This document shows positions 1-64,000 of a stretch of 64,000 nucleotides of DNA, one piece after another. The translations under genes and the position numbers were made by a program. Within the stretch, counting starts at the first letter, position 1; the number at the start of each line of letters is the position of its first letter. Source of the stretch: an uncultured Schlesneria sp. (GTDB taxonomy: Bacteria > Planctomycetota > Planctomycetia > Planctomycetales > Planctomycetaceae); contig CAILLA010000209.1 of NCBI GenBank assembly GCA_903834925.1, forward strand, positions 38,394-102,393. The letters are read 5' to 3'. The notes beneath the pieces were generated by a model that saw nothing but the letters and a program-made list of their open reading frames with translations, was not told the origin of the DNA and made no database searches.

Positions 1-1452
1 AACATTTCCCAGTTCAGCGAGCGGCTTCATGATTCGAGCAACCTTTGCTAAGGTCGTTTCCATGAGGCTCAGTTCGACAAGGTCATGACGAACACCGGCC
101 AGTGACTGAATCTGGGCACCCAGTTCTTCGCGGAAGCCACTGAGCACTTCCAAGGTCTGAATCGCATCGGCCAGGTTTCGTGTTTGTGCAACGAGTGTGG
201 TTTGAATCGTCAGCAATCCATCCAGGTTCTGTTCGGACGAGGCGATGTTCAGTTTTTCGTCGATCAACTTTCCTTGAATCTTGAGCATTCCATCCAGGTT
301 CTGGTCGGATGAGGCCACATTCAATTCTTCGTTAACCAACTTGCCCTGAATTGTCAGAAGTCCATCCAGATTCTCGGTCGATGAAGCGATGTTCAGTTTT
401 TCGTCAATCAACTTTCCTTGAATTTTGAGCATTCCGTCCAAGTTCTGGTCCGATGAGGCGACATTCAATTGTTCGTTGGCCAGCTTGCCTTGAATCGTCA
501 GTAATCCGCCAAGGTTCTTTTCGGATGCCCCAATATTCAATTGCTCGTTTCCAAGCTTGTCCTGAATCGTGAGCAGTCGATCCAAACCCTTTTCCGAAGT
601 CGCCAGATTCAAGTCACCGGCAACAAGCTTGCCGTTCAGACCGATCAATCGCTCGGCGCGTTCCGTTGCGAGTTCGGCCTGTTGTCCACCCTCAGCAAGT
701 CGACGCTGCAAGGCGACCAGCTTGTCTGAAACCGTTTGAGCCGCTTTCAAGTTTTCGGCGGCGGCATTCAGACCCGACTTGAGCGATGCAAGTCCCTCGA
801 AGCTTGATCGAGCCGAATCGATTGTTTCGAGTTGTTTTTGCAACCCGTTGCTCAATTCGACGAGTTGATTCAGCGAGAACTGAGCTTGTTCCAGATCCTT
901 CGCTTGTGCTGCGGCAGCGTCTTTGAGTGCAATCAACTGGTCGAGCGAATTGACCGCATCGTCATGCGAATCCTGCTGTGCAACAATTGCGTCTTCAAAC
1001 GACTGGATCGATTCGAAAACTCGTGCAGCCCCTTCGGTTTTCGTTTGTTGATCGATGATACGGGTTTGCAATCTGTCAACGCCGACAATGGCTTTCGATA
1101 CGGTGTCATTCTTCGAAGCGACCTGGATCAATTCGGTTCTTAATTCGCGAATCGCCTGCAATGCGACACGGGCGTCGGCGACCTGATCGTGCTGAGCTCG
1201 CAAGCTGGTGAGCAGGCTGTTGGCTTCCCAGACGTTGTCATTGGTCGAGGCCAGATCTTGCATTCTCAGTTCGACAGAACTCAGGCTGGCTTTCATTTTC
1301 GTCAACTCATTCGTCGTCGGACGGGTCACGAAAAAATGCAGTCCGACAAATCCAATCGTCACTCCCATGAACAGCATTAACCAGGTCTGTTTGAGCTGTT
1401 CTGCCAATTGATTCTCGATCGTACGTGTTCTCGATTGCTCGGTCGTAAACAT
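1..1452 (-). CDS. Membrane-anchored coiled-coil protein with 24-aa tandem repeats (partial, runs off the left edge)
   Basis: Reading the minus strand from ATG at 1452 (MFTTEQSRTRTIENQLAEQLKQTWLMLFMGVTIGFVGLHFFVTRPTTNELTKMKASLSSVELRMQDL...), I checked every in-frame codon to position 1 and found no stop. N-terminal TM segment, then Leu/Gln/Glu-rich coiled-coil. Absent from the ORF track, probably because its stop lies outside the window. Confidence 0.8.
   Translation of the reverse strand, partial: MFTTEQSRTRTIENQLAEQLKQTWLMLFMGVTIGFVGLHFFVTRPTTNELTKMKASLSSVELRMQDLASTNDNVWEANSLLTSLRAQHDQVADARVALQAIRELRTELIQVASKNDTVSKAIVGVDRLQTRIIDQQTKTEGAARVFESIQSFEDAIVAQQDSHDDAVNSLDQLIALKDAAAAQAKDLEQAQFSLNQLVELSNGLQKQLETIDSARSSFEGLASLKSGLNAAAENLKAAQTVSDKLVALQRRLAEGGQQAELATERAERLIGLNGKLVAGDLNLATSEKGLDRLLTIQDKLGNEQLNIGASEKNLGGLLTIQGKLANEQLNVASSDQNLDGMLKIQGKLIDEKLNIASSTENLDGLLTIQGKLVNEELNVASSDQNLDGMLKIQGKLIDEKLNIASSEQNLDGLLTIQTTLVAQTRNLADAIQTLEVLSGFREELGAQIQSLAGVRHDLVELSLMETTLAKVARIMKPLAELGNV
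169..600 (-). repeat. 72-bp (24-aa) tandem repeats inside the left-edge coiled-coil CDS
   Basis: Units at 169, 241, 313, 385, 457 and 529 (72-bp spacing) encode variants of SS(D/T)(Q/E)NLDG(M/L)L(K/T)IQGKL(I/V)(D/N)E(K/E)LN(I/V)A. Confidence 0.8.
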
Positions 1453-1734
1453 AAGTCATTCTCCCAATCAGGTTGAAGCGAAAAGATAATGGTGTACCCG
1501 GCCATCCGTGACCTGAATTGGACTCCTGCACGAGCGATTGACCCCCTTGATTCAAATCACTCTTGTTGAAGAATATCGCCAACCGATTCGGCAAACTTTG
1601 CCGATTGACGAAGAGTTGTCGCTTCGAGACGGGCGATTGTGGAAAATGGATCGATTGTGTGGATTACGATTGCCATCCACAGTGATTTACGCGACTTTTG
1701 TGGATCGACGGGAGAGGTCAACCAGGGGAATCGC

Positions 1735-1995
1735 ATGCGACGGACACAAGATGAAGAACGTGACGACGACTGGCAGGACGAGGGTTGGGATGATGAGACA
1801 GACGAGGATTCTGACGATGGGTATATTCCCTGTCCCCATTGTGGTGAGACGATGCTCGAAGTGGCTGACCACTGTCCTGCCTGTAACCGCTGGATAACGA
1901 GCGAAGATCTGCCGCGTAAGCAGTATTCGTGGTGGGTGGTTGTCGTGATTTTGATCCTGTTACTCATGATGGTTTTGTCCGGGGTGCCGTTTTAA
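1735..1995 (+). CDS. Small zinc-ribbon protein with C-terminal TM helix
   Basis: MRRTQDEERDDDWQDEGWDDE...CPHCGETMLEVADHCPACNRW...WWVVVVILILLLMMVLSG: CxxC...CxxC pair, acidic N-terminus, terminal hydrophobic helix. Start chosen at the internal ATG. Confidence 0.65.
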   Translation: MRRTQDEERDDDWQDEGWDDETDEDSDDGYIPCPHCGETMLEVADHCPACNRWITSEDLPRKQYSWWVVVVILILLLMMVLSGVPF

Positions 1996-2015
1996 CTTTG
2001 AAAGTTACTGATTAA

Positions 2016-3023
2016 ATGCGTGTTTTAGTGACCGGTGGTAACGGATTTCTCGGGCAAGCGATTGTTCGGCGGCTCCTTGCTCGAGGCGACTCGGTGCGTA
2101 GCTTGCAGAGAAGCGCGTCTCCGGAACTTGACGCGTTGAGTGTCGAATGCTTGAGAGGTGACATTGCTGATGCGGGAATCGTGCAACAGGCTGCCAAAGA
2201 CTGCCAGGCGGTATTCCATGTTGCGGCGAAGGCAGGTGTCTGGGGACGATACGACGACTATCATCGTGCAAACGTCATAGGGACACAGAACGTGATTGCG
2301 GCATGTCACTCAAACGGGATTCGCAAACTCGTTTACACGAGTTCGCCAAGCGTTGTTTTCAACGGCCATGACGAAGCGGGAATCGATGAATCCGTTTCCT
2401 ATCCCGCGCGCTATCTGGCCCATTATCCCTTGACCAAGGCGATCGCCGAACGAATGGTCATGTCGGCAAACGGGCCTCAATTGGCCACGGTCTCACTTCG
2501 ACCGCACTTGATCTGGGGGCCGGGTGACAACCATCTTGTTCCAAGGCTGATTCAACGAGCTCGGGCAGGCCAGTTGAGGCAAGTTGGCGATGGCAAAAAT
2601 CTGGTGGATACCACCTATATCGACAATGCCGCCGATGCCCATTTGCTGGCCGCAGAACGACTGGAAGCTGGTTCAGCCGTAAGTGGCAAAGCCTATTTCA
2701 TATCCAACGGTGAACCGCAGCCGCTTTGGGGTCTGATCAATCGGCTGCTTGCGTGTGCTGACGTCGGCCCGATCACGCGTCGCATTTCAGCCAGTGCTGC
2801 CTACACCATCGGCGGGGTGCTCGAATCGATCTATACACTCACCCGCCGCCAGGACGAACCGAGAATGACCCGGTTCGTCGCTCGCCAACTCTCGACAGCT
2901 CACTGGTTTCGACTCGATGCCGCTCGACGTGACCTTGGTTATGTTCCTCGAATCAACATCGAAGAGGGGCTTCGACGATTGACGGAGTCGTTAAAGACTA
3001 CATCGATCGGCCGTCACCCATAG
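2016..3023 (+). CDS. NAD(P)-dependent epimerase / 3-beta-HSD-like SDR (OleD-like)
   Basis: N-terminal VTGGNGFLG Rossmann motif, catalytic-type YPLTKAIAE (YxxxK), RPHLIWGPGD. Confidence 0.8.
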   Translation: MRVLVTGGNGFLGQAIVRRLLARGDSVRSLQRSASPELDALSVECLRGDIADAGIVQQAAKDCQAVFHVAAKAGVWGRYDDYHRANVIGTQNVIAACHSNGIRKLVYTSSPSVVFNGHDEAGIDESVSYPARYLAHYPLTKAIAERMVMSANGPQLATVSLRPHLIWGPGDNHLVPRLIQRARAGQLRQVGDGKNLVDTTYIDNAADAHLLAAERLEAGSAVSGKAYFISNGEPQPLWGLINRLLACADVGPITRRISASAAYTIGGVLESIYTLTRRQDEPRMTRFVARQLSTAHWFRLDAARRDLGYVPRINIEEGLRRLTESLKTTSIGRHP

Positions 3024-3027
3024 GAAT

Positions 3028-3894
3028 TCAGCGTGTGACCGAGTTCCGGGACTGCCATACGGCAGCTGCGGAAGGAACTCCTTGAAACATGGATGTTTTC
3101 CGGGCCGGCGCAGGCGTGGTTGCTTCGTCTTTTGGGATTGGTACACCACCGCGAGGTGCGACGGTTTCGTAGGGTTCAGGGGCCGAACGAGCAGGGACCG
3201 TCTCTTGCTGTGCTGGCGTTGGCTGGTAAGCAGGAGCGGTGATCGAAGCCGTTTGCTGTGGCGGAACGGTATTGACCGGCACCTGAGGAATTACAGCTGT
3301 CGCATAGGGAATGGCCTGGTATGTCGGTGCGTATCCCAACTGAGTGGCGAACAATGGTGAGGCGAACGCCTGGACGTTGCCACACGTATTGCAGGCAGGC
3401 CGTGCGATGGCCATGGCTTGGACGGGAACATGTTCTGTCACATATTGAACTGACTGCACGGGAACCATCTGGGTTGCCATTTGGGGAACTCGACGAGTTA
3501 CCTGAACCGGAACAGAAACGGTTTTCACCTGCTGCTGTACCTTCGTTTCGGCAACTTGTCTGGTCACGGGTTTGGGAACCCAAACCATCTGATAGCCACC
3601 TTCATCAACAGTGACATTTTTCGTCGTTGTGATGGGGACATTTTCGACGACTTGCTTTTGTTGCATTTGCGTCTCGGTCACATCGCGAAACGTCGTGACC
3701 GCTTGTGGGCGAAGTTGAGTTGTTACCACAGGACGCGTTTGAGAGATCGTACAACTGGCCGGTGCGGTAGCCATAGGCATGACGGGCGGCATCATCGGTT
3801 GTTGAGCACATTTACGACACTGAGCGTCCGCGTTCACCGGAATAATGCTCGCCAGACCCGCCAGCGCTAAACAGTTTAAAAGTGTGCGGTTCAT
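3028..3894 (-). CDS. Exported YTV-type planctomycete cell-surface protein
   Basis: Signal peptide MNRTLLNCLALAGLASIIPVNADA; Val/Thr/Gln/Pro-rich body with repeated VP(V/I)(Q/T) and Y(V/Q)TE-like segments; few Cys (CRKC, CNTC). Confidence 0.6.
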   Translation of the reverse strand: MNRTLLNCLALAGLASIIPVNADAQCRKCAQQPMMPPVMPMATAPASCTISQTRPVVTTQLRPQAVTTFRDVTETQMQQKQVVENVPITTTKNVTVDEGGYQMVWVPKPVTRQVAETKVQQQVKTVSVPVQVTRRVPQMATQMVPVQSVQYVTEHVPVQAMAIARPACNTCGNVQAFASPLFATQLGYAPTYQAIPYATAVIPQVPVNTVPPQQTASITAPAYQPTPAQQETVPARSAPEPYETVAPRGGVPIPKDEATTPAPARKTSMFQGVPSAAAVWQSRNSVTR

Positions 3895-4074
3895 GGATGC
3901 AGCTCCTCAAGTTCGCGACGGCCGAATTCTTCAAAATGGATTAAAGTCTGCTGAAACGGAAGCCCTGCTTTCGGGGCACCATCTGTCGTCTCATCGGCAG
4001 ACAAATCCTGACGGCTGAAGTTATAATCCGAAAAATCTGTTTAGATCATCTAGAGAAAGCCCCATTTCGGCAGC

Positions 4075-5724
4075 TCACGGTACGGATTGCCGGTCAATTG
4101 TTGAAGGTTCGGCGAAATCTGCAGATGGAGTTGGTTCAAATCGACGAAAAACGCGCGCAAACTCAGGTTCGCACTGGTGAAGCAGCCATCCGGGAAAAAC
4201 GGTTATTGTGATCATCAGGGAAAACATCACTATGATCGAAACGGGAAATCGCCATCCGTTATTCATTACTGAACCGGTCCGTTTTTCGATTTGGTAATGG
4301 TCCTCAATCGCCAGTTTGAGAACGCCTAAAATCAATGCGGCAACGACGAATACCATTGCTGCAAGAGGCAGGCTATCGACGACTAACTCCGACACAATCA
4401 GAAAGCTGCTGGCAAAAAAGCAGAGTATCGGAAAACAGGTTAAGAGCAGCATTGAACGAGTACTCAACATCGTTCCCGATGGTGGTTGTTTGACTTGCAC
4501 AACGTTGCCCAAAGGAGTTTGGCTATCATCAATCATCAAAAGAATCGAACACATGATCACGGTCAACTGCTGTTGCATCAGCCACGCACCACTCATCCCG
4601 ATTCGAGTGAAACAGTAACAGCCCAACAGCAGGACGCCGGAAATGCTTAGAAAGACGTACGCCGGTCGTTGGCGTGATTCTGACGGAGCCAGGGCACGAA
4701 GCGCACCCCAAACGGCACCCCCTAACGAAGGAATCAACATCCAAACGTCGAACGAAGCCATCAGGTCAGGAGCCAGAGGCATAACAAACCTGAGCCAACC
4801 GATTCGACTGGCCGATATCGTCCCCGCCAGAAAAAGCATGGCAATTGCAGGTTGAGAATGACTCATCACACGGATTTGGAAGGAATGAAACGGAAACAAT
4901 CCCGCTTGAATTGCGAACCCCATCGACAACACCAACAGCATCCACGGAAAGCATTCGTGAACATAGTGGTAAGCCAATTCGTTTCGCGTCGTCCATTTCT
5001 GGATCTCTTGAGTGATGTTGGCAATGTTCCAGGAAACCATCTGCGCGTTTGTCGAATCCTGAATTTTCATCCAGGGGACCGCGACAACAAGCATCGCAAA
5101 CCCCATGGTGATCAACGCACCGCCGCAGTATTGAGTCGACATGAATTGTTCGGCGTTTGCGCGACGTTCCGAGTTGCCGAATTGTCCAACCAAAAGACTG
5201 ATGATGACCGTATTGGCGGCCGACATCATCAGGTAAATTCGAACATCATAAGTCGTCATGAGAGCGAGCGACGCAGTCTCAAACAACATGACCGTGGGGA
5301 TAAACCAATTCGAGTTGTCGCGTGACGAATCCGTACACTGGATTACGATGATTGTCGTGACAACCAGAAGAAGGACCGGAAACAGATTCGTTCCGTCGAT
5401 GGCGAACCATTGATGACGAAGCCGTTCAACGCGACGTCGATCCAGGGTCCGGTGGACTTCACTCATCGAACCGATTTCGTTTTCGGATTTCGCGATTTCA
5501 TTTTCTGCAAGCCGGACGACTTCTGCATCTAACGCAAGATCAAATTCAAATTGGAATTCAAATCCGACCAGAATAAACAGGCTACAAATTGCGTTGGAAA
5601 TGGCGAGGATACGTACCAAACCCGGTTCGAACCGCGACGCAACCGCCGTCACGACAAACCCGATCAGGGGCGACAACACGAGCAACAGCGGTAACTGGTC
5701 TCGAAGTGAAGTCAGCCAATCCAT
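4075..5724 (-). CDS. Orphan NuoM/NuoN-like proton-translocating membrane subunit homolog (divergent)
   Basis: Many TM helices; FPFHSFQIRVMSHSQPAIAMLFLAGTISASRIGWLRFVMPLAPD aligns by eye with the NuoM HTWLPDAHTEAPT...LKMGTYGFLRFAMPL segment. Confidence 0.6.
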   Translation of the reverse strand: MDWLTSLRDQLPLLLVLSPLIGFVVTAVASRFEPGLVRILAISNAICSLFILVGFEFQFEFDLALDAEVVRLAENEIAKSENEIGSMSEVHRTLDRRRVERLRHQWFAIDGTNLFPVLLLVVTTIIVIQCTDSSRDNSNWFIPTVMLFETASLALMTTYDVRIYLMMSAANTVIISLLVGQFGNSERRANAEQFMSTQYCGGALITMGFAMLVVAVPWMKIQDSTNAQMVSWNIANITQEIQKWTTRNELAYHYVHECFPWMLLVLSMGFAIQAGLFPFHSFQIRVMSHSQPAIAMLFLAGTISASRIGWLRFVMPLAPDLMASFDVWMLIPSLGGAVWGALRALAPSESRQRPAYVFLSISGVLLLGCYCFTRIGMSGAWLMQQQLTVIMCSILLMIDDSQTPLGNVVQVKQPPSGTMLSTRSMLLLTCFPILCFFASSFLIVSELVVDSLPLAAMVFVVAALILGVLKLAIEDHYQIEKRTGSVMNNGWRFPVSIIVMFSLMITITVFPGWLLHQCEPEFARVFRRFEPTPSADFAEPSTIDRQSVP

Positions 5725-5948
5725 TTCCGCAAAGTCCCTTTCTGTCGGACGTTAAGACGTATAACGAATCACTTTAAGCCCGATGAACTTCAAATTGAGG
5801 TTGAACAGTAGCGAGACAAATTGCTGAGCGATACCATTCCGCCTCCACGGATGGGCGATGTTTTGTCGGCGACAGCGTTTCGCCACGGTTCGATTCGGTC
5901 GAACTTCGACGGATGACACAGGCACCTGCAACTCCATGGGAAATTGAT

Positions 5949-6737
5949 ATGTCGAATTCCGGTACTGCGGAAATCGTACGCGAAGAAACAGAAGCCTCTT
6001 TGATCGCACGTGCTCAAGTCGCGGTCAGCCAGTGTAATTGGGAAGTCGGTGAATGTGCCGCTCTTTGGACCAAGCGATTTGCACGAGGCAGGACGGATGC
6101 CGATTTTGCCGCGCTCGTTTCGCTCAGTGCCGACCAGGTTTATCAGCGGCGTCGAGTCTGGGAGACATTTGCGGATGTCTATCAAAACTATTCGACGTTG
6201 AAATGGTCGCATTTCTACGCGGCCATTAACTGGGACGATGCCGCCGAATGCTTGCAATGGGCCGATGACGTCCAGGCCGGTGTCGCTGAAATGAAAGCCT
6301 GGCGTCGAGCACAGCGAGGCGAGGATTTGAACGCCCCCGCGATGGATGAGGCACTGGATGGCCTCCCTTCGGAACCGGCACTTGCTCGCGAAGCGGCTCC
6401 ATTCGATCACCAATCGTCGTTTTCTGTTTCGGCCAATGATCATGCAGAAGGGGAATCCGAACCGAACCTGGCCCTCGCTAATCGTCTGCCCAACGGCACC
6501 GAGGACTATGCTCCTTTTAACGCGAATGCAACCACGGTCCCCGGACGCGAGTCCGGCGATCGACCGGTCCTGAGCACCGAGCAGATTGCCAAACGATTCA
6601 CAACGACGATCGAACGCTGTGTGAATCTGATCACTCCGCAGTTTCTCGAGGATTTTGCAGAACTTCCCGACAAAGTCCGCAAACGCCTGATCAAAGCGGT
6701 TGAGCAACTCACCGAAAAAGTCGAAGAACTGGGGTAG
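5949..6737 (+). CDS. Conserved hypothetical protein
   Basis: ORF 5913-6737; ATG at 5949 gives MSNSGTAEIVREETEASLIARAQVAVSQCNWEVGECAALWTKRFARGRTDADFAALVSLSADQVYQRRRVWE... plausible soluble helical protein. Confidence 0.6.
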   Translation: MSNSGTAEIVREETEASLIARAQVAVSQCNWEVGECAALWTKRFARGRTDADFAALVSLSADQVYQRRRVWETFADVYQNYSTLKWSHFYAAINWDDAAECLQWADDVQAGVAEMKAWRRAQRGEDLNAPAMDEALDGLPSEPALAREAAPFDHQSSFSVSANDHAEGESEPNLALANRLPNGTEDYAPFNANATTVPGRESGDRPVLSTEQIAKRFTTTIERCVNLITPQFLEDFAELPDKVRKRLIKAVEQLTEKVEELG

Positions 6738-6847
6738 TCGGTTGCAGCGGCTCATGCCTTTTTTCGGTCTCTCATTGATCTTTCCATTAGCAATCCGTCG
6801 TGAATCACTTCGTACTATTTGGCGTCAGGTCAAAATGCTTGAGGCCA

Positions 6848-6870
6848 CTAGGCTGACTGTTTCAGCCTAG
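6848..6870. terminator. 9-bp-stem hairpin between convergent genes
   Basis: CTAGGCTGA-ctgtt-TCAGCCTAG. Confidence 0.4.
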
Positions 6871-6895
6871 CGCTTGGCCAAGCTTCTGAATTAGG

Positions 6896-6989
6896 GTGCC
6901 ACTGGATGACCGTCTTCGGTCATCCAGTGCTCTTTCACCGGCAGAACGAGAAGCCACTGCTTCTCCGAAGACTCCGAAGCAGTGGCAAC
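6896..6989 (-). repeat. Double-hairpin intergenic element, copy A
   Basis: Gene-sense (minus): gttgccactgcttcggagtcttcggagaagcagtggcttctcgttctgccggtgaaagagcactggatgaccgaagacggtcatccagtggcac; about 30 nt after the PKS stop. Confidence 0.85.
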
Positions 6990-7018
6990 GAATCATAATT
7001 CTGCAGTTTGGCAAAGCA

Positions 7019-10000
7019 CTACTCTTGGGCCCCTGCAGAAAACTCTTTCATCTGATAAATGATTCGCCCATCGACGGACAAAAAACCTTCGGCCGTTAAC
7101 TGCTTCGTGGCATCATCAACGTGCTTGATGACCGCAGTGACGGTCACGAGTTTGTCTCGAGGGATGACTTGGCCTCGATAGACCCATTCATGTTTCCCGT
7201 GAATTTGACCTTCTGGTTTGTGGACGACGGGGGTGGTGAACTGAGCCTTTTCGCCGAGTCGCCATCGCTTGGCCGCATAGAATTTTACCAGTTGAAAAAA
7301 CGATTCCAGACCAAGCGAACCTGGCACCACCGGGTCCTGGTAGAAGTGGGCCTTAAAGAACCACGATGTCGGGTCGACGGTCGTCGTACCGATGACAAAA
7401 CCGTTTCCGAACGGTCCGTTCGTTAAAGACAACTTCACATCATCGATCATCTGGAAATGCAAGTCAGCATATGGGGGTTTGTCGAGGTAATGAAAATTGA
7501 GGCAATGCTGATCTTCTGTGGGTGATGGGACAAATGGTTTCGCATCACGAATGCCAATCTGGTTCATAAGCGACGCTTTGGAGAAGAATCCAAAATACGT
7601 GTTGCCGACGTAAACAGGTTCGTCATTGCACCTGAGGTCAAAGTCGTAGTGCTGGATGATCATGCCGCCCGAATTCGAAACTCGCGTCATTTTCACTGTC
7701 GTCGTCAGTGTTCCCGATGCGGCCGTCACGTCGCGGAACTGAGTTGCCGTGCCACCCAGGTTGCGGAACGACAGGTCGGTGTCGCTGGTCAATGCCGATC
7801 CGACATACGCGGCCAGCCATCCACACGGTTGCAGCGCCGTCTCAAGCAAGACGGCAAACGGCATTCGAGTCTGGCGGTTGGATGCAAAATACCAGGCATC
7901 TGGCGGAACGTCGTACTGTGCCACAACCTCACCCCCTGGTTTCAGTACCCAGGGCTCACACCCGCTAATCGCGACGATCCGGTCCAGAAACTGAAACGGG
8001 GGGCCGGGGAGTCTCGCGATCATTCGATCCGAATCAAAAACGCGATAATGTTCGCCAAACGCGTCCGAAGGGTTTCCAATGGCGAACGCAGTGATACGAT
8101 CCGTGTCGAACAGGGCTGGACGTCGGTCGTATTTCGGGTGAACGGGAAGCTGTGAATCTCTCGTACCGAAAGGTGTCGCAGGCACGCCACCCACTGTCGA
8201 CTGTCCTGACCAAAGGCGTTCGACCATGTCGCGTGTCAGCCCGGACAATCGGACTGACATATCGGTAATCTCAACGATTGGTTTGCCATCGGCATACATC
8301 AGGGCATCGGCAAGACAGTAAGGCGTTCCGGACTCGGTGTATCCAATCTCCTTCAACGTGATTTCGTACCAGACCTTTTTCGTACTGGCGAGAACCTGGC
8401 CGCGGCACTTCAGGCGACTGCGAACTTCCGGGATCGGCTCATAAGCCAACTGTCCCGATTCTCCGACCCATCCCATGCGCAACAGGTAAATTCGCAGCGT
8501 ATGCATGCAGCATTCATACATAAGCGTCCCAGGCATCACCTGATCGTCACAGAAATGACAGGTCAGGAACCAGTCATTTGGATGAATATCCAATTCACCC
8601 AGGATCATCCCCAGGCCAAATTTCCCGCCACTGGGATCGAGCTTTAGTACGCGATCAATTAACCACATCTTCGACCGTTGGCTGGAAGCCGATTCAGGCA
8701 GTGTGGCGAGTTGATTCCGAGAATCAACGCCAATCTCGTGAAGATACTTAAGTCCCGGGATGGTCGCTGGACAGTCCAATAAAATCCGCTGAAATGCCGG
8801 GCCGAAACAACTGCCAAGCTCCCCTTGTCGTAACGCCAGCAATTGTCGATCGTCATAACTCTCAATGCTCATCGGAACCATGTCGTTCCAGTCTGCCGGT
8901 CGTTTTCCTGGTCGAGGTTGTCGGTCAAGAGCTGTATGAACGATTCCCTTCCCGCCAGCCAGTTCCGCTTCAGTAAAGAAGCCGGCACACCCTTCCCGCA
9001 TCGTTAACAGAGGTTGACCGTTGATCGTGGCGTCGAACTCGAAGCGGAACAGATATGTCTGGCCCTGACGGAAGAAGTGATTAATCCGGATGTCGTAATG
9101 AATTGTCTCACCCGGCCCTGGCAACTCACGGTGGAACGTCACGACGGCATCCAGCAATCGATAACTGGCGATCCCCTTCGTCTCAAAATCGATCCCTAGC
9201 CACCCGGACAAAAACAGGTCAGCCTGACCCGCTTCAACGGCAATACAGGTCGGAATCCGATTGCAATCGAGATACCACGCACCGGGATGAATATCATGTT
9301 CTGTGACGACTCGACCGGACGTCATCGAGAGTGGTTCGCCATCAATTTCAAGAATGCGGTCGACCAGCATCAGTGGTTCATCAGGGAGTCTGACTCGAGT
9401 GGGATGTTGATCGATCTCGGCAAACGTTTTTCCGAGCACGCAACCGATCTTGCCGATCGCGAATTCCATACACTGCGAACGCGACAATGATCGGGGCGGA
9501 ATTGCAGGAATGACCTCGGTCGACAACTCGGACGTCAGCTCATTCGTGTCGATTGGGGTTGGGTTCGATGCCGATCTGTTTCCATTCGATGAAGCAGCCG
9601 TTTCAATTGGCTCACCACCGGCAAGTCGCGATAGCAATTCGAGTTGATCGGCCATGATCCGTTGCGCCTCGGCTGACACACGGAGATACGTTTCGTGTGT
9701 CTTCATTCGGGCGGCCAGCAGATCGTCCAACTGTGTCATAACATTCATTCCGAAAGGTTCAGGTGTAAGGTGTTTCGGTTTTGTTGATGCGGAAGGTTTC
9801 GCTTCGATCGATGCCAAACGTGAGCCGTTTTCCACAGCGTTCGGTTTGTGTGCCTTCTCAAATTCATGACTGATCGTGATCGGTCGTAATTGAAATCGCC
9901 AGCCGTTTGAAGGCGTTGGGATCGAGAATCGTGGCCCGCCTGTTTCGGTCACGATTTCGCGATTTGACGTGACTTCAGTCGACAGGCTTAGTTGCGAGTG

Positions 10001-13000
10001 TTCATCGCCGTAGAGATACGTCAGGTCGGCTGGGTCTCGTTCCGCGATCAGCGCTGCCAGCAATTCGAGGAACGTCGAAATCGGATTCGCCGTGGCTGGA
10101 AGTGCCGACCGGGCAAGATGCGGACGATCGCCGAGAATTTCGTCAATCATCCGACTACACGATGAACCTGGACCGATCTCAAGAAATGTTCTGACACCAT
10201 CGGCATAAGCCTGCTCGATCACGCGGGGGAAATCGATCGTGTTGACCGCTTGTGCCACGATGGCCTTGGCGGCGTTTTCCTGCGTCAGCTCGTAGGGGCA
10301 ACTCCATGCCGTACTATAGAAGTCAATCGGTCGCGTTGCCTGAATCGAAGTACCATTCGGGTCTGCGACACTCGGTGCGGTCGTCCGCATCACGTGTAGT
10401 GCGTGGTAGGCGGATTCAACCTGGCGAAGGACTTCACAATGAACCGTGCTTGGCGCTGCAAACGAAACGAATGTCGCTGATAAGTCACGAACCAATCGTT
10501 CGACCTCGCTCCGATCGCCTCCGATGACACATTGACTTGGCGTGTTGATGATTAACAAATAGACTCGCGGTGGGGAGACCAATTCACGCGCGGTCTCTTG
10601 CAAGATTAACGCGGCTATCGCTTTTCGAACTTCGCCCGCAGAACGGTCGATCACACCAGAGACCCACGGGACGTCAGTCCCCTCGGGAATATTCCAGGCA
10701 CGCCTGGCCGCATTGAATGGGTAGACCAGATCACTACCAAACAGCGTGGCGGCATCCATGCGGCCAAGCATCTCGTCTCGATCTTTCCAGGCTCGTAATC
10801 CGAATAATGCCGCAGACTCGCCCAGACTATATCCAAGACTGGCGGAAGGGACGAAACCGAAGCGTGCAAGCAGATCGCACACTGCCGTCCCGATGGCAAC
10901 TTGGCCAAAGATCATTGACTTATGATCATCTAACAGTTCGGTGGTCGACTTGCCGTACCAGATTAACTCCGGACGATATTGGTCCATCAATCGTTCGTTC
11001 TCATAATCTTGCCGAATCAAGATCTCGGGAAACGCCGAAAGCAGTTCGCGGCCCATGCCAAGAAACGCATTACCCGAACCCGGAAATACATAGGCCAGTC
11101 GACCGGTCTTTCCCAGCGGATCATGTGAAAAGAAGATTCGCCGATCAATGTCATCGACAGTCGAGTTTCCGTAAAGGCGAACCTTCGCCAATCGAATGAC
11201 TTCTGGCAGTTCATCGATCGACTTGATCACGAGAGCGACAGCCAATCGCCGTTCTTCACATGGCGGTCGCTCGTGAAACCAACGTTTTGCCAACGGCCCG
11301 ATCGACTCACGTGAATCAGCAAACTCCGCCAACCGTTCCAAACCCGATTCGAGTTCTCCGATGTTGTCGCCATCGATCACAAACAGGCCCACATTCCGCA
11401 ACAGAGTTTCCCGAACCTTCGATTTTGGAGTGTGATAGAATGTTGAGTCGGGGTGATCCGCAAGTTCAAAAGCGAGTCCTCGGCCGTCGACCCCTCGGCC
11501 GGTGACGCGAATTCGCCTTGCTCCGTCCGACCGATTGTGTAACCAATGATCGGACGTTGATTCTGGCACAATGCGATACCGCAATGAGCTCACGGCGGTT
11601 GCCAACTCTAATAGACCAGTCGCTGCGCCAGCATTGATTGATGAATCAGACTTGTTACGGCCTCGATTCGACGAATCGATTTGTGTGATCACAGCATGAA
11701 TCGGGTCGCCATCAGCAATTGCGTCTTCAAATCGCTTCAGCACAAACGCCGTCGCGCTATCGACGGTTTTTCCCGTCTTCGGTCCCGCTGGCAATCCCCA
11801 CGCCGCCAACTGACTTCGAATATCGCACGGCAGGTCAACCGCACCAACGAGTGCCTGATCGAGTTCCCCCTCGCCGCAATGCATGGGCGGCCATTTCGCA
11901 CGCGCGTAAACCAGAATTCTCGCCGGCAGAAATCGTGAAACTGGGACCACCGACATTGAATTCACGAGCCAATCGGCTGGCAACGATACCACCCAGGTTA
12001 CCCATCACGCGATTCGCTGTTAATGGCGGGCCAATCGATTTCTTCAGTTGAGCGACCCATTCGGTCAACTCCTCCGGCGTAAGGATCAGCCCGAGCATGT
12101 CGGCCCATTGTGGGGCCAACTCTTCAATCGACCAGCGGAGATGAAAGTTCGTCGTATTCGGATCAAGCTCGATACCAATGAACACACCGGTACGGTTTCC
12201 CAAAGTTGCAGTGGCGGTCCGAAGAGTCGGTTCCTGGTCTGCATGCAGGGCATCGCGCAAGGCCTCGGCAGCAACCTTCAACATCAATTGCTGCTGCGGC
12301 AACATATCCTGCATCTCCAGCGGAGGAATGCGGAATTCCCCAAGGGGCAGATGAACTGATGCAACCGGATCGCTCAAAGATTGGCTGGTATCCAACGCCA
12401 AGCCGACTTCATCACGATACCACTCGGTCGTTGTCACACCCCAGTCATTGCGCGAATCCATTTCGTCTGCAGATCCACGCGGCGAGCTTTTGTTGGCCGA
12501 TGACGATACTGTTCCCGCGTGAACGGCAAGACCGACAATCGCGATGTTCAGTTTCGACTCAGGTAGTGATGAAGGTCGGGTTTCCAACCTGATCGGTAAG
12601 CCGCCGTCATTGGTTCGTGATACCTCCTGCGACGGTAATTTAATAAACTCTTCAATCAACACGTGAGCGTTAATTCCGCCGAATCCAAAGGCATTGATCG
12701 TGGCGCGACGAGGGATCAAGTCCGATCGCGTCCCATGATCCGTAACCGATTTCTCGACACGCCGTTCCCATGGTTCCGCCTGACGCAGAACGCGAAACGG
12801 GCTTCCGGGTTGAGCCAACGCGGAAGCTGGCTTCTCATAGTTTGCGGTCGGTGGCAGTGTCTGATGCCTGATTGCCAATAACACTTTCATCAGGCCGGCA
12901 GCCCCAGCACCCGTTAGCAGGTGACCGACGTTCGACTTCACACCACCAATCACACACTGACCGGGAATGGCTTGTTCCCGTTCCCATAACTGATGAAGAC

Positions 13001-14078
13001 TATCGATTTCGACACTGTCGCCAACGGGAGTTCCCGTCGCATGACATTCGATCAGATCGACATCACTCGGTTGCCAGCCAGCCTGCTGATACGCCGATCG
13101 CATGGCGCGAAGCTGACCTTCGGAATGAGGTGCCAAAAGGTTCGCACCCCGATCATTCGATAGACCAATCCCGGCAATCACGCCATAAATGTAGTCGCCA
13201 GAATCGATCGCATCGGTCAATCGCTTGAGAACGAAAACGCCTGCCCCCTCGCCAACGACCAGACCGTCGGCGGCGGCACTCAAAGGAGCACATCGGCCAC
13301 GTCGCGACAATGCCTTGAGCTGAGCGAATCCCATCTGAGTGTACTGGCAGTCAGGTCGCGACATCCCTCCAGCCAGCATGGCATCTGCTCGATGAGCCAG
13401 CAGTTCTTCACAGGCAAATTTCAGTGCATAAAGTGACGACGCACAGGCGGCATCCAAGGTATAGGCCAGTCCCCCCAGTCCCAGTCCTTCAGCGATCAAT
13501 GCCGCCGGAAGACTGGCCGCATAGTGGTTCCAAGGATGCCAATCCGATCGCTGGAAATTGCGACGACATTCCGACATCAATTGACTGCGGCGTTCGACAG
13601 TGAGCTCCGCCGATTCGACGATCCGTTCCAGGAAGGTCCGTCCCAGTACGTCGCGGCACATTGCCGAAGTTGATTCGGTTGGAAGGACAATATTCCCGAG
13701 AATAACGCCGACGCGATCCGGACTGATACCGCCGAGTCCACGTGCGTCCTGAAATGCCATCCGAGACGCCTGCAAACCAAGATGAAACAATGGGTCTAAT
13801 TTACCCGGTAATTTGTTGTAAGGGCTCAATCCCTTCGGATCAAACTGAAAATCTTCGATGAAGCAACCCCAAGTCGAGTAGACTCGATCGGCTTTCGGTC
13901 CATCAGGATCAAACGCGGTTTCCGGCCTGAGGAACCAGCGGTCTTTCGGGACGTTTCGACCCGAATCAATTCCGTTGGCAATATTCCTCCAGAATGTGTC
14001 CAGGTTGGGCGCACCTGGAAAGATGCCGCCGATGCCGACAATGGCAATTCGTTCGGTTCGGTCAATCGTCGACATCAC
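7019..14078 (-). CDS. PfaC-like iterative PKS / PUFA synthase: KS - CLF - AT - hot-dog DH x4; interrupted by a +1 frameshift at 11866-11870
   Basis: Track ORFs 11835-14078 (KS, start of CLF) and 7019-11992 (rest of CLF, AT, DHs) are two halves of one protein. KS: TLDAACASSLYAL, ECHATGTPVGD, KSNVGHLLTGAG. AT: YVFPGSG, ASLGYSLGESAAL. DHs: WFLTCHFCDDQVMPG, WFFKAHFYQDPVVPG. With one base removed the span is 7059 nt = 2353 codons. Confidence 0.85.
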
Positions 14079-14181
14079 GGCAAAGACTTCAAGTTGAGCA
14101 GGGAGCGGGGTGAGTTCAAACCGACATCATAATCAGCCAGCTCAACCCAAACCACGCGGTCAGCAATGTTCATGATTTCCA

Positions 14182-14214
14182 GGGTAGGGTGGGACAAGTC
14201 TTCGAAGTCCCACC
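14182..14214 (-). repeat. Hairpin repeat ggtgggacttcgaagacttgtcccaccctacc, copy 1
   Basis: 8-bp stem GGTGGGAC...GTCCCACC downstream of the HAD gene; related copy at 38120. Confidence 0.6.
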
Positions 14215-14268
14215 AAAATCCATTGGAACAGTTTGCGATCTAGACTTCAGAGTTCCCTCGGAATAAAC

Positions 14269-14931
14269 CTACGAAAGAATCTTCAGAATAAACGGGTCGT
14301 TCAATCCGCTGGCAATGTATTTCGAATGGCTGAAATCATGACCGGCGGTATGTTCGTGTGGGACCGAGACGATAAACGCACCAGCCGCTGCGGCCGCACG
14401 AGTTCCCGTTTCCGAGTCTTCCAGTACCAGCATATTTTCAGGTCGGACACCCAGATGTTCCGCTGCCTTCAGATAAATTTCGGGATTCGGCTTTCCCTGG
14501 GTCACGCTTTCCGCAGTCAGTTGAATTGGAAAACGCAGAGACAGGTCAAAACGCCCAAAGATATTATTGAGGTAATCACGAGGCGACGACGTCGCAACGC
14601 CTTTCGGAATGTTTTTCGATTCGAGCAAATCCAATAAGTCGAACAAACCCGGCATCGGCTTCAGGTGATCCGTCAGCATTTCGTGGAAAATCACACGTGA
14701 TTCCGCCAGCAGATCAGCGGGTTCTTCGTTCAGTCCCATGTAATCCCGAAAAGCGGTCAACGATTCGAGCGGTCGACGTCCGAGCATCGCATCCATCGCA
14801 CCTCGCGACATCCGCATCCCGCGACGTTGCAACAGTACATCGGCCGAGACGTAAAAGACCTCTTCCGTATTAAACATTAATCCGTCCAGGTCAAAGCAAA
14901 CCGCCTGAATCGTCGGAAGCGTCTGGGTCAT
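14269..14931 (-). CDS. HAD-superfamily hydrolase (beta-phosphoglucomutase-like)
   Basis: VCFDLDGLMFNTEE, GVATSSPRDYL, KPNPEIYLKAAEHLGVRPENMLVLEDSETGTRAAAAAG. Confidence 0.85.
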   Translation of the reverse strand: MTQTLPTIQAVCFDLDGLMFNTEEVFYVSADVLLQRRGMRMSRGAMDAMLGRRPLESLTAFRDYMGLNEEPADLLAESRVIFHEMLTDHLKPMPGLFDLLDLLESKNIPKGVATSSPRDYLNNIFGRFDLSLRFPIQLTAESVTQGKPNPEIYLKAAEHLGVRPENMLVLEDSETGTRAAAAAGAFIVSVPHEHTAGHDFSHSKYIASGLNDPFILKILS

Positions 14932-15074
14932 AGCGTTTTCGAATTTCCCGCAAATACAATTTTTGGTCGAGAGGTCGCTCAATCGGGTTGCGCACGAAAA
15001 CTAAGTCTAGTTGCCATCTCGACCGTCGTCCACGATTCATCGAGGCATTATCGACGACGAATTCTTCGGCTCTT

Positions 15075-15168
15075 GTGCTACTGCTCCGTCCTCGGTCAAA
15101 AAATGCTCTTCAACGATGACGAAAACCGAGAAGCCACTGCGTCGGAGAAGACTCCGATGCCGTGGCAC
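15075..15168 (-). repeat. Double-hairpin intergenic element, copy B (degenerate)
   Basis: Gene-sense: gtgccacggcatcggagtcttctccgacgcagtggcttctcggttttcgtcatcgttgaagagcattttttgaccgaggacggagcagtagcac; 30 nt after the aldolase stop. Confidence 0.75.
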
Positions 15169-15198
15169 AAAACTTAAGCTCTTCCACGTCACAAAGCG

Positions 15199-15966
15199 TT
15201 ATGCGCGCAACGCGGCCAACCAATGTTTCAATGCCGTCTGATAAATCGCGCTGTCGGCACCGTATGCAACCAATCGAAAACCCCGTTGAAGTTGAGCCCG
15301 TCCTTCCTCGACACTGTTCACCAGAACGGCAGGAACCTTGTCATGTCGCTGACATGCGGCAAGAACACTTTCAATGGCCGCTTGAATCTTGGGATGATCC
15401 ATCTGTCCCGGAATCCCCAACGAATTGGCCATGTCGTACAAACCGATCCACAGTACGTCGATTTCAGCCACGGACGCAATTTCTTCAAGATTAGCGAGAC
15501 CCTTGGCGGTTTCGACCTGAACAATCAATAGCGATTCGGTGTTCGCAGAATGAACGGCATCGGTGATCGATTCGGCTCCGTAGCCGTCATGCGGCACTCC
15601 AAAAGCCGCTCCTCGACGGCCCAATGGTGGATACTTGGCCGACTGGACAAGTAACTTTGCCTCCTCTGCCGATTCCACCATCGGAGCCATCACCCCCATC
15701 GCCCCCATATCGAGGACGCGTGAGACGAAGTGATATTGAGTCGTCGGAATCCGCACGATCGGGACCAGTTTCTGACACGGGGTCGTCGCGATCAGCATCC
15801 GAATCGATTCGATCTCCCAGCCGGTATGTTCCATGTCGTAAACGGCAAATTCCGCTCCGGCATTCGCGGCAATCCTGCCAATCCCCGTGGTATTGAACTC
15901 GAACATCATCGTTCCGATCGCAACCCCGCCAGATTTCACCTTATGTTTGACCGAGTTCTTAATCAT
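15199..15966 (-). CDS. HpcH/HpaI aldolase family protein
   Basis: AEFAVYDMEHTGWE, VPIVRIPT, ...GAMGVMAPMVESAEEA, VLWIGLYDMANSLGIPGQMDHP. Confidence 0.85.
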   Translation of the reverse strand: MIKNSVKHKVKSGGVAIGTMMFEFNTTGIGRIAANAGAEFAVYDMEHTGWEIESIRMLIATTPCQKLVPIVRIPTTQYHFVSRVLDMGAMGVMAPMVESAEEAKLLVQSAKYPPLGRRGAAFGVPHDGYGAESITDAVHSANTESLLIVQVETAKGLANLEEIASVAEIDVLWIGLYDMANSLGIPGQMDHPKIQAAIESVLAACQRHDKVPAVLVNSVEEGRAQLQRGFRLVAYGADSAIYQTALKHWLAALRA

Positions 15967-16340
15967 CCCGCCGTATCCTCATTCGTGATTGGAAAAAAGT
16001 GTTCGATACCGGATTTTGCCAACGTTGATTTGCCGACTTCCCGATTCAATTAAGATATCTGGTCGACCGGATCGGTGTTAGCCTTCAGATTCCTAAGATC
16101 CCTTGCTTCCGTGTCTGGATGGCCTTTATGGATGTTTTTTGCAGGGAATTGCGATGAGTTATCAAATTCAATTCGTGGTTTCCAACTCCAGGCTGCGGTC
16201 TTTTTCTTTTCGTTTTTCGCAAGAGATTCCTGCCACCTATTCCCACACCCTTGAAAAGCCGAGTATACTTTTAGACAGTTCGCGGTTCGGTGGTTTTCCC
16301 ATGTGCGCGAGTTTGCTCGCGGATGTGATTGAGGCATTTT

Positions 16341-17399
16341 ATGAACAGACTTGCTTCGTGTCTGGTTGCAATGGCCTGCGGATTAGGCTTATTCGGTTTG
16401 AATATCAAAGCGTCTCACGCCGCTGCGGAAATGTATGCTCCGCCGAAAACTGACGAGGTTCGTGGTCGGGTTCTTGCCTGGCTTAGCGAGAAAAACCTCT
16501 CGGAAGCACAACGAGAGCAAGTGACTGCCGTCTGGATGGGATTGGGTGAGTCTGTCGCTCCGGATCGGCTGCTTGAGCTTGTAGTCCAGTCTTTTGCGAT
16601 TGCCGATCCCGATGTCTTGAAGCTACAGAATGAATGCAATTCTGTCGCGTCGGGTCTGACCGGGCCAAATGCAGATTTTCTGAAACAGCAAGCGCGAAGT
16701 CCGTTTTATCTTGCCAACATGAATCTGTTTTACGGTCGCTTCCTGGTTGAGCGACGTCTATTTGACGAAGCCTGGGAAATCTTGAAGAGTATTGATGCTC
16801 ATCAGGTTGTCGACCCTTCGTCGTTGTTCTTCTTTCAGGCTGTGGCTGCTCAGGGAATGCTCGAATTGAAACCGGCCCTGGACGCCATTGATCAACTGCT
16901 GACACATACCGAGCGGGTACCCGTCCGTTACTCAGCGACGGCAACATTGATGCAGGCGGACTTAAAAGGTTTGCAGGAAAAGTCGCTGGGGGAGTTGGCT
17001 CGACTGATGGCCGATTCCGAGCGACGATTGGAACTTGGGCGAGCCGGTGAAAAAGTCCAGGGGGTTCAAGAACGAATTATTGCGAACCTGGACGAGATCA
17101 TTAAGAAGACTGAGCAGCAACAAGGTGGCGGCGGTGGTGGCGGAGGCGGGGGAGGCCAGGGCGGAAGCAATCAAAATTCTGGTGACGCCGCCGATGATAG
17201 TCGGGTCAAAGGGGAAGAAGCCCCTGGTGAGACCGACAAAAAGCGTTTTGAAAATAAGGGGAGTTGGGGAAATCTGCCGGAGAAAGATCTTGCGAAAGCC
17301 AAGAATGATCTCAACAAGAATTTTCCATCGCATTACGAACAGGCGATTGAGAAATACACGAAAAAGCTGGCCGGTCGGACGGCGAAGAAGAGCAAATAA
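16341..17399 (+). CDS. Exported conserved protein with poly-Gly linker
   Basis: Signal peptide MNRLASCLVAMACGLGLFGLNIKASHA; helical/TPR-like body; (G)11 tract; C-terminal WGNLPEKDLAKAKNDLNKNFPSHYEQAIEKYTKKLA. Confidence 0.7.
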   Translation: MNRLASCLVAMACGLGLFGLNIKASHAAAEMYAPPKTDEVRGRVLAWLSEKNLSEAQREQVTAVWMGLGESVAPDRLLELVVQSFAIADPDVLKLQNECNSVASGLTGPNADFLKQQARSPFYLANMNLFYGRFLVERRLFDEAWEILKSIDAHQVVDPSSLFFFQAVAAQGMLELKPALDAIDQLLTHTERVPVRYSATATLMQADLKGLQEKSLGELARLMADSERRLELGRAGEKVQGVQERIIANLDEIIKKTEQQQGGGGGGGGGGGQGGSNQNSGDAADDSRVKGEEAPGETDKKRFENKGSWGNLPEKDLAKAKNDLNKNFPSHYEQAIEKYTKKLAGRTAKKSK

Positions 17400-17426
17400 G
17401 TTGGTTGAACAGAATGTGGTCAGACC

Positions 17427-17526
17427 GTGCCACTGTATCGTAGTCTTCTCCGACGCAATGGCTTCGTTTTTTTTCGACATCGGTTTGAAGAGCACTGATT
17501 GACCGGGGACGGTCAATCAGTGGCAC
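17427..17526 (+). repeat. Double-hairpin intergenic element, copy C
   Basis: gtgccactgtatcgtagtcttctccgacgcaatggcttcg...gaagagcactgattgaccggggacggtcaatcagtggcac; 27 nt after the upstream stop. Confidence 0.8.
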
Positions 17527-17553
17527 AAATACTGAACTAGGAATGATCTCTCG

Positions 17554-18756
17554 ATGAACGGCTTGTCATTTTTGGTACTGTTGACCGTTGCGCAGGCTCC
17601 TGCGGTTGAAGTTCAGACATTGTCAGAGAGGCAACTTCAAGGGACGCTGGAATCGCTGAACGCGAATTCTGCGATTCTGAAAACTGGATCGGGTTCGGAA
17701 TCGGTTCCTACGTCGGACATTTTGAAAATCCGATCAGCATCCCCTGATTCGGCCCCATCGATCGAATCGATTGTGGTGCGACTTGTCGACGATTCACAGC
17801 TAAGAGTCCGAACATACCTTTCTTCAGGGACCGTCGTGACGGTCACACATCCTCAACTCGGGGAACTTCGGATTCCGGTAGCGAGTGTCTCAAGCGTTCG
17901 ATTCGCCGCTGTCGATTCGAAGGTGGAACCTGAATGGAATCAACTCATCGAACGTGCTCCCAAGAAAGACATGATCGCCGTTCGGAAAGGGGATGTCCTG
18001 GATCATCTCGATGGCATCGTCGGTTCGATGAATGACGCAACGCTCCAGTTCCAACTTGATGGCGATGACATTCCGGTCAAACGGGAAAAAGTCTTTGGCC
18101 TCATCTTTTCCAAACGCGAATCGTCCGCCAGAAAAGCGGTGGCACAAGTCGAACTTTCCTCGGGTGACTTGCTGTCCGCAAAGCAGATCGAATGGAATGG
18201 AACGAAGTGGCTGGTAAGGCTTGTGACGGGACTGGAAACGCAAGTCGCGCCCGAGTCTATCAAAGTGATCGACTACAGCATCAGCAAGTTCACGTATCTC
18301 TCGGACCTTGAACCGCGTGGCATGAAGCACACTCCATTTTTTGGAGAGTTTTCTGATTTCAATGTGTTTGCGTATCGACGTGACAAAGACTTCGAAGGAA
18401 ATCGGATCAGCCTGGGTCATAAGACCTATGCCAAAGGTTTGGCAATTCACTCAAAAACGGTCTTGAAATATCGTTTGGGTGGCGACTACCGACGATTTCA
18501 AGCAGTGATGGGGATTGGCGACGAAATCAACCGAGGCAACGTCGATGTCACCGTTAAAGCTGACGAAAAAGTTGTTTTTAATGGGCCGGTCAAAGTCGGT
18601 GAAAACGGGGCGCAAGGTGCTCGCCGTCCCGCACCACAAGTTCTTGACATCAATGTAAACGGCGCGGTCGAACTGGAAATCCTCGTGGACTATGGAAGTG
18701 ATAAGATCGATATTGGTGATCGACTTTATCTCGCCAACGCTCGACTTGTCAGATAG
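17554..18756 (+). CDS. NPCBM/NEW2-domain protein
   Basis: C-terminal half ISLGHKTYAKGLAIHSKTVLKYRLGGDYRRFQAVMGIGDEINRGNVDVTVKADEKVVF... is NPCBM-like; N-terminal signal-like segment. Confidence 0.75.
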   Translation: MNGLSFLVLLTVAQAPAVEVQTLSERQLQGTLESLNANSAILKTGSGSESVPTSDILKIRSASPDSAPSIESIVVRLVDDSQLRVRTYLSSGTVVTVTHPQLGELRIPVASVSSVRFAAVDSKVEPEWNQLIERAPKKDMIAVRKGDVLDHLDGIVGSMNDATLQFQLDGDDIPVKREKVFGLIFSKRESSARKAVAQVELSSGDLLSAKQIEWNGTKWLVRLVTGLETQVAPESIKVIDYSISKFTYLSDLEPRGMKHTPFFGEFSDFNVFAYRRDKDFEGNRISLGHKTYAKGLAIHSKTVLKYRLGGDYRRFQAVMGIGDEINRGNVDVTVKADEKVVFNGPVKVGENGAQGARRPAPQVLDINVNGAVELEILVDYGSDKIDIGDRLYLANARLVR

Positions 18757-18760
18757 GCAA

Positions 18761-19315
18761 TCAATCTGGCAAGTCACCGAAAATGACTGAGCGAGCACTG
18801 TGGTAATGACACAATGCGACGGCAAAGGCATCGGCCACGTCGTTCGGTTCGAGCAATTTGTCCAGTCGCAATTCTTGTCGAATGGCATGTTGAATTTGTT
18901 CTTTTGACGCCTTTCCGCTCCCCGTTAACAGTCGCTTGATCTGTGTCGGCGTATAATGAACGACAGGGACACCTGCATCGGCGGCAGCGTAAAGAAGTGC
19001 TCCGCGCGCGTGAGCCATCAGGATCGCCGTCTTCGGGAATTGTGACGTCGAAAAGACCTGTTCGATCGCCAGCACTTGCGGTTTGAATTCGTCGATGACT
19101 TCACGTAGGCCGCGGCCGAGTTCGAGAATTCGTTCAGACAGAGATAAAGTTTTCGTGGACTGAATGACCCCACCTTCACGAAGGACAGGCTTTTCGGCGG
19201 ATCGTTCGAGAATTGCGTAACCGGTCCGGTTTAAGCCCGGATCGACTCCGAGCACGCAATTTGGCCGGTCCGATCCGTCGAAATGCCGTGCTTGTTGGTT
19301 TGTTTCAGATGTCAT
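18761..19315 (-). CDS. ruvC: Crossover junction endodeoxyribonuclease RuvC
   Basis: VLGVDPGLNRTGYAIL, LAIEQVFSTSQFPKTAILMAHARGALL, YTPTQIKRLLTGSGKASKEQIQ, NDVADAFAVALCH. Confidence 0.95.
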   Translation of the reverse strand: MTSETNQQARHFDGSDRPNCVLGVDPGLNRTGYAILERSAEKPVLREGGVIQSTKTLSLSERILELGRGLREVIDEFKPQVLAIEQVFSTSQFPKTAILMAHARGALLYAAADAGVPVVHYTPTQIKRLLTGSGKASKEQIQHAIRQELRLDKLLEPNDVADAFAVALCHYHSARSVIFGDLPD

Positions 19316-19450
19316 GGAAATCCATTTCCGAGTCGGCTAACGAGGTGTAACGCGCATTATTCAAAATTTTGGAGCAGTTTCGGTTTTCGTAGTGGAGGCT
19401 TTCAGCCTCCGCGAATCGGAGTGAACGCTGGATGGTCCGTACGAGTTGTT

Positions 19451-19479
19451 GTGGCGCACGGGCTGAAGCCCATGCTACG
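19451..19479. repeat. 29-bp repeat gtggcgcacgggctgaagcccatgctacg, copy 1
   Basis: Identical to 21048-21076; contains palindrome GGGCTgaAGCCC. Neighbouring hairpin GGAGGCTttcAGCCTCC at about 19394. Confidence 0.8.
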
Positions 19480-19512
19480 AGTTGAGGCTTGCTCGTTTCA
19501 ATTTACAAACGC

Positions 19513-20709
19513 TCAGAATCTTGGGGCGAGTTTTTCGACGATCAGTTTTCCGATATTCAACGATGCTGTTGCAGCGGGAGAGGGAGCGTTGCAGACATTA
19601 ACGACCAGGTCGTTCTCCTGGATCAGGAAATCGTCTACGAGGTTTCCGTCTCGAGTCAACGCCTGTGCTCGAACCCCGGCAGGGGCGGGGACTAAATGTT
19701 CGCTCTGAATCTCGGGGACGAGACGTTGCAGTGCCGCAACAAAAGCATTTTTGCTAAACGAGCGATACATTTCGTGGAAACCAGCTCGCCAGTGCTTCCA
19801 TGCCATTCGCAGGAATCCGGGATAACTGAGCGATTCCAGCGTGTCAAACAAATTGAAGCTTGTCTTGTAATACCCCTCGCGAGCGAACGAGAACACGGCA
19901 TTCGGGCCGCATTCGACTCCTCCGTGGATCATCCGGGTGAAATGAACGCCGAGAAAGGGGAAGTCGGGATCGGGAACCGGGTAAATCAGGCTGTGGCATA
20001 GGTGCTGTGCCGACGGTTTGAGTTCAAAATATTCGCCACGGAATGGGATGATCTGAGCGTCGGGACGCACTCCCGATAGCCAGGCGACGCGATCGCTTTG
20101 TAAGCCAGCACAGTTCACAACCAGTCGAGCGTCCAATTCACCGGCTGTATTCTGAACGACCATGCGATTGTCGTGACGGAACATCCCTGTGACTTTCGCA
20201 CTCATTTTCAGTTCACCGCCGGCCGCTTTGATTCGTTCGGCCATTTTTTCAGCAACTTGTCGATAATCGACAATTCCCGCGTCGGGGACGTGAATTGCTT
20301 GAACACCTAAAACATGTGGCTCTATTTCTTTCAAGCGTTCGGGGCCGATTCGTTCGCAACGAATATCATTGGCCAGCCCTCGTTCGTAAATCCGTTCCAA
20401 CTGCGGAATCTCGTTCGGTGTTACGGCAACGATGACCTTGCCGCACCGATCGAACGGGATATTTTCCTTCTGGCAAAATTCTTCCATCGCCAGCTTTCCG
20501 TTACGGCAATTCGTTGCCCGCAACGATCCGGGTTTGTAATAGATACCGGAGTGAAGCACGCCCGAATTATGGCCAGTCTGGTGCTGAGCGACTTCACGTT
20601 CTTTTTCGAGAATTGTTACCTTGCGACCAGGAAATCGCTCAAGCAACCGATACGCGGTGGCCAGCCCAACGATCCCTCCACCAATAATGACAACGTCTGC
20701 GTGCTGCAT
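19513..20709 (-). CDS. lhgO: L-2-hydroxyglutarate oxidase
   Basis: [81 protein letters not shown]. Confidence 0.92.
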
Positions 20710-21047
20710 GTGCGATCCTGATCTCTAGCGAACTGGTTCCCTCGCCACATCGGGTCGCCGGAAACTCTGTCGGCAGTATAGTTCACCTGAATCCCCGAAA
20801 GTAACCAACCTGCCTGCCTCGTCGGATTCGATCGTGCTTTGAGCGAGCAACGAAACGAACGAAATGACTCCAACAGTCGCTGGAACTTGGCTTTCAATCG
20901 TTAAAAGCTGCCGAAGCAGAACCACCTGAATAATCGTTAACGATTGCCCTCTGTTTTCGCCGATGACGGATGTAGCGTGGGAATTTCTGCGTTGCCTATG
21001 GGGTTGTTGGTTTTTGTTGTGTGGGCTTTTTGCTCGGACAAGATTTC

Positions 21048-21076
21048 GTGGCGCACGGGCTGAAGCCCATGCTACG
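21048..21076. repeat. 29-bp repeat gtggcgcacgggctgaagcccatgctacg, copy 2
   Basis: Identical to 19451-19479; lies upstream of the porin gene. Confidence 0.8.
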
Positions 21077-21143
21077 GCTTTTGGGCGGCTTGCAAACTTC
21101 GCCGGTATTAGACCAGAGGCAAGTATTGTCGGCTGCCGAGTCG

Positions 21144-22805
21144 ATGCCGGAGCCTGAACGGATGACACTTTGGTCGTACCGCCGAGGGAGACCGATCGCC
21201 CAACTGTGCTTCACACTTCTTTTGTGGTTGCTGTTGGTCGAAGTTCTGCGTGCGCAAGATTCAGACGATGGTGCCGTCGGGTCTGTGGACCTGCCCGCTG
21301 CAAACATCGAACAGCGGATTGACCAATTGGAACTGCGTCAATCAGAACTTGTCGAGCAGAACAGGCTGTTATCACGTCTGTTACAGGATCTTTCGGCGAA
21401 GAACCCGCCGCGTTCAATAAGCGAATTTGATCCGAACGGTGCGTTGATTCCACCCGTACCTTCAACGGATAACTCGGCGATTGGCAATGGTGATGGTGCG
21501 ACGTTTAAAAACACCCTTCGTAGCCCTACCGAGATCTTTCCTTCGCCGGCGTTTGATACAGCTTTAGAATTTCCGCTGGAGCGTAAGTCATCCACGTTGA
21601 ATTCAGGGTCTGGGCCACCGAAATACTATGTCGGCTATGATCGGGGATTTGTGTTCCGACCGATTGACCCTGAAGAATCCCCATTTGAACTGAAAATCAA
21701 CGGTCAGGACCAGATTCGTTATACGGGGTTTGAACGAGAACACGCAATCTGGACCGACAGTGCCGGGATACCGACAATCATCAGCAATCAGAGTAATTTT
21801 CAGATCCCTCGCGGTCGACTCATTCTTTCCGGATTCACGTTTCGCAGGGAACTCAAATACAACCTGAATATCGATTACAACACGGTCGGCGCAAGTCAAA
21901 TCAATTTTCGTGCCTATTGGTTAGCATGGCGTTTCAGTCGGGCCATGACGGTTTTCGCCGGACAGAGCAAAGTTCCGGGCAGTCGCGAGTGGCTTGAATC
22001 CTTTGTCAATACGCTGGGGGCTGACCGATCGATGGCGACCACGTTCTTTCGTCCCAGCCTAAGCCAGGGTATCTGGGCAACGGGCGAACCGGCTGATGGA
22101 CTGTTCTACCATGTCATGATGTCCAACGGATTCAATACTGTTGGATCAACTCCACAAACACTCAGTTCCGTCATGGCGTTTTCTGGTTCGGTCTGGTGGG
22201 AGCCGTTGGGTGACTTTGGAAACGGCTATTCCGATTTTGAATGGCATGCTGAACCATCCATCCGGTTAGGGACCAGTCTGACGTACTCACCCGAGCAAGG
22301 ACCGCAAGGTAGCACTACTGCACCCGAGAATTCCTCGATTCGACTATCGAATGGAACCCTGATCACAGAAACGGGTGCCCTGGCGCCGGGTGTCACTTTG
22401 AATGCCTTTAAAATCGGACTCGAAACGGTCGATCTGTCTTATAAACATCGTGGTTTCAGCGCAAGCACCGAGTTGTTTTCGCAACAATTATTTGGCTTAA
22501 AAGGAAGCGGCCCTCTCCCCATGACCTCCATTTCGCAATACGGCGGATTCGTGCAGGGAGGTTACTTTGTCATTCCACAAAAAGCCGAGCCGTATCTCCG
22601 TGCATCCTACGTCACCGGTCCTTCTGGTTCCGGCTCTGAATATGCGGGTGGTTTCAACTGGTTCTTCCTTCCCGGTAAGCAGAACCTGCGATTCACCTTC
22701 GACGCGGCCTGGTTGGATAATAATCCGGCCACACAGAACCGAACGAACCTTCAATCGGGCCAGACCGGGATCCTTGTCCGCTCACAGATCCAGATCTTTT
22801 TCTAA
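21144..22805 (+). CDS. OprO/OprP-type porin with N-terminal coiled-coil
   Basis: Signal peptide, short coiled-coil (IEQRIDQLELRQSELVEQNRLLSRLLQDL), alternating beta-barrel sequence ending in ...GILVRSQIQIFF (C-terminal Phe). Start placed after the repeat-containing region of the track ORF. Confidence 0.75.
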   Translation: MPEPERMTLWSYRRGRPIAQLCFTLLLWLLLVEVLRAQDSDDGAVGSVDLPAANIEQRIDQLELRQSELVEQNRLLSRLLQDLSAKNPPRSISEFDPNGALIPPVPSTDNSAIGNGDGATFKNTLRSPTEIFPSPAFDTALEFPLERKSSTLNSGSGPPKYYVGYDRGFVFRPIDPEESPFELKINGQDQIRYTGFEREHAIWTDSAGIPTIISNQSNFQIPRGRLILSGFTFRRELKYNLNIDYNTVGASQINFRAYWLAWRFSRAMTVFAGQSKVPGSREWLESFVNTLGADRSMATTFFRPSLSQGIWATGEPADGLFYHVMMSNGFNTVGSTPQTLSSVMAFSGSVWWEPLGDFGNGYSDFEWHAEPSIRLGTSLTYSPEQGPQGSTTAPENSSIRLSNGTLITETGALAPGVTLNAFKIGLETVDLSYKHRGFSASTELFSQQLFGLKGSGPLPMTSISQYGGFVQGGYFVIPQKAEPYLRASYVTGPSGSGSEYAGGFNWFFLPGKQNLRFTFDAAWLDNNPATQNRTNLQSGQTGILVRSQIQIFF

Positions 22806-22984
22806 GATCCGCTTGCGATGTGAGTTTGATCTCGGATGATATGCACTTGTACCCATCACGCATTCAATATCGATCCGAAACCGGGCTCTGACGCAATCCT
22901 CAGGGGTTGTCGAGGTGTGCATCAAAGCGGGAATCTTCAGAACGAGTTAATGAGTAATCTTTTGAAACTACAGTGAGGTGGAAG

Positions 22985-23698
22985 ATGGTCACTGCGTCGG
23001 AAAGATTGATCGCGATCGGTGACGTACATGGATGCGTGCATGCTCTGGACGCTTTGCTGAAAGAGATTGCTCCAAGCTCATCGGATCAACTCGTGTTCCT
23101 GGGCGATCTGATTGATCAAGGGCGTGATAGCGCCGCCGTACTGGAAAGGTTGATCGAATTACGTCAACAGTGTCAGGTTGTCCTGATCCAGGGGAATCAT
23201 GAAGAGATGCTTTGTTCCGCACGGGAAAGTGAAAAATCACTGAGATACTGGGAGGAATGTGGTGGCGTCTACACGTTGAACTCATACAAATTCGGCGCGA
23301 GTCTCGACGCGATACCGCCGGAGCACTGGCGGTTACTCTCCACATCCGTTCCATACTATGAAACAGACACATTCATTCTGACGCACGCGAATTATCATGC
23401 AGATCTACCGATGAATCTGCAGGAATCGTATCAGTTGCGGTGGGCGTTGTTTGAGCCTGATGGAATGCAGCCTCACAAGTCTGGCAAGACGGTCGTGGTC
23501 GGACATACCGAGCAGCGCAATTGCGAAATTCTCGACTTGGGTTTTGCAATATGCATCGATACAGCGTGCTGGCGACATGGTTGGTTGACGGCGTTAGAAC
23601 TGAATTCGCGTACGTTTTGGCAAGCGAGTCGCTGGGGGCTTCTTCGTGACGACGAAGAACCAACGCATAAAGGGAAGCTGCCACAGTTCGCCCGTTGA
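22985..23698 (+). CDS. Serine/threonine metallophosphoesterase (PrpA/ApaH-like)
   Basis: IAIGDVHGCVHALDALL, VFLGDLIDQGRDSAAV, LIQGNHEEML, VVGHTEQ. Confidence 0.9.
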   Translation: MVTASERLIAIGDVHGCVHALDALLKEIAPSSSDQLVFLGDLIDQGRDSAAVLERLIELRQQCQVVLIQGNHEEMLCSARESEKSLRYWEECGGVYTLNSYKFGASLDAIPPEHWRLLSTSVPYYETDTFILTHANYHADLPMNLQESYQLRWALFEPDGMQPHKSGKTVVVGHTEQRNCEILDLGFAICIDTACWRHGWLTALELNSRTFWQASRWGLLRDDEEPTHKGKLPQFAR

Positions 23699-23765
23699 CG
23701 GGACACCGACCGCATTCATTTTCAGAAATCCTTCGACTTCTTTTCAATCAAGTTTTCGAAAGAGT

Positions 23766-25862
23766 TTACGGTTTCGATGCCTGGATCGCGGTGAGCGCTA
23801 TGGTATAGACGATGTCTTCGATCAAGGCACCTCGAGAAAGATCGTTCACAGGCTTTTTGAGTCCTTGCAGCATCGGGCCGATACTGATGACGTTCGCGCT
23901 GCGCTGTACCGCTTTGTAGGTCGTGTTTCCCGTATTCAGGTCGGGGAAGACGAAGACGGTTGCTTTGCCTGCCACCGGACTGTCAGGAGCTTTGGTTCGG
24001 GCAACGTCCATTGCCGAGGCGGCATCATACTGTAACGGGCCGTCGATCAAGAGATCGGGTCTTAGTTCCTTGGCGATGCGGGTGGCTTCGCGGACTTTGT
24101 CGACATCTGCCCCGCTGCCGGACGTCCCCGTTGAGTAGCTGATCAGTGCGACTCGCGGAGTGATTCCGAACTGGATTGCGGACTCGGCACTTTGAATGGC
24201 GATATCAGCCAAAACGCGCGCGTCGGGGTCAGTCACAACGGCACAATCACCATAGACAAGAACCTGTTCTGGCAGACACATAAAGAAGACCGACGAGACG
24301 ACACTGGTACCCGGCTTTGTTTTGATCAGTTGTAGAGCTGGCCGAACGGTATTGGCGGTGGAGTGGACAGCGCCTGAAACAAGCCCATCGGCCTCGTCGA
24401 GCGCGAGCATCACCGTGCCGAGAACAACGTTGTCTGTCAGTTGATCTGCAGCGGCTTGCATGGAAAGCCCTTTATGCCTACGCATCTCGAAAAGGGGCTG
24501 CACGTATCGTTCGCGAACGGCCTGTACGTCGAGAATTTCGAGTCCAGGGGGGAGTTCGACCCCCAGTCGTGTTACGACCTGTCGGATTTCATCTGGATTA
24601 CCCATCAATACACAGCGCGCGATTCCACGCTCCTGACAGATGACTGCGGCTTTGATTGTCCGTGGTTCGTCTCCTTCAGGAAGCAGGATCCGTCGGTTCC
24701 CCTGCCGTGCCCGTTCGGTGAGCTGGTAACAGAATGCGGCTGGTGACATTCGCGGTTCGGCGTCACTTGAACGGTGGGCAATCAGCCATTGATCGTCAAA
24801 GTGACGTGCCGTGAATTCCATGGCCGCACGAATCCGTGGCGAATCGTCGATGGGGATTTCCCGGCTCATCGCATTAAGTGCGTTTGCGGTTTCGTAGCTG
24901 TTTGTCGTGACTCGAAGCACGGGCAGTCCAGTCAGAAAACCAGGCCGGCAGAACTCCTTGACGTCCTCCTCGATCGGAGTCTCGCCGGTCAACACGAGCC
25001 CGGCGATGGGAACCCCTTTGAGTGCCGCCATCGCGACGGCGACGATGACGTCATCGCGGTCGGTCGGTGTCACCAGGATCGCTCCCGGTCGAAAAGTGTT
25101 CAACATGTGCGGAACCCGGCGGGCTAGCAATGAAATGTGCTCGACGCGTCGCTCCTGCATTTCACCGGCGAAAATAATCTCGGCCTTGAGGTGAGCGGCG
25201 ATGTCGCTGGTTCGACAGTGCGTCAGTTCAGGGTTCTCGGGGACGCAACCGATGATGGCAAAATTCGGGATTCGACCAAGTCCCAGTTCGCTGCTGTAAC
25301 GAGTTCGGAACTGGGCGGGAGACTCGTCCCCTTGAGCTGTTGCGCGATTCAAGATACATCCCATGACGCGCTGGCTGTCGAGGCCGCCGTAGGGATTCGC
25401 CGCGTTTTCAAGATCTTGCTTGAGGCGACCGATGTTCATGTTCGCGCACGATGCAACGAGCACAACCTCGGCACTCAGTATCCGGACAAGTTCGACGTTC
25501 CAGTTGCCAGCGAACGACGATTCCGCAGTCGGGACGAGACCTTCAATGACAACGACCTCGGCATCGGCAGTTGTCCTTTGAAACGCGGCAATCACTTCGC
25601 TCATCAGTCGATCCGTCTGATGCTCGTTAACCAGTCGTTCGGCCTGCTCGAGCGGGATCGGCGGCGAAGGATTCAAGTCAGTGGTTGTGCGGATGAAGTG
25701 AGTCGATCGTTCCGGCCCAGGATCATCTGCTTCGTGTTGACGAAGAGGTTTGAAGAACGCCACTCGCACGCCAAGTTGATCAAACGCGCGGATCATTCCC
25801 AATGCAATTGTGGTCAATCCGCTTCTGGGATTTACCGGAACGAGATAAAGGATCTTTTTCAT
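23766..25862 (-). CDS. pta: Phosphate acetyltransferase with N-terminal P-loop/DRTGG regions
   Basis: MKKILYLVPVNPRSGLTTIALGMIRAF...; C-terminal ILLPEGDEPRTIKAA..., DGLVSGAVHSTANTVRPALQLIKT, ...GKATVFVFPDLNTGNTTYKAVQRSANVISIGPMLQGLKKPVNDLSRG. Confidence 0.95.
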   Translation of the reverse strand: MKKILYLVPVNPRSGLTTIALGMIRAFDQLGVRVAFFKPLRQHEADDPGPERSTHFIRTTTDLNPSPPIPLEQAERLVNEHQTDRLMSEVIAAFQRTTADAEVVVIEGLVPTAESSFAGNWNVELVRILSAEVVLVASCANMNIGRLKQDLENAANPYGGLDSQRVMGCILNRATAQGDESPAQFRTRYSSELGLGRIPNFAIIGCVPENPELTHCRTSDIAAHLKAEIIFAGEMQERRVEHISLLARRVPHMLNTFRPGAILVTPTDRDDVIVAVAMAALKGVPIAGLVLTGETPIEEDVKEFCRPGFLTGLPVLRVTTNSYETANALNAMSREIPIDDSPRIRAAMEFTARHFDDQWLIAHRSSDAEPRMSPAAFCYQLTERARQGNRRILLPEGDEPRTIKAAVICQERGIARCVLMGNPDEIRQVVTRLGVELPPGLEILDVQAVRERYVQPLFEMRRHKGLSMQAAADQLTDNVVLGTVMLALDEADGLVSGAVHSTANTVRPALQLIKTKPGTSVVSSVFFMCLPEQVLVYGDCAVVTDPDARVLADIAIQSAESAIQFGITPRVALISYSTGTSGSGADVDKVREATRIAKELRPDLLIDGPLQYDAASAMDVARTKAPDSPVAGKATVFVFPDLNTGNTTYKAVQRSANVISIGPMLQGLKKPVNDLSRGALIEDIVYTIALTAIQASKP

Positions 25863-27094
25863 TATTTTGCGGCACCATCTCGGCCGAGTTTTTCGCAGTG
25901 CTGCAAGGCAAAACGACCAATCATCCATTCTTCATTGGTCGGAACTACGAGCGCAACCAGACCTGCAGCATGGTCTCGCGTAATCCACCCATGCGATTCT
26001 CGGCCGTGTGCGGCATTGCGGGCATCATCGATTTCAGGTCGCAGAAACGCCAGGTATTGAAGCGTCTTGGCACGAACTTCAACGCAATGTTCGCCGATGC
26101 CGCCGGTGAAGACCAAAGCGTCGATCCGGTCTAACCCCGCACACATGCCAAGAACGTGGCGGGCAAGCCGGTAGCAAAAGACGTCAATCGCCAGCGCCGC
26201 CTGTTCGTGTCCCGCGTGAGCAGCAGCAACAAGAGTACGCATGTCGTTGCTAAGCTCCGATATCCCCAACAAACCGCTTTTTCGGTTGATCATCTCAGTG
26301 ATTTCGTGACTGCTCTTCCCGGTCTTCCCCGCGATGAACTCCGTCAAATTGGGGTCGATGTCACCACTACGCGTTCCCATCACCAACCCTTCGGACGGGG
26401 TCAGTCCCATACTCGTTTCAACACTCTGTCCATTCCGGACTGCACAGACGCTGCATCCATTCCCCAGGTGAGCGGTGACAAGTTGGCAGTCATCGATCGG
26501 TCGCCCGAGCAGTCGCGCGGCCTCGTTCGCAACGAATTGGTGACTCGTCCCATGAAATCCATAACGCCTGGCCATAAACTGCGTGTACCAAGTGTAGGGA
26601 ACCCCGTAAATATAGGCTCGCTTGGGCATGGTTTGGTGGAACGCCGTGTCAAACACGGCGACATGTGGCAGCGTTGGGAAACGCTCCATCGCGATTCGGA
26701 TTCCCAGTGCATTGGCAGGATTATGGAGAGGGGCAAGTTCGGCACAAGCCTCGATTTTAGTGATCACACCGGCATCAACCAGACACGGCTCACGAAAATA
26801 TTCACCCCCGTGAACGACGCGATGTCCTACAGCACACAAGTTTGCTGGAACCGCCCCTGTGGACCAGCAAAGGTCGACGAGTTCACGCAGCGCTGCACCA
26901 TGGTCCGCTCCTGGGATGGCCTTTTCAATCACCGTACCACCCAAATCGAGCCGGATATTGGCTCCGGCTTCACCGATTCGTTCGGCCAGCCCTTTGGCCT
27001 TGGCGATTCCGCTACCAACATCGAGCCAGGCATACTTCAATGAAGAACTACCACAGTTGATGATCAGTACTTCGAGCTGCGGGTGGGAATTCAT
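25862..27094 (-). CDS. ackA: Acetate kinase
   Basis: VLIINCGSSSLKYA, VGHRVVHGGEYF, VFDTAFHQTMP, YGFHGTSHQFVA, TAHLGNGCSVCAVRNGQSVETSMGLTPSEGLVMGTRSGDIDP, VFTGGIGEH. Confidence 0.97.
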   Translation of the reverse strand: MNSHPQLEVLIINCGSSSLKYAWLDVGSGIAKAKGLAERIGEAGANIRLDLGGTVIEKAIPGADHGAALRELVDLCWSTGAVPANLCAVGHRVVHGGEYFREPCLVDAGVITKIEACAELAPLHNPANALGIRIAMERFPTLPHVAVFDTAFHQTMPKRAYIYGVPYTWYTQFMARRYGFHGTSHQFVANEAARLLGRPIDDCQLVTAHLGNGCSVCAVRNGQSVETSMGLTPSEGLVMGTRSGDIDPNLTEFIAGKTGKSSHEITEMINRKSGLLGISELSNDMRTLVAAAHAGHEQAALAIDVFCYRLARHVLGMCAGLDRIDALVFTGGIGEHCVEVRAKTLQYLAFLRPEIDDARNAAHGRESHGWITRDHAAGLVALVVPTNEEWMIGRFALQHCEKLGRDGAAK

Positions 27095-27543
27095 ACGAGC
27101 TCCCGTTTGCGGCCTGAATCACAATTTGACGAATTCAATTGATACACATTTTTCTCGCAAACGGAGTCACCCAGCTGTTTTCCGTATTGTATCAGGAATT
27201 CATCAACGCCCGGACGAGAATTTCGACAGGAAGCGAAGATGCCGCCGCTAAAACGATCATTTTCACGCCATAAATTGCAGACTCATTCCATTTCATTGCA
27301 AACATGCGTCGACATTGCAATTCGCAACCCGTTTGGCTGATTGTGCTTGCATCGCATGAGTGAAGGGGGAGTCGCCTTAAATCATCGCTTTGTCCAGCTC
27401 GATTCGTTGTTAAGAGAAACGAGATATCCGTCTTTTTCGATTGTTTCTGGCCTGTCGAAGACGATGAAGTTGTTACGCGTTCTGAAGCCACCGCATACGC
27501 CGACTTCAGTTGGCGAAAAAATTCGGATGAATGGAGACAGCAA

Positions 27544-27693
27544 ATGAAACTTCGATGGCGAAGCCTGTTTTTGTTGGCGTTGCTTCTATCGGTTGGCTGC
27601 ATGAAACACCGAGTTCGCGAAAATGAGCCCGTTGTAAATCCTTATGACGAGAAAACTGAGCTACAGCTCCTCGAAGAACGTCTCGGCGTTTGA
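27544..27693 (+). CDS. Short lipoprotein (49 aa)
   Basis: MKLRWRSLFLLALLLSVGCMKHRVRENEPVVNPYDEKTELQLLEERLGV*: lipobox LSVGC. Below the ORF-track cut-off. Confidence 0.55.
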   Translation: MKLRWRSLFLLALLLSVGCMKHRVRENEPVVNPYDEKTELQLLEERLGV

Positions 27694-27953
27694 AATCCAT
27701 GTTGGTTGACTCTGTCGACTTTGCGGTTTTTAGCGATTACGAATGTTAAGAATCGTTTATCCTGTTCGATGCCGCAATCAGGTCGTGTAGGGTGTTCTCT
27801 GACGGGTCCGATAGAAGATCACGTCGAGTAACAGTTTCAACCTTCCCCTGCGAACCGCTTTGAAAAGCGTGCGCCTGGGTTGCAATGTTTGCCTCTGATG
27901 TTCGCTCAATCGATCGCATTGACAAACGCATATACCTATAACGGACTGAAAAC

Positions 27954-29831
27954 ATGCACGTGACATGGAGGTCATGCTGGCGCAAGACGTTGCGCTCAGC
28001 TATTTCTGTTGCCAGAGTCCCAGCGCTGGTCGGATTAATCGCAACCGGAAGTTCCGCTTTCGTTCCTTCGGCATTCGCCGACGATGCGTTGGATGAATTG
28101 AAAGCGCGGATCAACAAGTTGGAACAAGACAACGAAGATCTGCGTTCGTCATTGGGCCAGCAGCGTTTGTCGTCAACTTCCGCACCCGATCCGCTAATTT
28201 CGATGGTGCCTCCTCCGCCAGAAGAGACGGAGGTCGAAGAAACGGAAGAAGAAAAGCGACTCGGAAGTATTGTCCAGAAATACATCCGCAGACTTAACGC
28301 GAGTGCGGCGCCCCTGCCGAGTTCTGAAGATTCTGTGCAAGACAAGAAGATTGCGGCACTGGAAAAAGAACTGGCTGGCGTGAATAAAAAAATCAACGAC
28401 CCCAAGACAGCATTCGGCAGTTTCGGTAACGACGGCCTGTTCTTCACGTCCAATAATGGCGATTTCAAATACCACATGGGTGGTGTCGTCCAGATGGACT
28501 ATATCAATATGGGTCCCGAAGCCAATGGCATCGTGAATCCCAACAACTATGCCATGGAAAATTCGACTTCATTCCGCCGACTAAGATGGCGCGGTGAAGG
28601 AACGATGTATAAATACATCGACTATGTTTCCGAATTCGACTTCGGCCTTGCGTTGCAAAACAACAGTCCTGGTACTGTCGGCAACAGCAATGCTGGTACC
28701 CCGATGAGCGGCCTGCAAAGCACTATCGCACACGGTGGCTCAGGTGTTCAAAGCGGTAACGTCAATAACGTTATGCAGCCAACGACCATCTTCGTGACGT
28801 TCAAAGAAGTCCCTATACTCGGAAATATCCGTGTCGGCAATCAACAAGACTGGTTCAGCATGGAGCACATCGAAAGTGCTCGGTTCCTGGACTACATGGA
28901 ACGATCGGTGTTGATGGACGCTTTCAGTGGCCCGAACAACAATGGATATACACCCGGTGTGTCTGCGTTCAACACAACCGACGACAAGAATGCTGCCTGG
29001 CAGATGGGAGTCTATAAATCAGCCTACTATGATGCCGGCTACACGTTTAACTATGGCAACGACTGGACTTACGGTGCTCGTGGAACATGGACCCCCTATT
29101 ATGACGAAGAAACCAAGGGTCGGTACATGGTACATACGGGCTTAGGCGGGGAGTACCGTCAGTTCAATGACAACCTTCGAACACTGGAAACCGGCGGCAC
29201 AAACGTTCGAGTTCGCTCACGCGGTGACCTGCGTAACTCGGCTTCGACACTCGATCCAAACTTTGCAGATACCGGTAACTTCTACGCTGACGGTCAAATG
29301 CTGGTTGCCCCTGAACTCGTGGGACAATTTGGGCCATTGCTGCTTCGCTCGGAATACATTGCAAGCTGGTTTCAAGGGGCAAGACCGTTTCAGGCATCTC
29401 ACACGCAACTTAACGATGTCTTTATGTGGGGTACTTATGCCGAAGCGATGTATTTTCTGACTGGCGAGAACCGCGACTATAACCGCACGTCGGGTGTGTT
29501 CAACCGGGTGATTCCCAAGAACAATGCAGATTTCAGCAAAGGTCAATATGGGGCCTGGCAAGTCGGTGTTCGCTACGACTATCTAAGTCTTAATACGCCG
29601 CAAATCAACGGTGGTCGTACCCAGAACACGACACTCGGTCTGAACTGGTTCTTGAATCCGAATCTCAGGTTTCAAGTCAACTATGTGTTCAGCTACATCG
29701 ACAACTATGTGGGAGCCGCAGGCAACCCAGGCAATATTCCCGGCCTTTCGAATGGTGCCCTTGTCGGATCGAAGTTCCTCGGTGAAGGTCTAATCCAATC
29801 ACTTGGAACTCGAATTGACTGGACGTTCTGA
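27954..29831 (+). CDS. OprO/OprP-type porin with N-terminal coiled-coil
   Basis: Signal peptide; LDELKARINKLEQDNEDLRSSLGQQRL coiled-coil; GDFKYHMGGVVQMDYI..., FRRLRWRGEGTMYKYIDYVSEFDFG, C-terminal LGTRIDWTF. Confidence 0.85.
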   Translation: MHVTWRSCWRKTLRSAISVARVPALVGLIATGSSAFVPSAFADDALDELKARINKLEQDNEDLRSSLGQQRLSSTSAPDPLISMVPPPPEETEVEETEEEKRLGSIVQKYIRRLNASAAPLPSSEDSVQDKKIAALEKELAGVNKKINDPKTAFGSFGNDGLFFTSNNGDFKYHMGGVVQMDYINMGPEANGIVNPNNYAMENSTSFRRLRWRGEGTMYKYIDYVSEFDFGLALQNNSPGTVGNSNAGTPMSGLQSTIAHGGSGVQSGNVNNVMQPTTIFVTFKEVPILGNIRVGNQQDWFSMEHIESARFLDYMERSVLMDAFSGPNNNGYTPGVSAFNTTDDKNAAWQMGVYKSAYYDAGYTFNYGNDWTYGARGTWTPYYDEETKGRYMVHTGLGGEYRQFNDNLRTLETGGTNVRVRSRGDLRNSASTLDPNFADTGNFYADGQMLVAPELVGQFGPLLLRSEYIASWFQGARPFQASHTQLNDVFMWGTYAEAMYFLTGENRDYNRTSGVFNRVIPKNNADFSKGQYGAWQVGVRYDYLSLNTPQINGGRTQNTTLGLNWFLNPNLRFQVNYVFSYIDNYVGAAGNPGNIPGLSNGALVGSKFLGEGLIQSLGTRIDWTF

Positions 29832-29862
29832 TCTTCCAACGGAATGATCGTGACCTGACACA

Positions 29863-29895
29863 TTGGCGGTCGCCGGAAACACCGACGACCGCCAA
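29863..29895 (+). terminator. Hairpin downstream of the porin
   Basis: TTGGCGGTCG...CGACCGCCAA (10-bp arms), followed by a second imperfect hairpin ggtggtcg...cgaccgcc; no clear poly-T. Confidence 0.5.
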
Positions 29896-30065
29896 TTGCT
29901 TTGGTGGTCGGCACTCATTTGCGACCGCCTCATCAATCCGCATACGATATCGCTTGTGGATAAGCGAGTGACTTCTCGAACTCGCGATTGACGATCATCT
30001 TAAGGGGGAAGTCGGTCAAGTCCCTATTGTATCTTTGCTCTGCCCGTTTTGTTGCGAAGGCTTGC

Positions 30066-33000
30066 ATGAATCCCATCGCATTCGCCCTGCGTCGACCGTG
30101 GACCGTGATGGTGGGGATCGTGGCCGTTGTTCTGGCTGGTTCGGTCTCCCTTCGCCCGAAAGTCGTCGACCAAACGCTGCAAAAGTGGGGAATCGAATTA
30201 CCGCTGCAGACCATGAAGGTCGACATCTTCCCGGCACTGAACCTGCCCGTCATCTACGTCTGTCAGCCCTACGGCGGCATGGACCCGGCCCAGATGGAGG
30301 GTTTGCTGACAAACTATTACGAATACCACTTTCTTTACATCAGTAACATTCACCACGTTGAAAGCCGGAACATCCAGGGAATGTCCCTGATGAAGCTGTT
30401 TTTTCACCCAGGCACCGACATGGCTCAAGCCATGGCCGAGACGATCAATTACGTCAATCGATCTCGGGCCTTCATGCCGCCCGGGACCGTATCACCATTC
30501 GTAATGCGATTTGACACGGGTAGCGTTCCGGTCGGTTATCTCGTGCTATCCAGCGCGACGAAGACAATCGGCGAGATACAGGATCAAGCTCTGTTCAAAG
30601 TACGTCCCATGTTCTCGGCATTACCGGGAGTCTCGGCCCCGCCGCCGTTTGGCGGCAGTGCGCGGACGATCGTCATTCGGGCAAACCCGGATCGACTGCG
30701 CTCATACAACATTTCGCCGGACGAGTTGGTGAGTGCTCTTGCGTCCGGCAACACCGTGAGTCCGTCGGGCAATATGCATATCGGTACCATGTATCCGGTG
30801 GTTCCAACGAACGCGCTGGTCAAAGATATTCGGGATCTCGGCAACATTCCCATTCGCACAAACAAGGGACCGCCGGTCTACATGCGGGATATCGGTGCAA
30901 TCGAGGATGCGACGGACTTGCCGACCGGATACGCACTGATCAACGGTCGACGTGCTGTTTACATTCTGGCAACGAAGCGAGCCGAAGCATCGACGATCAG
31001 CGTTATTGACGAGATCAAGAAGGCTTTGCCTTCGATGCAGGCTGAATTACCCGATGACATCCGCGTCAGTTTCGAATTTGACCAGTCACCCTATGTGACA
31101 CGGGCGATTAACAGCCTTTTCACGGAAGGGATTCTGGGCGCATTGCTCACCGGAGTGATGGTCTTAATCTTTCTGCGCGACTGGCGAAGTGCGCTCGTCG
31201 TGATTCTGAATATTCCACTGGCCATCACGGCGGCCATTCTTGGGCTATGGCTTTGCGGACATACAATTAATCTGATGACGCTTGGAGGCCTGGCGCTAGC
31301 CGTGGGAATTCTCGTCGACGAAGCGACCGTGGAAATCGAAAATATCCACACACAATATGTCCGGACAGACTCCATTGCGCTCGCTGTTCGGTTGGGTAAC
31401 GCCCAGACGGCCATACCCCGACTGCTGGCGATGCTCTGCGTTCTTGCAGTATTCGTTCCCTCGTTTTTCATGCAAGGGGCGGCCCGGTCGTTGTTCATCC
31501 CGCTGTCGCTGGCTGTCGGGTTTTCAATGATTGCTTCGTACATCCTGTCGAGCACATTTGTTCCGGTGATGTCGGTATGGTTGCTGCGACATCACAGCCA
31601 TGCGTCGGGGAGCGACACACGGACGTTATTTGATCGAATCACCGATGGTTATGGGTCGTTACTGAAGACGCTGGTTGCGCTGCGATGGATTGTTGTACCT
31701 GGGTATCTCGCATTGTCATTGCTGATCATTGTTGGACTCGGGTCGGGGCTCGGTTTGGAAATCTTTCCCAGCGCTGGTGTCAATGAGTTTCGCCTGCGGT
31801 TCCGCGCGCCAGACGGTACTCATTTCGATACCACAGAACAGTACGCGCTCAATGTCCTGGATACTGTCAGCCAGCACGTGGGACTGGCGAACGTACAAAT
31901 CACACTCGGTTACGTCGGGACAATACCTTCAAGCTTTCCGATTAACGGTGTGTATCAGTGGTCACGCGGTCCTGAAGAAGGCTTGCTTCGGATCGCACTG
32001 AAGCATGGAAGTGGTATCGATACGGAGCGGGCGAAAGACGAATTACGAGAAATTCTTGCTCAGCGGTTTCCGGAATTGAGGTTTTCGTTCGAGCCGGCGG
32101 ACATCGTCAGCGAAGTGATGAGCTTCGGGTCACCGACTCCCATCGAGGTCGCCGCTCGCGGATCGAATCTCGACGAAAGCCGGGCGTACATGCTTGAGGT
32201 TCAACGCGAACTCGGTTCGATAAAATCGTTGCGTGATCTTCAAATTGCGCAGTCACTGGATTATCCCACCGTCAGCGTGCAGGTTGACCGGGAAAAAGCT
32301 TCCTTTTCAGGGACGACGACTGCTCAAATTGCTCGATCGATCGTTGCGGCCACTTCGTCAACTCGGTTTGTGGTGCAGAATTACTGGCCTGACCCCAAGA
32401 CCGGGATTGGTTACCAGGTTCAAGTTGAGATTCCACAACAAACCATGACGCAAGCAGAGGACCTTGCCACGATTCCAGTCGACTATCGTGATGGTCAGGC
32501 CCTTTTATTGCGCGATGTCGCGGGAATTTCTGCGAGCAAAATGCCCGGACAATTCGATCGCTACAATATGAAACGCGAGATCTCTTTAACAGCAAATATC
32601 AGCGGTCAGGATCTCGGTTCAGTTGCGACAGACGTTCGCAATACATTGGCCAAACTGGATGCTGAAGGTAAGAAGCCCAAGAGCGTCACGATGGAAATTC
32701 GTGGTCAGATTCCCCCACTACGTCAGATCACAAGTGGACTCGGTGTTGGCCTGCTCTTGGCAATCATCGTGATCTTCTTGTTGCTGACAGCCAATTTTCA
32801 ATCCCTGCGGCTAGCATTGATCACGATCTCGACCGCCCCGGCCGTATTGGCAGGTGTGGTGATCTTGCTGTGGCTGACACATTCGACGCTCAACATCCAA
32901 TCATTCATCGGTGCGATCATGTCGACCGGCGTGGCCATGGCCAATGCGATTCTGTTAGTGACGTTTGCCGAGAAATCGAGGCGCGAGTTGGGGGATGCGA

Positions 33001-33305
33001 ACATTGCTGCGGTTCGCGGGGGCGAGCGTCGTCTGCGAGCGATTTTGATGACGAGTCTGGCAATGGGGGCTGGCATGGTACCGATGGCACTCGGGTTGAG
33101 CGAAGAAGGTAAACAGACAGCTCCTTTAGGCCGGGCGGTCATCGGCGGTCTGATTTTTGCCACGCTTGCGACGTTGCTCATTCTTCCTGCCGTCTTCGCA
33201 CTATTGCAGCGGCGTGCCCCAAATCGCTCGGCGTCGCTTGATCCGCTTGATGCACAAAGCCCGCTCTTTCGAGAAGAAGCTGTCAGACTGTTGGCATCGG
33301 AGTAA
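30066..33305 (+). CDS. RND-family efflux transporter permease (AcrB/CzcA superfamily)
   Basis: About 1080 aa with two RND repeats; LALAVGILVDEATVEIENIH, GIVVILLWL..., MTSLAMGAGMVPMALGLSEEGKQTAPLGRAVIGGLIFATLATLLILPAVF. Confidence 0.92.
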   Translation: MNPIAFALRRPWTVMVGIVAVVLAGSVSLRPKVVDQTLQKWGIELPLQTMKVDIFPALNLPVIYVCQPYGGMDPAQMEGLLTNYYEYHFLYISNIHHVESRNIQGMSLMKLFFHPGTDMAQAMAETINYVNRSRAFMPPGTVSPFVMRFDTGSVPVGYLVLSSATKTIGEIQDQALFKVRPMFSALPGVSAPPPFGGSARTIVIRANPDRLRSYNISPDELVSALASGNTVSPSGNMHIGTMYPVVPTNALVKDIRDLGNIPIRTNKGPPVYMRDIGAIEDATDLPTGYALINGRRAVYILATKRAEASTISVIDEIKKALPSMQAELPDDIRVSFEFDQSPYVTRAINSLFTEGILGALLTGVMVLIFLRDWRSALVVILNIPLAITAAILGLWLCGHTINLMTLGGLALAVGILVDEATVEIENIHTQYVRTDSIALAVRLGNAQTAIPRLLAMLCVLAVFVPSFFMQGAARSLFIPLSLAVGFSMIASYILSSTFVPVMSVWLLRHHSHASGSDTRTLFDRITDGYGSLLKTLVALRWIVVPGYLALSLLIIVGLGSGLGLEIFPSAGVNEFRLRFRAPDGTHFDTTEQYALNVLDTVSQHVGLANVQITLGYVGTIPSSFPINGVYQWSRGPEEGLLRIALKHGSGIDTERAKDELREILAQRFPELRFSFEPADIVSEVMSFGSPTPIEVAARGSNLDESRAYMLEVQRELGSIKSLRDLQIAQSLDYPTVSVQVDREKASFSGTTTAQIARSIVAATSSTRFVVQNYWPDPKTGIGYQVQVEIPQQTMTQAEDLATIPVDYRDGQALLLRDVAGISASKMPGQFDRYNMKREISLTANISGQDLGSVATDVRNTLAKLDAEGKKPKSVTMEIRGQIPPLRQITSGLGVGLLLAIIVIFLLLTANFQSLRLALITISTAPAVLAGVVILLWLTHSTLNIQSFIGAIMSTGVAMANAILLVTFAEKSRRELGDANIAAVRGGERRLRAILMTSLAMGAGMVPMALGLSEEGKQTAPLGRAVIGGLIFATLATLLILPAVFALLQRRAPNRSASLDPLDAQSPLFREEAVRLLASE

Positions 33306-33308
33306 TTC

Positions 33309-34667
33309 GTGAAGTCTCACATTCAAAACGTTGTTATCCGATTCGATCGATTCCCGGTCCTTCTGGGGTTGTGCCTGTTGGCTGGCTGTGGCCAACCGAA
33401 GGCACACAACGCAGAATCCGCTGGCGGTTTGCCGCCGGTTCGTGTCACAACGATTCAACCCAAAAGGAGCCTGTTCGTACGGACTGTAGAACTCCCCGGT
33501 CGAGCCGAGGCATTTGAGTTTGCTCCCCTTTGTGCCAAGGTGACGGGGTTTGTGCAGAAGGTTTCCGTCGATATTGGTGATCCGATTCAAGGGCCAAAGG
33601 GAGCAACTCCAGGTTCGATTTTAGTCGAATTGCTGGTCCCGGAACTCAACGAAGATCTCGCTGAGAAGGCCGCGACGATTTCGCAGACGAAGGCTGAAAT
33701 TCTTCAGGCTGACGCTGGTGTGAAATTAGCAGAAGCCGCAGTTCGCTCAGCAGAAGCACGTGTTCTCGAAGCGGAAGCGCTGGTCGCAAAGGAAGAATCG
33801 CATTACACGCGATGGAAATCAGAGTATCAACGCGTCGCGCAGCTTGCCGAAAGCGGAGCTGTGACGAGGAAAGTGGCTGACGAAACCCGAGCACAACTCG
33901 ATGCCGCAGACGCCGGCAGGAAAGAGGTTGGAGCAAAAATTGCGTCTGCGATGGCAGAGAGTCAAGAGGTCATTGCGCGGCGGGAAAAGGCTCGGGCCGA
34001 TGCGGTTGCGATACGTGCCAAGCTCGAAGTCGCAGACGCAGATAAACGACGCGCCGAAACGATGCTCGATTATTCGATTCTGCGAGCACCCTTTGATGGT
34101 ATTGTCGTGGAACGCCATATCCATCCGGGGCATCTGGTGCAGGCGGGAACTGCGACCACCGCCAAGCCGTTGCTGTCCGTCATGCGAATGGACCCGATCC
34201 GCATCTTCGTGGATATTCCAGAGAATGATGCGGTCTATGTCACGAAAGAAAGCAAAGTGGAAATGAGGATTCCGTCGATGCCCGGCGAAGAGTTTGTCGG
34301 CACTGTGACGCGAACCAGTTGGGCACTCAATACTACTTCGCGGACATTAACTGCCGAGATCGATGTGCCCAACGTTGATGGTCGCTTGCGACCCGGATTG
34401 TACTTGCAGGTCAAGGTCACGGTCGCTGAATTGCCGGACGTATTCACGCTACCCCGCACAGCGATTATCACCCAGGAAAAACAGACCTTTTGTTATCGCG
34501 TGGCGGCCGATGGGAAAATCGTACGGCTCCCGATCGAACTGGGCTTACAGTCCGGTGGGAACGTCGAAATTCGCAGTGGTTTGACGGGTGACGAGCAGAT
34601 CATCAGCGTCAATGCCAACGTTTTTCGCGAGGGTCAAACGGTTCAGGTCGCACCACCAGCAAAGTGA
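33309..34667 (+). CDS. RND periplasmic adaptor (membrane fusion) lipoprotein
   Basis: Lipobox LLAGCGQ; helical hairpin; DYSILRAPFDGIVVERHIHPGHLVQAGT...; immediately follows the RND permease. Confidence 0.9.
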   Translation: MKSHIQNVVIRFDRFPVLLGLCLLAGCGQPKAHNAESAGGLPPVRVTTIQPKRSLFVRTVELPGRAEAFEFAPLCAKVTGFVQKVSVDIGDPIQGPKGATPGSILVELLVPELNEDLAEKAATISQTKAEILQADAGVKLAEAAVRSAEARVLEAEALVAKEESHYTRWKSEYQRVAQLAESGAVTRKVADETRAQLDAADAGRKEVGAKIASAMAESQEVIARREKARADAVAIRAKLEVADADKRRAETMLDYSILRAPFDGIVVERHIHPGHLVQAGTATTAKPLLSVMRMDPIRIFVDIPENDAVYVTKESKVEMRIPSMPGEEFVGTVTRTSWALNTTSRTLTAEIDVPNVDGRLRPGLYLQVKVTVAELPDVFTLPRTAIITQEKQTFCYRVAADGKIVRLPIELGLQSGGNVEIRSGLTGDEQIISVNANVFREGQTVQVAPPAK

Positions 34668-34837
34668 TCTCTCCAGGATTTTCGTCGTCAAAGTCTACTT
34701 GTTCGTTATCGCACTCACAGATGTGACAGATGGAAGATCGCAGTGCGCATCCGCGTTTAGCCGTTCATTCACGAACGTCGATAACATCGAGCGGCGGGAA
34801 AGCTGCCAATCGTGCTGGAACACCAGGGACGGTGGTC

Positions 34838-36529
34838 ATGATGCGTTTTCTACGCCTAAAAATGGCGATGCCATTTGTTCTGTTAGCGCTGCTTGCGCTA
34901 ACTGGCTGCACCTCCACGCGGTCATGGAAGGACGCATCTGCTAAGCGACGTGCCGATGAATCGAATTCAACGCAAATCAGCACGGCGATTGTTAAAGATC
35001 AAGACCTTCCCGCGCGGCAGCACGTCGCTGATTCGCCAACCGCTGCTTCCCTGGATCAAACGGAAAACTCCGAAGTCAAAATCGCTCAGTTGAGTTCCAC
35101 CGAAGTTGATAAAGCGGGAGTCGAGCAAAGCGTTGTTAGCCTTTCCGATTTGGCAATTCATCCCGACGACACAACAGCAAAAGAGGACTTGACACCACGA
35201 TCCGTTGAGGACGCTCTTGCAGAGACTGGTAAAGAGACTGCGTCCCGATACACACTCAGTCTCGCGGAAATTCTGCTTCAAGCGGATTCCCAGAATCCGA
35301 ATATCGCGTTGGCACGCGAACGAATCAACGAAGCCTACGCTCGCGTCGACAGAGCCGAAGCCCTGTGGCTTCCTTCGCTGCGCGCAGGACTGAATTACAA
35401 CTACCACGAGGGTGAGATACAAGATGTCGCGGGACATCTCTTCCAGACAACTCGAAATGCCTTCAGTGGCGGATTTGGTGCCAACACGGTGGGAGCAGCG
35501 TCACCTGCGGTGCCGGGGTTACTTGCCCAGTTTCATTTAACGGATGCGATCTTCCAGCCGAAGATCGCATCTCATCAGGCCGCATCACGCCAATTCGGTG
35601 CAACGGCGGCGCGAAATGACGTGCTTCGTGATGCCGCCGTCGCATATCTCGAAATCGTTCGAGCGGAACACTCCGTAGAAATCGCGAGACAGGCTTTTGC
35701 CAATACGGAAAAGCTTTCTGAAATCACGCGTCAATTCTCCGAAACAGGCCAAGGGTTGCAGTCTGATTATCAGCGGATGGAGGCAGAATTGGCTATTCGT
35801 GCAGAGCAGGTGGCGGTTCAACAAGAGGTGGTTATCGTCGCTTCTGCGAAACTCGCCCAAATCCTGCATGCGGATGCGACAATCCAGTTCGTGACGAATG
35901 AGCCTGCGGTGACACCCTTAGACGTTATTTCACTGCAGGATTCGGCTGCCTCGTTTGTCGTTTTGGGACTCTCCCGCCGACCCGAACTTTGCGAGCAAAA
36001 GCATCTGGTTTGCGAAGCAATCGAGCGACTCAATCGCGAGAAATATGCCCCCCTGATCCCCAGCGTGCTTCTTGGGATGAGCTATGGCTCGATGGGGGGC
36101 GGCGTCGGGAGTTCGGTCGTAACCTCGGGACCACGATTTGATACCGATGCCGTCGCATACTGGGAACTCCGAAACTTAGGCGCTGGTGATCGCGCAGCAC
36201 GAAATGAAGCGAACTCAGCGGCACGTCAAGCAAAATTTCGGGAAGTAGCGCTTCTCGATAAAGTCGCTCGTGAAGTGATGGAAGCCTACGCTCAGGTGCA
36301 ACAGCGGAAGAAAAGGCTGGAACTTGCCAGCAAAGGGATCGTTGCTGCCGAGAGATCTTATCAACTCAATCTTCAGCGGATCGAGAATGTTCAAGGGCTG
36401 CCGATTGAGGTGTTACAATCCATTCAGGCTCTCGCATCTGCTCAACGCGCGTATTTGAACGCGGTCGTCGACTTCAACATTGCCCAATTCGAATTGTGCC
36501 GCGCCACAGGTTGGTTCGTTGAGTCCTAG
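34838..36529 (+). CDS. TolC-family outer-membrane efflux lipoprotein
   Basis: Lipobox ALTGCTS; TLSLAEILLQADSQNPNIALARERINEAYARVDRAEALWLPSLRAGLNY; repeated TolC helices. Confidence 0.9.
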   Translation: MMRFLRLKMAMPFVLLALLALTGCTSTRSWKDASAKRRADESNSTQISTAIVKDQDLPARQHVADSPTAASLDQTENSEVKIAQLSSTEVDKAGVEQSVVSLSDLAIHPDDTTAKEDLTPRSVEDALAETGKETASRYTLSLAEILLQADSQNPNIALARERINEAYARVDRAEALWLPSLRAGLNYNYHEGEIQDVAGHLFQTTRNAFSGGFGANTVGAASPAVPGLLAQFHLTDAIFQPKIASHQAASRQFGATAARNDVLRDAAVAYLEIVRAEHSVEIARQAFANTEKLSEITRQFSETGQGLQSDYQRMEAELAIRAEQVAVQQEVVIVASAKLAQILHADATIQFVTNEPAVTPLDVISLQDSAASFVVLGLSRRPELCEQKHLVCEAIERLNREKYAPLIPSVLLGMSYGSMGGGVGSSVVTSGPRFDTDAVAYWELRNLGAGDRAARNEANSAARQAKFREVALLDKVAREVMEAYAQVQQRKKRLELASKGIVAAERSYQLNLQRIENVQGLPIEVLQSIQALASAQRAYLNAVVDFNIAQFELCRATGWFVES

Positions 36530-36633
36530 GCAGCAAATGGTTTTTCAAAACGCAGCTCGCAGGTCTGCCACCTCGGCGAGAATCGCCATGCTCAACTGAA
36601 AGCGCCCGCGATTGTAGTGGTTCAGCTTTGGTC

Positions 36634-36673
36634 GAAGAACACTGCTTAACTGAGTGCTGTCAAGCAGTGCCAC
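36634..36673 (+). repeat. Double-hairpin intergenic element, half copy E (second hairpin only)
   Basis: gaagaacactgcttaactgagtgctgtcaagcagtgccac; resembles gaagagcactg...cagtggcac of copies C and D. Confidence 0.5.
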
Positions 36674-36832
36674 AGGTGTTTTTCTCTTACCACGGTTTTT
36701 CTGACGAGAAATTGTCCGAGGGCTGAAGCCGCCCGGCTCACTTCGTCTTCCGGTTTTTGCGAGCTCGACGCTTCCAACACTCCATCATTCCCATTATCTC
36801 ATGACCACGATAAAAATATATGAACAAAGGTG

Positions 36833-36862
36833 TTGACACGACACGGCATGTCGTGCAATGAT
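36833..36862 (+). promoter_or_regulatory. Candidate sigma70-type promoter with palindromic operator
   Basis: TTGACA at 36833-36838; CACGACA-cggca-TGTCGTG inverted repeat 36837-36855; AATGAT near 36857; upstream of the CDS at 36907. Confidence 0.4.
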
Positions 36863-36906
36863 GCCGTTGTTGTGTTTGTATTTGTTGGAACGATTGGAGG
36901 ACTCGA

Positions 36907-38016
36907 ATGAATCTGGAAAAGTTGAGCGATATTCCTGCGAAGCAGCAGGGTTGGGTTTGGAAGGGTGTGATCCCTGAGGGGCAAGTAACGCTGTTGACAG
37001 GGGAGCCGGGTGTTGGGAAGAGTCTGTTTGCGATGGATGCCATTGCCCGGTTGACGCGGGGTGAGCGTGGACTTTCAATCAGAGATCAGGGCGAGGCGGG
37101 CCAGGTCATTCTGTTTTCGGGTGAAGATGGGATCGCCAGCGTGGTTCGAAATCGTCTGGAGGCTGCGAATGCTGCACTCCCTTTGGTTAACGTCGTCGTC
37201 AATGACACGAACGCCTCGTTGGAAAAACCGGAATCGAAACGCAAGCGGATTGATGATGATCATCAAATGGAATCGCTCGAATTGTATCTGACGTTGCTGC
37301 GTGAGGCGGGTGAGTCTTGTCGTCTGATTGTGATTGATCCCGTCAAGAGTTTACTCGCAGCGACGAATGGTCGTGACGATGTCAGACTCAGGGCAACGAT
37401 GGCGAAACTCACGGAACTGGCGGACCGGACGGGTGTTGCGATCCTGCTGATCGCTACGCCGTCCAAGGTTGAGAAAGGGAAACGTGGCGACTGGACGCCG
37501 ACGTCTCCGGTTCTTGCCGAGGTGGCTCGTTCGGTCTGGACGATCGTTCGTGATCCCAACGAACCGGGTCGACGAATCCTGTTGCCTGTCAAAACGAACC
37601 TGTGTGAAACGCCTCCTGGTCTCGGTTTTACGATTCAGAATCAGCGGATCCACTGGGAAAACGAGTGGGTTCGTCAGACTGCGGAACAATTCGTGGCTGA
37701 CACGACCGAAACGGAGAAACTGAAGCACGTCGCGGCGAAGAGTGAATTGTCGCGGGTGGCCGAATGGGTGAAAAACCAATTGAATGGCGCACCTGTTTAT
37801 ACCAGCGTCCTCAAAGCGGAAGCGGCTGGCCATGACATCAGTGAAAAGACGCTGAATCGCGCACTGATCCTGTTGGGTTGTCGCAAAGGAAAAGAAAAGA
37901 AAACAGACGGGCGATGGTTTTGGTGGCTGCCAGATCCGCTGACGGGTCCCGTCCTCTCGGACTCCCCGGCTCGGCGGCCAGGAACACTCGAATTGAAGTC
38001 ACTGGCAGAGTTCTAG
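36907..38016 (+). CDS. AAA_25/RepA-like P-loop ATPase
   Basis: VTLLTGEPGVGKSLFAMDAIARLTRG (Walker A), LIVIDPVKSLL (Walker B), C-terminal winged-helix-like region ending GRWFWWLPDP. Confidence 0.85.
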   Translation: MNLEKLSDIPAKQQGWVWKGVIPEGQVTLLTGEPGVGKSLFAMDAIARLTRGERGLSIRDQGEAGQVILFSGEDGIASVVRNRLEAANAALPLVNVVVNDTNASLEKPESKRKRIDDDHQMESLELYLTLLREAGESCRLIVIDPVKSLLAATNGRDDVRLRATMAKLTELADRTGVAILLIATPSKVEKGKRGDWTPTSPVLAEVARSVWTIVRDPNEPGRRILLPVKTNLCETPPGLGFTIQNQRIHWENEWVRQTAEQFVADTTETEKLKHVAAKSELSRVAEWVKNQLNGAPVYTSVLKAEAAGHDISEKTLNRALILLGCRKGKEKKTDGRWFWWLPDPLTGPVLSDSPARRPGTLELKSLAEF

Positions 38017-38071
38017 GCCGAAGCGGATCAGACTCGATCGCTCGCAAACCCTACAAAAAAGGGAAGTTGAT

Positions 38072-38185
38072 CAACTTTGCCAACTTTGCCAACCGTCTGA
38101 AGGCAACGCCAAGGCAGCGGTGGGACATCGAAGACTTGTCCGCACCCTACGGGCCAGTCGGGCTGAACTTTGCCAACTTGGTCAA
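38072..38185. repeat. AACTTTGCCAAC repeat tract
   Basis: caactttgccaactttgccaac at 38072-38093 and aactttgccaacttggtcaac at about 38165-38185; related sequence at 63281-63349. Confidence 0.5.
38120..38152 (+). repeat. Hairpin repeat gtgggacatcgaagacttgtccgcaccctacg, copy 2
   Basis: Close match to the reverse complement of 14182-14214. Confidence 0.6.
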
Positions 38186-38425
38186 CATTTTTTTGTGTGA
38201 TTTGCTGTCTCTGGCTAAGAATTCACAATTCCCGAACAGATGCTTCACACGGGCGCTCCGGTTTGTTTCAATTTCGCCAAGTGCAGGAAATGTTTTCCAG
38301 GTCAATTTTGGCTTGCGTGAAAAAGCAACCGGGTGGCGATATACTGCCATTTAAGAAATTTCTGAACGGCGAAAAGTTTCGTCGTGGTGACTTTTACGAA
38401 TCTCAACAACAACGGAACGACGACG

Positions 38426-39346
38426 ATGACGGCAGCGGCGATCAGCCCAGGGGTGACACGAATTGGCTGGATTGGGACCGGCGTGATGGGGTCCAGCATG
38501 GTGGGGCACCTGATTTCCGCAGGATATTCCGCCACGGTGTTCAGCCGGTCCAAAAGCAAGGCCGAACCGCTGATTTCTCGGGGTGCCCATTGGGCGGAAA
38601 CCCCGAGCAAGGTTGCGGAACAATCCGACGTCGTGTTTTCCATCGTCGGATTTCCCAGTGACGTTCGCGAAGTGATCCTTGGTTCTGAAGGGGCACTGGC
38701 GGGATCAAAACCGGGGACGATTCTTGTTGATATGACGACCAGCGAGCCTTCATTGGCCGTCGAAATTCATCAGGCCTCTGCCAGCAAGGGTGTTTTCAGT
38801 GTCGACGCACCGGTTTCCGGCGGCGATATCGGTGCCAAGAATGCCACGCTTTCAATCATGATCGGCGGCGACAAAGAAGTGGTCGATTCGCTTCAGCCGC
38901 TTTTTTCAACGATGGGAAAAACGCTGGTTCATCAAGGGAAGGCCGGGGCTGGCCAGCATGCAAAAATGGCGAACCAGATTCTGATCGCGACGAACATGAT
39001 CGGGGTCTGTGAGTCACTTCTTTATGGTTACAAGGCGGGACTCGACCTTCCGACGATGCTTCAATCGGTTGGACCCGGCGCAGCGGGAAGCTGGTCGCTG
39101 AACAACCTTGGTCCTCGGATCATGAACAATAACTTTGATCCGGGATTCTTTGTCGAACACTTCATCAAAGATATGGGGATTGCGCTTTCGGAAGCGAAGC
39201 GGATGGGTTTGTGTCTGCCGGGGCTTGCGCTGGGCGAACAGTTGTATTTATCCGTCAAATCCAAAGGCTGGGGTCGAAATGGGACTCATGCTTTGATGCT
39301 GGCTTTGTCGGAAATGGCGGGAATTGATTGGAAGAACAGAAAGTAA
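38426..39346 (+). CDS. 3-hydroxyisobutyrate dehydrogenase-family oxidoreductase
   Basis: [73 protein letters not shown]. Confidence 0.92.
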
Positions 39347-39351
39347 ATTCA

Positions 39352-40239
39352 ATGACTCGAAAAGGTGAACAGTTCGCCGGTTTGACTGTGGCTATTGTTA
39401 CTCCGTTCAAGAACGGAAAAGTGGATGAGTCTGCGCTTAAGCAGATGGTGGATTGGCAGATCGCTCAAGGAACGAATGGCCTTTGTCCGGTCGGGACAAC
39501 GGGCGAATGTCCCACGTTGTCGACCGCTGAACACGAACGGGTCGTTGCGATTGTCTGTGAGCACGCTGCTGGACGAATCAAGGTGATGGCTGGAACCGGC
39601 TCAAACTCGACAGCCGAAGCCATCGAGCTGACAAAATTCGCGAAATCGGTCGGGGCCGATGGGGCGATGATGGTAGCTCCTTACTACAACAAACCAACCG
39701 GCGAAGGCTTTTATCAGCACTACCGTGCCGTCGCGGAAGCGGTCGATATCCCAATTATTCTGTACAACATCCCAGGTCGGACCGCAAAAAATATTGAACC
39801 TGACGTCGTCGCTCGGATCGCCGAGATCCCGACCGTCGTGGCCATTAAAGAAGCGACCGGTTCGATGGATCAAGCTTCGCAAACATTGGCGCTGACAAAT
39901 CTGACCGTGCTTAGCGGCGACGACAGTCTCACACTGCCCATTCTGGCAATGGGAGGAAGTGGAATCGTATCTGTGGTCGGAAACATCGTGCCCGGTGACA
40001 TGCTTCAATTGTTAAAGGCGTTCAAAGCGGGAAACATCGCGGAGGCCCAGAAGTGGCATTTTAAGCTTTTCTCACTTTGCCGAGATATGCTGGGTATCGC
40101 AACCAACCCGATTCCGGTGAAGATCGCGATGAAGATGCTGGGACGAGACACAGGCGAACTGCGACTCCCACTGACGCCACTCTCACCAGCAGAAGAAGAA
40201 CGGCTGCGGAAGACTCTGGTGGCTTATGGCCTGTTGTGA
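39352..40239 (+). CDS. dapA: 4-hydroxy-tetrahydrodipicolinate synthase
   Basis: [91 protein letters not shown]. Confidence 0.96.
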
Positions 40240-40378
40240 CCAGTCGTGTTAGACTCGATCTCAATTATGCAGAGTGATCAGTAGATTTCGCTCGCCGATT
40301 CAGTGGAATTCACGTTGAATCCGAAGCATTTTTTGCGAATGACACAATCGATTAATCGTTGACAAAAGGGCGAGTTCC

Positions 40379-41701
40379 ATGGCTTTCGGTTTTGGCAAGA
40401 AACGCGACGATTTCGACGACGAAGATGAAGATGACGAAGAAGAAGAGGAAGTCGATCTCGTCAATTTTCAGGGAGCCATGAACGGTAATACTGCGGATAT
40501 GGCGGCAAACGCACGCCTTGTACAGGCCGCATTACGTCCAACAAAGGACATGATTACCGACGCCTTGGAACGCCGTGCCGAAACGATTCGTGTTGACGTC
40601 AAGGGCGAAAAAGCCCAAGTTGCTTTATCAATTGACGGAATGCCTTTCGCCGGTGGACGACTTGCAAAGTTGCAGGCGACCGCGATCACCCAGATGCTGA
40701 AAGTCTTATGTGGATTGGATGCTCGTCTAAAGGGTAAGCATCAGGCCGGCGGCGTCAAAGCGGAATTTCACGGGACGAAGTACGAACTGACGGTCGATAT
40801 TGCGCCGCAACCCGATGCTACGGAACGATTAACGGTTCGAATTCGCAATCTCAGCCACAAGCTGGAAACCCCGGTTGATCTCGGTTTCAGTGATTCTTTG
40901 AGACAAACCATTCGTGACATTACTGGTCATCGGCATGGAATCATTGTGTGTTGTGGGATGCCAGGTTCCGGTGTGACAACGACAACCTATGCGCTCCTTC
41001 GCGGAATCGATGTCTACCTTTATTCGATCTACTCGATCGCGAAAACCGATCGCGAATTGCTGAATATCAAAAAGTTTGAGGTCAATCCTGGTGATGATTT
41101 GCAAACTTCGATGATGCGAATGATCCGCGAAGAGGCAGACGTGATCTTTGTCGATCCCATTCGTGATGCAGATACAACGCAACAATTGATGAGTGTTGCC
41201 GATCGAATCTGTATCATCAGCGAAATGCAGGCGAAGGATTGTGCGACCGCGATTGCTCAGCTTGTTGAATGGTCGGGTGATCCACAAAAGGCGAGCGAAC
41301 TGATCGACGGCGCATTCAGCGCAAAACTGGTTCGGCTGTTGTGTACACAATGTCGTGAGGCGTTCCGGCCGAATCCAAAGCTTCTCGAAAAGGTCGGTCT
41401 CCCTCCGGAAACGAAAGTGCTTTACCGTAAAGGTGAACCAGCGGTTGACGAAAAGACCGGTGAAGAAGACGACCCCTGCGAAAAATGCGGCGGCGTTGGT
41501 TTTTATGGTCGGATGGCCATGATGGAAGTGATCCTTCTCTCTGATCCGATCCGGAAACTGGTTGCGGAAGGTGCTCCTCCCGATCAAATCAAGGCACTCG
41601 CCCGGGCAGAAGGCTGTTTGACGTTCCACAAAGACGGTTTGCGGCTGGTCGCCGAGGGAAAAACGTCGCTGGAAGAGCTTCAGCGGGTCTTCAAGGGCTG
41701 A
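40379..41701 (+). CDS. GspE/PilB-type secretion ATPase homolog with degenerate ATP-binding motifs
   Basis: Overall GspE fold and zinc motif CTQC...CEKCGGVGFYGRMAMMEVI, but Walker A reads GMPGSGVTTTTY and Walker B region reads VIFVDPIRDADT. Confidence 0.85.
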   Translation: MAFGFGKKRDDFDDEDEDDEEEEEVDLVNFQGAMNGNTADMAANARLVQAALRPTKDMITDALERRAETIRVDVKGEKAQVALSIDGMPFAGGRLAKLQATAITQMLKVLCGLDARLKGKHQAGGVKAEFHGTKYELTVDIAPQPDATERLTVRIRNLSHKLETPVDLGFSDSLRQTIRDITGHRHGIIVCCGMPGSGVTTTTYALLRGIDVYLYSIYSIAKTDRELLNIKKFEVNPGDDLQTSMMRMIREEADVIFVDPIRDADTTQQLMSVADRICIISEMQAKDCATAIAQLVEWSGDPQKASELIDGAFSAKLVRLLCTQCREAFRPNPKLLEKVGLPPETKVLYRKGEPAVDEKTGEEDDPCEKCGGVGFYGRMAMMEVILLSDPIRKLVAEGAPPDQIKALARAEGCLTFHKDGLRLVAEGKTSLEELQRVFKG

Positions 41702-41743
41702 TTTTTTTCGTCTTTCCGGCAATTCGTGCTGAATCTGGGTATG

Positions 41744-41810
41744 ACTTACCCCAGAAATCTGGGTTAACACGTCCAAACACCCCGAAATTCGGGTTGATCC
41801 GTTTGGACGT
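41744..41810. promoter_or_regulatory. Nested inverted repeats between the gspE-like gene and the autotransporter gene
   Basis: CCCAGA-aa-TCTGGG; ACGTCCAAAC (41769-41778)...GTTTGGACGT (41801-41810) enclosing CCCGAA-a-TTCGGG. Confidence 0.6.
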
Positions 41811-41926
41811 CGTGGTTACAACGCGCCCTTCTCCCATATCAGACATTTCGTTTGCACGTCTCATTTGTCCGAAGAACGGACGCGGTTCATTCTGCGCCCA
41901 GCCAGCCCCATCGTAGAGGTGCCTCG

Positions 41927-44900
41927 ATGCACGTGTCGCTTCCTCGACGTTATCACCATGTCGGCCGCTCCATGCGGTTCCTGCTGTGGATTTGCTTCGG
42001 CCTGTTGGCCGTCGTCCCCTGGCAGGCTATCTGCGGTCAGGATCAGGCTGAAAAGCCCGTCGTTGACAAAAGGCCCGACACGAAAAATCGTGACTTTGAT
42101 GGCGATCCGGCCGAGCGATCGGCTGATGAGTCATCATCGGACGAAAAGTCAAAGCCGGTTCAGTCGACTACATCGAAGCGAGCTGCTAAGGTCTCAGGTC
42201 CTTTGCTGACCTTCCGAGGCCAGGACGCACCATTGCAGATGTCCCCGATTCAGATGGGCCCCGAGACGCCGCGGGGGCCCGAGGTTGAAGACCCCGGTTT
42301 CCTGGCAAGTGACCGGGTTACCGGCCGTACCGGAGAGGCGCTTGGAAGTCTATTTCGAATTGGCGGATTAACCGGCCCTGCGATTGGCCGCAGAAATTCA
42401 TTGTTCCCCATCGAATACATGCCGTACTCGCTGGTCGACAATAACCTGATCTTTGCCGACTTTCGTGGTTTTAAGAGTACCACAGACACCTGGGGTACGA
42501 ATTTAGGCGGCGGCTACCGTCGTTACATTCCTCAACTGGATCGAATCTTCGGTGTCAACGCGTTCTTCGATTATGACAACACCAGTGGTTCAACCTTCCG
42601 GCAAGTTGGATTCGGTGCCGAATGGTTAGGTTCACTCTACGATCTTCGTGGTAATGCCTACTTCCCGACAGGACAGTCAGCGGTGCAAACCAGCCTGGTC
42701 AATGTCGATGGAACACAACAATTCGTCGGACACCTGTTGACCGTCAATAAGCTGCATACGTTTAACAATGCTCTGCACGGATTTGACGGTGAAATTGGCG
42801 TTCCGATTCCCGGTCCAGTCCCTGAACGACATGACGTCCGAGTGTTCGGAGGCGGTTACTGGTATGAAAGTGATCTCATCCAATCATTTGGTGGTTGGAA
42901 GACACGAATTCAGGCCAATGTTATTCCCAGTGTCTCACTGCAACTGGAAGTGACCCACGATCAACAATTCAAGACCAATGTGGTCTTCGGCGGTTCGTGG
43001 AGTTATGGCGGGTTCAGGCAATCCCCTGGCACACCGAAATCGCAGTACGACCGCATGACAACGCCAGTCATCCGAAACTACAACATCATTGTGGGAACCG
43101 CGTATCAAACAGATATCGGAACCGTCGTCGACGACCCCACCACGAACAAGCCCTACTTCTTCGAATTCGTCGACAGCAATTCCAAAGCACCCGTCGTCAA
43201 TGGCATCGTCGGCAACGGTACCTATGAAAACCCCTATCAGGTGTTCACGAATGCTCAAAAAGCACTTCTTATCGATACACCAGCACCAACAGGAAGCGAC
43301 CTTCGCGGTATCATCTTCGTTAAAGGGGACAGCGTTTTTGACTCGAAAGTTAATCCTGTCGACAATCCAACCGTCGCGCTCCAGGACAATGTTCGTGTAC
43401 TTGGCGGATCAGCAACTGTTGAGCATGTCGTAAATACGAATGCATTAAATTCAGACGCCAGTCTGAGCACCTACTTGCGATTGCCGCAAGGCACTGGCGC
43501 TAAGCCCGAATTCGACAACACGCCGATCAACCCCACGACCAATGCTTCGATTACTCTTGCCAACTACTCTGAATTCAGCGGATTCAATGTCAATACCCCT
43601 GTCGGGATAGGAATCTACGGTGCCGGGATCACGGGATCGACCCAATACAGTACCGTTCGCCAAACGAACGTCACTGGTGCCGGTTTAAATTCTGTCGTTC
43701 TTGATAACACCGCTGGCACGATCCTATTCCAGGGCGATGCCATCACTTCCTCAGGCAAGACAGACGCAACGACGTTCCTCGTCAGTAATACACAGGCGAA
43801 TGGTCAAGTCTACTTCACACAAGATTTGTTGAATGCAACCGGCAAAGCCACGCCGGGTACAATTACGAACGACATTACAGCCACGAACATTATCAGCACA
43901 ACGTTAGAGGTTAAAGGGACAAAAGCAAATAGTAGGGTCGACTTCTCGAATTCGACCGTTAATGACTCTGGTGCCAATGGTATTCAAATTCATGACAACA
44001 ATGGCTACGTCGCGATTGGAAATGCAAACCTGACCGATGACGTTGCCACGGCACTTGGCATTATCAACGACAACAATGTGTTTTCCAGTAACGGGACGCT
44101 GACGATTACTAACTCAGGTGGCGATTCAATTGTCATTCAAAACCTCGGTTTAAACGGGAGTGCGCAGTTTCCTGGCGACCCGAATGTTCCCGTCGGTGTC
44201 AATATTCTGAATCGTAACAACGGCCGTGGAATTTATATTAATGACAATCTCGGAAGTACCTCCTTCACAACAGGCGTGAATATTGTCTCCCCTGCCAACG
44301 TTCCGTTTGCCGCGATTGACTATCAACACAACGGAATACTGCAAACCGTCAACGGTGTTTCTACGAAAGTCGGCGGGAACGCCAGCTTCAACAACATTTC
44401 GATCACTGGTGGTGGACGTGGAATCTTGATCGGGCCACTCGTTGCGACAGATCCAACGAACTACGGTACGTTCACAGTGTCAGGTTCGACCACGATCACA
44501 GGCACGAACGATGTTGCGATCGAGGTTATCAACGACAACTCAACCGTAGTCTTCGGCACCGGGACTGTCGGTGGCTTAACAACGATCAATAATCCACTCA
44601 ATATCGGCATCGAGGTTCTGTCAAATAACGGAACGGTCAATTTCGGTGGAACCACGACAATCAATCAACCCGCCACAAATCTTCCGGGCAATCCAACGTT
44701 TCCAGCGATCAATATTCAGAGCAATACGAACCTGCTGAGTTCCGTTTCGTTTAACTTTGCGGATATCGTCGGCGGTAACGCTACCGGGAATCAACAACAA
44801 ACTGGTGTAAACATCGGCGGTGTCGGGGCGTTTGCGAATCCTGCACAAGTCAATTTCACCAGGCTGGATATTCTCGGTTTGCAAAATGGGACTGGTTTGT

Positions 44901-46504
44901 TGGTTAACAACGAAGGGACAGCTCCAACCCCGGCACAGAACGGCGTTGCCGGGACTGCTGGCTATGGATTGTACATTGGCAGCGGACACATTCTTGTGAC
45001 AGGTGGACCTGCGGTCGATATTGAGAATTCGACCATGAGCGTGACTTTGAATAGTGTCACGGACTCGCCATCATTAACCCAGGCACCGCAATATGGGATC
45101 AATCTGCTGAACGACAATGCCATTGTCGCGACCAATCTACCCCAGTTGAATCAATTCATGTTCACGCTGGGGGCATTGCCGCCTGCAGCGCAGAATTCGG
45201 CAGGTATTATCACGGGTGCCACTGTCGCGGGGATCAATCTCAACCAGACCAGTCAGAACCTCATTCAGACCGGTGCCGTCGAAATCAACAGCGTGACACT
45301 TCAGGCCAACCAAATTGGGTTGAGTGCTAACAATCTGCTGCAGTTGAGTGTTAGCAATTCCGCCTTCATCAATAATGTTGGTGGCGGGGTCGGTAATCCG
45401 AGCGCTGGAATTGTCGGTCAAACGGGTGCTGGCATCGACGCGCTCAATACACCACGTGTCGACGTAGAGTACTCAACCTTTACTCTCAATGGCACTGTAT
45501 TCAATGATCACGCCATTTATCTGCATGCCACAACTCCGCTGATCCAACCGGGAATCTCGGGAGTCCCGATTTCGAACAACGGTACGGCGACGGCGGGCAA
45601 GTATGTCTGGAGTATTGACAATAATAGTAATAGCGCGACCGGCAATTTCATCGGTGGCTTCATAGGTTCCGCCGCTGCCGGCGACGTGGTGCTGGTTGCA
45701 GGCCCCCCAACGGCACCGCTGACGTATTTGGCGCCGGGAACTGCAACGTCGCCAATTAATCTCTTGCCGGTCCCTCTGGTGTTTCAATTCGATAATAATC
45801 TTGTGACCGTACAAACATCGGCATTAGGTGTCCCTGTTGCGGCTGTCGACGTCCACTGGACGGGTCAAATCGATCTCGCCTCGACGGTCGCGAATATCAC
45901 TTCTTCTATGAACTACAATACGGTGAATCTGGCTGGAAACGACTATGCCTTCTGGGTGCAGAACGCGAGCTCGCAATATGCGACGAACTTTCTGATCGAA
46001 AATAACATCATCCAGGCAAATAATGGGGGTAATACAGGTATCTTGATTAATGACCTGAATCAAACGAACTTGACGATCGACAACAATAACATGAATTTCC
46101 TAACCGCTGTCGTCAATGGGCTCGTGACCAATCCAGATTATGGGATGAGAATCTCTGTTGCCAATACGTCAACAAACACCTCGTCAATGAATATTTCTTA
46201 CAACACAATAAAGATGGCGCAAGGGCCACTGGATCAAGCGATCGTCTTCCCGACGATGTATGCCCCCGCATCCATCATATTTAACGGGAATAATATCAAC
46301 ATTACCGGTGCTCAGCCAATTGCCGGTCAAGGGATTCAGTTCCAGCTCGTGAATGGAGCACCTGTTCGACTTGGTGGAACAGTCAATAACATCATTTCGG
46401 TCAATGGAAACGGAGCAGGCATCAGGCCGATTAACTGGTTCAGTCCGATACCATCCACCGTGACACAAGGTCAATTCATTATCAACGGAGCTTTCGGGCC
46501 GTGA
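41927..46504 (+). CDS. Inverse autotransporter (intimin/invasin-type beta-domain) with beta-helix-like passenger
   Basis: Signal peptide; GVNAFFDYDNTSGSTFRQVGFGAEWLGSLYDLRGNAYFPTGQ is IAT_beta-like; about 1100-aa C-terminal region rich in short G/N/T beta repeats (e.g. NNGTVNFGGTTTINQP, IENNIIQANNGGNTGILINDLNQTNLTIDNNNMNF). Confidence 0.8.
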   Translation: MHVSLPRRYHHVGRSMRFLLWICFGLLAVVPWQAICGQDQAEKPVVDKRPDTKNRDFDGDPAERSADESSSDEKSKPVQSTTSKRAAKVSGPLLTFRGQDAPLQMSPIQMGPETPRGPEVEDPGFLASDRVTGRTGEALGSLFRIGGLTGPAIGRRNSLFPIEYMPYSLVDNNLIFADFRGFKSTTDTWGTNLGGGYRRYIPQLDRIFGVNAFFDYDNTSGSTFRQVGFGAEWLGSLYDLRGNAYFPTGQSAVQTSLVNVDGTQQFVGHLLTVNKLHTFNNALHGFDGEIGVPIPGPVPERHDVRVFGGGYWYESDLIQSFGGWKTRIQANVIPSVSLQLEVTHDQQFKTNVVFGGSWSYGGFRQSPGTPKSQYDRMTTPVIRNYNIIVGTAYQTDIGTVVDDPTTNKPYFFEFVDSNSKAPVVNGIVGNGTYENPYQVFTNAQKALLIDTPAPTGSDLRGIIFVKGDSVFDSKVNPVDNPTVALQDNVRVLGGSATVEHVVNTNALNSDASLSTYLRLPQGTGAKPEFDNTPINPTTNASITLANYSEFSGFNVNTPVGIGIYGAGITGSTQYSTVRQTNVTGAGLNSVVLDNTAGTILFQGDAITSSGKTDATTFLVSNTQANGQVYFTQDLLNATGKATPGTITNDITATNIISTTLEVKGTKANSRVDFSNSTVNDSGANGIQIHDNNGYVAIGNANLTDDVATALGIINDNNVFSSNGTLTITNSGGDSIVIQNLGLNGSAQFPGDPNVPVGVNILNRNNGRGIYINDNLGSTSFTTGVNIVSPANVPFAAIDYQHNGILQTVNGVSTKVGGNASFNNISITGGGRGILIGPLVATDPTNYGTFTVSGSTTITGTNDVAIEVINDNSTVVFGTGTVGGLTTINNPLNIGIEVLSNNGTVNFGGTTTINQPATNLPGNPTFPAINIQSNTNLLSSVSFNFADIVGGNATGNQQQTGVNIGGVGAFANPAQVNFTRLDILGLQNGTGLLVNNEGTAPTPAQNGVAGTAGYGLYIGSGHILVTGGPAVDIENSTMSVTLNSVTDSPSLTQAPQYGINLLNDNAIVATNLPQLNQFMFTLGALPPAAQNSAGIITGATVAGINLNQTSQNLIQTGAVEINSVTLQANQIGLSANNLLQLSVSNSAFINNVGGGVGNPSAGIVGQTGAGIDALNTPRVDVEYSTFTLNGTVFNDHAIYLHATTPLIQPGISGVPISNNGTATAGKYVWSIDNNSNSATGNFIGGFIGSAAAGDVVLVAGPPTAPLTYLAPGTATSPINLLPVPLVFQFDNNLVTVQTSALGVPVAAVDVHWTGQIDLASTVANITSSMNYNTVNLAGNDYAFWVQNASSQYATNFLIENNIIQANNGGNTGILINDLNQTNLTIDNNNMNFLTAVVNGLVTNPDYGMRISVANTSTNTSSMNISYNTIKMAQGPLDQAIVFPTMYAPASIIFNGNNINITGAQPIAGQGIQFQLVNGAPVRLGGTVNNIISVNGNGAGIRPINWFSPIPSTVTQGQFIINGAFGP

Positions 46505-46615
46505 GATGATTAAAACCGGGCATTTGATGATACGGATTTCGATGCCCGTCGTACGAAGCGATGTGTGCGTCCCCCCACTAGCATAGCTTGAAGCGAACAG
46601 TCGCACTGGATTGCT

Positions 46616-47686
46616 TTAGGGAATGACTCCGGCTGCATGGCGAAAGATCAAATCTGCGATATGGTCGGGATCTTCGGTTCCGACGATATCGATGGGGTGG
46701 CACTCGTCGAGATTGCGGAACCATGTCGTCTGGCGTTTCGCGAATTGGTGGGTGCGGATTTTGATCGTTTCTTTCAGACGGTCGACGGATGGATGAGAAC
46801 CATTTGTTCGAGACTCCGTTCCCATCGTGATTTCTGTTGGTGACTTTAAGTCCAGACAGTCGATCACCTCTTTATAGCCCAGTCCCTGGCGGGCGGTGTG
46901 GCTGAGCGTGTGTGGCTGCGAGATCAGGTGCCTGACTTCAGCGATCAACCCCTTGGCAAACATCTGTTCGACCCGTTCGTCGATTCGGCGATACAGCCAA
47001 TCTCTGGGTGGAGAAATCCAATAAACATGCGGGGGACGTTCATGAAGCGGTCTGAGTCCTTGCTGCTGGAGTGTCGACAACGGCTGGCCCAGTATTTCAA
47101 ATACTTCCAAAGCTCGGATAATCCGCCGTTGATCGTTGGGATGCAGTCGTTTGGCCGAGATCGGGTCGACTTGCTGCAGTCGGTCATGCAAAGCGACTGC
47201 CCCTTCCGATTGAGCCAAACATTCCAGTCGTTGCCGGATTTCCCAGTTTGCAGGTGGGCCTTCGAAGACACCTCGCAGAAGTCCACGCAAATAGAGTCCT
47301 GCACCACCGACAAATAATGGAGTATTCCCGCGTGCGATGATACTGCGGCAGGCGATTTCGGCTGCTGCCAGGTACTCGGCCAGGCTGAATTCTTCGTGCG
47401 GGTCCAGGATATCGATCAGATGATGAGGCACGCGAGATTTCTCGTTGGCAGACGGTTTTGCCGTACCAATATCCATCCCACGGTAGACAGTCATCGAGTC
47501 AAGTGCGACGATTTCCGCCTGAAGCCGTTCGGCCAGTCGCATGGAAACAGCGGTCTTCCCACAGGCCGTGGGGCCTGTCAGAATCCAGCATTTCGGCAAT
47601 AAATCGGCAGCAAAAGACACGAAAACACTCAATCTTCCTGGTCGAAAAACAAAGGGAGCAATGGGAATTCCGAAGCGTGAATTCAA
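46616..47686 (-). CDS. miaA: tRNA dimethylallyltransferase
   Basis: WILTGPTACGKTAVSMRLAERL, IVALDSMTVYRGMDIGTAKP, PHHLIDILDPHEEFS, FVGGAGLYLRGLLRG, QRRIIRALEV, RQGLGYKEV. Confidence 0.95.
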   Translation of the reverse strand: MNSRFGIPIAPFVFRPGRLSVFVSFAADLLPKCWILTGPTACGKTAVSMRLAERLQAEIVALDSMTVYRGMDIGTAKPSANEKSRVPHHLIDILDPHEEFSLAEYLAAAEIACRSIIARGNTPLFVGGAGLYLRGLLRGVFEGPPANWEIRQRLECLAQSEGAVALHDRLQQVDPISAKRLHPNDQRRIIRALEVFEILGQPLSTLQQQGLRPLHERPPHVYWISPPRDWLYRRIDERVEQMFAKGLIAEVRHLISQPHTLSHTARQGLGYKEVIDCLDLKSPTEITMGTESRTNGSHPSVDRLKETIKIRTHQFAKRQTTWFRNLDECHPIDIVGTEDPDHIADLIFRHAAGVIP

Positions 47687-47842
47687 CCCAATTCAGAAAT
47701 TTGACGTTGTCAATTACAATTCAGAGTCATATCGTTTACATGCAGTAGTTCGGGTTTTATCCCCACGACACGGATAGTAACGGCCACCGGGCATGATCGT
47801 GAAGCGCCACCGAAATTCTTCGCCGCTTCGACTAGAATTCGC

Positions 47843-48592
47843 GTGAAAGGTCAAATGATGAAGCTGACGTCACTTGGGGACTGCTCAATCAGGATCAGGT
47901 CGCAAAATGCGGTTCGGAACTTCTTCTTACAGTTGTTCGTGATCGCGACAGCCGTTTTTTTGATGGAGGCAGCAAACGCTATGGCCGAGCCAAAAAAGGG
48001 GCCGCAACAAGAATCAGAGTCCGCTGGAACGGCCCCTCCAGTGGCAACGATCGAAGAAGCAACATTCGGTTCGGGATGCTTCTGGTGTACTGAAGCGGTC
48101 TTTCAGCAACTGAAAGGGGTCAAGTCAGTCGTTTCAGGATATAGCGGTGGAAGAACCAAGAACCCGACGTACGAAGAAGTCTGCACGGGAACGACAGGTC
48201 ATGCAGAAGTGATTCGGGTCACGTTCGATCCGACCGTCGTTACGTATGTCGATCTATTGGAAGTGTTTTGGAAAACTCACGATCCGACAACGCTGAATCG
48301 TCAGGGGGCAGACCATGGAACCCAATATCGGTCGGTGATTTTCTATCACGACGAGACGCAGCGAAAGCTGGCCAAGGAATATAAGTTAAAGCTTGATGAA
48401 TCGAAGGCCTTTGACAAACCGATCGTCACCGAAATCTCACCGCTGAAAGAGTTCTACGCCGGGGAAGACTACCACCAGAACTATTTCCGGAATCACCCGG
48501 AAAACCCCTATTGTACAGCAGTCATCAACCGCAAAGTCGCCAAATTCAAAGCGGTCTTCAAGGACAAGTTGAAGAAAAAGGGCGAGCTCTGA
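47843..48592 (+). CDS. msrA: Peptide-methionine (S)-S-oxide reductase
   Basis: ATFGSGCFWCTEAVFQQLKGVKSVVSGYSGG, YEEVCTGTTGHAEVI, DPTTLNRQGADHGTQYRSVIF; N-terminal export-like segment. Confidence 0.95.
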   Translation: MKGQMMKLTSLGDCSIRIRSQNAVRNFFLQLFVIATAVFLMEAANAMAEPKKGPQQESESAGTAPPVATIEEATFGSGCFWCTEAVFQQLKGVKSVVSGYSGGRTKNPTYEEVCTGTTGHAEVIRVTFDPTVVTYVDLLEVFWKTHDPTTLNRQGADHGTQYRSVIFYHDETQRKLAKEYKLKLDESKAFDKPIVTEISPLKEFYAGEDYHQNYFRNHPENPYCTAVINRKVAKFKAVFKDKLKKKGEL

Positions 48593-48628
48593 TCGGTCGG
48601 ATTTCGCACAAAACACCATGAAACGTTA

Positions 48629-48681
48629 GCCCGACGCGCAAGCAAGGGACAACAAGCAAGACCCTCGCTTGCGCGTCGGGC
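48629..48681. terminator. Bidirectional 20-bp-arm hairpin between convergent msrA and lspA
   Basis: GCCCGACGCGCAAGCAAGGG...CCCTCGCTTGCGCGTCGGGC, one mismatch, 13-nt loop. Confidence 0.7.
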
Positions 48682-48699
48682 CATGTTGAATAATCGGGG

Positions 48700-49371
48700 C
48701 TAGGGCAAAGGCCCGTTAACCACCCCGGTGGAGGGGGTGGGGTTTGGTTGGGGTTGCCAGAAGGAATGCAGCACCAACATGATTGCCCCGGTCACAAGGT
48801 AACTGTCCGCGAAGTTAAACGTGGCCCAATGAAATCCGCCGTTGAAAAATACGAAGTCAAGAAAGTCTCGAACTCCATAGATTTGACCTTTCGCGTCCTT
48901 CCAGCCATGCAGACCCAGCCGGTCGTACAGATTGCCCATGGTCCCTGCGAGTAACAGTCCACTGACAATGGTCAGCCACCACGATTCGACCGCCTGGCCT
49001 GTCCATAGAAAATAGGCAATCACTAGGATCGCAATGAGACTCAGCGAGGCGAACAACCAGGTTTGACCTTGTCCGAGACCCCAAAGCGCACCAAGATTAA
49101 ATGTCGTTGCCAGTTGAAAATCGATAGGGACGCCAAGAATGGATCCCTTCCAGACGGCGAAATCCCCTGGAACGTTTAGCCAGCGGAAAACATACCACTT
49201 TGACCAGAGGTCCCAAGCTAAAGCCGAGGCTGACAAGATGGCGAACAGTGCGTATCGCAATGACGGCCGCTTCGCTGGTCCGTTCCGTACAAATTCAGAC
49301 CCAGTTCCGACAACTGTAGAATTTGTCAGTGGGGAATTGATTAACGATGTTCCTCGCGCTTCCGTTCGCAT
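48700..49371 (-). CDS. lspA: Lipoprotein signal peptidase (signal peptidase II)
   Basis: ALAWDLWSKWYVFRWL, GTMGNLYDRLG, RDFLDFVFFNGGFHWATFNFADSYLVTG. Exact start uncertain because it overlaps the upstream gene. Confidence 0.9.
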   Translation of the reverse strand: MRTEARGTSLINSPLTNSTVVGTGSEFVRNGPAKRPSLRYALFAILSASALAWDLWSKWYVFRWLNVPGDFAVWKGSILGVPIDFQLATTFNLGALWGLGQGQTWLFASLSLIAILVIAYFLWTGQAVESWWLTIVSGLLLAGTMGNLYDRLGLHGWKDAKGQIYGVRDFLDFVFFNGGFHWATFNFADSYLVTGAIMLVLHSFWQPQPNPTPSTGVVNGPLP

Positions 49372-49733
49372 TCGACGCAGTTCCTTGCGTAGGGGATTTC
49401 CCGAAGGCGAGTCTTGGGAATCATTGACCGAGCGGCTGGACGTCCCGCTTCACGGCAGCTGACGCAAACACCAAAGGTTTCGTCATTGATTCGCTCGAAT
49501 GCTTCTTCGATCTCTTCCAGAACTTCCTGTTCGTTTTCAACACGTCTTAACGTAAATTCCTGTTCGTAAGTCTCGGTTCCAAGTTCCGCCAAGTGAGTTG
49601 GAGACTTCGATTCTGAACCATTTTCATTTCGATCTAACGCATCTGCCGTCAAGTGTAGCACGTCACCGCGAACACGCGCACGAAGAGTTTGCAAAAGATT
49701 CTTGAACTCGTCCAGCTCGGCTTTTTTCAACAT
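49341..49733 (-). CDS. DksA/TraR-family zinc-finger protein
   Basis: FERINDETFGVCVSCREAGRPAARSMIPKTRLREIPYARNCVECERKRE: C4 zinc-finger signature. Confidence 0.9.
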   Translation of the reverse strand: MLKKAELDEFKNLLQTLRARVRGDVLHLTADALDRNENGSESKSPTHLAELGTETYEQEFTLRRVENEQEVLEEIEEAFERINDETFGVCVSCREAGRPAARSMIPKTRLREIPYARNCVECERKREEHR

Positions 49734-49913
49734 CGGCTTGGTCTCTCGGAAAACCCTACACAGCGGTGCTCATACGGGTGGCGAGCTTGTGATTATACGT
49801 TTCTGTCATAACGAATATCAAGTTGCCCAACAATTTGCGTTTTTAATACGACAAAATACGGGGAAATGTGAACAAACAACCGCTTATAACGAATAATCCG
49901 GTGATTTTTCAGA

Positions 49914-52148
49914 TCAGATTTCTCGAACAACGATGCGATTGCCCGTCATCGCGATGACTTCCAGATTTGCTTCAGCGGCAATAAACGGTCCTTCACTGAT
50001 GACGTCCAGAATGTGATTGTCGAAACGTCCCTTTCCAGAGGGACGAAGCATTGTAATTGCCATTCCAGTGTCTCCAATCGAGACCACATCGCCAAGCCCC
50101 GTCGTTGATGGAAACGTCTCCAATCGAAGCCGAGGTTCATCAGCAGCGATGCCTGGTGGACCAAGGACCATCGAATCGAAACCCGGCAATGACGGAAGAA
50201 ATCTTGCGAATGTGACGCCGAACGCGACGACGATTCCCAGCGATAAAATCACTTGTCCAGTTTGCCACGTCAGTTCTTCGAGGTTTGTCGCGAAGTCATA
50301 ACTCCAGGAATGACCTGCCATGATCAATGACGCAAGAACCAGCAGAATGCCGGATACTCCAAACACCCCAAACCCTGGTATCACAAAGATTTCTAATCCC
50401 AGACAACCGAGTCCCAGTACGAAAAGAACGACTTCCAGCCAGCCCGCAGTTCCTCCCATAAAACTGCTCCAAAAGAACAGAGCGAAGCACAAGACCGAAA
50501 GAATTCCAAGGATTCCGGTCATAAAGTGCATTTCGACATAGATCAGAGCCACCCCCAACACGATCATCAGCATGACCATTGCCGGATGATTCAAAGTGAA
50601 AACCACTCGATCGACCCATGTTTTTTCAATCGGAACCAGCTTAATTCCGATCGGGACTCCGATTCGGGATTTCAATTCCTCGAAATCGCTGACGGGTGCT
50701 TCTGAAATCTTCAGTTCGTTCGCGCGAACCCCATTCGCCGTAAACAACAACTCGCCATTGGTTTCCCGAAGCTGAGCACCCTTTATCCACTCGCCGTTCG
50801 AGGCATGGATGTCGAGTTCGCTCATGTACCAGACTCGACCGTTATCCCGATGAGTTACCTGAAAAACTTTGAGCGATCGATCTGCCATGGCTTCGCAGAT
50901 TGCCACGGGACGATGTTTCTTTTCTGCCAATTCACGCAAAGCGACTTTGAGCGGGCTGAGGATTTTTTCTTGGGCTCGTTCAAAAGGCTGCCCGGGACGC
51001 ATTTCGATCGGTCCCGCATCTCCGATCTTCGCATCAGGATGCATAATGATTTCATCACAGCCGAGCGAAATGATGGCCGCACCACTGATCGCCTCCCGAG
51101 GTACATAAGCCACGGTACGAATTTTTCTGGTTTCCAAATCAGCAATCGCATTCGCCAGGGTGATGCTTGCCACCAGCAATCCACCTGGAGAATCGATCTC
51201 GAACACGATCGCTTGCGCATCGTCGGCGACTGCTCGGTCAATTTGACGAACCAGGAAATTCTCCTGAAGTCGATCAATGATGCCATCAACCTTGATCAGA
51301 CGAACTTTGCGCGTTTCTTTTTCGATAGGGACCTCACGCAGCGATTCCCGCTGTAACCCGTAAAGCCCCGCGACAGCCAGGCGATTCTCGGCAGTTTGGG
51401 AAACCAGGATGTCCAGCGACCGAGCCGCACTTCCTTGAAACGTGCCTAAAACTCCTGTTTCTTTGACGATCTCGACGTTTTCGATCGTGACATTTGTCTT
51501 GCGAAGGGTTTCGAGTTCGTCCTTTGTGACGACTCGCGATTCTAATTCGTCAGTCCCCACGTCCATCGACCTGACGCGGATTCGCCAAAGTTGTTCCTGC
51601 TGGTCCATCATTCCCCGAACGATGGCGGAATTGATTTTGTTGTTATGTCTCTTTTGAGCCAGTGCGAGAATTGCCTGCTGCTCGTCGATTTCCAGCGGCT
51701 TTCCCCGGCCGATATCTCCAAGCTTTGCATCAGGATGCATCACGATTTGTTTGCAAGCCAATGCGATCAAGACGTTCGGACCTGTGACCGTCGCAGGAAT
51801 CCAGGCAACCGTCGTGATATTTGATAACTGCGACGACGTCAGAAACTTCGCCAGTCCCTGTACATGGTGAAATTGACTGGTTCCAGGCTCGATTTGCAGG
51901 ACCAGTACAGCCGGACGTTCTTCTTGCGATGCTTGTTGTTGCAGCTTCAATGCCGTCGTTGAGATTCGATTAAAGACCGCATCATCCACCGGACTGGTGA
52001 CGGTCAAAAACTGCCCAATCGGCGGCCTATTCTTGACCGGAACGTCATCGGCAACCAACAGGTCCAACGGGCTGCACGTCGCAAAGAAGGCAACGAAGCT
52101 GCTCCAAATCAAAAATCGCGGCGAAACAGATTTCATGACAGACATCAT
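49914..52148 (-). CDS. NfeD/ClpP-class membrane serine protease with two ClpP-fold domains
   Basis: Second domain: AIVFEIDSPGGLLVASITLANAI...PREAISGAAIISLGCDEIIMHPDAKIGDAG; C-terminal TM bundle plus NfeD OB-like domain (GDTGMAITMLRPSGKGRFDNHILDVISEG). Confidence 0.9.
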   Translation of the reverse strand: MMSVMKSVSPRFLIWSSFVAFFATCSPLDLLVADDVPVKNRPPIGQFLTVTSPVDDAVFNRISTTALKLQQQASQEERPAVLVLQIEPGTSQFHHVQGLAKFLTSSQLSNITTVAWIPATVTGPNVLIALACKQIVMHPDAKLGDIGRGKPLEIDEQQAILALAQKRHNNKINSAIVRGMMDQQEQLWRIRVRSMDVGTDELESRVVTKDELETLRKTNVTIENVEIVKETGVLGTFQGSAARSLDILVSQTAENRLAVAGLYGLQRESLREVPIEKETRKVRLIKVDGIIDRLQENFLVRQIDRAVADDAQAIVFEIDSPGGLLVASITLANAIADLETRKIRTVAYVPREAISGAAIISLGCDEIIMHPDAKIGDAGPIEMRPGQPFERAQEKILSPLKVALRELAEKKHRPVAICEAMADRSLKVFQVTHRDNGRVWYMSELDIHASNGEWIKGAQLRETNGELLFTANGVRANELKISEAPVSDFEELKSRIGVPIGIKLVPIEKTWVDRVVFTLNHPAMVMLMIVLGVALIYVEMHFMTGILGILSVLCFALFFWSSFMGGTAGWLEVVLFVLGLGCLGLEIFVIPGFGVFGVSGILLVLASLIMAGHSWSYDFATNLEELTWQTGQVILSLGIVVAFGVTFARFLPSLPGFDSMVLGPPGIAADEPRLRLETFPSTTGLGDVVSIGDTGMAITMLRPSGKGRFDNHILDVISEGPFIAAEANLEVIAMTGNRIVVREI

Positions 52149-52388
52149 TTTTCCATTCCCGATCGCGGAACGCGTCAGGCACTGGCTGGCGCGGGAATCG
52201 ACTCGGTGAATTATACACGGCGATCAAGTCGTAGGGGAGGAGTCGTCGTTTGATTGTGTTTTTCCCCAAGCCGTTCGACTGCCCTGAGGCGTGTATCGTC
52301 TGAACCCTGTCGCTAGAATCTGTGTCACTGATTCGTTTTACAACCACAACAGGGCGGTAATTGACGTCCAACACAACGGGTTTTGTTC

Positions 52389-54338
52389 ATGGATTTTCTT
52401 TCTGAATTGCGGACTCGATTGCGAACCGCTTTGACGTCATTGACCGACTCGCCCGATTCCTATGTTGAAATGCTCAAACCGTCCCAGGACGGAAAGTTTG
52501 GGGATTTTCAGGCCAATTGCGCGATGCCGCTGGCCAAACAAACGAAGAAAGCCCCCCGCGACGTTGCCTCTGCATTGATCGAAAAACTGGATCTTGCGGA
52601 CCTTTGCGATCCCCCTGAAATCGCCGGCCCAGGCTTTATCAACCTTCGCCTCAAAACGGACCGACTGGCCAAGGAGACCGGGAAACTGACTGGGGACGAC
52701 AGGCTTGGCGTGGCTGAGGTGGATTCACCCAAGACTTACATCGTCGACTTTTCGTCGCCGAATGTTGCCAAACCGATGCACGTGGGTCATTTGCGAAGTA
52801 CCGTTATCGGTAACGCATTATGTCGCATCCTCCGATTTCTCGGCCATCGAGTCCTCTCGGATAATCACGTGGGTGATTGGGGAACTCAGTTCGGCATGAT
52901 TATTTACGGGTACAAAAACTTTCGTAATGAAGCGGCGTATCAACGTGATCCCGTTTCAGAACTCGCCCGATTATACCGGCTGGTGAATCAACTTTCCGAC
53001 TACCACGAACTCGTGGCAAATCTGCCAAAACAACGAGAAAAACTTCCGTTAAGCGAAGCCGCGCTCGTCGCCGCCCGGCAAGCCGCCGCCGCGAATCCTG
53101 CGGACAAAGATGCGTCACGGCTCGTGAAAAAGTCAGAACAGGAATTGTCCGATTTGAACGGGGCGATTGCCTCGGCAGAGAAGAAATGCCAATCAATTGA
53201 AGGGAATTCCGCGTTAAAAGCACTCGCCGATGCCCACCCTAAAATTGGCGAACTCGCACGACGAGAGACCGCCAAGTTGCACGCGGGCGATTTGGAAAAC
53301 AAGCGGCTATGGGATGAGTTCGTCCCCAAATGCATGCTTGCGCTCGAGTCCATGTACCAGCGATTCGGGATTGTGTTCGACATGACATTGGGAGAAAGCT
53401 GGTACAACCCGATGCTCGCGGGGATTGTTGACGAACTCAAAAACAAGAATTTTGCTGTTGTCAGCGAAGGTGCGACTTGCGTCTTCGTTGAAGGGAACGA
53501 CGCACCTTTCATCGTTCAAAAAGCGGATGGAGCCTTCACTTACGCGACAACGGACCTGGCGACCATCCGGTATCGAGTCGATACACTTCACGCCGATGCC
53601 TGTCTGTACGTCGTGGATTCGCGGCAGAGCGAACATTTCCAATTATTGTTCGCGACGGCAAGGAAAATTGGCTACGACAAAACAGAATTCCGTCACGTGA
53701 GCTTCGGAACAGTTCTTGGCGAGGATCGTCGACCCTATAAAACCCGATCCGGCGACACGATCGGACTCGAAAGCCTGCTCGACGAAGCGATCCAGAATGC
53801 TCGAAAGATTGTCGATGAAAATAGTTCGCATTTGAGCGAAACCGATCGAGCCAATGTTTCGGTGCTCGTCGGGATGGGGGCGATCATCTATGTCGACCTC
53901 CATCACAATCGAGACAGCGACTACGTGTTCAGCTGGGAAAAGATGCTGGCCACGAGTGGGGATACGGCGACGTATATCCAATATGCCTACGCACGAGTCC
54001 GTGGGATTCTCCGAAAAGGAGAAGTGGATGTGAACGACCTGCGATCGGCTGGACATTCCATTCTGCTGGATACTCCGGCGGAACGAACACTTGCGCTTCA
54101 GTTGAATCGCTTTTCCAATGCACTCAGTGACGTGGCGATCGATTACCGCCCGAACCTGCTGACTCAGTACCTGTTCGAGACCGCCAACTGCTTCGCGTCG
54201 TTCTATAACGAATGCCCGGTGCTGAGCGCTGAACCTGCAGAATTGAAGGCAAGTCGCTTACTCTTATGCGATACGACGGCTCGAGTGCTCAAACAGGGAC
54301 TCGATTTATTGGGGATTGGTGTCGCGGACCAGATGTAA
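52389..54338 (+). CDS. argS: Arginyl-tRNA synthetase
   Basis: SSPNVAKPMHVGHLRSTVIGNALCRILRFLGH, NHVGDWGTQFGMIIYGYK, FGTVLGEDRRPYKTRSGDTIGLESLLDEA. Confidence 0.96.
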   Translation: MDFLSELRTRLRTALTSLTDSPDSYVEMLKPSQDGKFGDFQANCAMPLAKQTKKAPRDVASALIEKLDLADLCDPPEIAGPGFINLRLKTDRLAKETGKLTGDDRLGVAEVDSPKTYIVDFSSPNVAKPMHVGHLRSTVIGNALCRILRFLGHRVLSDNHVGDWGTQFGMIIYGYKNFRNEAAYQRDPVSELARLYRLVNQLSDYHELVANLPKQREKLPLSEAALVAARQAAAANPADKDASRLVKKSEQELSDLNGAIASAEKKCQSIEGNSALKALADAHPKIGELARRETAKLHAGDLENKRLWDEFVPKCMLALESMYQRFGIVFDMTLGESWYNPMLAGIVDELKNKNFAVVSEGATCVFVEGNDAPFIVQKADGAFTYATTDLATIRYRVDTLHADACLYVVDSRQSEHFQLLFATARKIGYDKTEFRHVSFGTVLGEDRRPYKTRSGDTIGLESLLDEAIQNARKIVDENSSHLSETDRANVSVLVGMGAIIYVDLHHNRDSDYVFSWEKMLATSGDTATYIQYAYARVRGILRKGEVDVNDLRSAGHSILLDTPAERTLALQLNRFSNALSDVAIDYRPNLLTQYLFETANCFASFYNECPVLSAEPAELKASRLLLCDTTARVLKQGLDLLGIGVADQM

Positions 54339-54429
54339 TCCACCATCTTGTGACAACTGCTCTGGCTCCCTGTTGTTCGAGGGAACTTCGAGTTGGCAAG
54401 AAGCTGCGACCCGAGTGGAAACCGACATC

Positions 54430-54846
54430 GTGTCAAACAACCGTCGATTTTTAGTAGGACTTTTACGAGCGATCGGGCTGCTCGACATGTTTGCCTTGTT
54501 GGCGGTCATCGCTCCGCGAAGTTGGATTGACGATTCCCATCAACTACTGGGGATGGGCCGTTTTCCGGTCGAACCGATTGCAGGATACCTCGCCCGCAGT
54601 ACGTCGTTCTGGTACGCGTCGTATGGAATACTACTGTGGTTCGTTTCATGCGATGTCGAGAAGAATTCGCAGTTGATTACCTGCCTGGCCTGGGTAATGG
54701 TCACCCAAGGATTGGTGGTTATCGGAATCGATACTGCCGAAGGGATGCCAGGCTGGTGGACGACCGTTGAAGGACCGTGTTGTATTGGACTTGGAGCCAG
54801 CCTGTTGCTTGTGCAGCGATCCCTGAAATCCACCGCCACGTCGTAG
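54430..54846 (+). CDS. Small membrane protein, hypothetical
   Basis: Several hydrophobic segments (LLRAIGLLDMFALLAVIAPRSW..., YASYGILLWFVS...); start uncertain (GTG 54430). Confidence 0.5.
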   Translation: MSNNRRFLVGLLRAIGLLDMFALLAVIAPRSWIDDSHQLLGMGRFPVEPIAGYLARSTSFWYASYGILLWFVSCDVEKNSQLITCLAWVMVTQGLVVIGIDTAEGMPGWWTTVEGPCCIGLGASLLLVQRSLKSTATS

Positions 54847-54888
54847 TGGCGACGGATTGTTTCAGGTTGTTAAATTCACCTGCGAGAT

Positions 54889-55203
54889 TCAAGCTGCAAT
54901 TTTCTGTTTGTCATCTTTTCCGCCTGAAGCCTCTTTAGGCTCATTAGCTTTTCGCTGGACAATGTCAAGCAGTTCTCCAACATGCACCGCATCGGCCAAC
55001 TCTTCGTGAGAGAGACGAATCTTGAAATGACGCTCAAGCTGCATGATGAGGCTCACCATGTCGACCGAATCGAGACCTAATTGTTCGGCAAGATGTTGAT
55101 CGTCAGACAAACTTTCGAGCGGCTCACCAGTTTCGGCTTCGAACAATTCCAACAACGTCTCACGAATCTGATCGCGTGTAACCACGATATCTCCCGAAAT
55201 CAT
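54889..55203 (-). CDS. Acyl carrier protein
   Basis: LGLDSVDMVSLIMQLERHFKIRLSHEE: DSV phosphopantetheine site in typical ACP context. Confidence 0.92.
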   Translation of the reverse strand: MISGDIVVTRDQIRETLLELFEAETGEPLESLSDDQHLAEQLGLDSVDMVSLIMQLERHFKIRLSHEELADAVHVGELLDIVQRKANEPKEASGGKDDKQKIAA

Positions 55204-55552
55204 CCATGATGGGAGGCTCCCCCTATTTGTGTCGCGTGCGGAGCCGATGCAAGCGACAAAACACCGATCCCACAGCGGCCAAAAATGGTCGCGGAGATCG
55301 AGTGCGAGGGGATCAAATCAACTTTTTGCAGACGCCACAAGATCGATTTTGAGAAAAAGCGGTCAGAGACGTCACTTTTTTGCCAGAGAGATCTAGTGGC
55401 AAAACGGGAAGTCGCTAGACTTCGCCCCCGCTACGCGCTAACGACCGAATCATCAGGAAGATGTGACGAGACTTTTGATCGCGAGCGGTGCGGCAATGGT
55501 ATCCGCAGGGGGGTGCCAGTTTCACGGTAGAAAATGCTCCAAGGAGGGGGCT

Positions 55553-56281
55553 ATGCGAAAGTCGTTTGCTTATTGGTCTTTCGTGTGTTGTTGCGCAGTG
55601 TGGTTCGTAGGCGATCAGGCAACGTTCGGTGCAGATCTTCCCAAATCACGTATTACGAACGCAAAGAACAAAACCGAATCCATCGAAATCCGCGACTTTG
55701 AAGTTCGCGTCGACAACAAGACTGCGGGAACTCATCGCCTCACGATCAAGTCCGAAGGGGACACAAACGAAGTTGCCTTTCAAACAGACGTCAAATTCGA
55801 TTTCATCGTCTATGCGTATGTCTTTAAATTTCGAGGAACAGAAGTCTGGCGCGATGGACGTCTCGAACATTCCGATATTCGTTGCGAGGACGGTGGCAAG
55901 AAACGCGCAATGGCTCTGAAAACTGACGGGGAAATTCAACAGATCTCTTTCAACGGAAAATCAATCCCCGCGAAATCTCAATGTGTCATGTCAACCGCGT
56001 ATTGGCGACTCCCTTGCGAAGAGTTGCGAGACAAACCCCTGGCGATTGTCGATGTCGATTCCGGGGTGACACGCAGCGCCAGCTTGAGCGTCGTCGGGCC
56101 GACGACAATTACCACATCGGGTCGATCACTGACCTGCCTTCATTTCAAAATTGACGGTCCATCGCCTGCTGAACTCTGGTTTGACGAACACGACCGATTA
56201 GTACGCCAGAAATCGGTTGAACAGGGGCACCATATGGAACTGCGACTTAAAGACATTCGGATTGCGAAAGACGACAAATAA
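55553..56281 (+). CDS. Exported protein of unknown function (DUF6134-like)
   Basis: AAGGAGG-type RBS; signal peptide MRKSFAYWSFVCCCAVWFVGDQATFGA; beta-rich body. Confidence 0.6.
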   Translation: MRKSFAYWSFVCCCAVWFVGDQATFGADLPKSRITNAKNKTESIEIRDFEVRVDNKTAGTHRLTIKSEGDTNEVAFQTDVKFDFIVYAYVFKFRGTEVWRDGRLEHSDIRCEDGGKKRAMALKTDGEIQQISFNGKSIPAKSQCVMSTAYWRLPCEELRDKPLAIVDVDSGVTRSASLSVVGPTTITTSGRSLTCLHFKIDGPSPAELWFDEHDRLVRQKSVEQGHHMELRLKDIRIAKDDK

Positions 56282-56386
56282 TCACAGCTTAGGTTAACAA
56301 CGTTCGCTTATCGGCATTTTGCAAGTGACCTGAGCCCTACGGAACCTCATTACAATTCAACTCTCTTCGTCCTGAAAAGGATTACC

Positions 56387-57250
56387 GTGCCCACGATGAA
56401 CACCACGAACAGAGAAACGGCCACGGAACACGATTCCCTGGAATGTGCGGTTACGACTTATGCCACCACACGGCTCACCTACGATAGCGTCAACGCCTTG
56501 AGAAAGCAGTCTGATACGTTGCCGGGAGCACTTGGCAACAGTGTTCTCAGGCATTGTGACGAACAAACTCTGACAGCCCTGGTCGCCGTCAAGGATGCAA
56601 TCAGCCGGTTCGAGACACCACCGGAAAGCTTTAAGGATTGGGGAGTTGTCTTTTCAACTCGATATCTGGGACGCACCGCGTTTGCCCAGGCGCTGAACAA
56701 GTTCGCGGTTGATGGACCCTGGAATGTCTCGGTTCAAGTCGTCCCGAATCGATCACTTCATTCACCAGCCAGCATGCTGGGATTGGCTCTTGGCTGTCAC
56801 GGCCCCTGCGTTGGCGTAGGGGGCGGTCTTGATGGCGAACCCGATGCCTGGCTGACAGCGACGTCACTGTTGGATCAACAATCATTACCTGGTCTCTGGC
56901 TTGTTTTTTCAGGCTGGGAACCGGACGAGCGGATCGACATCGAGGGAACGCCTCTCACAGACACTAGCTGTACGACTCTGGTGTTGGCATTGCAGCCTGC
57001 CTCATGTGCAAATCCCGTTGCTCGCCTACGCATCGTTTACGATCAGTTTGCCCCCGTTGCACTTGAGGTACCCGCCAAAGTGACCGCGATGACGCTGTTT
57101 GAAAACTTCGTTGCATCAGGTAACGATCAACATCTGACCGCAATGCTGGGAGGAGGACTTCGAGCCGAAATGAATTGGTCAAATGCCGTAACATCCACAA
57201 TTCCGCTGCTGCGTCCGATTCCGTCAAGCAACATCAAAAAAGCCGCCTGA
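56387..57250 (+). CDS. Ketosynthase-like protein lacking the active-site Cys (CLF-like)
   Basis: ALGCHGPCVGVGGGLDGEPDAWLTA sits where KS has GPxxxxxxACASG; short (287 aa) and next to an intact KS. Confidence 0.6.
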   Translation: MPTMNTTNRETATEHDSLECAVTTYATTRLTYDSVNALRKQSDTLPGALGNSVLRHCDEQTLTALVAVKDAISRFETPPESFKDWGVVFSTRYLGRTAFAQALNKFAVDGPWNVSVQVVPNRSLHSPASMLGLALGCHGPCVGVGGGLDGEPDAWLTATSLLDQQSLPGLWLVFSGWEPDERIDIEGTPLTDTSCTTLVLALQPASCANPVARLRIVYDQFAPVALEVPAKVTAMTLFENFVASGNDQHLTAMLGGGLRAEMNWSNAVTSTIPLLRPIPSSNIKKAA

Positions 57251-57419
57251 TTAAGTTTACCCGACACGGAATGTTTCGCCCGATCCAGATCTCGTGAAAC
57301 AGAGCCTTTACCAGATATTCGAACCTAACCACGTTAACCCGAGTAACATAAAAATCAGCTTTCAATGATACCTCAATCATGAACGCGCGAACCAAAGTAA
57401 CGGTGAAAGAGGAACTTGG

Positions 57420-58643
57420 ATGAACAAACAAGATTCGGTTTGCATTACGGGCGTTGGTCTGACATCTTCGATTGGCCATGGGTATGAGGAATTTGCCTCG
57501 AATTTGCTTTCCGGTGTTTCGGGAATTGAACGTGTTTCGGCCTTTGAAGTCACCGACCATCCAAGTCAGATCGCCAGTTTGATCGGACAAATCCCCTGCC
57601 CGGAAGGTTTTGACGAAACCGAATTTCGTTCACGACTGCGAATCGAACAATGCGGTATCTGGTGTGCCGAGTCGGCGCTCAGGGATGCGGGTTGGCAAAA
57701 GCGACCCGAGGGACTCCGGATCGGCCTTGTTCTCGGACTGGGAGCGGAATGGATGCAGAGCTGGGAAATGGATTATCGGCGTGGCGGACGTCGAGCCTTT
57801 GATCCGACCGAAGAGCCTGCAGGACTGACCACAAAGTTACATCGATTGCTGGATCTTCGGGGTCCACAACTGACCATCTCGGCCGCCTGTGCCAGCGGGA
57901 ACTGGGCGCTCTCTCAAGGGCGTCGCTGGCTGGAACTGGGTTGGGTCGATATCTGTCTTGCTGGAGCGTGCGATATTGGTGTGACACCTCTTTCGCTGGC
58001 GGGATTCGGCAATCTTCGAGCGCTTTCTCGAAAGAATCAGGCTCCTCACGCAGCACTTCGTCCGTTCGACAAAGATCGAGACGGCATGGTACTGGGTGAA
58101 GGAGGTGCGATTTTCGTCCTCGAAAAAACGTCGAAAGCCATGGAACGAGGTGCTCGTCGTTATGCCAACGTTTCCGGTTTCGGTGCCACAAGCGACGCTC
58201 ATCACATGGTCATTCCTTGTCCAGAACCACAGCAGGGAATCGCTGCCATGAAGCTGGCACTGGCTGATGCTCAAATCGCGCCAGGTGACATCGACTACAT
58301 CAATGCTCACGCAACGGGAACACCCGTCGGGGACATCTGTGAAGCAAAAATTCTACAGTCGGTGCTCGGGGAATCAGTGAAGGATGTTCCGATCAGTTCG
58401 ACCAAAGCGTTGACCGGCCATCTTTTGAGCGCTGCCGCAGCAATTGAAGCGGTCGCGTGTCTGGTCGCTCTGGAACGGCAGGTAACACCTCCTACAGTGA
58501 ATCTTGAAGATCCCGATCCTGATTGTGCCATGCTGAATCACGTACGAAACGAGCCTCAACCCCGGCCAGTCGACGTCACGGTCTCAAATTCCTTCGGCTT
58601 CGGTGGAAACAACACCTGTCTGGTTCTGAAGAAGGCTGCATAA
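57420..58643 (+). CDS. Beta-ketoacyl-ACP synthase (FabF-like)
   Basis: VCITGVGLTSSIGHG, LTISAACASGNWALSQG (active Cys), NAHATGTPVGD, TKALTGHLLSAAAAIEA, NSFGFGGNNTCLVL. Confidence 0.93.
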   Translation: MNKQDSVCITGVGLTSSIGHGYEEFASNLLSGVSGIERVSAFEVTDHPSQIASLIGQIPCPEGFDETEFRSRLRIEQCGIWCAESALRDAGWQKRPEGLRIGLVLGLGAEWMQSWEMDYRRGGRRAFDPTEEPAGLTTKLHRLLDLRGPQLTISAACASGNWALSQGRRWLELGWVDICLAGACDIGVTPLSLAGFGNLRALSRKNQAPHAALRPFDKDRDGMVLGEGGAIFVLEKTSKAMERGARRYANVSGFGATSDAHHMVIPCPEPQQGIAAMKLALADAQIAPGDIDYINAHATGTPVGDICEAKILQSVLGESVKDVPISSTKALTGHLLSAAAAIEAVACLVALERQVTPPTVNLEDPDPDCAMLNHVRNEPQPRPVDVTVSNSFGFGGNNTCLVLKKAA

Positions 58644-58661
58644 CTCGGTTCTTTCCGTCTT

Positions 58662-58760
58662 GTGCCACTGCTTCGGAGTCTTCGGAGAAGCAGTGTCTTC
58701 GCTTTCTCTCACTCGAAATCAAAGAGCACTGCATGACCGAAGACGGTCATACAGTGGCAC
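58662..58760 (+). repeat. Double-hairpin intergenic element, copy D
   Basis: gtgccactgcttcggagtcttcggagaagcagtgtcttcgctttctctcactcgaaatcaaagagcactgcatgaccgaagacggtcatacagtggcac; 18 nt after the KS stop. Confidence 0.85.
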
Positions 58761-58774
58761 AAAGCAATGCGCCA

Positions 58775-61510
58775 TCACTGTGCCTCAGGTGGCACATCCA
58801 GCAAATAGACCTTGCCGTCGTTAGCCATTAAGGCAATCTGTTTACTGCTTGGCGAAAATGTCCCTGAGTAAAGAATTGCAGACAGTTTCTGGCTGAACAG
58901 TGGTTTCTCTTGATTCGGGTCCCAGATCGAAACGTTACCTCCATACCCAACTGAGAGGATTCGATTGCCGGTTGCCGAGAATTCCACTTTGTAAACGTCG
59001 TCCTTGTGCCCGGATAGTCCCTTGATCGGTGTGGGGTTGTCAAAATTCCACAGGTAGATTTTACGATCAAGGCCAGCAGCGGCGACTTGTTGTCCGTTCG
59101 GACTGACGGCGATGGAATAGACCGCATCTGTTGGCCCGTTGTATTCTCGTACCTGAGCACCGTCATCCTGCTTGTAGGCTCGAACAGTCTTGTCCCCGCC
59201 AGCAGTGATCACGTGCGAACCATCCGGCGTGAAGACTAATGAATAAATTGCGCCGCCCTGAGCTGCGAATGAGCGGACATTCTGATTCTTTTCGGTGTCC
59301 CAGATCTTGACTGTCTTGTCGTTCGACGCCGATGCAATCAAGGGTAAAGTTGGATGAAATCCCACGCCATAGACTTGTGATTGATGGCCCGCCAGCGAAG
59401 CTGTGGCCTGGGGTGACGCAATCATCCACGTTCTGACCGAACCATCAGCGGCAGCACTGATTGCAAGTCGGCTGTCTGGTGCAAAGCCTAAGCTGGTAAT
59501 CGAGGCCGGATGCCCGTCGGTCACTTGAGCCGGTTCTTGAGAAGGAGGAGCGGGCGGCACTGGATTCGGTAGTGTTGGATCAAATGCGCGAATTAAATGA
59601 TCACTCCCTGCGACGATCAATTTCTTTTGATCGGGGGAATACGCGATATGAACGATCTCGGTCGTCGTTTGAATGTCGAACTGAGGTTTCGATGGATCAT
59701 TGATATTCCAGATCTTCAGCTTCTTATCGCTGCCACCACTGGCAAGTTGCTGCTGATTGGGGTTCACTGCAATTGAGCGGACAGGCCCGGCGTGACCCTT
59801 AAAATCTCGAATCAGATTACCGCTTCCAACATCCCAATACTTCACGACTCCATCGTCACCGACAGTAAAATGATGAGCGGAATTTGGATGGACGGCAAGC
59901 GCATTCACACGTTTCTCATCCGCAATATGCAGATGCTGAATAGCGTGAATGTCCCAGTAAACGACTTTGTCAGCTCCGGCAAACACGAAATTCTGATTGT
60001 CGTTCGACCAGCCGATTCCGTGGATCGGTCCTCCACTCGCTGCAACGTTGTGTTGCGTCTGACGCCCGAGCGCCACGTTCCAGCCTCGCACTGTCCCGTC
60101 GACACTCGATGAAAGCAATTTCAAATTGTCGCGGCAGTACTCCAGCGAAGTGATCTTGTCCGTATGACCGGTGTACGTTGCGAACGGGGCTCCGTCTCCA
60201 AGATTCCAAGCACGAATCGTCTTATCGTCACCACCCGCAGCGATCCGTTGATTATCCCATGAGACCGCAACTGCTCGTACGACGTCAACGGCGTCAATTT
60301 CTCGAATCTGAGCACCGTCGGCAGGATTCCAGACTCGAACTTTTTTGTCGGCCCCTCCCGAGACCAGGTGTTGTTGCGTCGTCGCATAGGCCAGGGCGAA
60401 CGTCCCACCCGCGTGGCCAGCGAGAGTCCGAACTTCGGTCCCTTCATTCGCTTTCCAGATTTTGATTACGCCACTGGCGTCAGCCACGGCCACTTCTTGA
60501 TTGTTCGGATGGATGGCGACGGCGGTGATTGCTGCCGCTTGTTCAGGATAAGCTTTGATCAGCATCCCATTATTCACGTCGAAAAGGCGTGCAATCTTGT
60601 CTTCACATCCCGTAACGATTCGACCACCATCGAACTGGAAAGAAAGAGATGTGACCGCTCCGTTGTGCCCGTCGAGATTTCGTACTGGCTTCTGATCACC
60701 GTTATTCCATAGCCGACATGTCTTGTCCGCCGACCCCGTAGCCACCATCGAGTTGTTTGGGTTAACGCGTAACGTCAGGATCGGTTGTTCGTGACCTGCC
60801 GCCACCTTGGTTGCTTGACCCACGTTCGGCCAGCGTTTGACCAATCCGTCGGCACCTGACGTCATAATCCAGGTATTATTGGGGGCATAGGCCAGACCCG
60901 TAATTTCCGATGAATGCGCACCGAATACTCCTTGCGGTGCTCCATCGGTCGGATTGAACAATCGAACAAACCCGGCGGCGTCAGCAACACCGATCTGGGT
61001 CTTGTCGGCTCGGAATGCAACTCGAACAACAGGGTGAGGTAGTGGACCAATTTCTTTCGCCAATTGACGATCGGCCGCGTTCCAGATGCGCAGCATCTTG
61101 TCGCCACCACCCGTCAGCCATTGAGTCCCGTCTGCGTTCGTTGCCACAAAGGCCGTACCCTGATGAGGCTGCATCGTCGCAGTTGGCTTCGAAATCGGCA
61201 CATCCCAAAGCTTGATCGTGTTATCGAGCGAACCACTCGCAAGACGATTTCCATCTTTCGTGATTGCCACGCATAGTACCAGCCCCGTGTGCCCTGTCAG
61301 TGTTCTGAGCGTGGTTCCCGAATTCAAATCCCAGATCCGCAATGTCTTGTCAAAACTTGCTGTGACCAGTTTTGTCCCGTCCGGTGTATAGACCGCTGCA
61401 TAGGCAGGATCGGTATGGCCGATGAGAAGCTTTGGCTCAACAGCACCGAGTTGGGACGTCATCACGGCTAACAAGGCCAACAGCAAGGCAGTGCGTTTGA
61501 GCATATTCAA
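58775..61510 (-). CDS. Exported WD40-repeat protein (about 21 blades)
   Basis: Signal peptide MLKRTALLLALLAVMTSQLGAVE, then 21 segments of about 42 aa with GH...D...(L/I/V)xxW(D/N)-type signatures. Confidence 0.92.
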   Translation of the reverse strand: MNMLKRTALLLALLAVMTSQLGAVEPKLLIGHTDPAYAAVYTPDGTKLVTASFDKTLRIWDLNSGTTLRTLTGHTGLVLCVAITKDGNRLASGSLDNTIKLWDVPISKPTATMQPHQGTAFVATNADGTQWLTGGGDKMLRIWNAADRQLAKEIGPLPHPVVRVAFRADKTQIGVADAAGFVRLFNPTDGAPQGVFGAHSSEITGLAYAPNNTWIMTSGADGLVKRWPNVGQATKVAAGHEQPILTLRVNPNNSMVATGSADKTCRLWNNGDQKPVRNLDGHNGAVTSLSFQFDGGRIVTGCEDKIARLFDVNNGMLIKAYPEQAAAITAVAIHPNNQEVAVADASGVIKIWKANEGTEVRTLAGHAGGTFALAYATTQQHLVSGGADKKVRVWNPADGAQIREIDAVDVVRAVAVSWDNQRIAAGGDDKTIRAWNLGDGAPFATYTGHTDKITSLEYCRDNLKLLSSSVDGTVRGWNVALGRQTQHNVAASGGPIHGIGWSNDNQNFVFAGADKVVYWDIHAIQHLHIADEKRVNALAVHPNSAHHFTVGDDGVVKYWDVGSGNLIRDFKGHAGPVRSIAVNPNQQQLASGGSDKKLKIWNINDPSKPQFDIQTTTEIVHIAYSPDQKKLIVAGSDHLIRAFDPTLPNPVPPAPPSQEPAQVTDGHPASITSLGFAPDSRLAISAAADGSVRTWMIASPQATASLAGHQSQVYGVGFHPTLPLIASASNDKTVKIWDTEKNQNVRSFAAQGGAIYSLVFTPDGSHVITAGGDKTVRAYKQDDGAQVREYNGPTDAVYSIAVSPNGQQVAAAGLDRKIYLWNFDNPTPIKGLSGHKDDVYKVEFSATGNRILSVGYGGNVSIWDPNQEKPLFSQKLSAILYSGTFSPSSKQIALMANDGKVYLLDVPPEAQ

Positions 61511-61569
61511 ATCCTGTAGAGGACGATCAAAAAACGTGAGTCAGTTTCGTCAATTCAACAAAACAAAGT

Positions 61570-62565
61570 CTAAACAGACTTTCCCGCCAGTTGTATCAGT
61601 AATCGTTCCAGTTGCATTCGTTCGGGAAGCGCGTTCGCCCCCTTCATTCCCGCATCGACATTTACCAGTCGTTGCAGGATCTGTTCGGCTTTGGCTCGCC
61701 CCAAACGGCGAAGGTACGATTGCCCTGCATTCACAGCCGCCGGAAAAACACCCGCTTGACGGAGTGCCTGATCGAGCGAACTCGCCGTACGTGACAGGTC
61801 TGTCGCGATGGCATACTTTTTGAAAACATAAGCAATCCCACCGAGCAACTTCATCGGCGGTTCGCCAGCAGTGAGCAATTGATCGAGTGCCGTCAGCGCA
61901 AACCCCAGATCGTCGTCCCGTGCCGCATCCGTCATCGCCCAGGTCGTCTCTGTCCGCCAACCGCCGACGAGTGATTTGACATCATCGAGTTCAATCTTCC
62001 CCTTGGCACCGACGTAAGAGCCGAGTTTTGCCAGCTCCGTGTTTAACATGCCAAGTTCCTCGCCAACCAATTCGATCAACAGGGATGCAGCGTCACGAGC
62101 CAGGGTTTGTCCATAAGTATCCTTGGCGGTCTCTTGCAGCCACTTCAGTAACTGCGGACCTTTCAATTCTGAGCAGTCGATCTCCAGCCCCTTAGCGGCG
62201 ATTTGCTTATACAACCGCGTCGTCTTCGGCCAGGAATTCACATCGAGCACCAGCACCGATTTCTTCGCCGGTTTATCGACCAGCTTTTCCAACCCTGGGC
62301 GATTTTTTGTCACAAAGTCATCGGCGTCATCCACGATGATCAATCGTCGGTCACCCCACATCGAAACGGTATGCAGTTCGTCCGAGACCGACGACAATTG
62401 TGCATCGCGTCCGGTAAATCGAGTGAAACAGGTGTCGTCATCATTGATAAGCTGCTGACGAAGGATGTTCAGCGCGGCCTGTTTCAAATGCCTCTGGCCA
62501 CCCGACAAAACGACAACACCGACGATGGACTCAGGGATTTTCTTGAGAAACTCAACAGCATGCAT
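61570..62565 (-). CDS. holA: DNA polymerase III subunit delta
   Basis: VVVLSGGQRHLKQAALNILRQQLI, RRLIIVDDADDFVTKNRPGLEKLVDKPAKKSVLVLDVNSWPKTTRLYKQI, C-terminal helical LRRLGRAKAEQILQRLVNVDAGMKG. Confidence 0.85.
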   Translation of the reverse strand: MHAVEFLKKIPESIVGVVVLSGGQRHLKQAALNILRQQLINDDDTCFTRFTGRDAQLSSVSDELHTVSMWGDRRLIIVDDADDFVTKNRPGLEKLVDKPAKKSVLVLDVNSWPKTTRLYKQIAAKGLEIDCSELKGPQLLKWLQETAKDTYGQTLARDAASLLIELVGEELGMLNTELAKLGSYVGAKGKIELDDVKSLVGGWRTETTWAMTDAARDDDLGFALTALDQLLTAGEPPMKLLGGIAYVFKKYAIATDLSRTASSLDQALRQAGVFPAAVNAGQSYLRRLGRAKAEQILQRLVNVDAGMKGANALPERMQLERLLIQLAGKSV

Positions 62566-62812
62566 GAAAGTGTCTGTTTCTTAAGTTGGTGTTGAATTCA
62601 GGTTTGTTGGAGACCAAAGCGGAGTCTGTCTAACTTCGACTCATGATCGCGAGAGAATTATGGTACAATTCGCGTTCAACAATGTCACCAACGTCAGGCG
62701 ATTCACGCCCGCAGAAACGAGAGGCTGACATCGTGAATTGGGCCTCAGCCAGCGTTTTACCTCTGACACGACCAGAGTGGTAAACCCAGGCGACCATATT
62801 GGATCAACAATC

Positions 62813-63049
62813 ATGAAACACGGCGGACTGACAGACGGAGCCGGCCAATTGAAAATGGCCGCCGACAAGCTGGAAGAAGCATGGGAAGCGGCGCGTACCA
62901 ATTGGAACGACGTCGTCAGCCGGACAATGGAAGAAGAACAGCTTCAGCCACTGTTACAACAACTGCGAGCCACCCTGGACGCCGTATCACGAACCAGCCA
63001 CGTGCTGACCACCGCCTGCCGCGAGTGCGAGGACGAACAACGAGCATAA
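62813..63049 (+). CDS. Small hypothetical protein
   Basis: MKHGGLTDGAGQLKMAADKLEEAWEAARTNWNDVVSRTMEEEQLQPLLQQLRATLDAVSRTSHVLTTACRECEDEQRA: helical and plausible. Confidence 0.5.
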   Translation: MKHGGLTDGAGQLKMAADKLEEAWEAARTNWNDVVSRTMEEEQLQPLLQQLRATLDAVSRTSHVLTTACRECEDEQRA

Positions 63050-64000
63050 CGAAGTGAAAGAAGGAATTCGGAATGAAGGATTCACGCCGAGCCGCCGACA
63101 CCGTTCTGACAGCATCCTGCCCATACGCGATTGCCTTCCCTTCATTACCTTCGTTCGAATCCCACCATTCCCCCCCCCAGGCGAGCCGAGGATGTGAATC
63201 CGCGGATTCTTCGCCTTTCTCCTCTGGAATAACTGCGCTCTGCCACCTCTGCCGGTACTCATCACAGACATCGAAAAAAGTTGGCAAAGTTGGCAGAGTT
63301 CCTATTTTCATAGGCTTTTATGGAATTGAACTTGGTCAACTTCGTCAACACGTTGTGCGAGTGGTCTCCCGACCCCGCACAGCCTCAAGGCAAGCAACGA
63401 ACCCGCACGTACCAGCCCGCACCGATTGATGGCTGCGGGGGCGATCCGTAATTCATTCCAAGTTGTCAAAGATCAATTGTCGCTGTCTGGCGTTGCCTTT
63501 CGGGAAATCCGGGCAAGCGATTAGCCGTAAAATGGGCTTCAGCCCGTTCCAGTCAACAGCTTGAGCAGGCACACGGCCCATACGGACGCGATATCAGTGC
63601 AATGAAGGCAACCTTGACTTCCTGTGAGTTGTCGTCGACCTTTTTTGCAAACGCCAAGAAGTGACATAAAAACACAAAGACAAATGTCTGTGGTCAATTG
63701 AAAAATGAGATAACTTTTTAACGATTCGAGCGTGCTTATGGAGATGACTTGTGTTCAGGTGGCAAAACAAGCAGAAAGGACAGGTTCGTGCCTGCCGATC
63801 CTGACGAATTGCGATAGCCGGTAGAATATCGAACGATTGCAAGAAAAATCGCCACAACGAAACGACTAAGTCTGAATCGTTTAACCCGCAGCCACAGGCG
63901 CAGGCGAATCGGCGTCCACCCGATTTCTTCGAACGTCGCACAGCTTTGATTGTGTAAGATGCGGTACGTCCGCGGCAATGCCCAAGCGAAAAATGACACC

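Follow-up and report, generated by a model that had tools for sequence, protein, structure and literature searches.

The dispersed double-hairpin element found in the window, the whole 64-kb stretch of Schlesneria DNA analyzed here, is very probably a REPIN, an inverted dimer of the BIME type, most likely non-autonomous and moved as single-stranded DNA by a RAYT (an HUH-Y1 nuclease) that is dedicated to it and encoded elsewhere in the same genome. It is a known kind of element with an unusual end tag, GTGC, which is common to related systems across the phylum. In the mechanism that we infer, the RAYT would bind the folded hairpin, GTGC would serve as the guide tetranucleotide that selects a nearby cut site, and the enzyme would excise the dimer and reinsert it elsewhere, perhaps still at present. 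Copies would survive preferentially in intergenic positions, just past stop codons, and some may have travelled in a longer CTAG-bordered shell, with either the RAYT or a second transposase as the mover.

All the copies claimed in the preliminary description, four double hairpins and one half copy, were found at their positions, with a mean column identity of 82% in the alignment, and the strands had to be corrected, as two of the four copies lie on the minus strand. The features of the window are as follows.

6867-7022, no strand: extended unit at the 6896 copy, consisting of CTAG, an inverted end (CGCTTGGCCAAGCTTCTGAATTA...), the REPIN, an inverted end (...ATAATTCTGCAGTTTGGCAAAGCA), and CTAC
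6896-6989, minus strand: full h1-h2 dimer; on the plus strand h2 comes first, then h1
15075-15168, minus strand: double-hairpin copy with a decayed h2 half
15075-15110, minus strand: decayed h2 half of that copy, its stem complementarity gone
15130-15168, minus strand: h1 hairpin of that copy
17427-17526, plus strand: full h1-h2 dimer between co-directional genes
36634-36672, minus strand: solitary h2 hairpin, the half copy (previously given as 36634-36673)
58662-58760, plus strand: double-hairpin copy
58662-58700, plus strand: left half of that dimer, REP hairpin h1 (CGGAG) with 5′ tag GTGC
58722-58760, minus strand: right half of that dimer, REP hairpin h2 (TGACCG) with 5′ tag GTGC, which is GCAC on the plus strand

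Read in one orientation, the unit of roughly 100 bases begins with GTGC and h1 (CACTG..CGGAG..TCTT..CAGTG, then TCTTC), followed by a spacer of ~20 nt and by an inverted GTGC and h2, the latter reading from its tag GTGC + CACTG..TGACCG..TCTT..CAGTG, then CTCTTC; both tags are unpaired and point outward. In contrast to the ends described at first, the 58662 copy reads GCAGTGTCTTC instead of GCAGTGGCTTC, and one end of the 6896 copy reads GTTGCC. In the 15075 copy, the stem of the TGACCG hairpin is lost, and only the 15130-15168 hairpin passes the profile search. The stop codon of the ORF at 57420-58643 lies 18 nt before the h1 hairpin of the 58662 copy.

The genome-wide check proposed at the outset found hundreds of copies, not just the few of the window. 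In the 9.02-Mb draft assembly of the host (G000), the pattern GTGCCACTG-N10-35-CAGTG gave 290 + 278 = 568 strict matches, compared with 1 + 4 = 5 for the reversed pattern; these counts, along with folding z-scores of -4.0 to -8.1, rule out chance as the source of the copies. Searching 1.196 Mb with h1 and h2 profiles detected 142 REPs at E<0.01; on the reversed sequence, no E-value was better than 0.16. This 1.2-Mb sample consists of contigs mostly carrying listed matches, and because its density of strict matches (~68 per Mb) is close to that of the whole genome (63 per Mb), the total can be extrapolated to some 1000 REPs. Those detected in the sample group into 56 dimers plus 30 singles, and every one of the dimers is heterotypic, with one h1 and one h2 in inverted orientation and the tags outward; same-type pairs numbered 0. 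The GTGC tag is conserved at 96-100% per position across copies. We also observed perfectly symmetric single hairpins, GTGCCACTG...CAGTGGCAC, with tags at both ends (G000:C11:24702-24739 and C12:14809-14846), which are probably collapsed dimers.

A search for a RAYT (TnpA_REP) gene, suggested in the preliminary description, located one in the same genome, at G000:C171:4126-4842, with an identical h1-h2 double hairpin on both sides. The gene was found through an alignment of four REP-flanked RAYTs from relatives, in which GTGCCACTG hairpins, with a stem that differs per genome, surround the genes of Y1 transposases. Its protein (P0001), the one strong match in the genome, carries the HUH motif MPEHVH and the catalytic tyrosine in YIHQNP (Y---NP), and scores 90.2 bits (cutoff, 80) against NCBIfam NF047646 (REP_Tyr_transpos, "REP-associated tyrosine transposase"), so that motifs, low copy number, and curated model all place it in the RAYT (TnpA-REP) family. 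A profile match to PDB 4er8 (E=9.5e-11) and an AlphaFold model with pLDDT 82, whose best fold match was again 4er8 (E=2e-9), point the same way, 4er8 being the E. coli RAYT (TnpA-REP) bound to a REP. The ortholog in G001 is 87% identical and lies among five h1-h2 units, and REP-flanked RAYTs are also present in G013, G006, and other genera. As a probe, PF01797 missed the true gene (18.5 bits, below cutoff) and returned other Y1 genes; one of these, on C306 with an element nearby, was considered as the cognate RAYT and rejected, as it belongs to another group with other repeats. Counting against the favored explanation, the close relatives G002 and G005 contain 103 and 195 strict REP matches without a clear ortholog of this RAYT, representing either orphaned populations or assembly gaps. 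Copies thus seem able to persist in the absence of the gene, provided that it was not lost from the draft assemblies.

The two alternative folds put forward for the element are both predicted, as the 58662 copy folds into the long outer stem and the 6896 copy into a pair of local hairpins. Stem covariation also proved real: double changes occur at 7 of 13 pairs, in 26 cells compared with 5.4 after shuffling (h2 copies), and 95% of the stem cells of h2 copies are paired, with a mid-stem A.C mismatch as a recurrent alternative to a T-A pair. A mid-stem irregularity is functional in E. coli REPs too (PMC8266576). Covariation reflects pairing that is kept now or was kept while the copies spread, and it does not distinguish DNA from RNA; recognition of the DNA hairpin by the RAYT would account for it equally well. 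It would also fit selection on DNA structure, as would the retained complementarity, if the repeats were kept as binding or supercoiling sites for gyrase, IHF, or the nucleoid, a role suggested for the BIMEs of E. coli, and were no longer mobile. REPs of other species are reported to bind such proteins (PMC6006769), but some copies, such as that at 15075 in the window and that at 58662 in G002, have decayed freely, which argues against strong selection on each copy, and we consider this explanation very unlikely.

Using a simple ORF caller on the 1.2-Mb sample (895 ORFs, 84% of the sequence coding), we found 63 of 74 independent sites outside called ORFs and 11 overlapping them. The copies are mainly extragenic. 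Most sites have the nearest stop codon at 8-41 nt. Among 54 sites, 20 are in convergent, 28 in co-directional, and 6 in divergent regions, compared with 84, 283, and 135, respectively, of 502 intergenic regions of at least 100 nt. The bunching just past stop codons, the enrichment of convergent regions (20/54 vs 84/502), and the depletion of divergent ones (6/54 vs 135/502) would suit an element that is mainly a 3′-UTR RNA, acting as a bidirectional terminator or mRNA stabilizer at gene ends, as would the pyrimidine-rich tract inward of each hairpin and a scored terminator-like match. However, other REPs show the same placement near gene ends (PMC3733652), suggesting that an RNA function is not needed to explain it and that avoidance of promoters and coding sequence suffices. 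An Rfam search of the window matched no family above its gathering score. A fixed orientation, as expected of a 3′-UTR element, was considered and rejected: although h1 is nearest the upstream stop in all four copies of the window, h1 and h2 show no preferred order with respect to the co-directional gene upstream in the genome sample (11 to 9, as by chance). Moreover, placement leaves the flanked RAYT, the tag rule, and the clean absence of copies in relatives unexplained, making an RNA element quite unlikely. Of the two possibilities entertained in the preliminary description, REP/BIME-like or RNA regulatory, the first is therefore upheld by the high copy number, the intergenic inverted dimers, and the cognate RAYT among identical copies, while the RNA branch finds no support, given the lack of an Rfam match and of a fixed orientation and the equally good account of the covariation that DNA-hairpin recognition would give.

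Comparison with relatives revealed orthologous sites with and without the element, which show gain or loss; no new insertion event was observed. The 17427 copy is present in G001 and G002 and missing at the orthologous site of G005 and G006, while at 58662 G001 has the element, G002 has a decayed form of it, and other sequence replaces it in G005. The 6896 copy is missing in G001, and the inserted piece there is ~148 nt (about 6871-7018), with CTAG and CTAC as the borders of the unit and a single CTAG in G001. A second empty site (C58) had no CTAG. The moved unit can therefore exceed the coordinates first described, as some copies are contained in a ~150-bp shell. Inverted ends TGC[GT]TTGTCAA outside the tags were found on both sides of 13 of 55 dimers, which thus carry the terminal inverted repeats of a MITE at both ends, and on at least one side of 20 of 55. 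In several units, the length between and including the two CTAGs is exactly 160 nt (C39:26378-26537, C58:6556-6715, C139:21155-21314, C209:9895-10054, and others), and G001, G002, and G005 contain the 150-nt unit at other places as well.

These observations raise the possibility that a ~150-bp MITE, targeted to CTAG and mobilized by a DDE transposase, is the true mobile unit and holds the REPIN as its cargo or core, in which case the paired CTAGs would be a candidate target-site duplication. The exact CTAG-to-CTAG units with their inverted ends, the recurrence of the 150-nt unit in three relatives, and the site with a single CTAG in G001 are all in agreement with it. Nevertheless, recognizable shells surround a minority of the dimers, the copies flanking the RAYT have no shell, and no autonomous (DDE) element with TGC[GT]TTGTCAA ends was seen in 1.2 Mb and 30 loci. 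An identical footprint would be expected from a single-strand transposase that cuts at one tetranucleotide on either side, so that shell-bearing units were moved either by a second CTAG-targeting transposase or by the RAYT itself. We consider the MITE explanation unlikely.

The GTGC tag is a property of this RAYT clade. By protein similarity alone, homologs of this RAYT were found in Schlesneria, in many other Planctomycetota, and in one Zixibacteria MAG. We counted tags at 27 RAYT loci chosen in this way, nearly all of Planctomycetota, with loci picked for their hairpins excluded, and found GTGC-tagged hairpins at 19, on both sides at 14, while GTAG hairpins were found at 1 and GTGG at 7. At 32 other Y1 loci in the same planctomycete genomes, GTGC was present at 3 and on both sides at 0, whereas GTAG and GTGG do flank both sides. 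Stems are wholly unlike among loci of the clade (CACTG, CACGGC, CATGC, CATGG, and CCTGCC).

In E. coli TnpA-REP, the region contacting the tag includes W94, Q95, E100, H101, and R104 (PMC6006769). Profile alignment to 4er8 places an invariant Asp of the GTGC RAYT clade opposite E100 and, unlike in E. coli, no conserved Arg opposite R104, differences that we regard as tentative because the alignment is short there. The tag has been shown to pick the cut dinucleotide in a Marinomonas system, where GTAC leads to cutting at GA and GT (PMC8266576), and by the same rule, GTGC predicts cutting at GC or GA, not CT. We consider it a real possibility, if short of probable, that GTGC marks a third REP superfamily, essentially restricted to Planctomycetota, in which the guide tetranucleotide read by the RAYTs is a different one, so that the dinucleotides they cut differ too (predicted GC/GA vs CT), and that one Schlesneria REPIN lineage is now the core of a ~150-bp CTAG-targeting mobile unit.

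As in P. fluorescens REPINs and E. coli BIMEs, tagged hairpins occur in high copy number as inverted ~100-nt dimers with the tags outward, mostly extragenic and near gene ends, along with a low-copy RAYT gene that has such REPs on its flanks, which is the broad definition of a REPIN/BIME. Exclusively heterotypic pairs are likewise known from the GTAG-3 dimers of Enterobacteriaceae (PMC3733652). The differences are the tag, GTGC instead of GT[AG]G, the lack of a conserved RAYT residue opposite R104, and the CTAG-bordered shell around some planctomycete copies. Tagged stem-loops, dimers, and a position after genes are also shared with the GTAG and CGTC superfamilies (PMC3733652), but the planctomycete tag belongs to neither one: the GTAG superfamily is defined by GTAG, GTGG, and similar tags, and CGTC repeats have no associated transposase (PMC3733652), whereas the GTGC repeat has a RAYT. 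Class 3 TnpA-Y1 elements, described from Planctomycetes and Acidobacteria (PMC6006769), also combine planctomycete hosts, high-copy hairpins around a Y1 gene, and a non-canonical tag, but this system is separated from them by its tag (GTGC, not CnGA) and by its tyrosine motif, as Y---NP, the class 2 motif, replaces Y----Q (PMC6006769). That no family could be named at first therefore remains true of the tag, which fits neither of the superfamilies described, GTAG and CGTC, and is otherwise resolved as REPIN/BIME. Searches of the open-access literature turned up no account of a REP family tagged with GTGC or of the Schlesneria repeats, although this type may be among the REPs of the planctomycete R. 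baltica, for which numerous tyrosine transposases are reported as well (PMC3733652).

The idea that the tag guides the cut site has so far been based on mutants and a small number of GTAG systems. A clade in which GTGC is naturally fixed and which has RAYTs of its own lends itself directly to a test, as the cut site should shift with the tag if the guide rule is true, and since stems diverge completely between species while the tag is constant, tag reading can be separated from hairpin reading. In addition, hundreds of intergenic repeats that lack annotation in planctomycete genomes can now be assigned to a named family.

Other repeats were observed beside the REPINs. A hairpin repeat, GTAGCCATCATCGCTCCGCGTGATGAGC, adjoins them at G000:C128:29864, C20:90799, C57:14483, and C37:21527 and is also found at site 15075 in G002 (L205) and G005 (L204), forming a mosaic of GTAG-tagged and GTGC-tagged families. 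A third type of outer flank, inverted GTGAAGGATTTTTC, adjoins REPINs at G000:C13:4927, C20:38115, C20:87411, C81:116, and L033; at L033, near the C306 Y1 gene, a AGCCCAGGGC repeat lies beside a different Y1 transposase. In the window, three copies of a second repeat, GTAGCATGGGCTTCAGCCCGTGCGCCAC (and its reverse), are located at 19438-19479, 21035-21076, and, inverted, 63510-63583, and resemble a canonical GTAG-tagged REP. An inverted 42-nt repeat (AAAGTTGGCAAAGTTG...) with 76% complementarity is present at 38046-38087 and 63277-63318, and positions 131-634 contain six 72-nt tandem repeats that are 61-85% identical and possibly coding.
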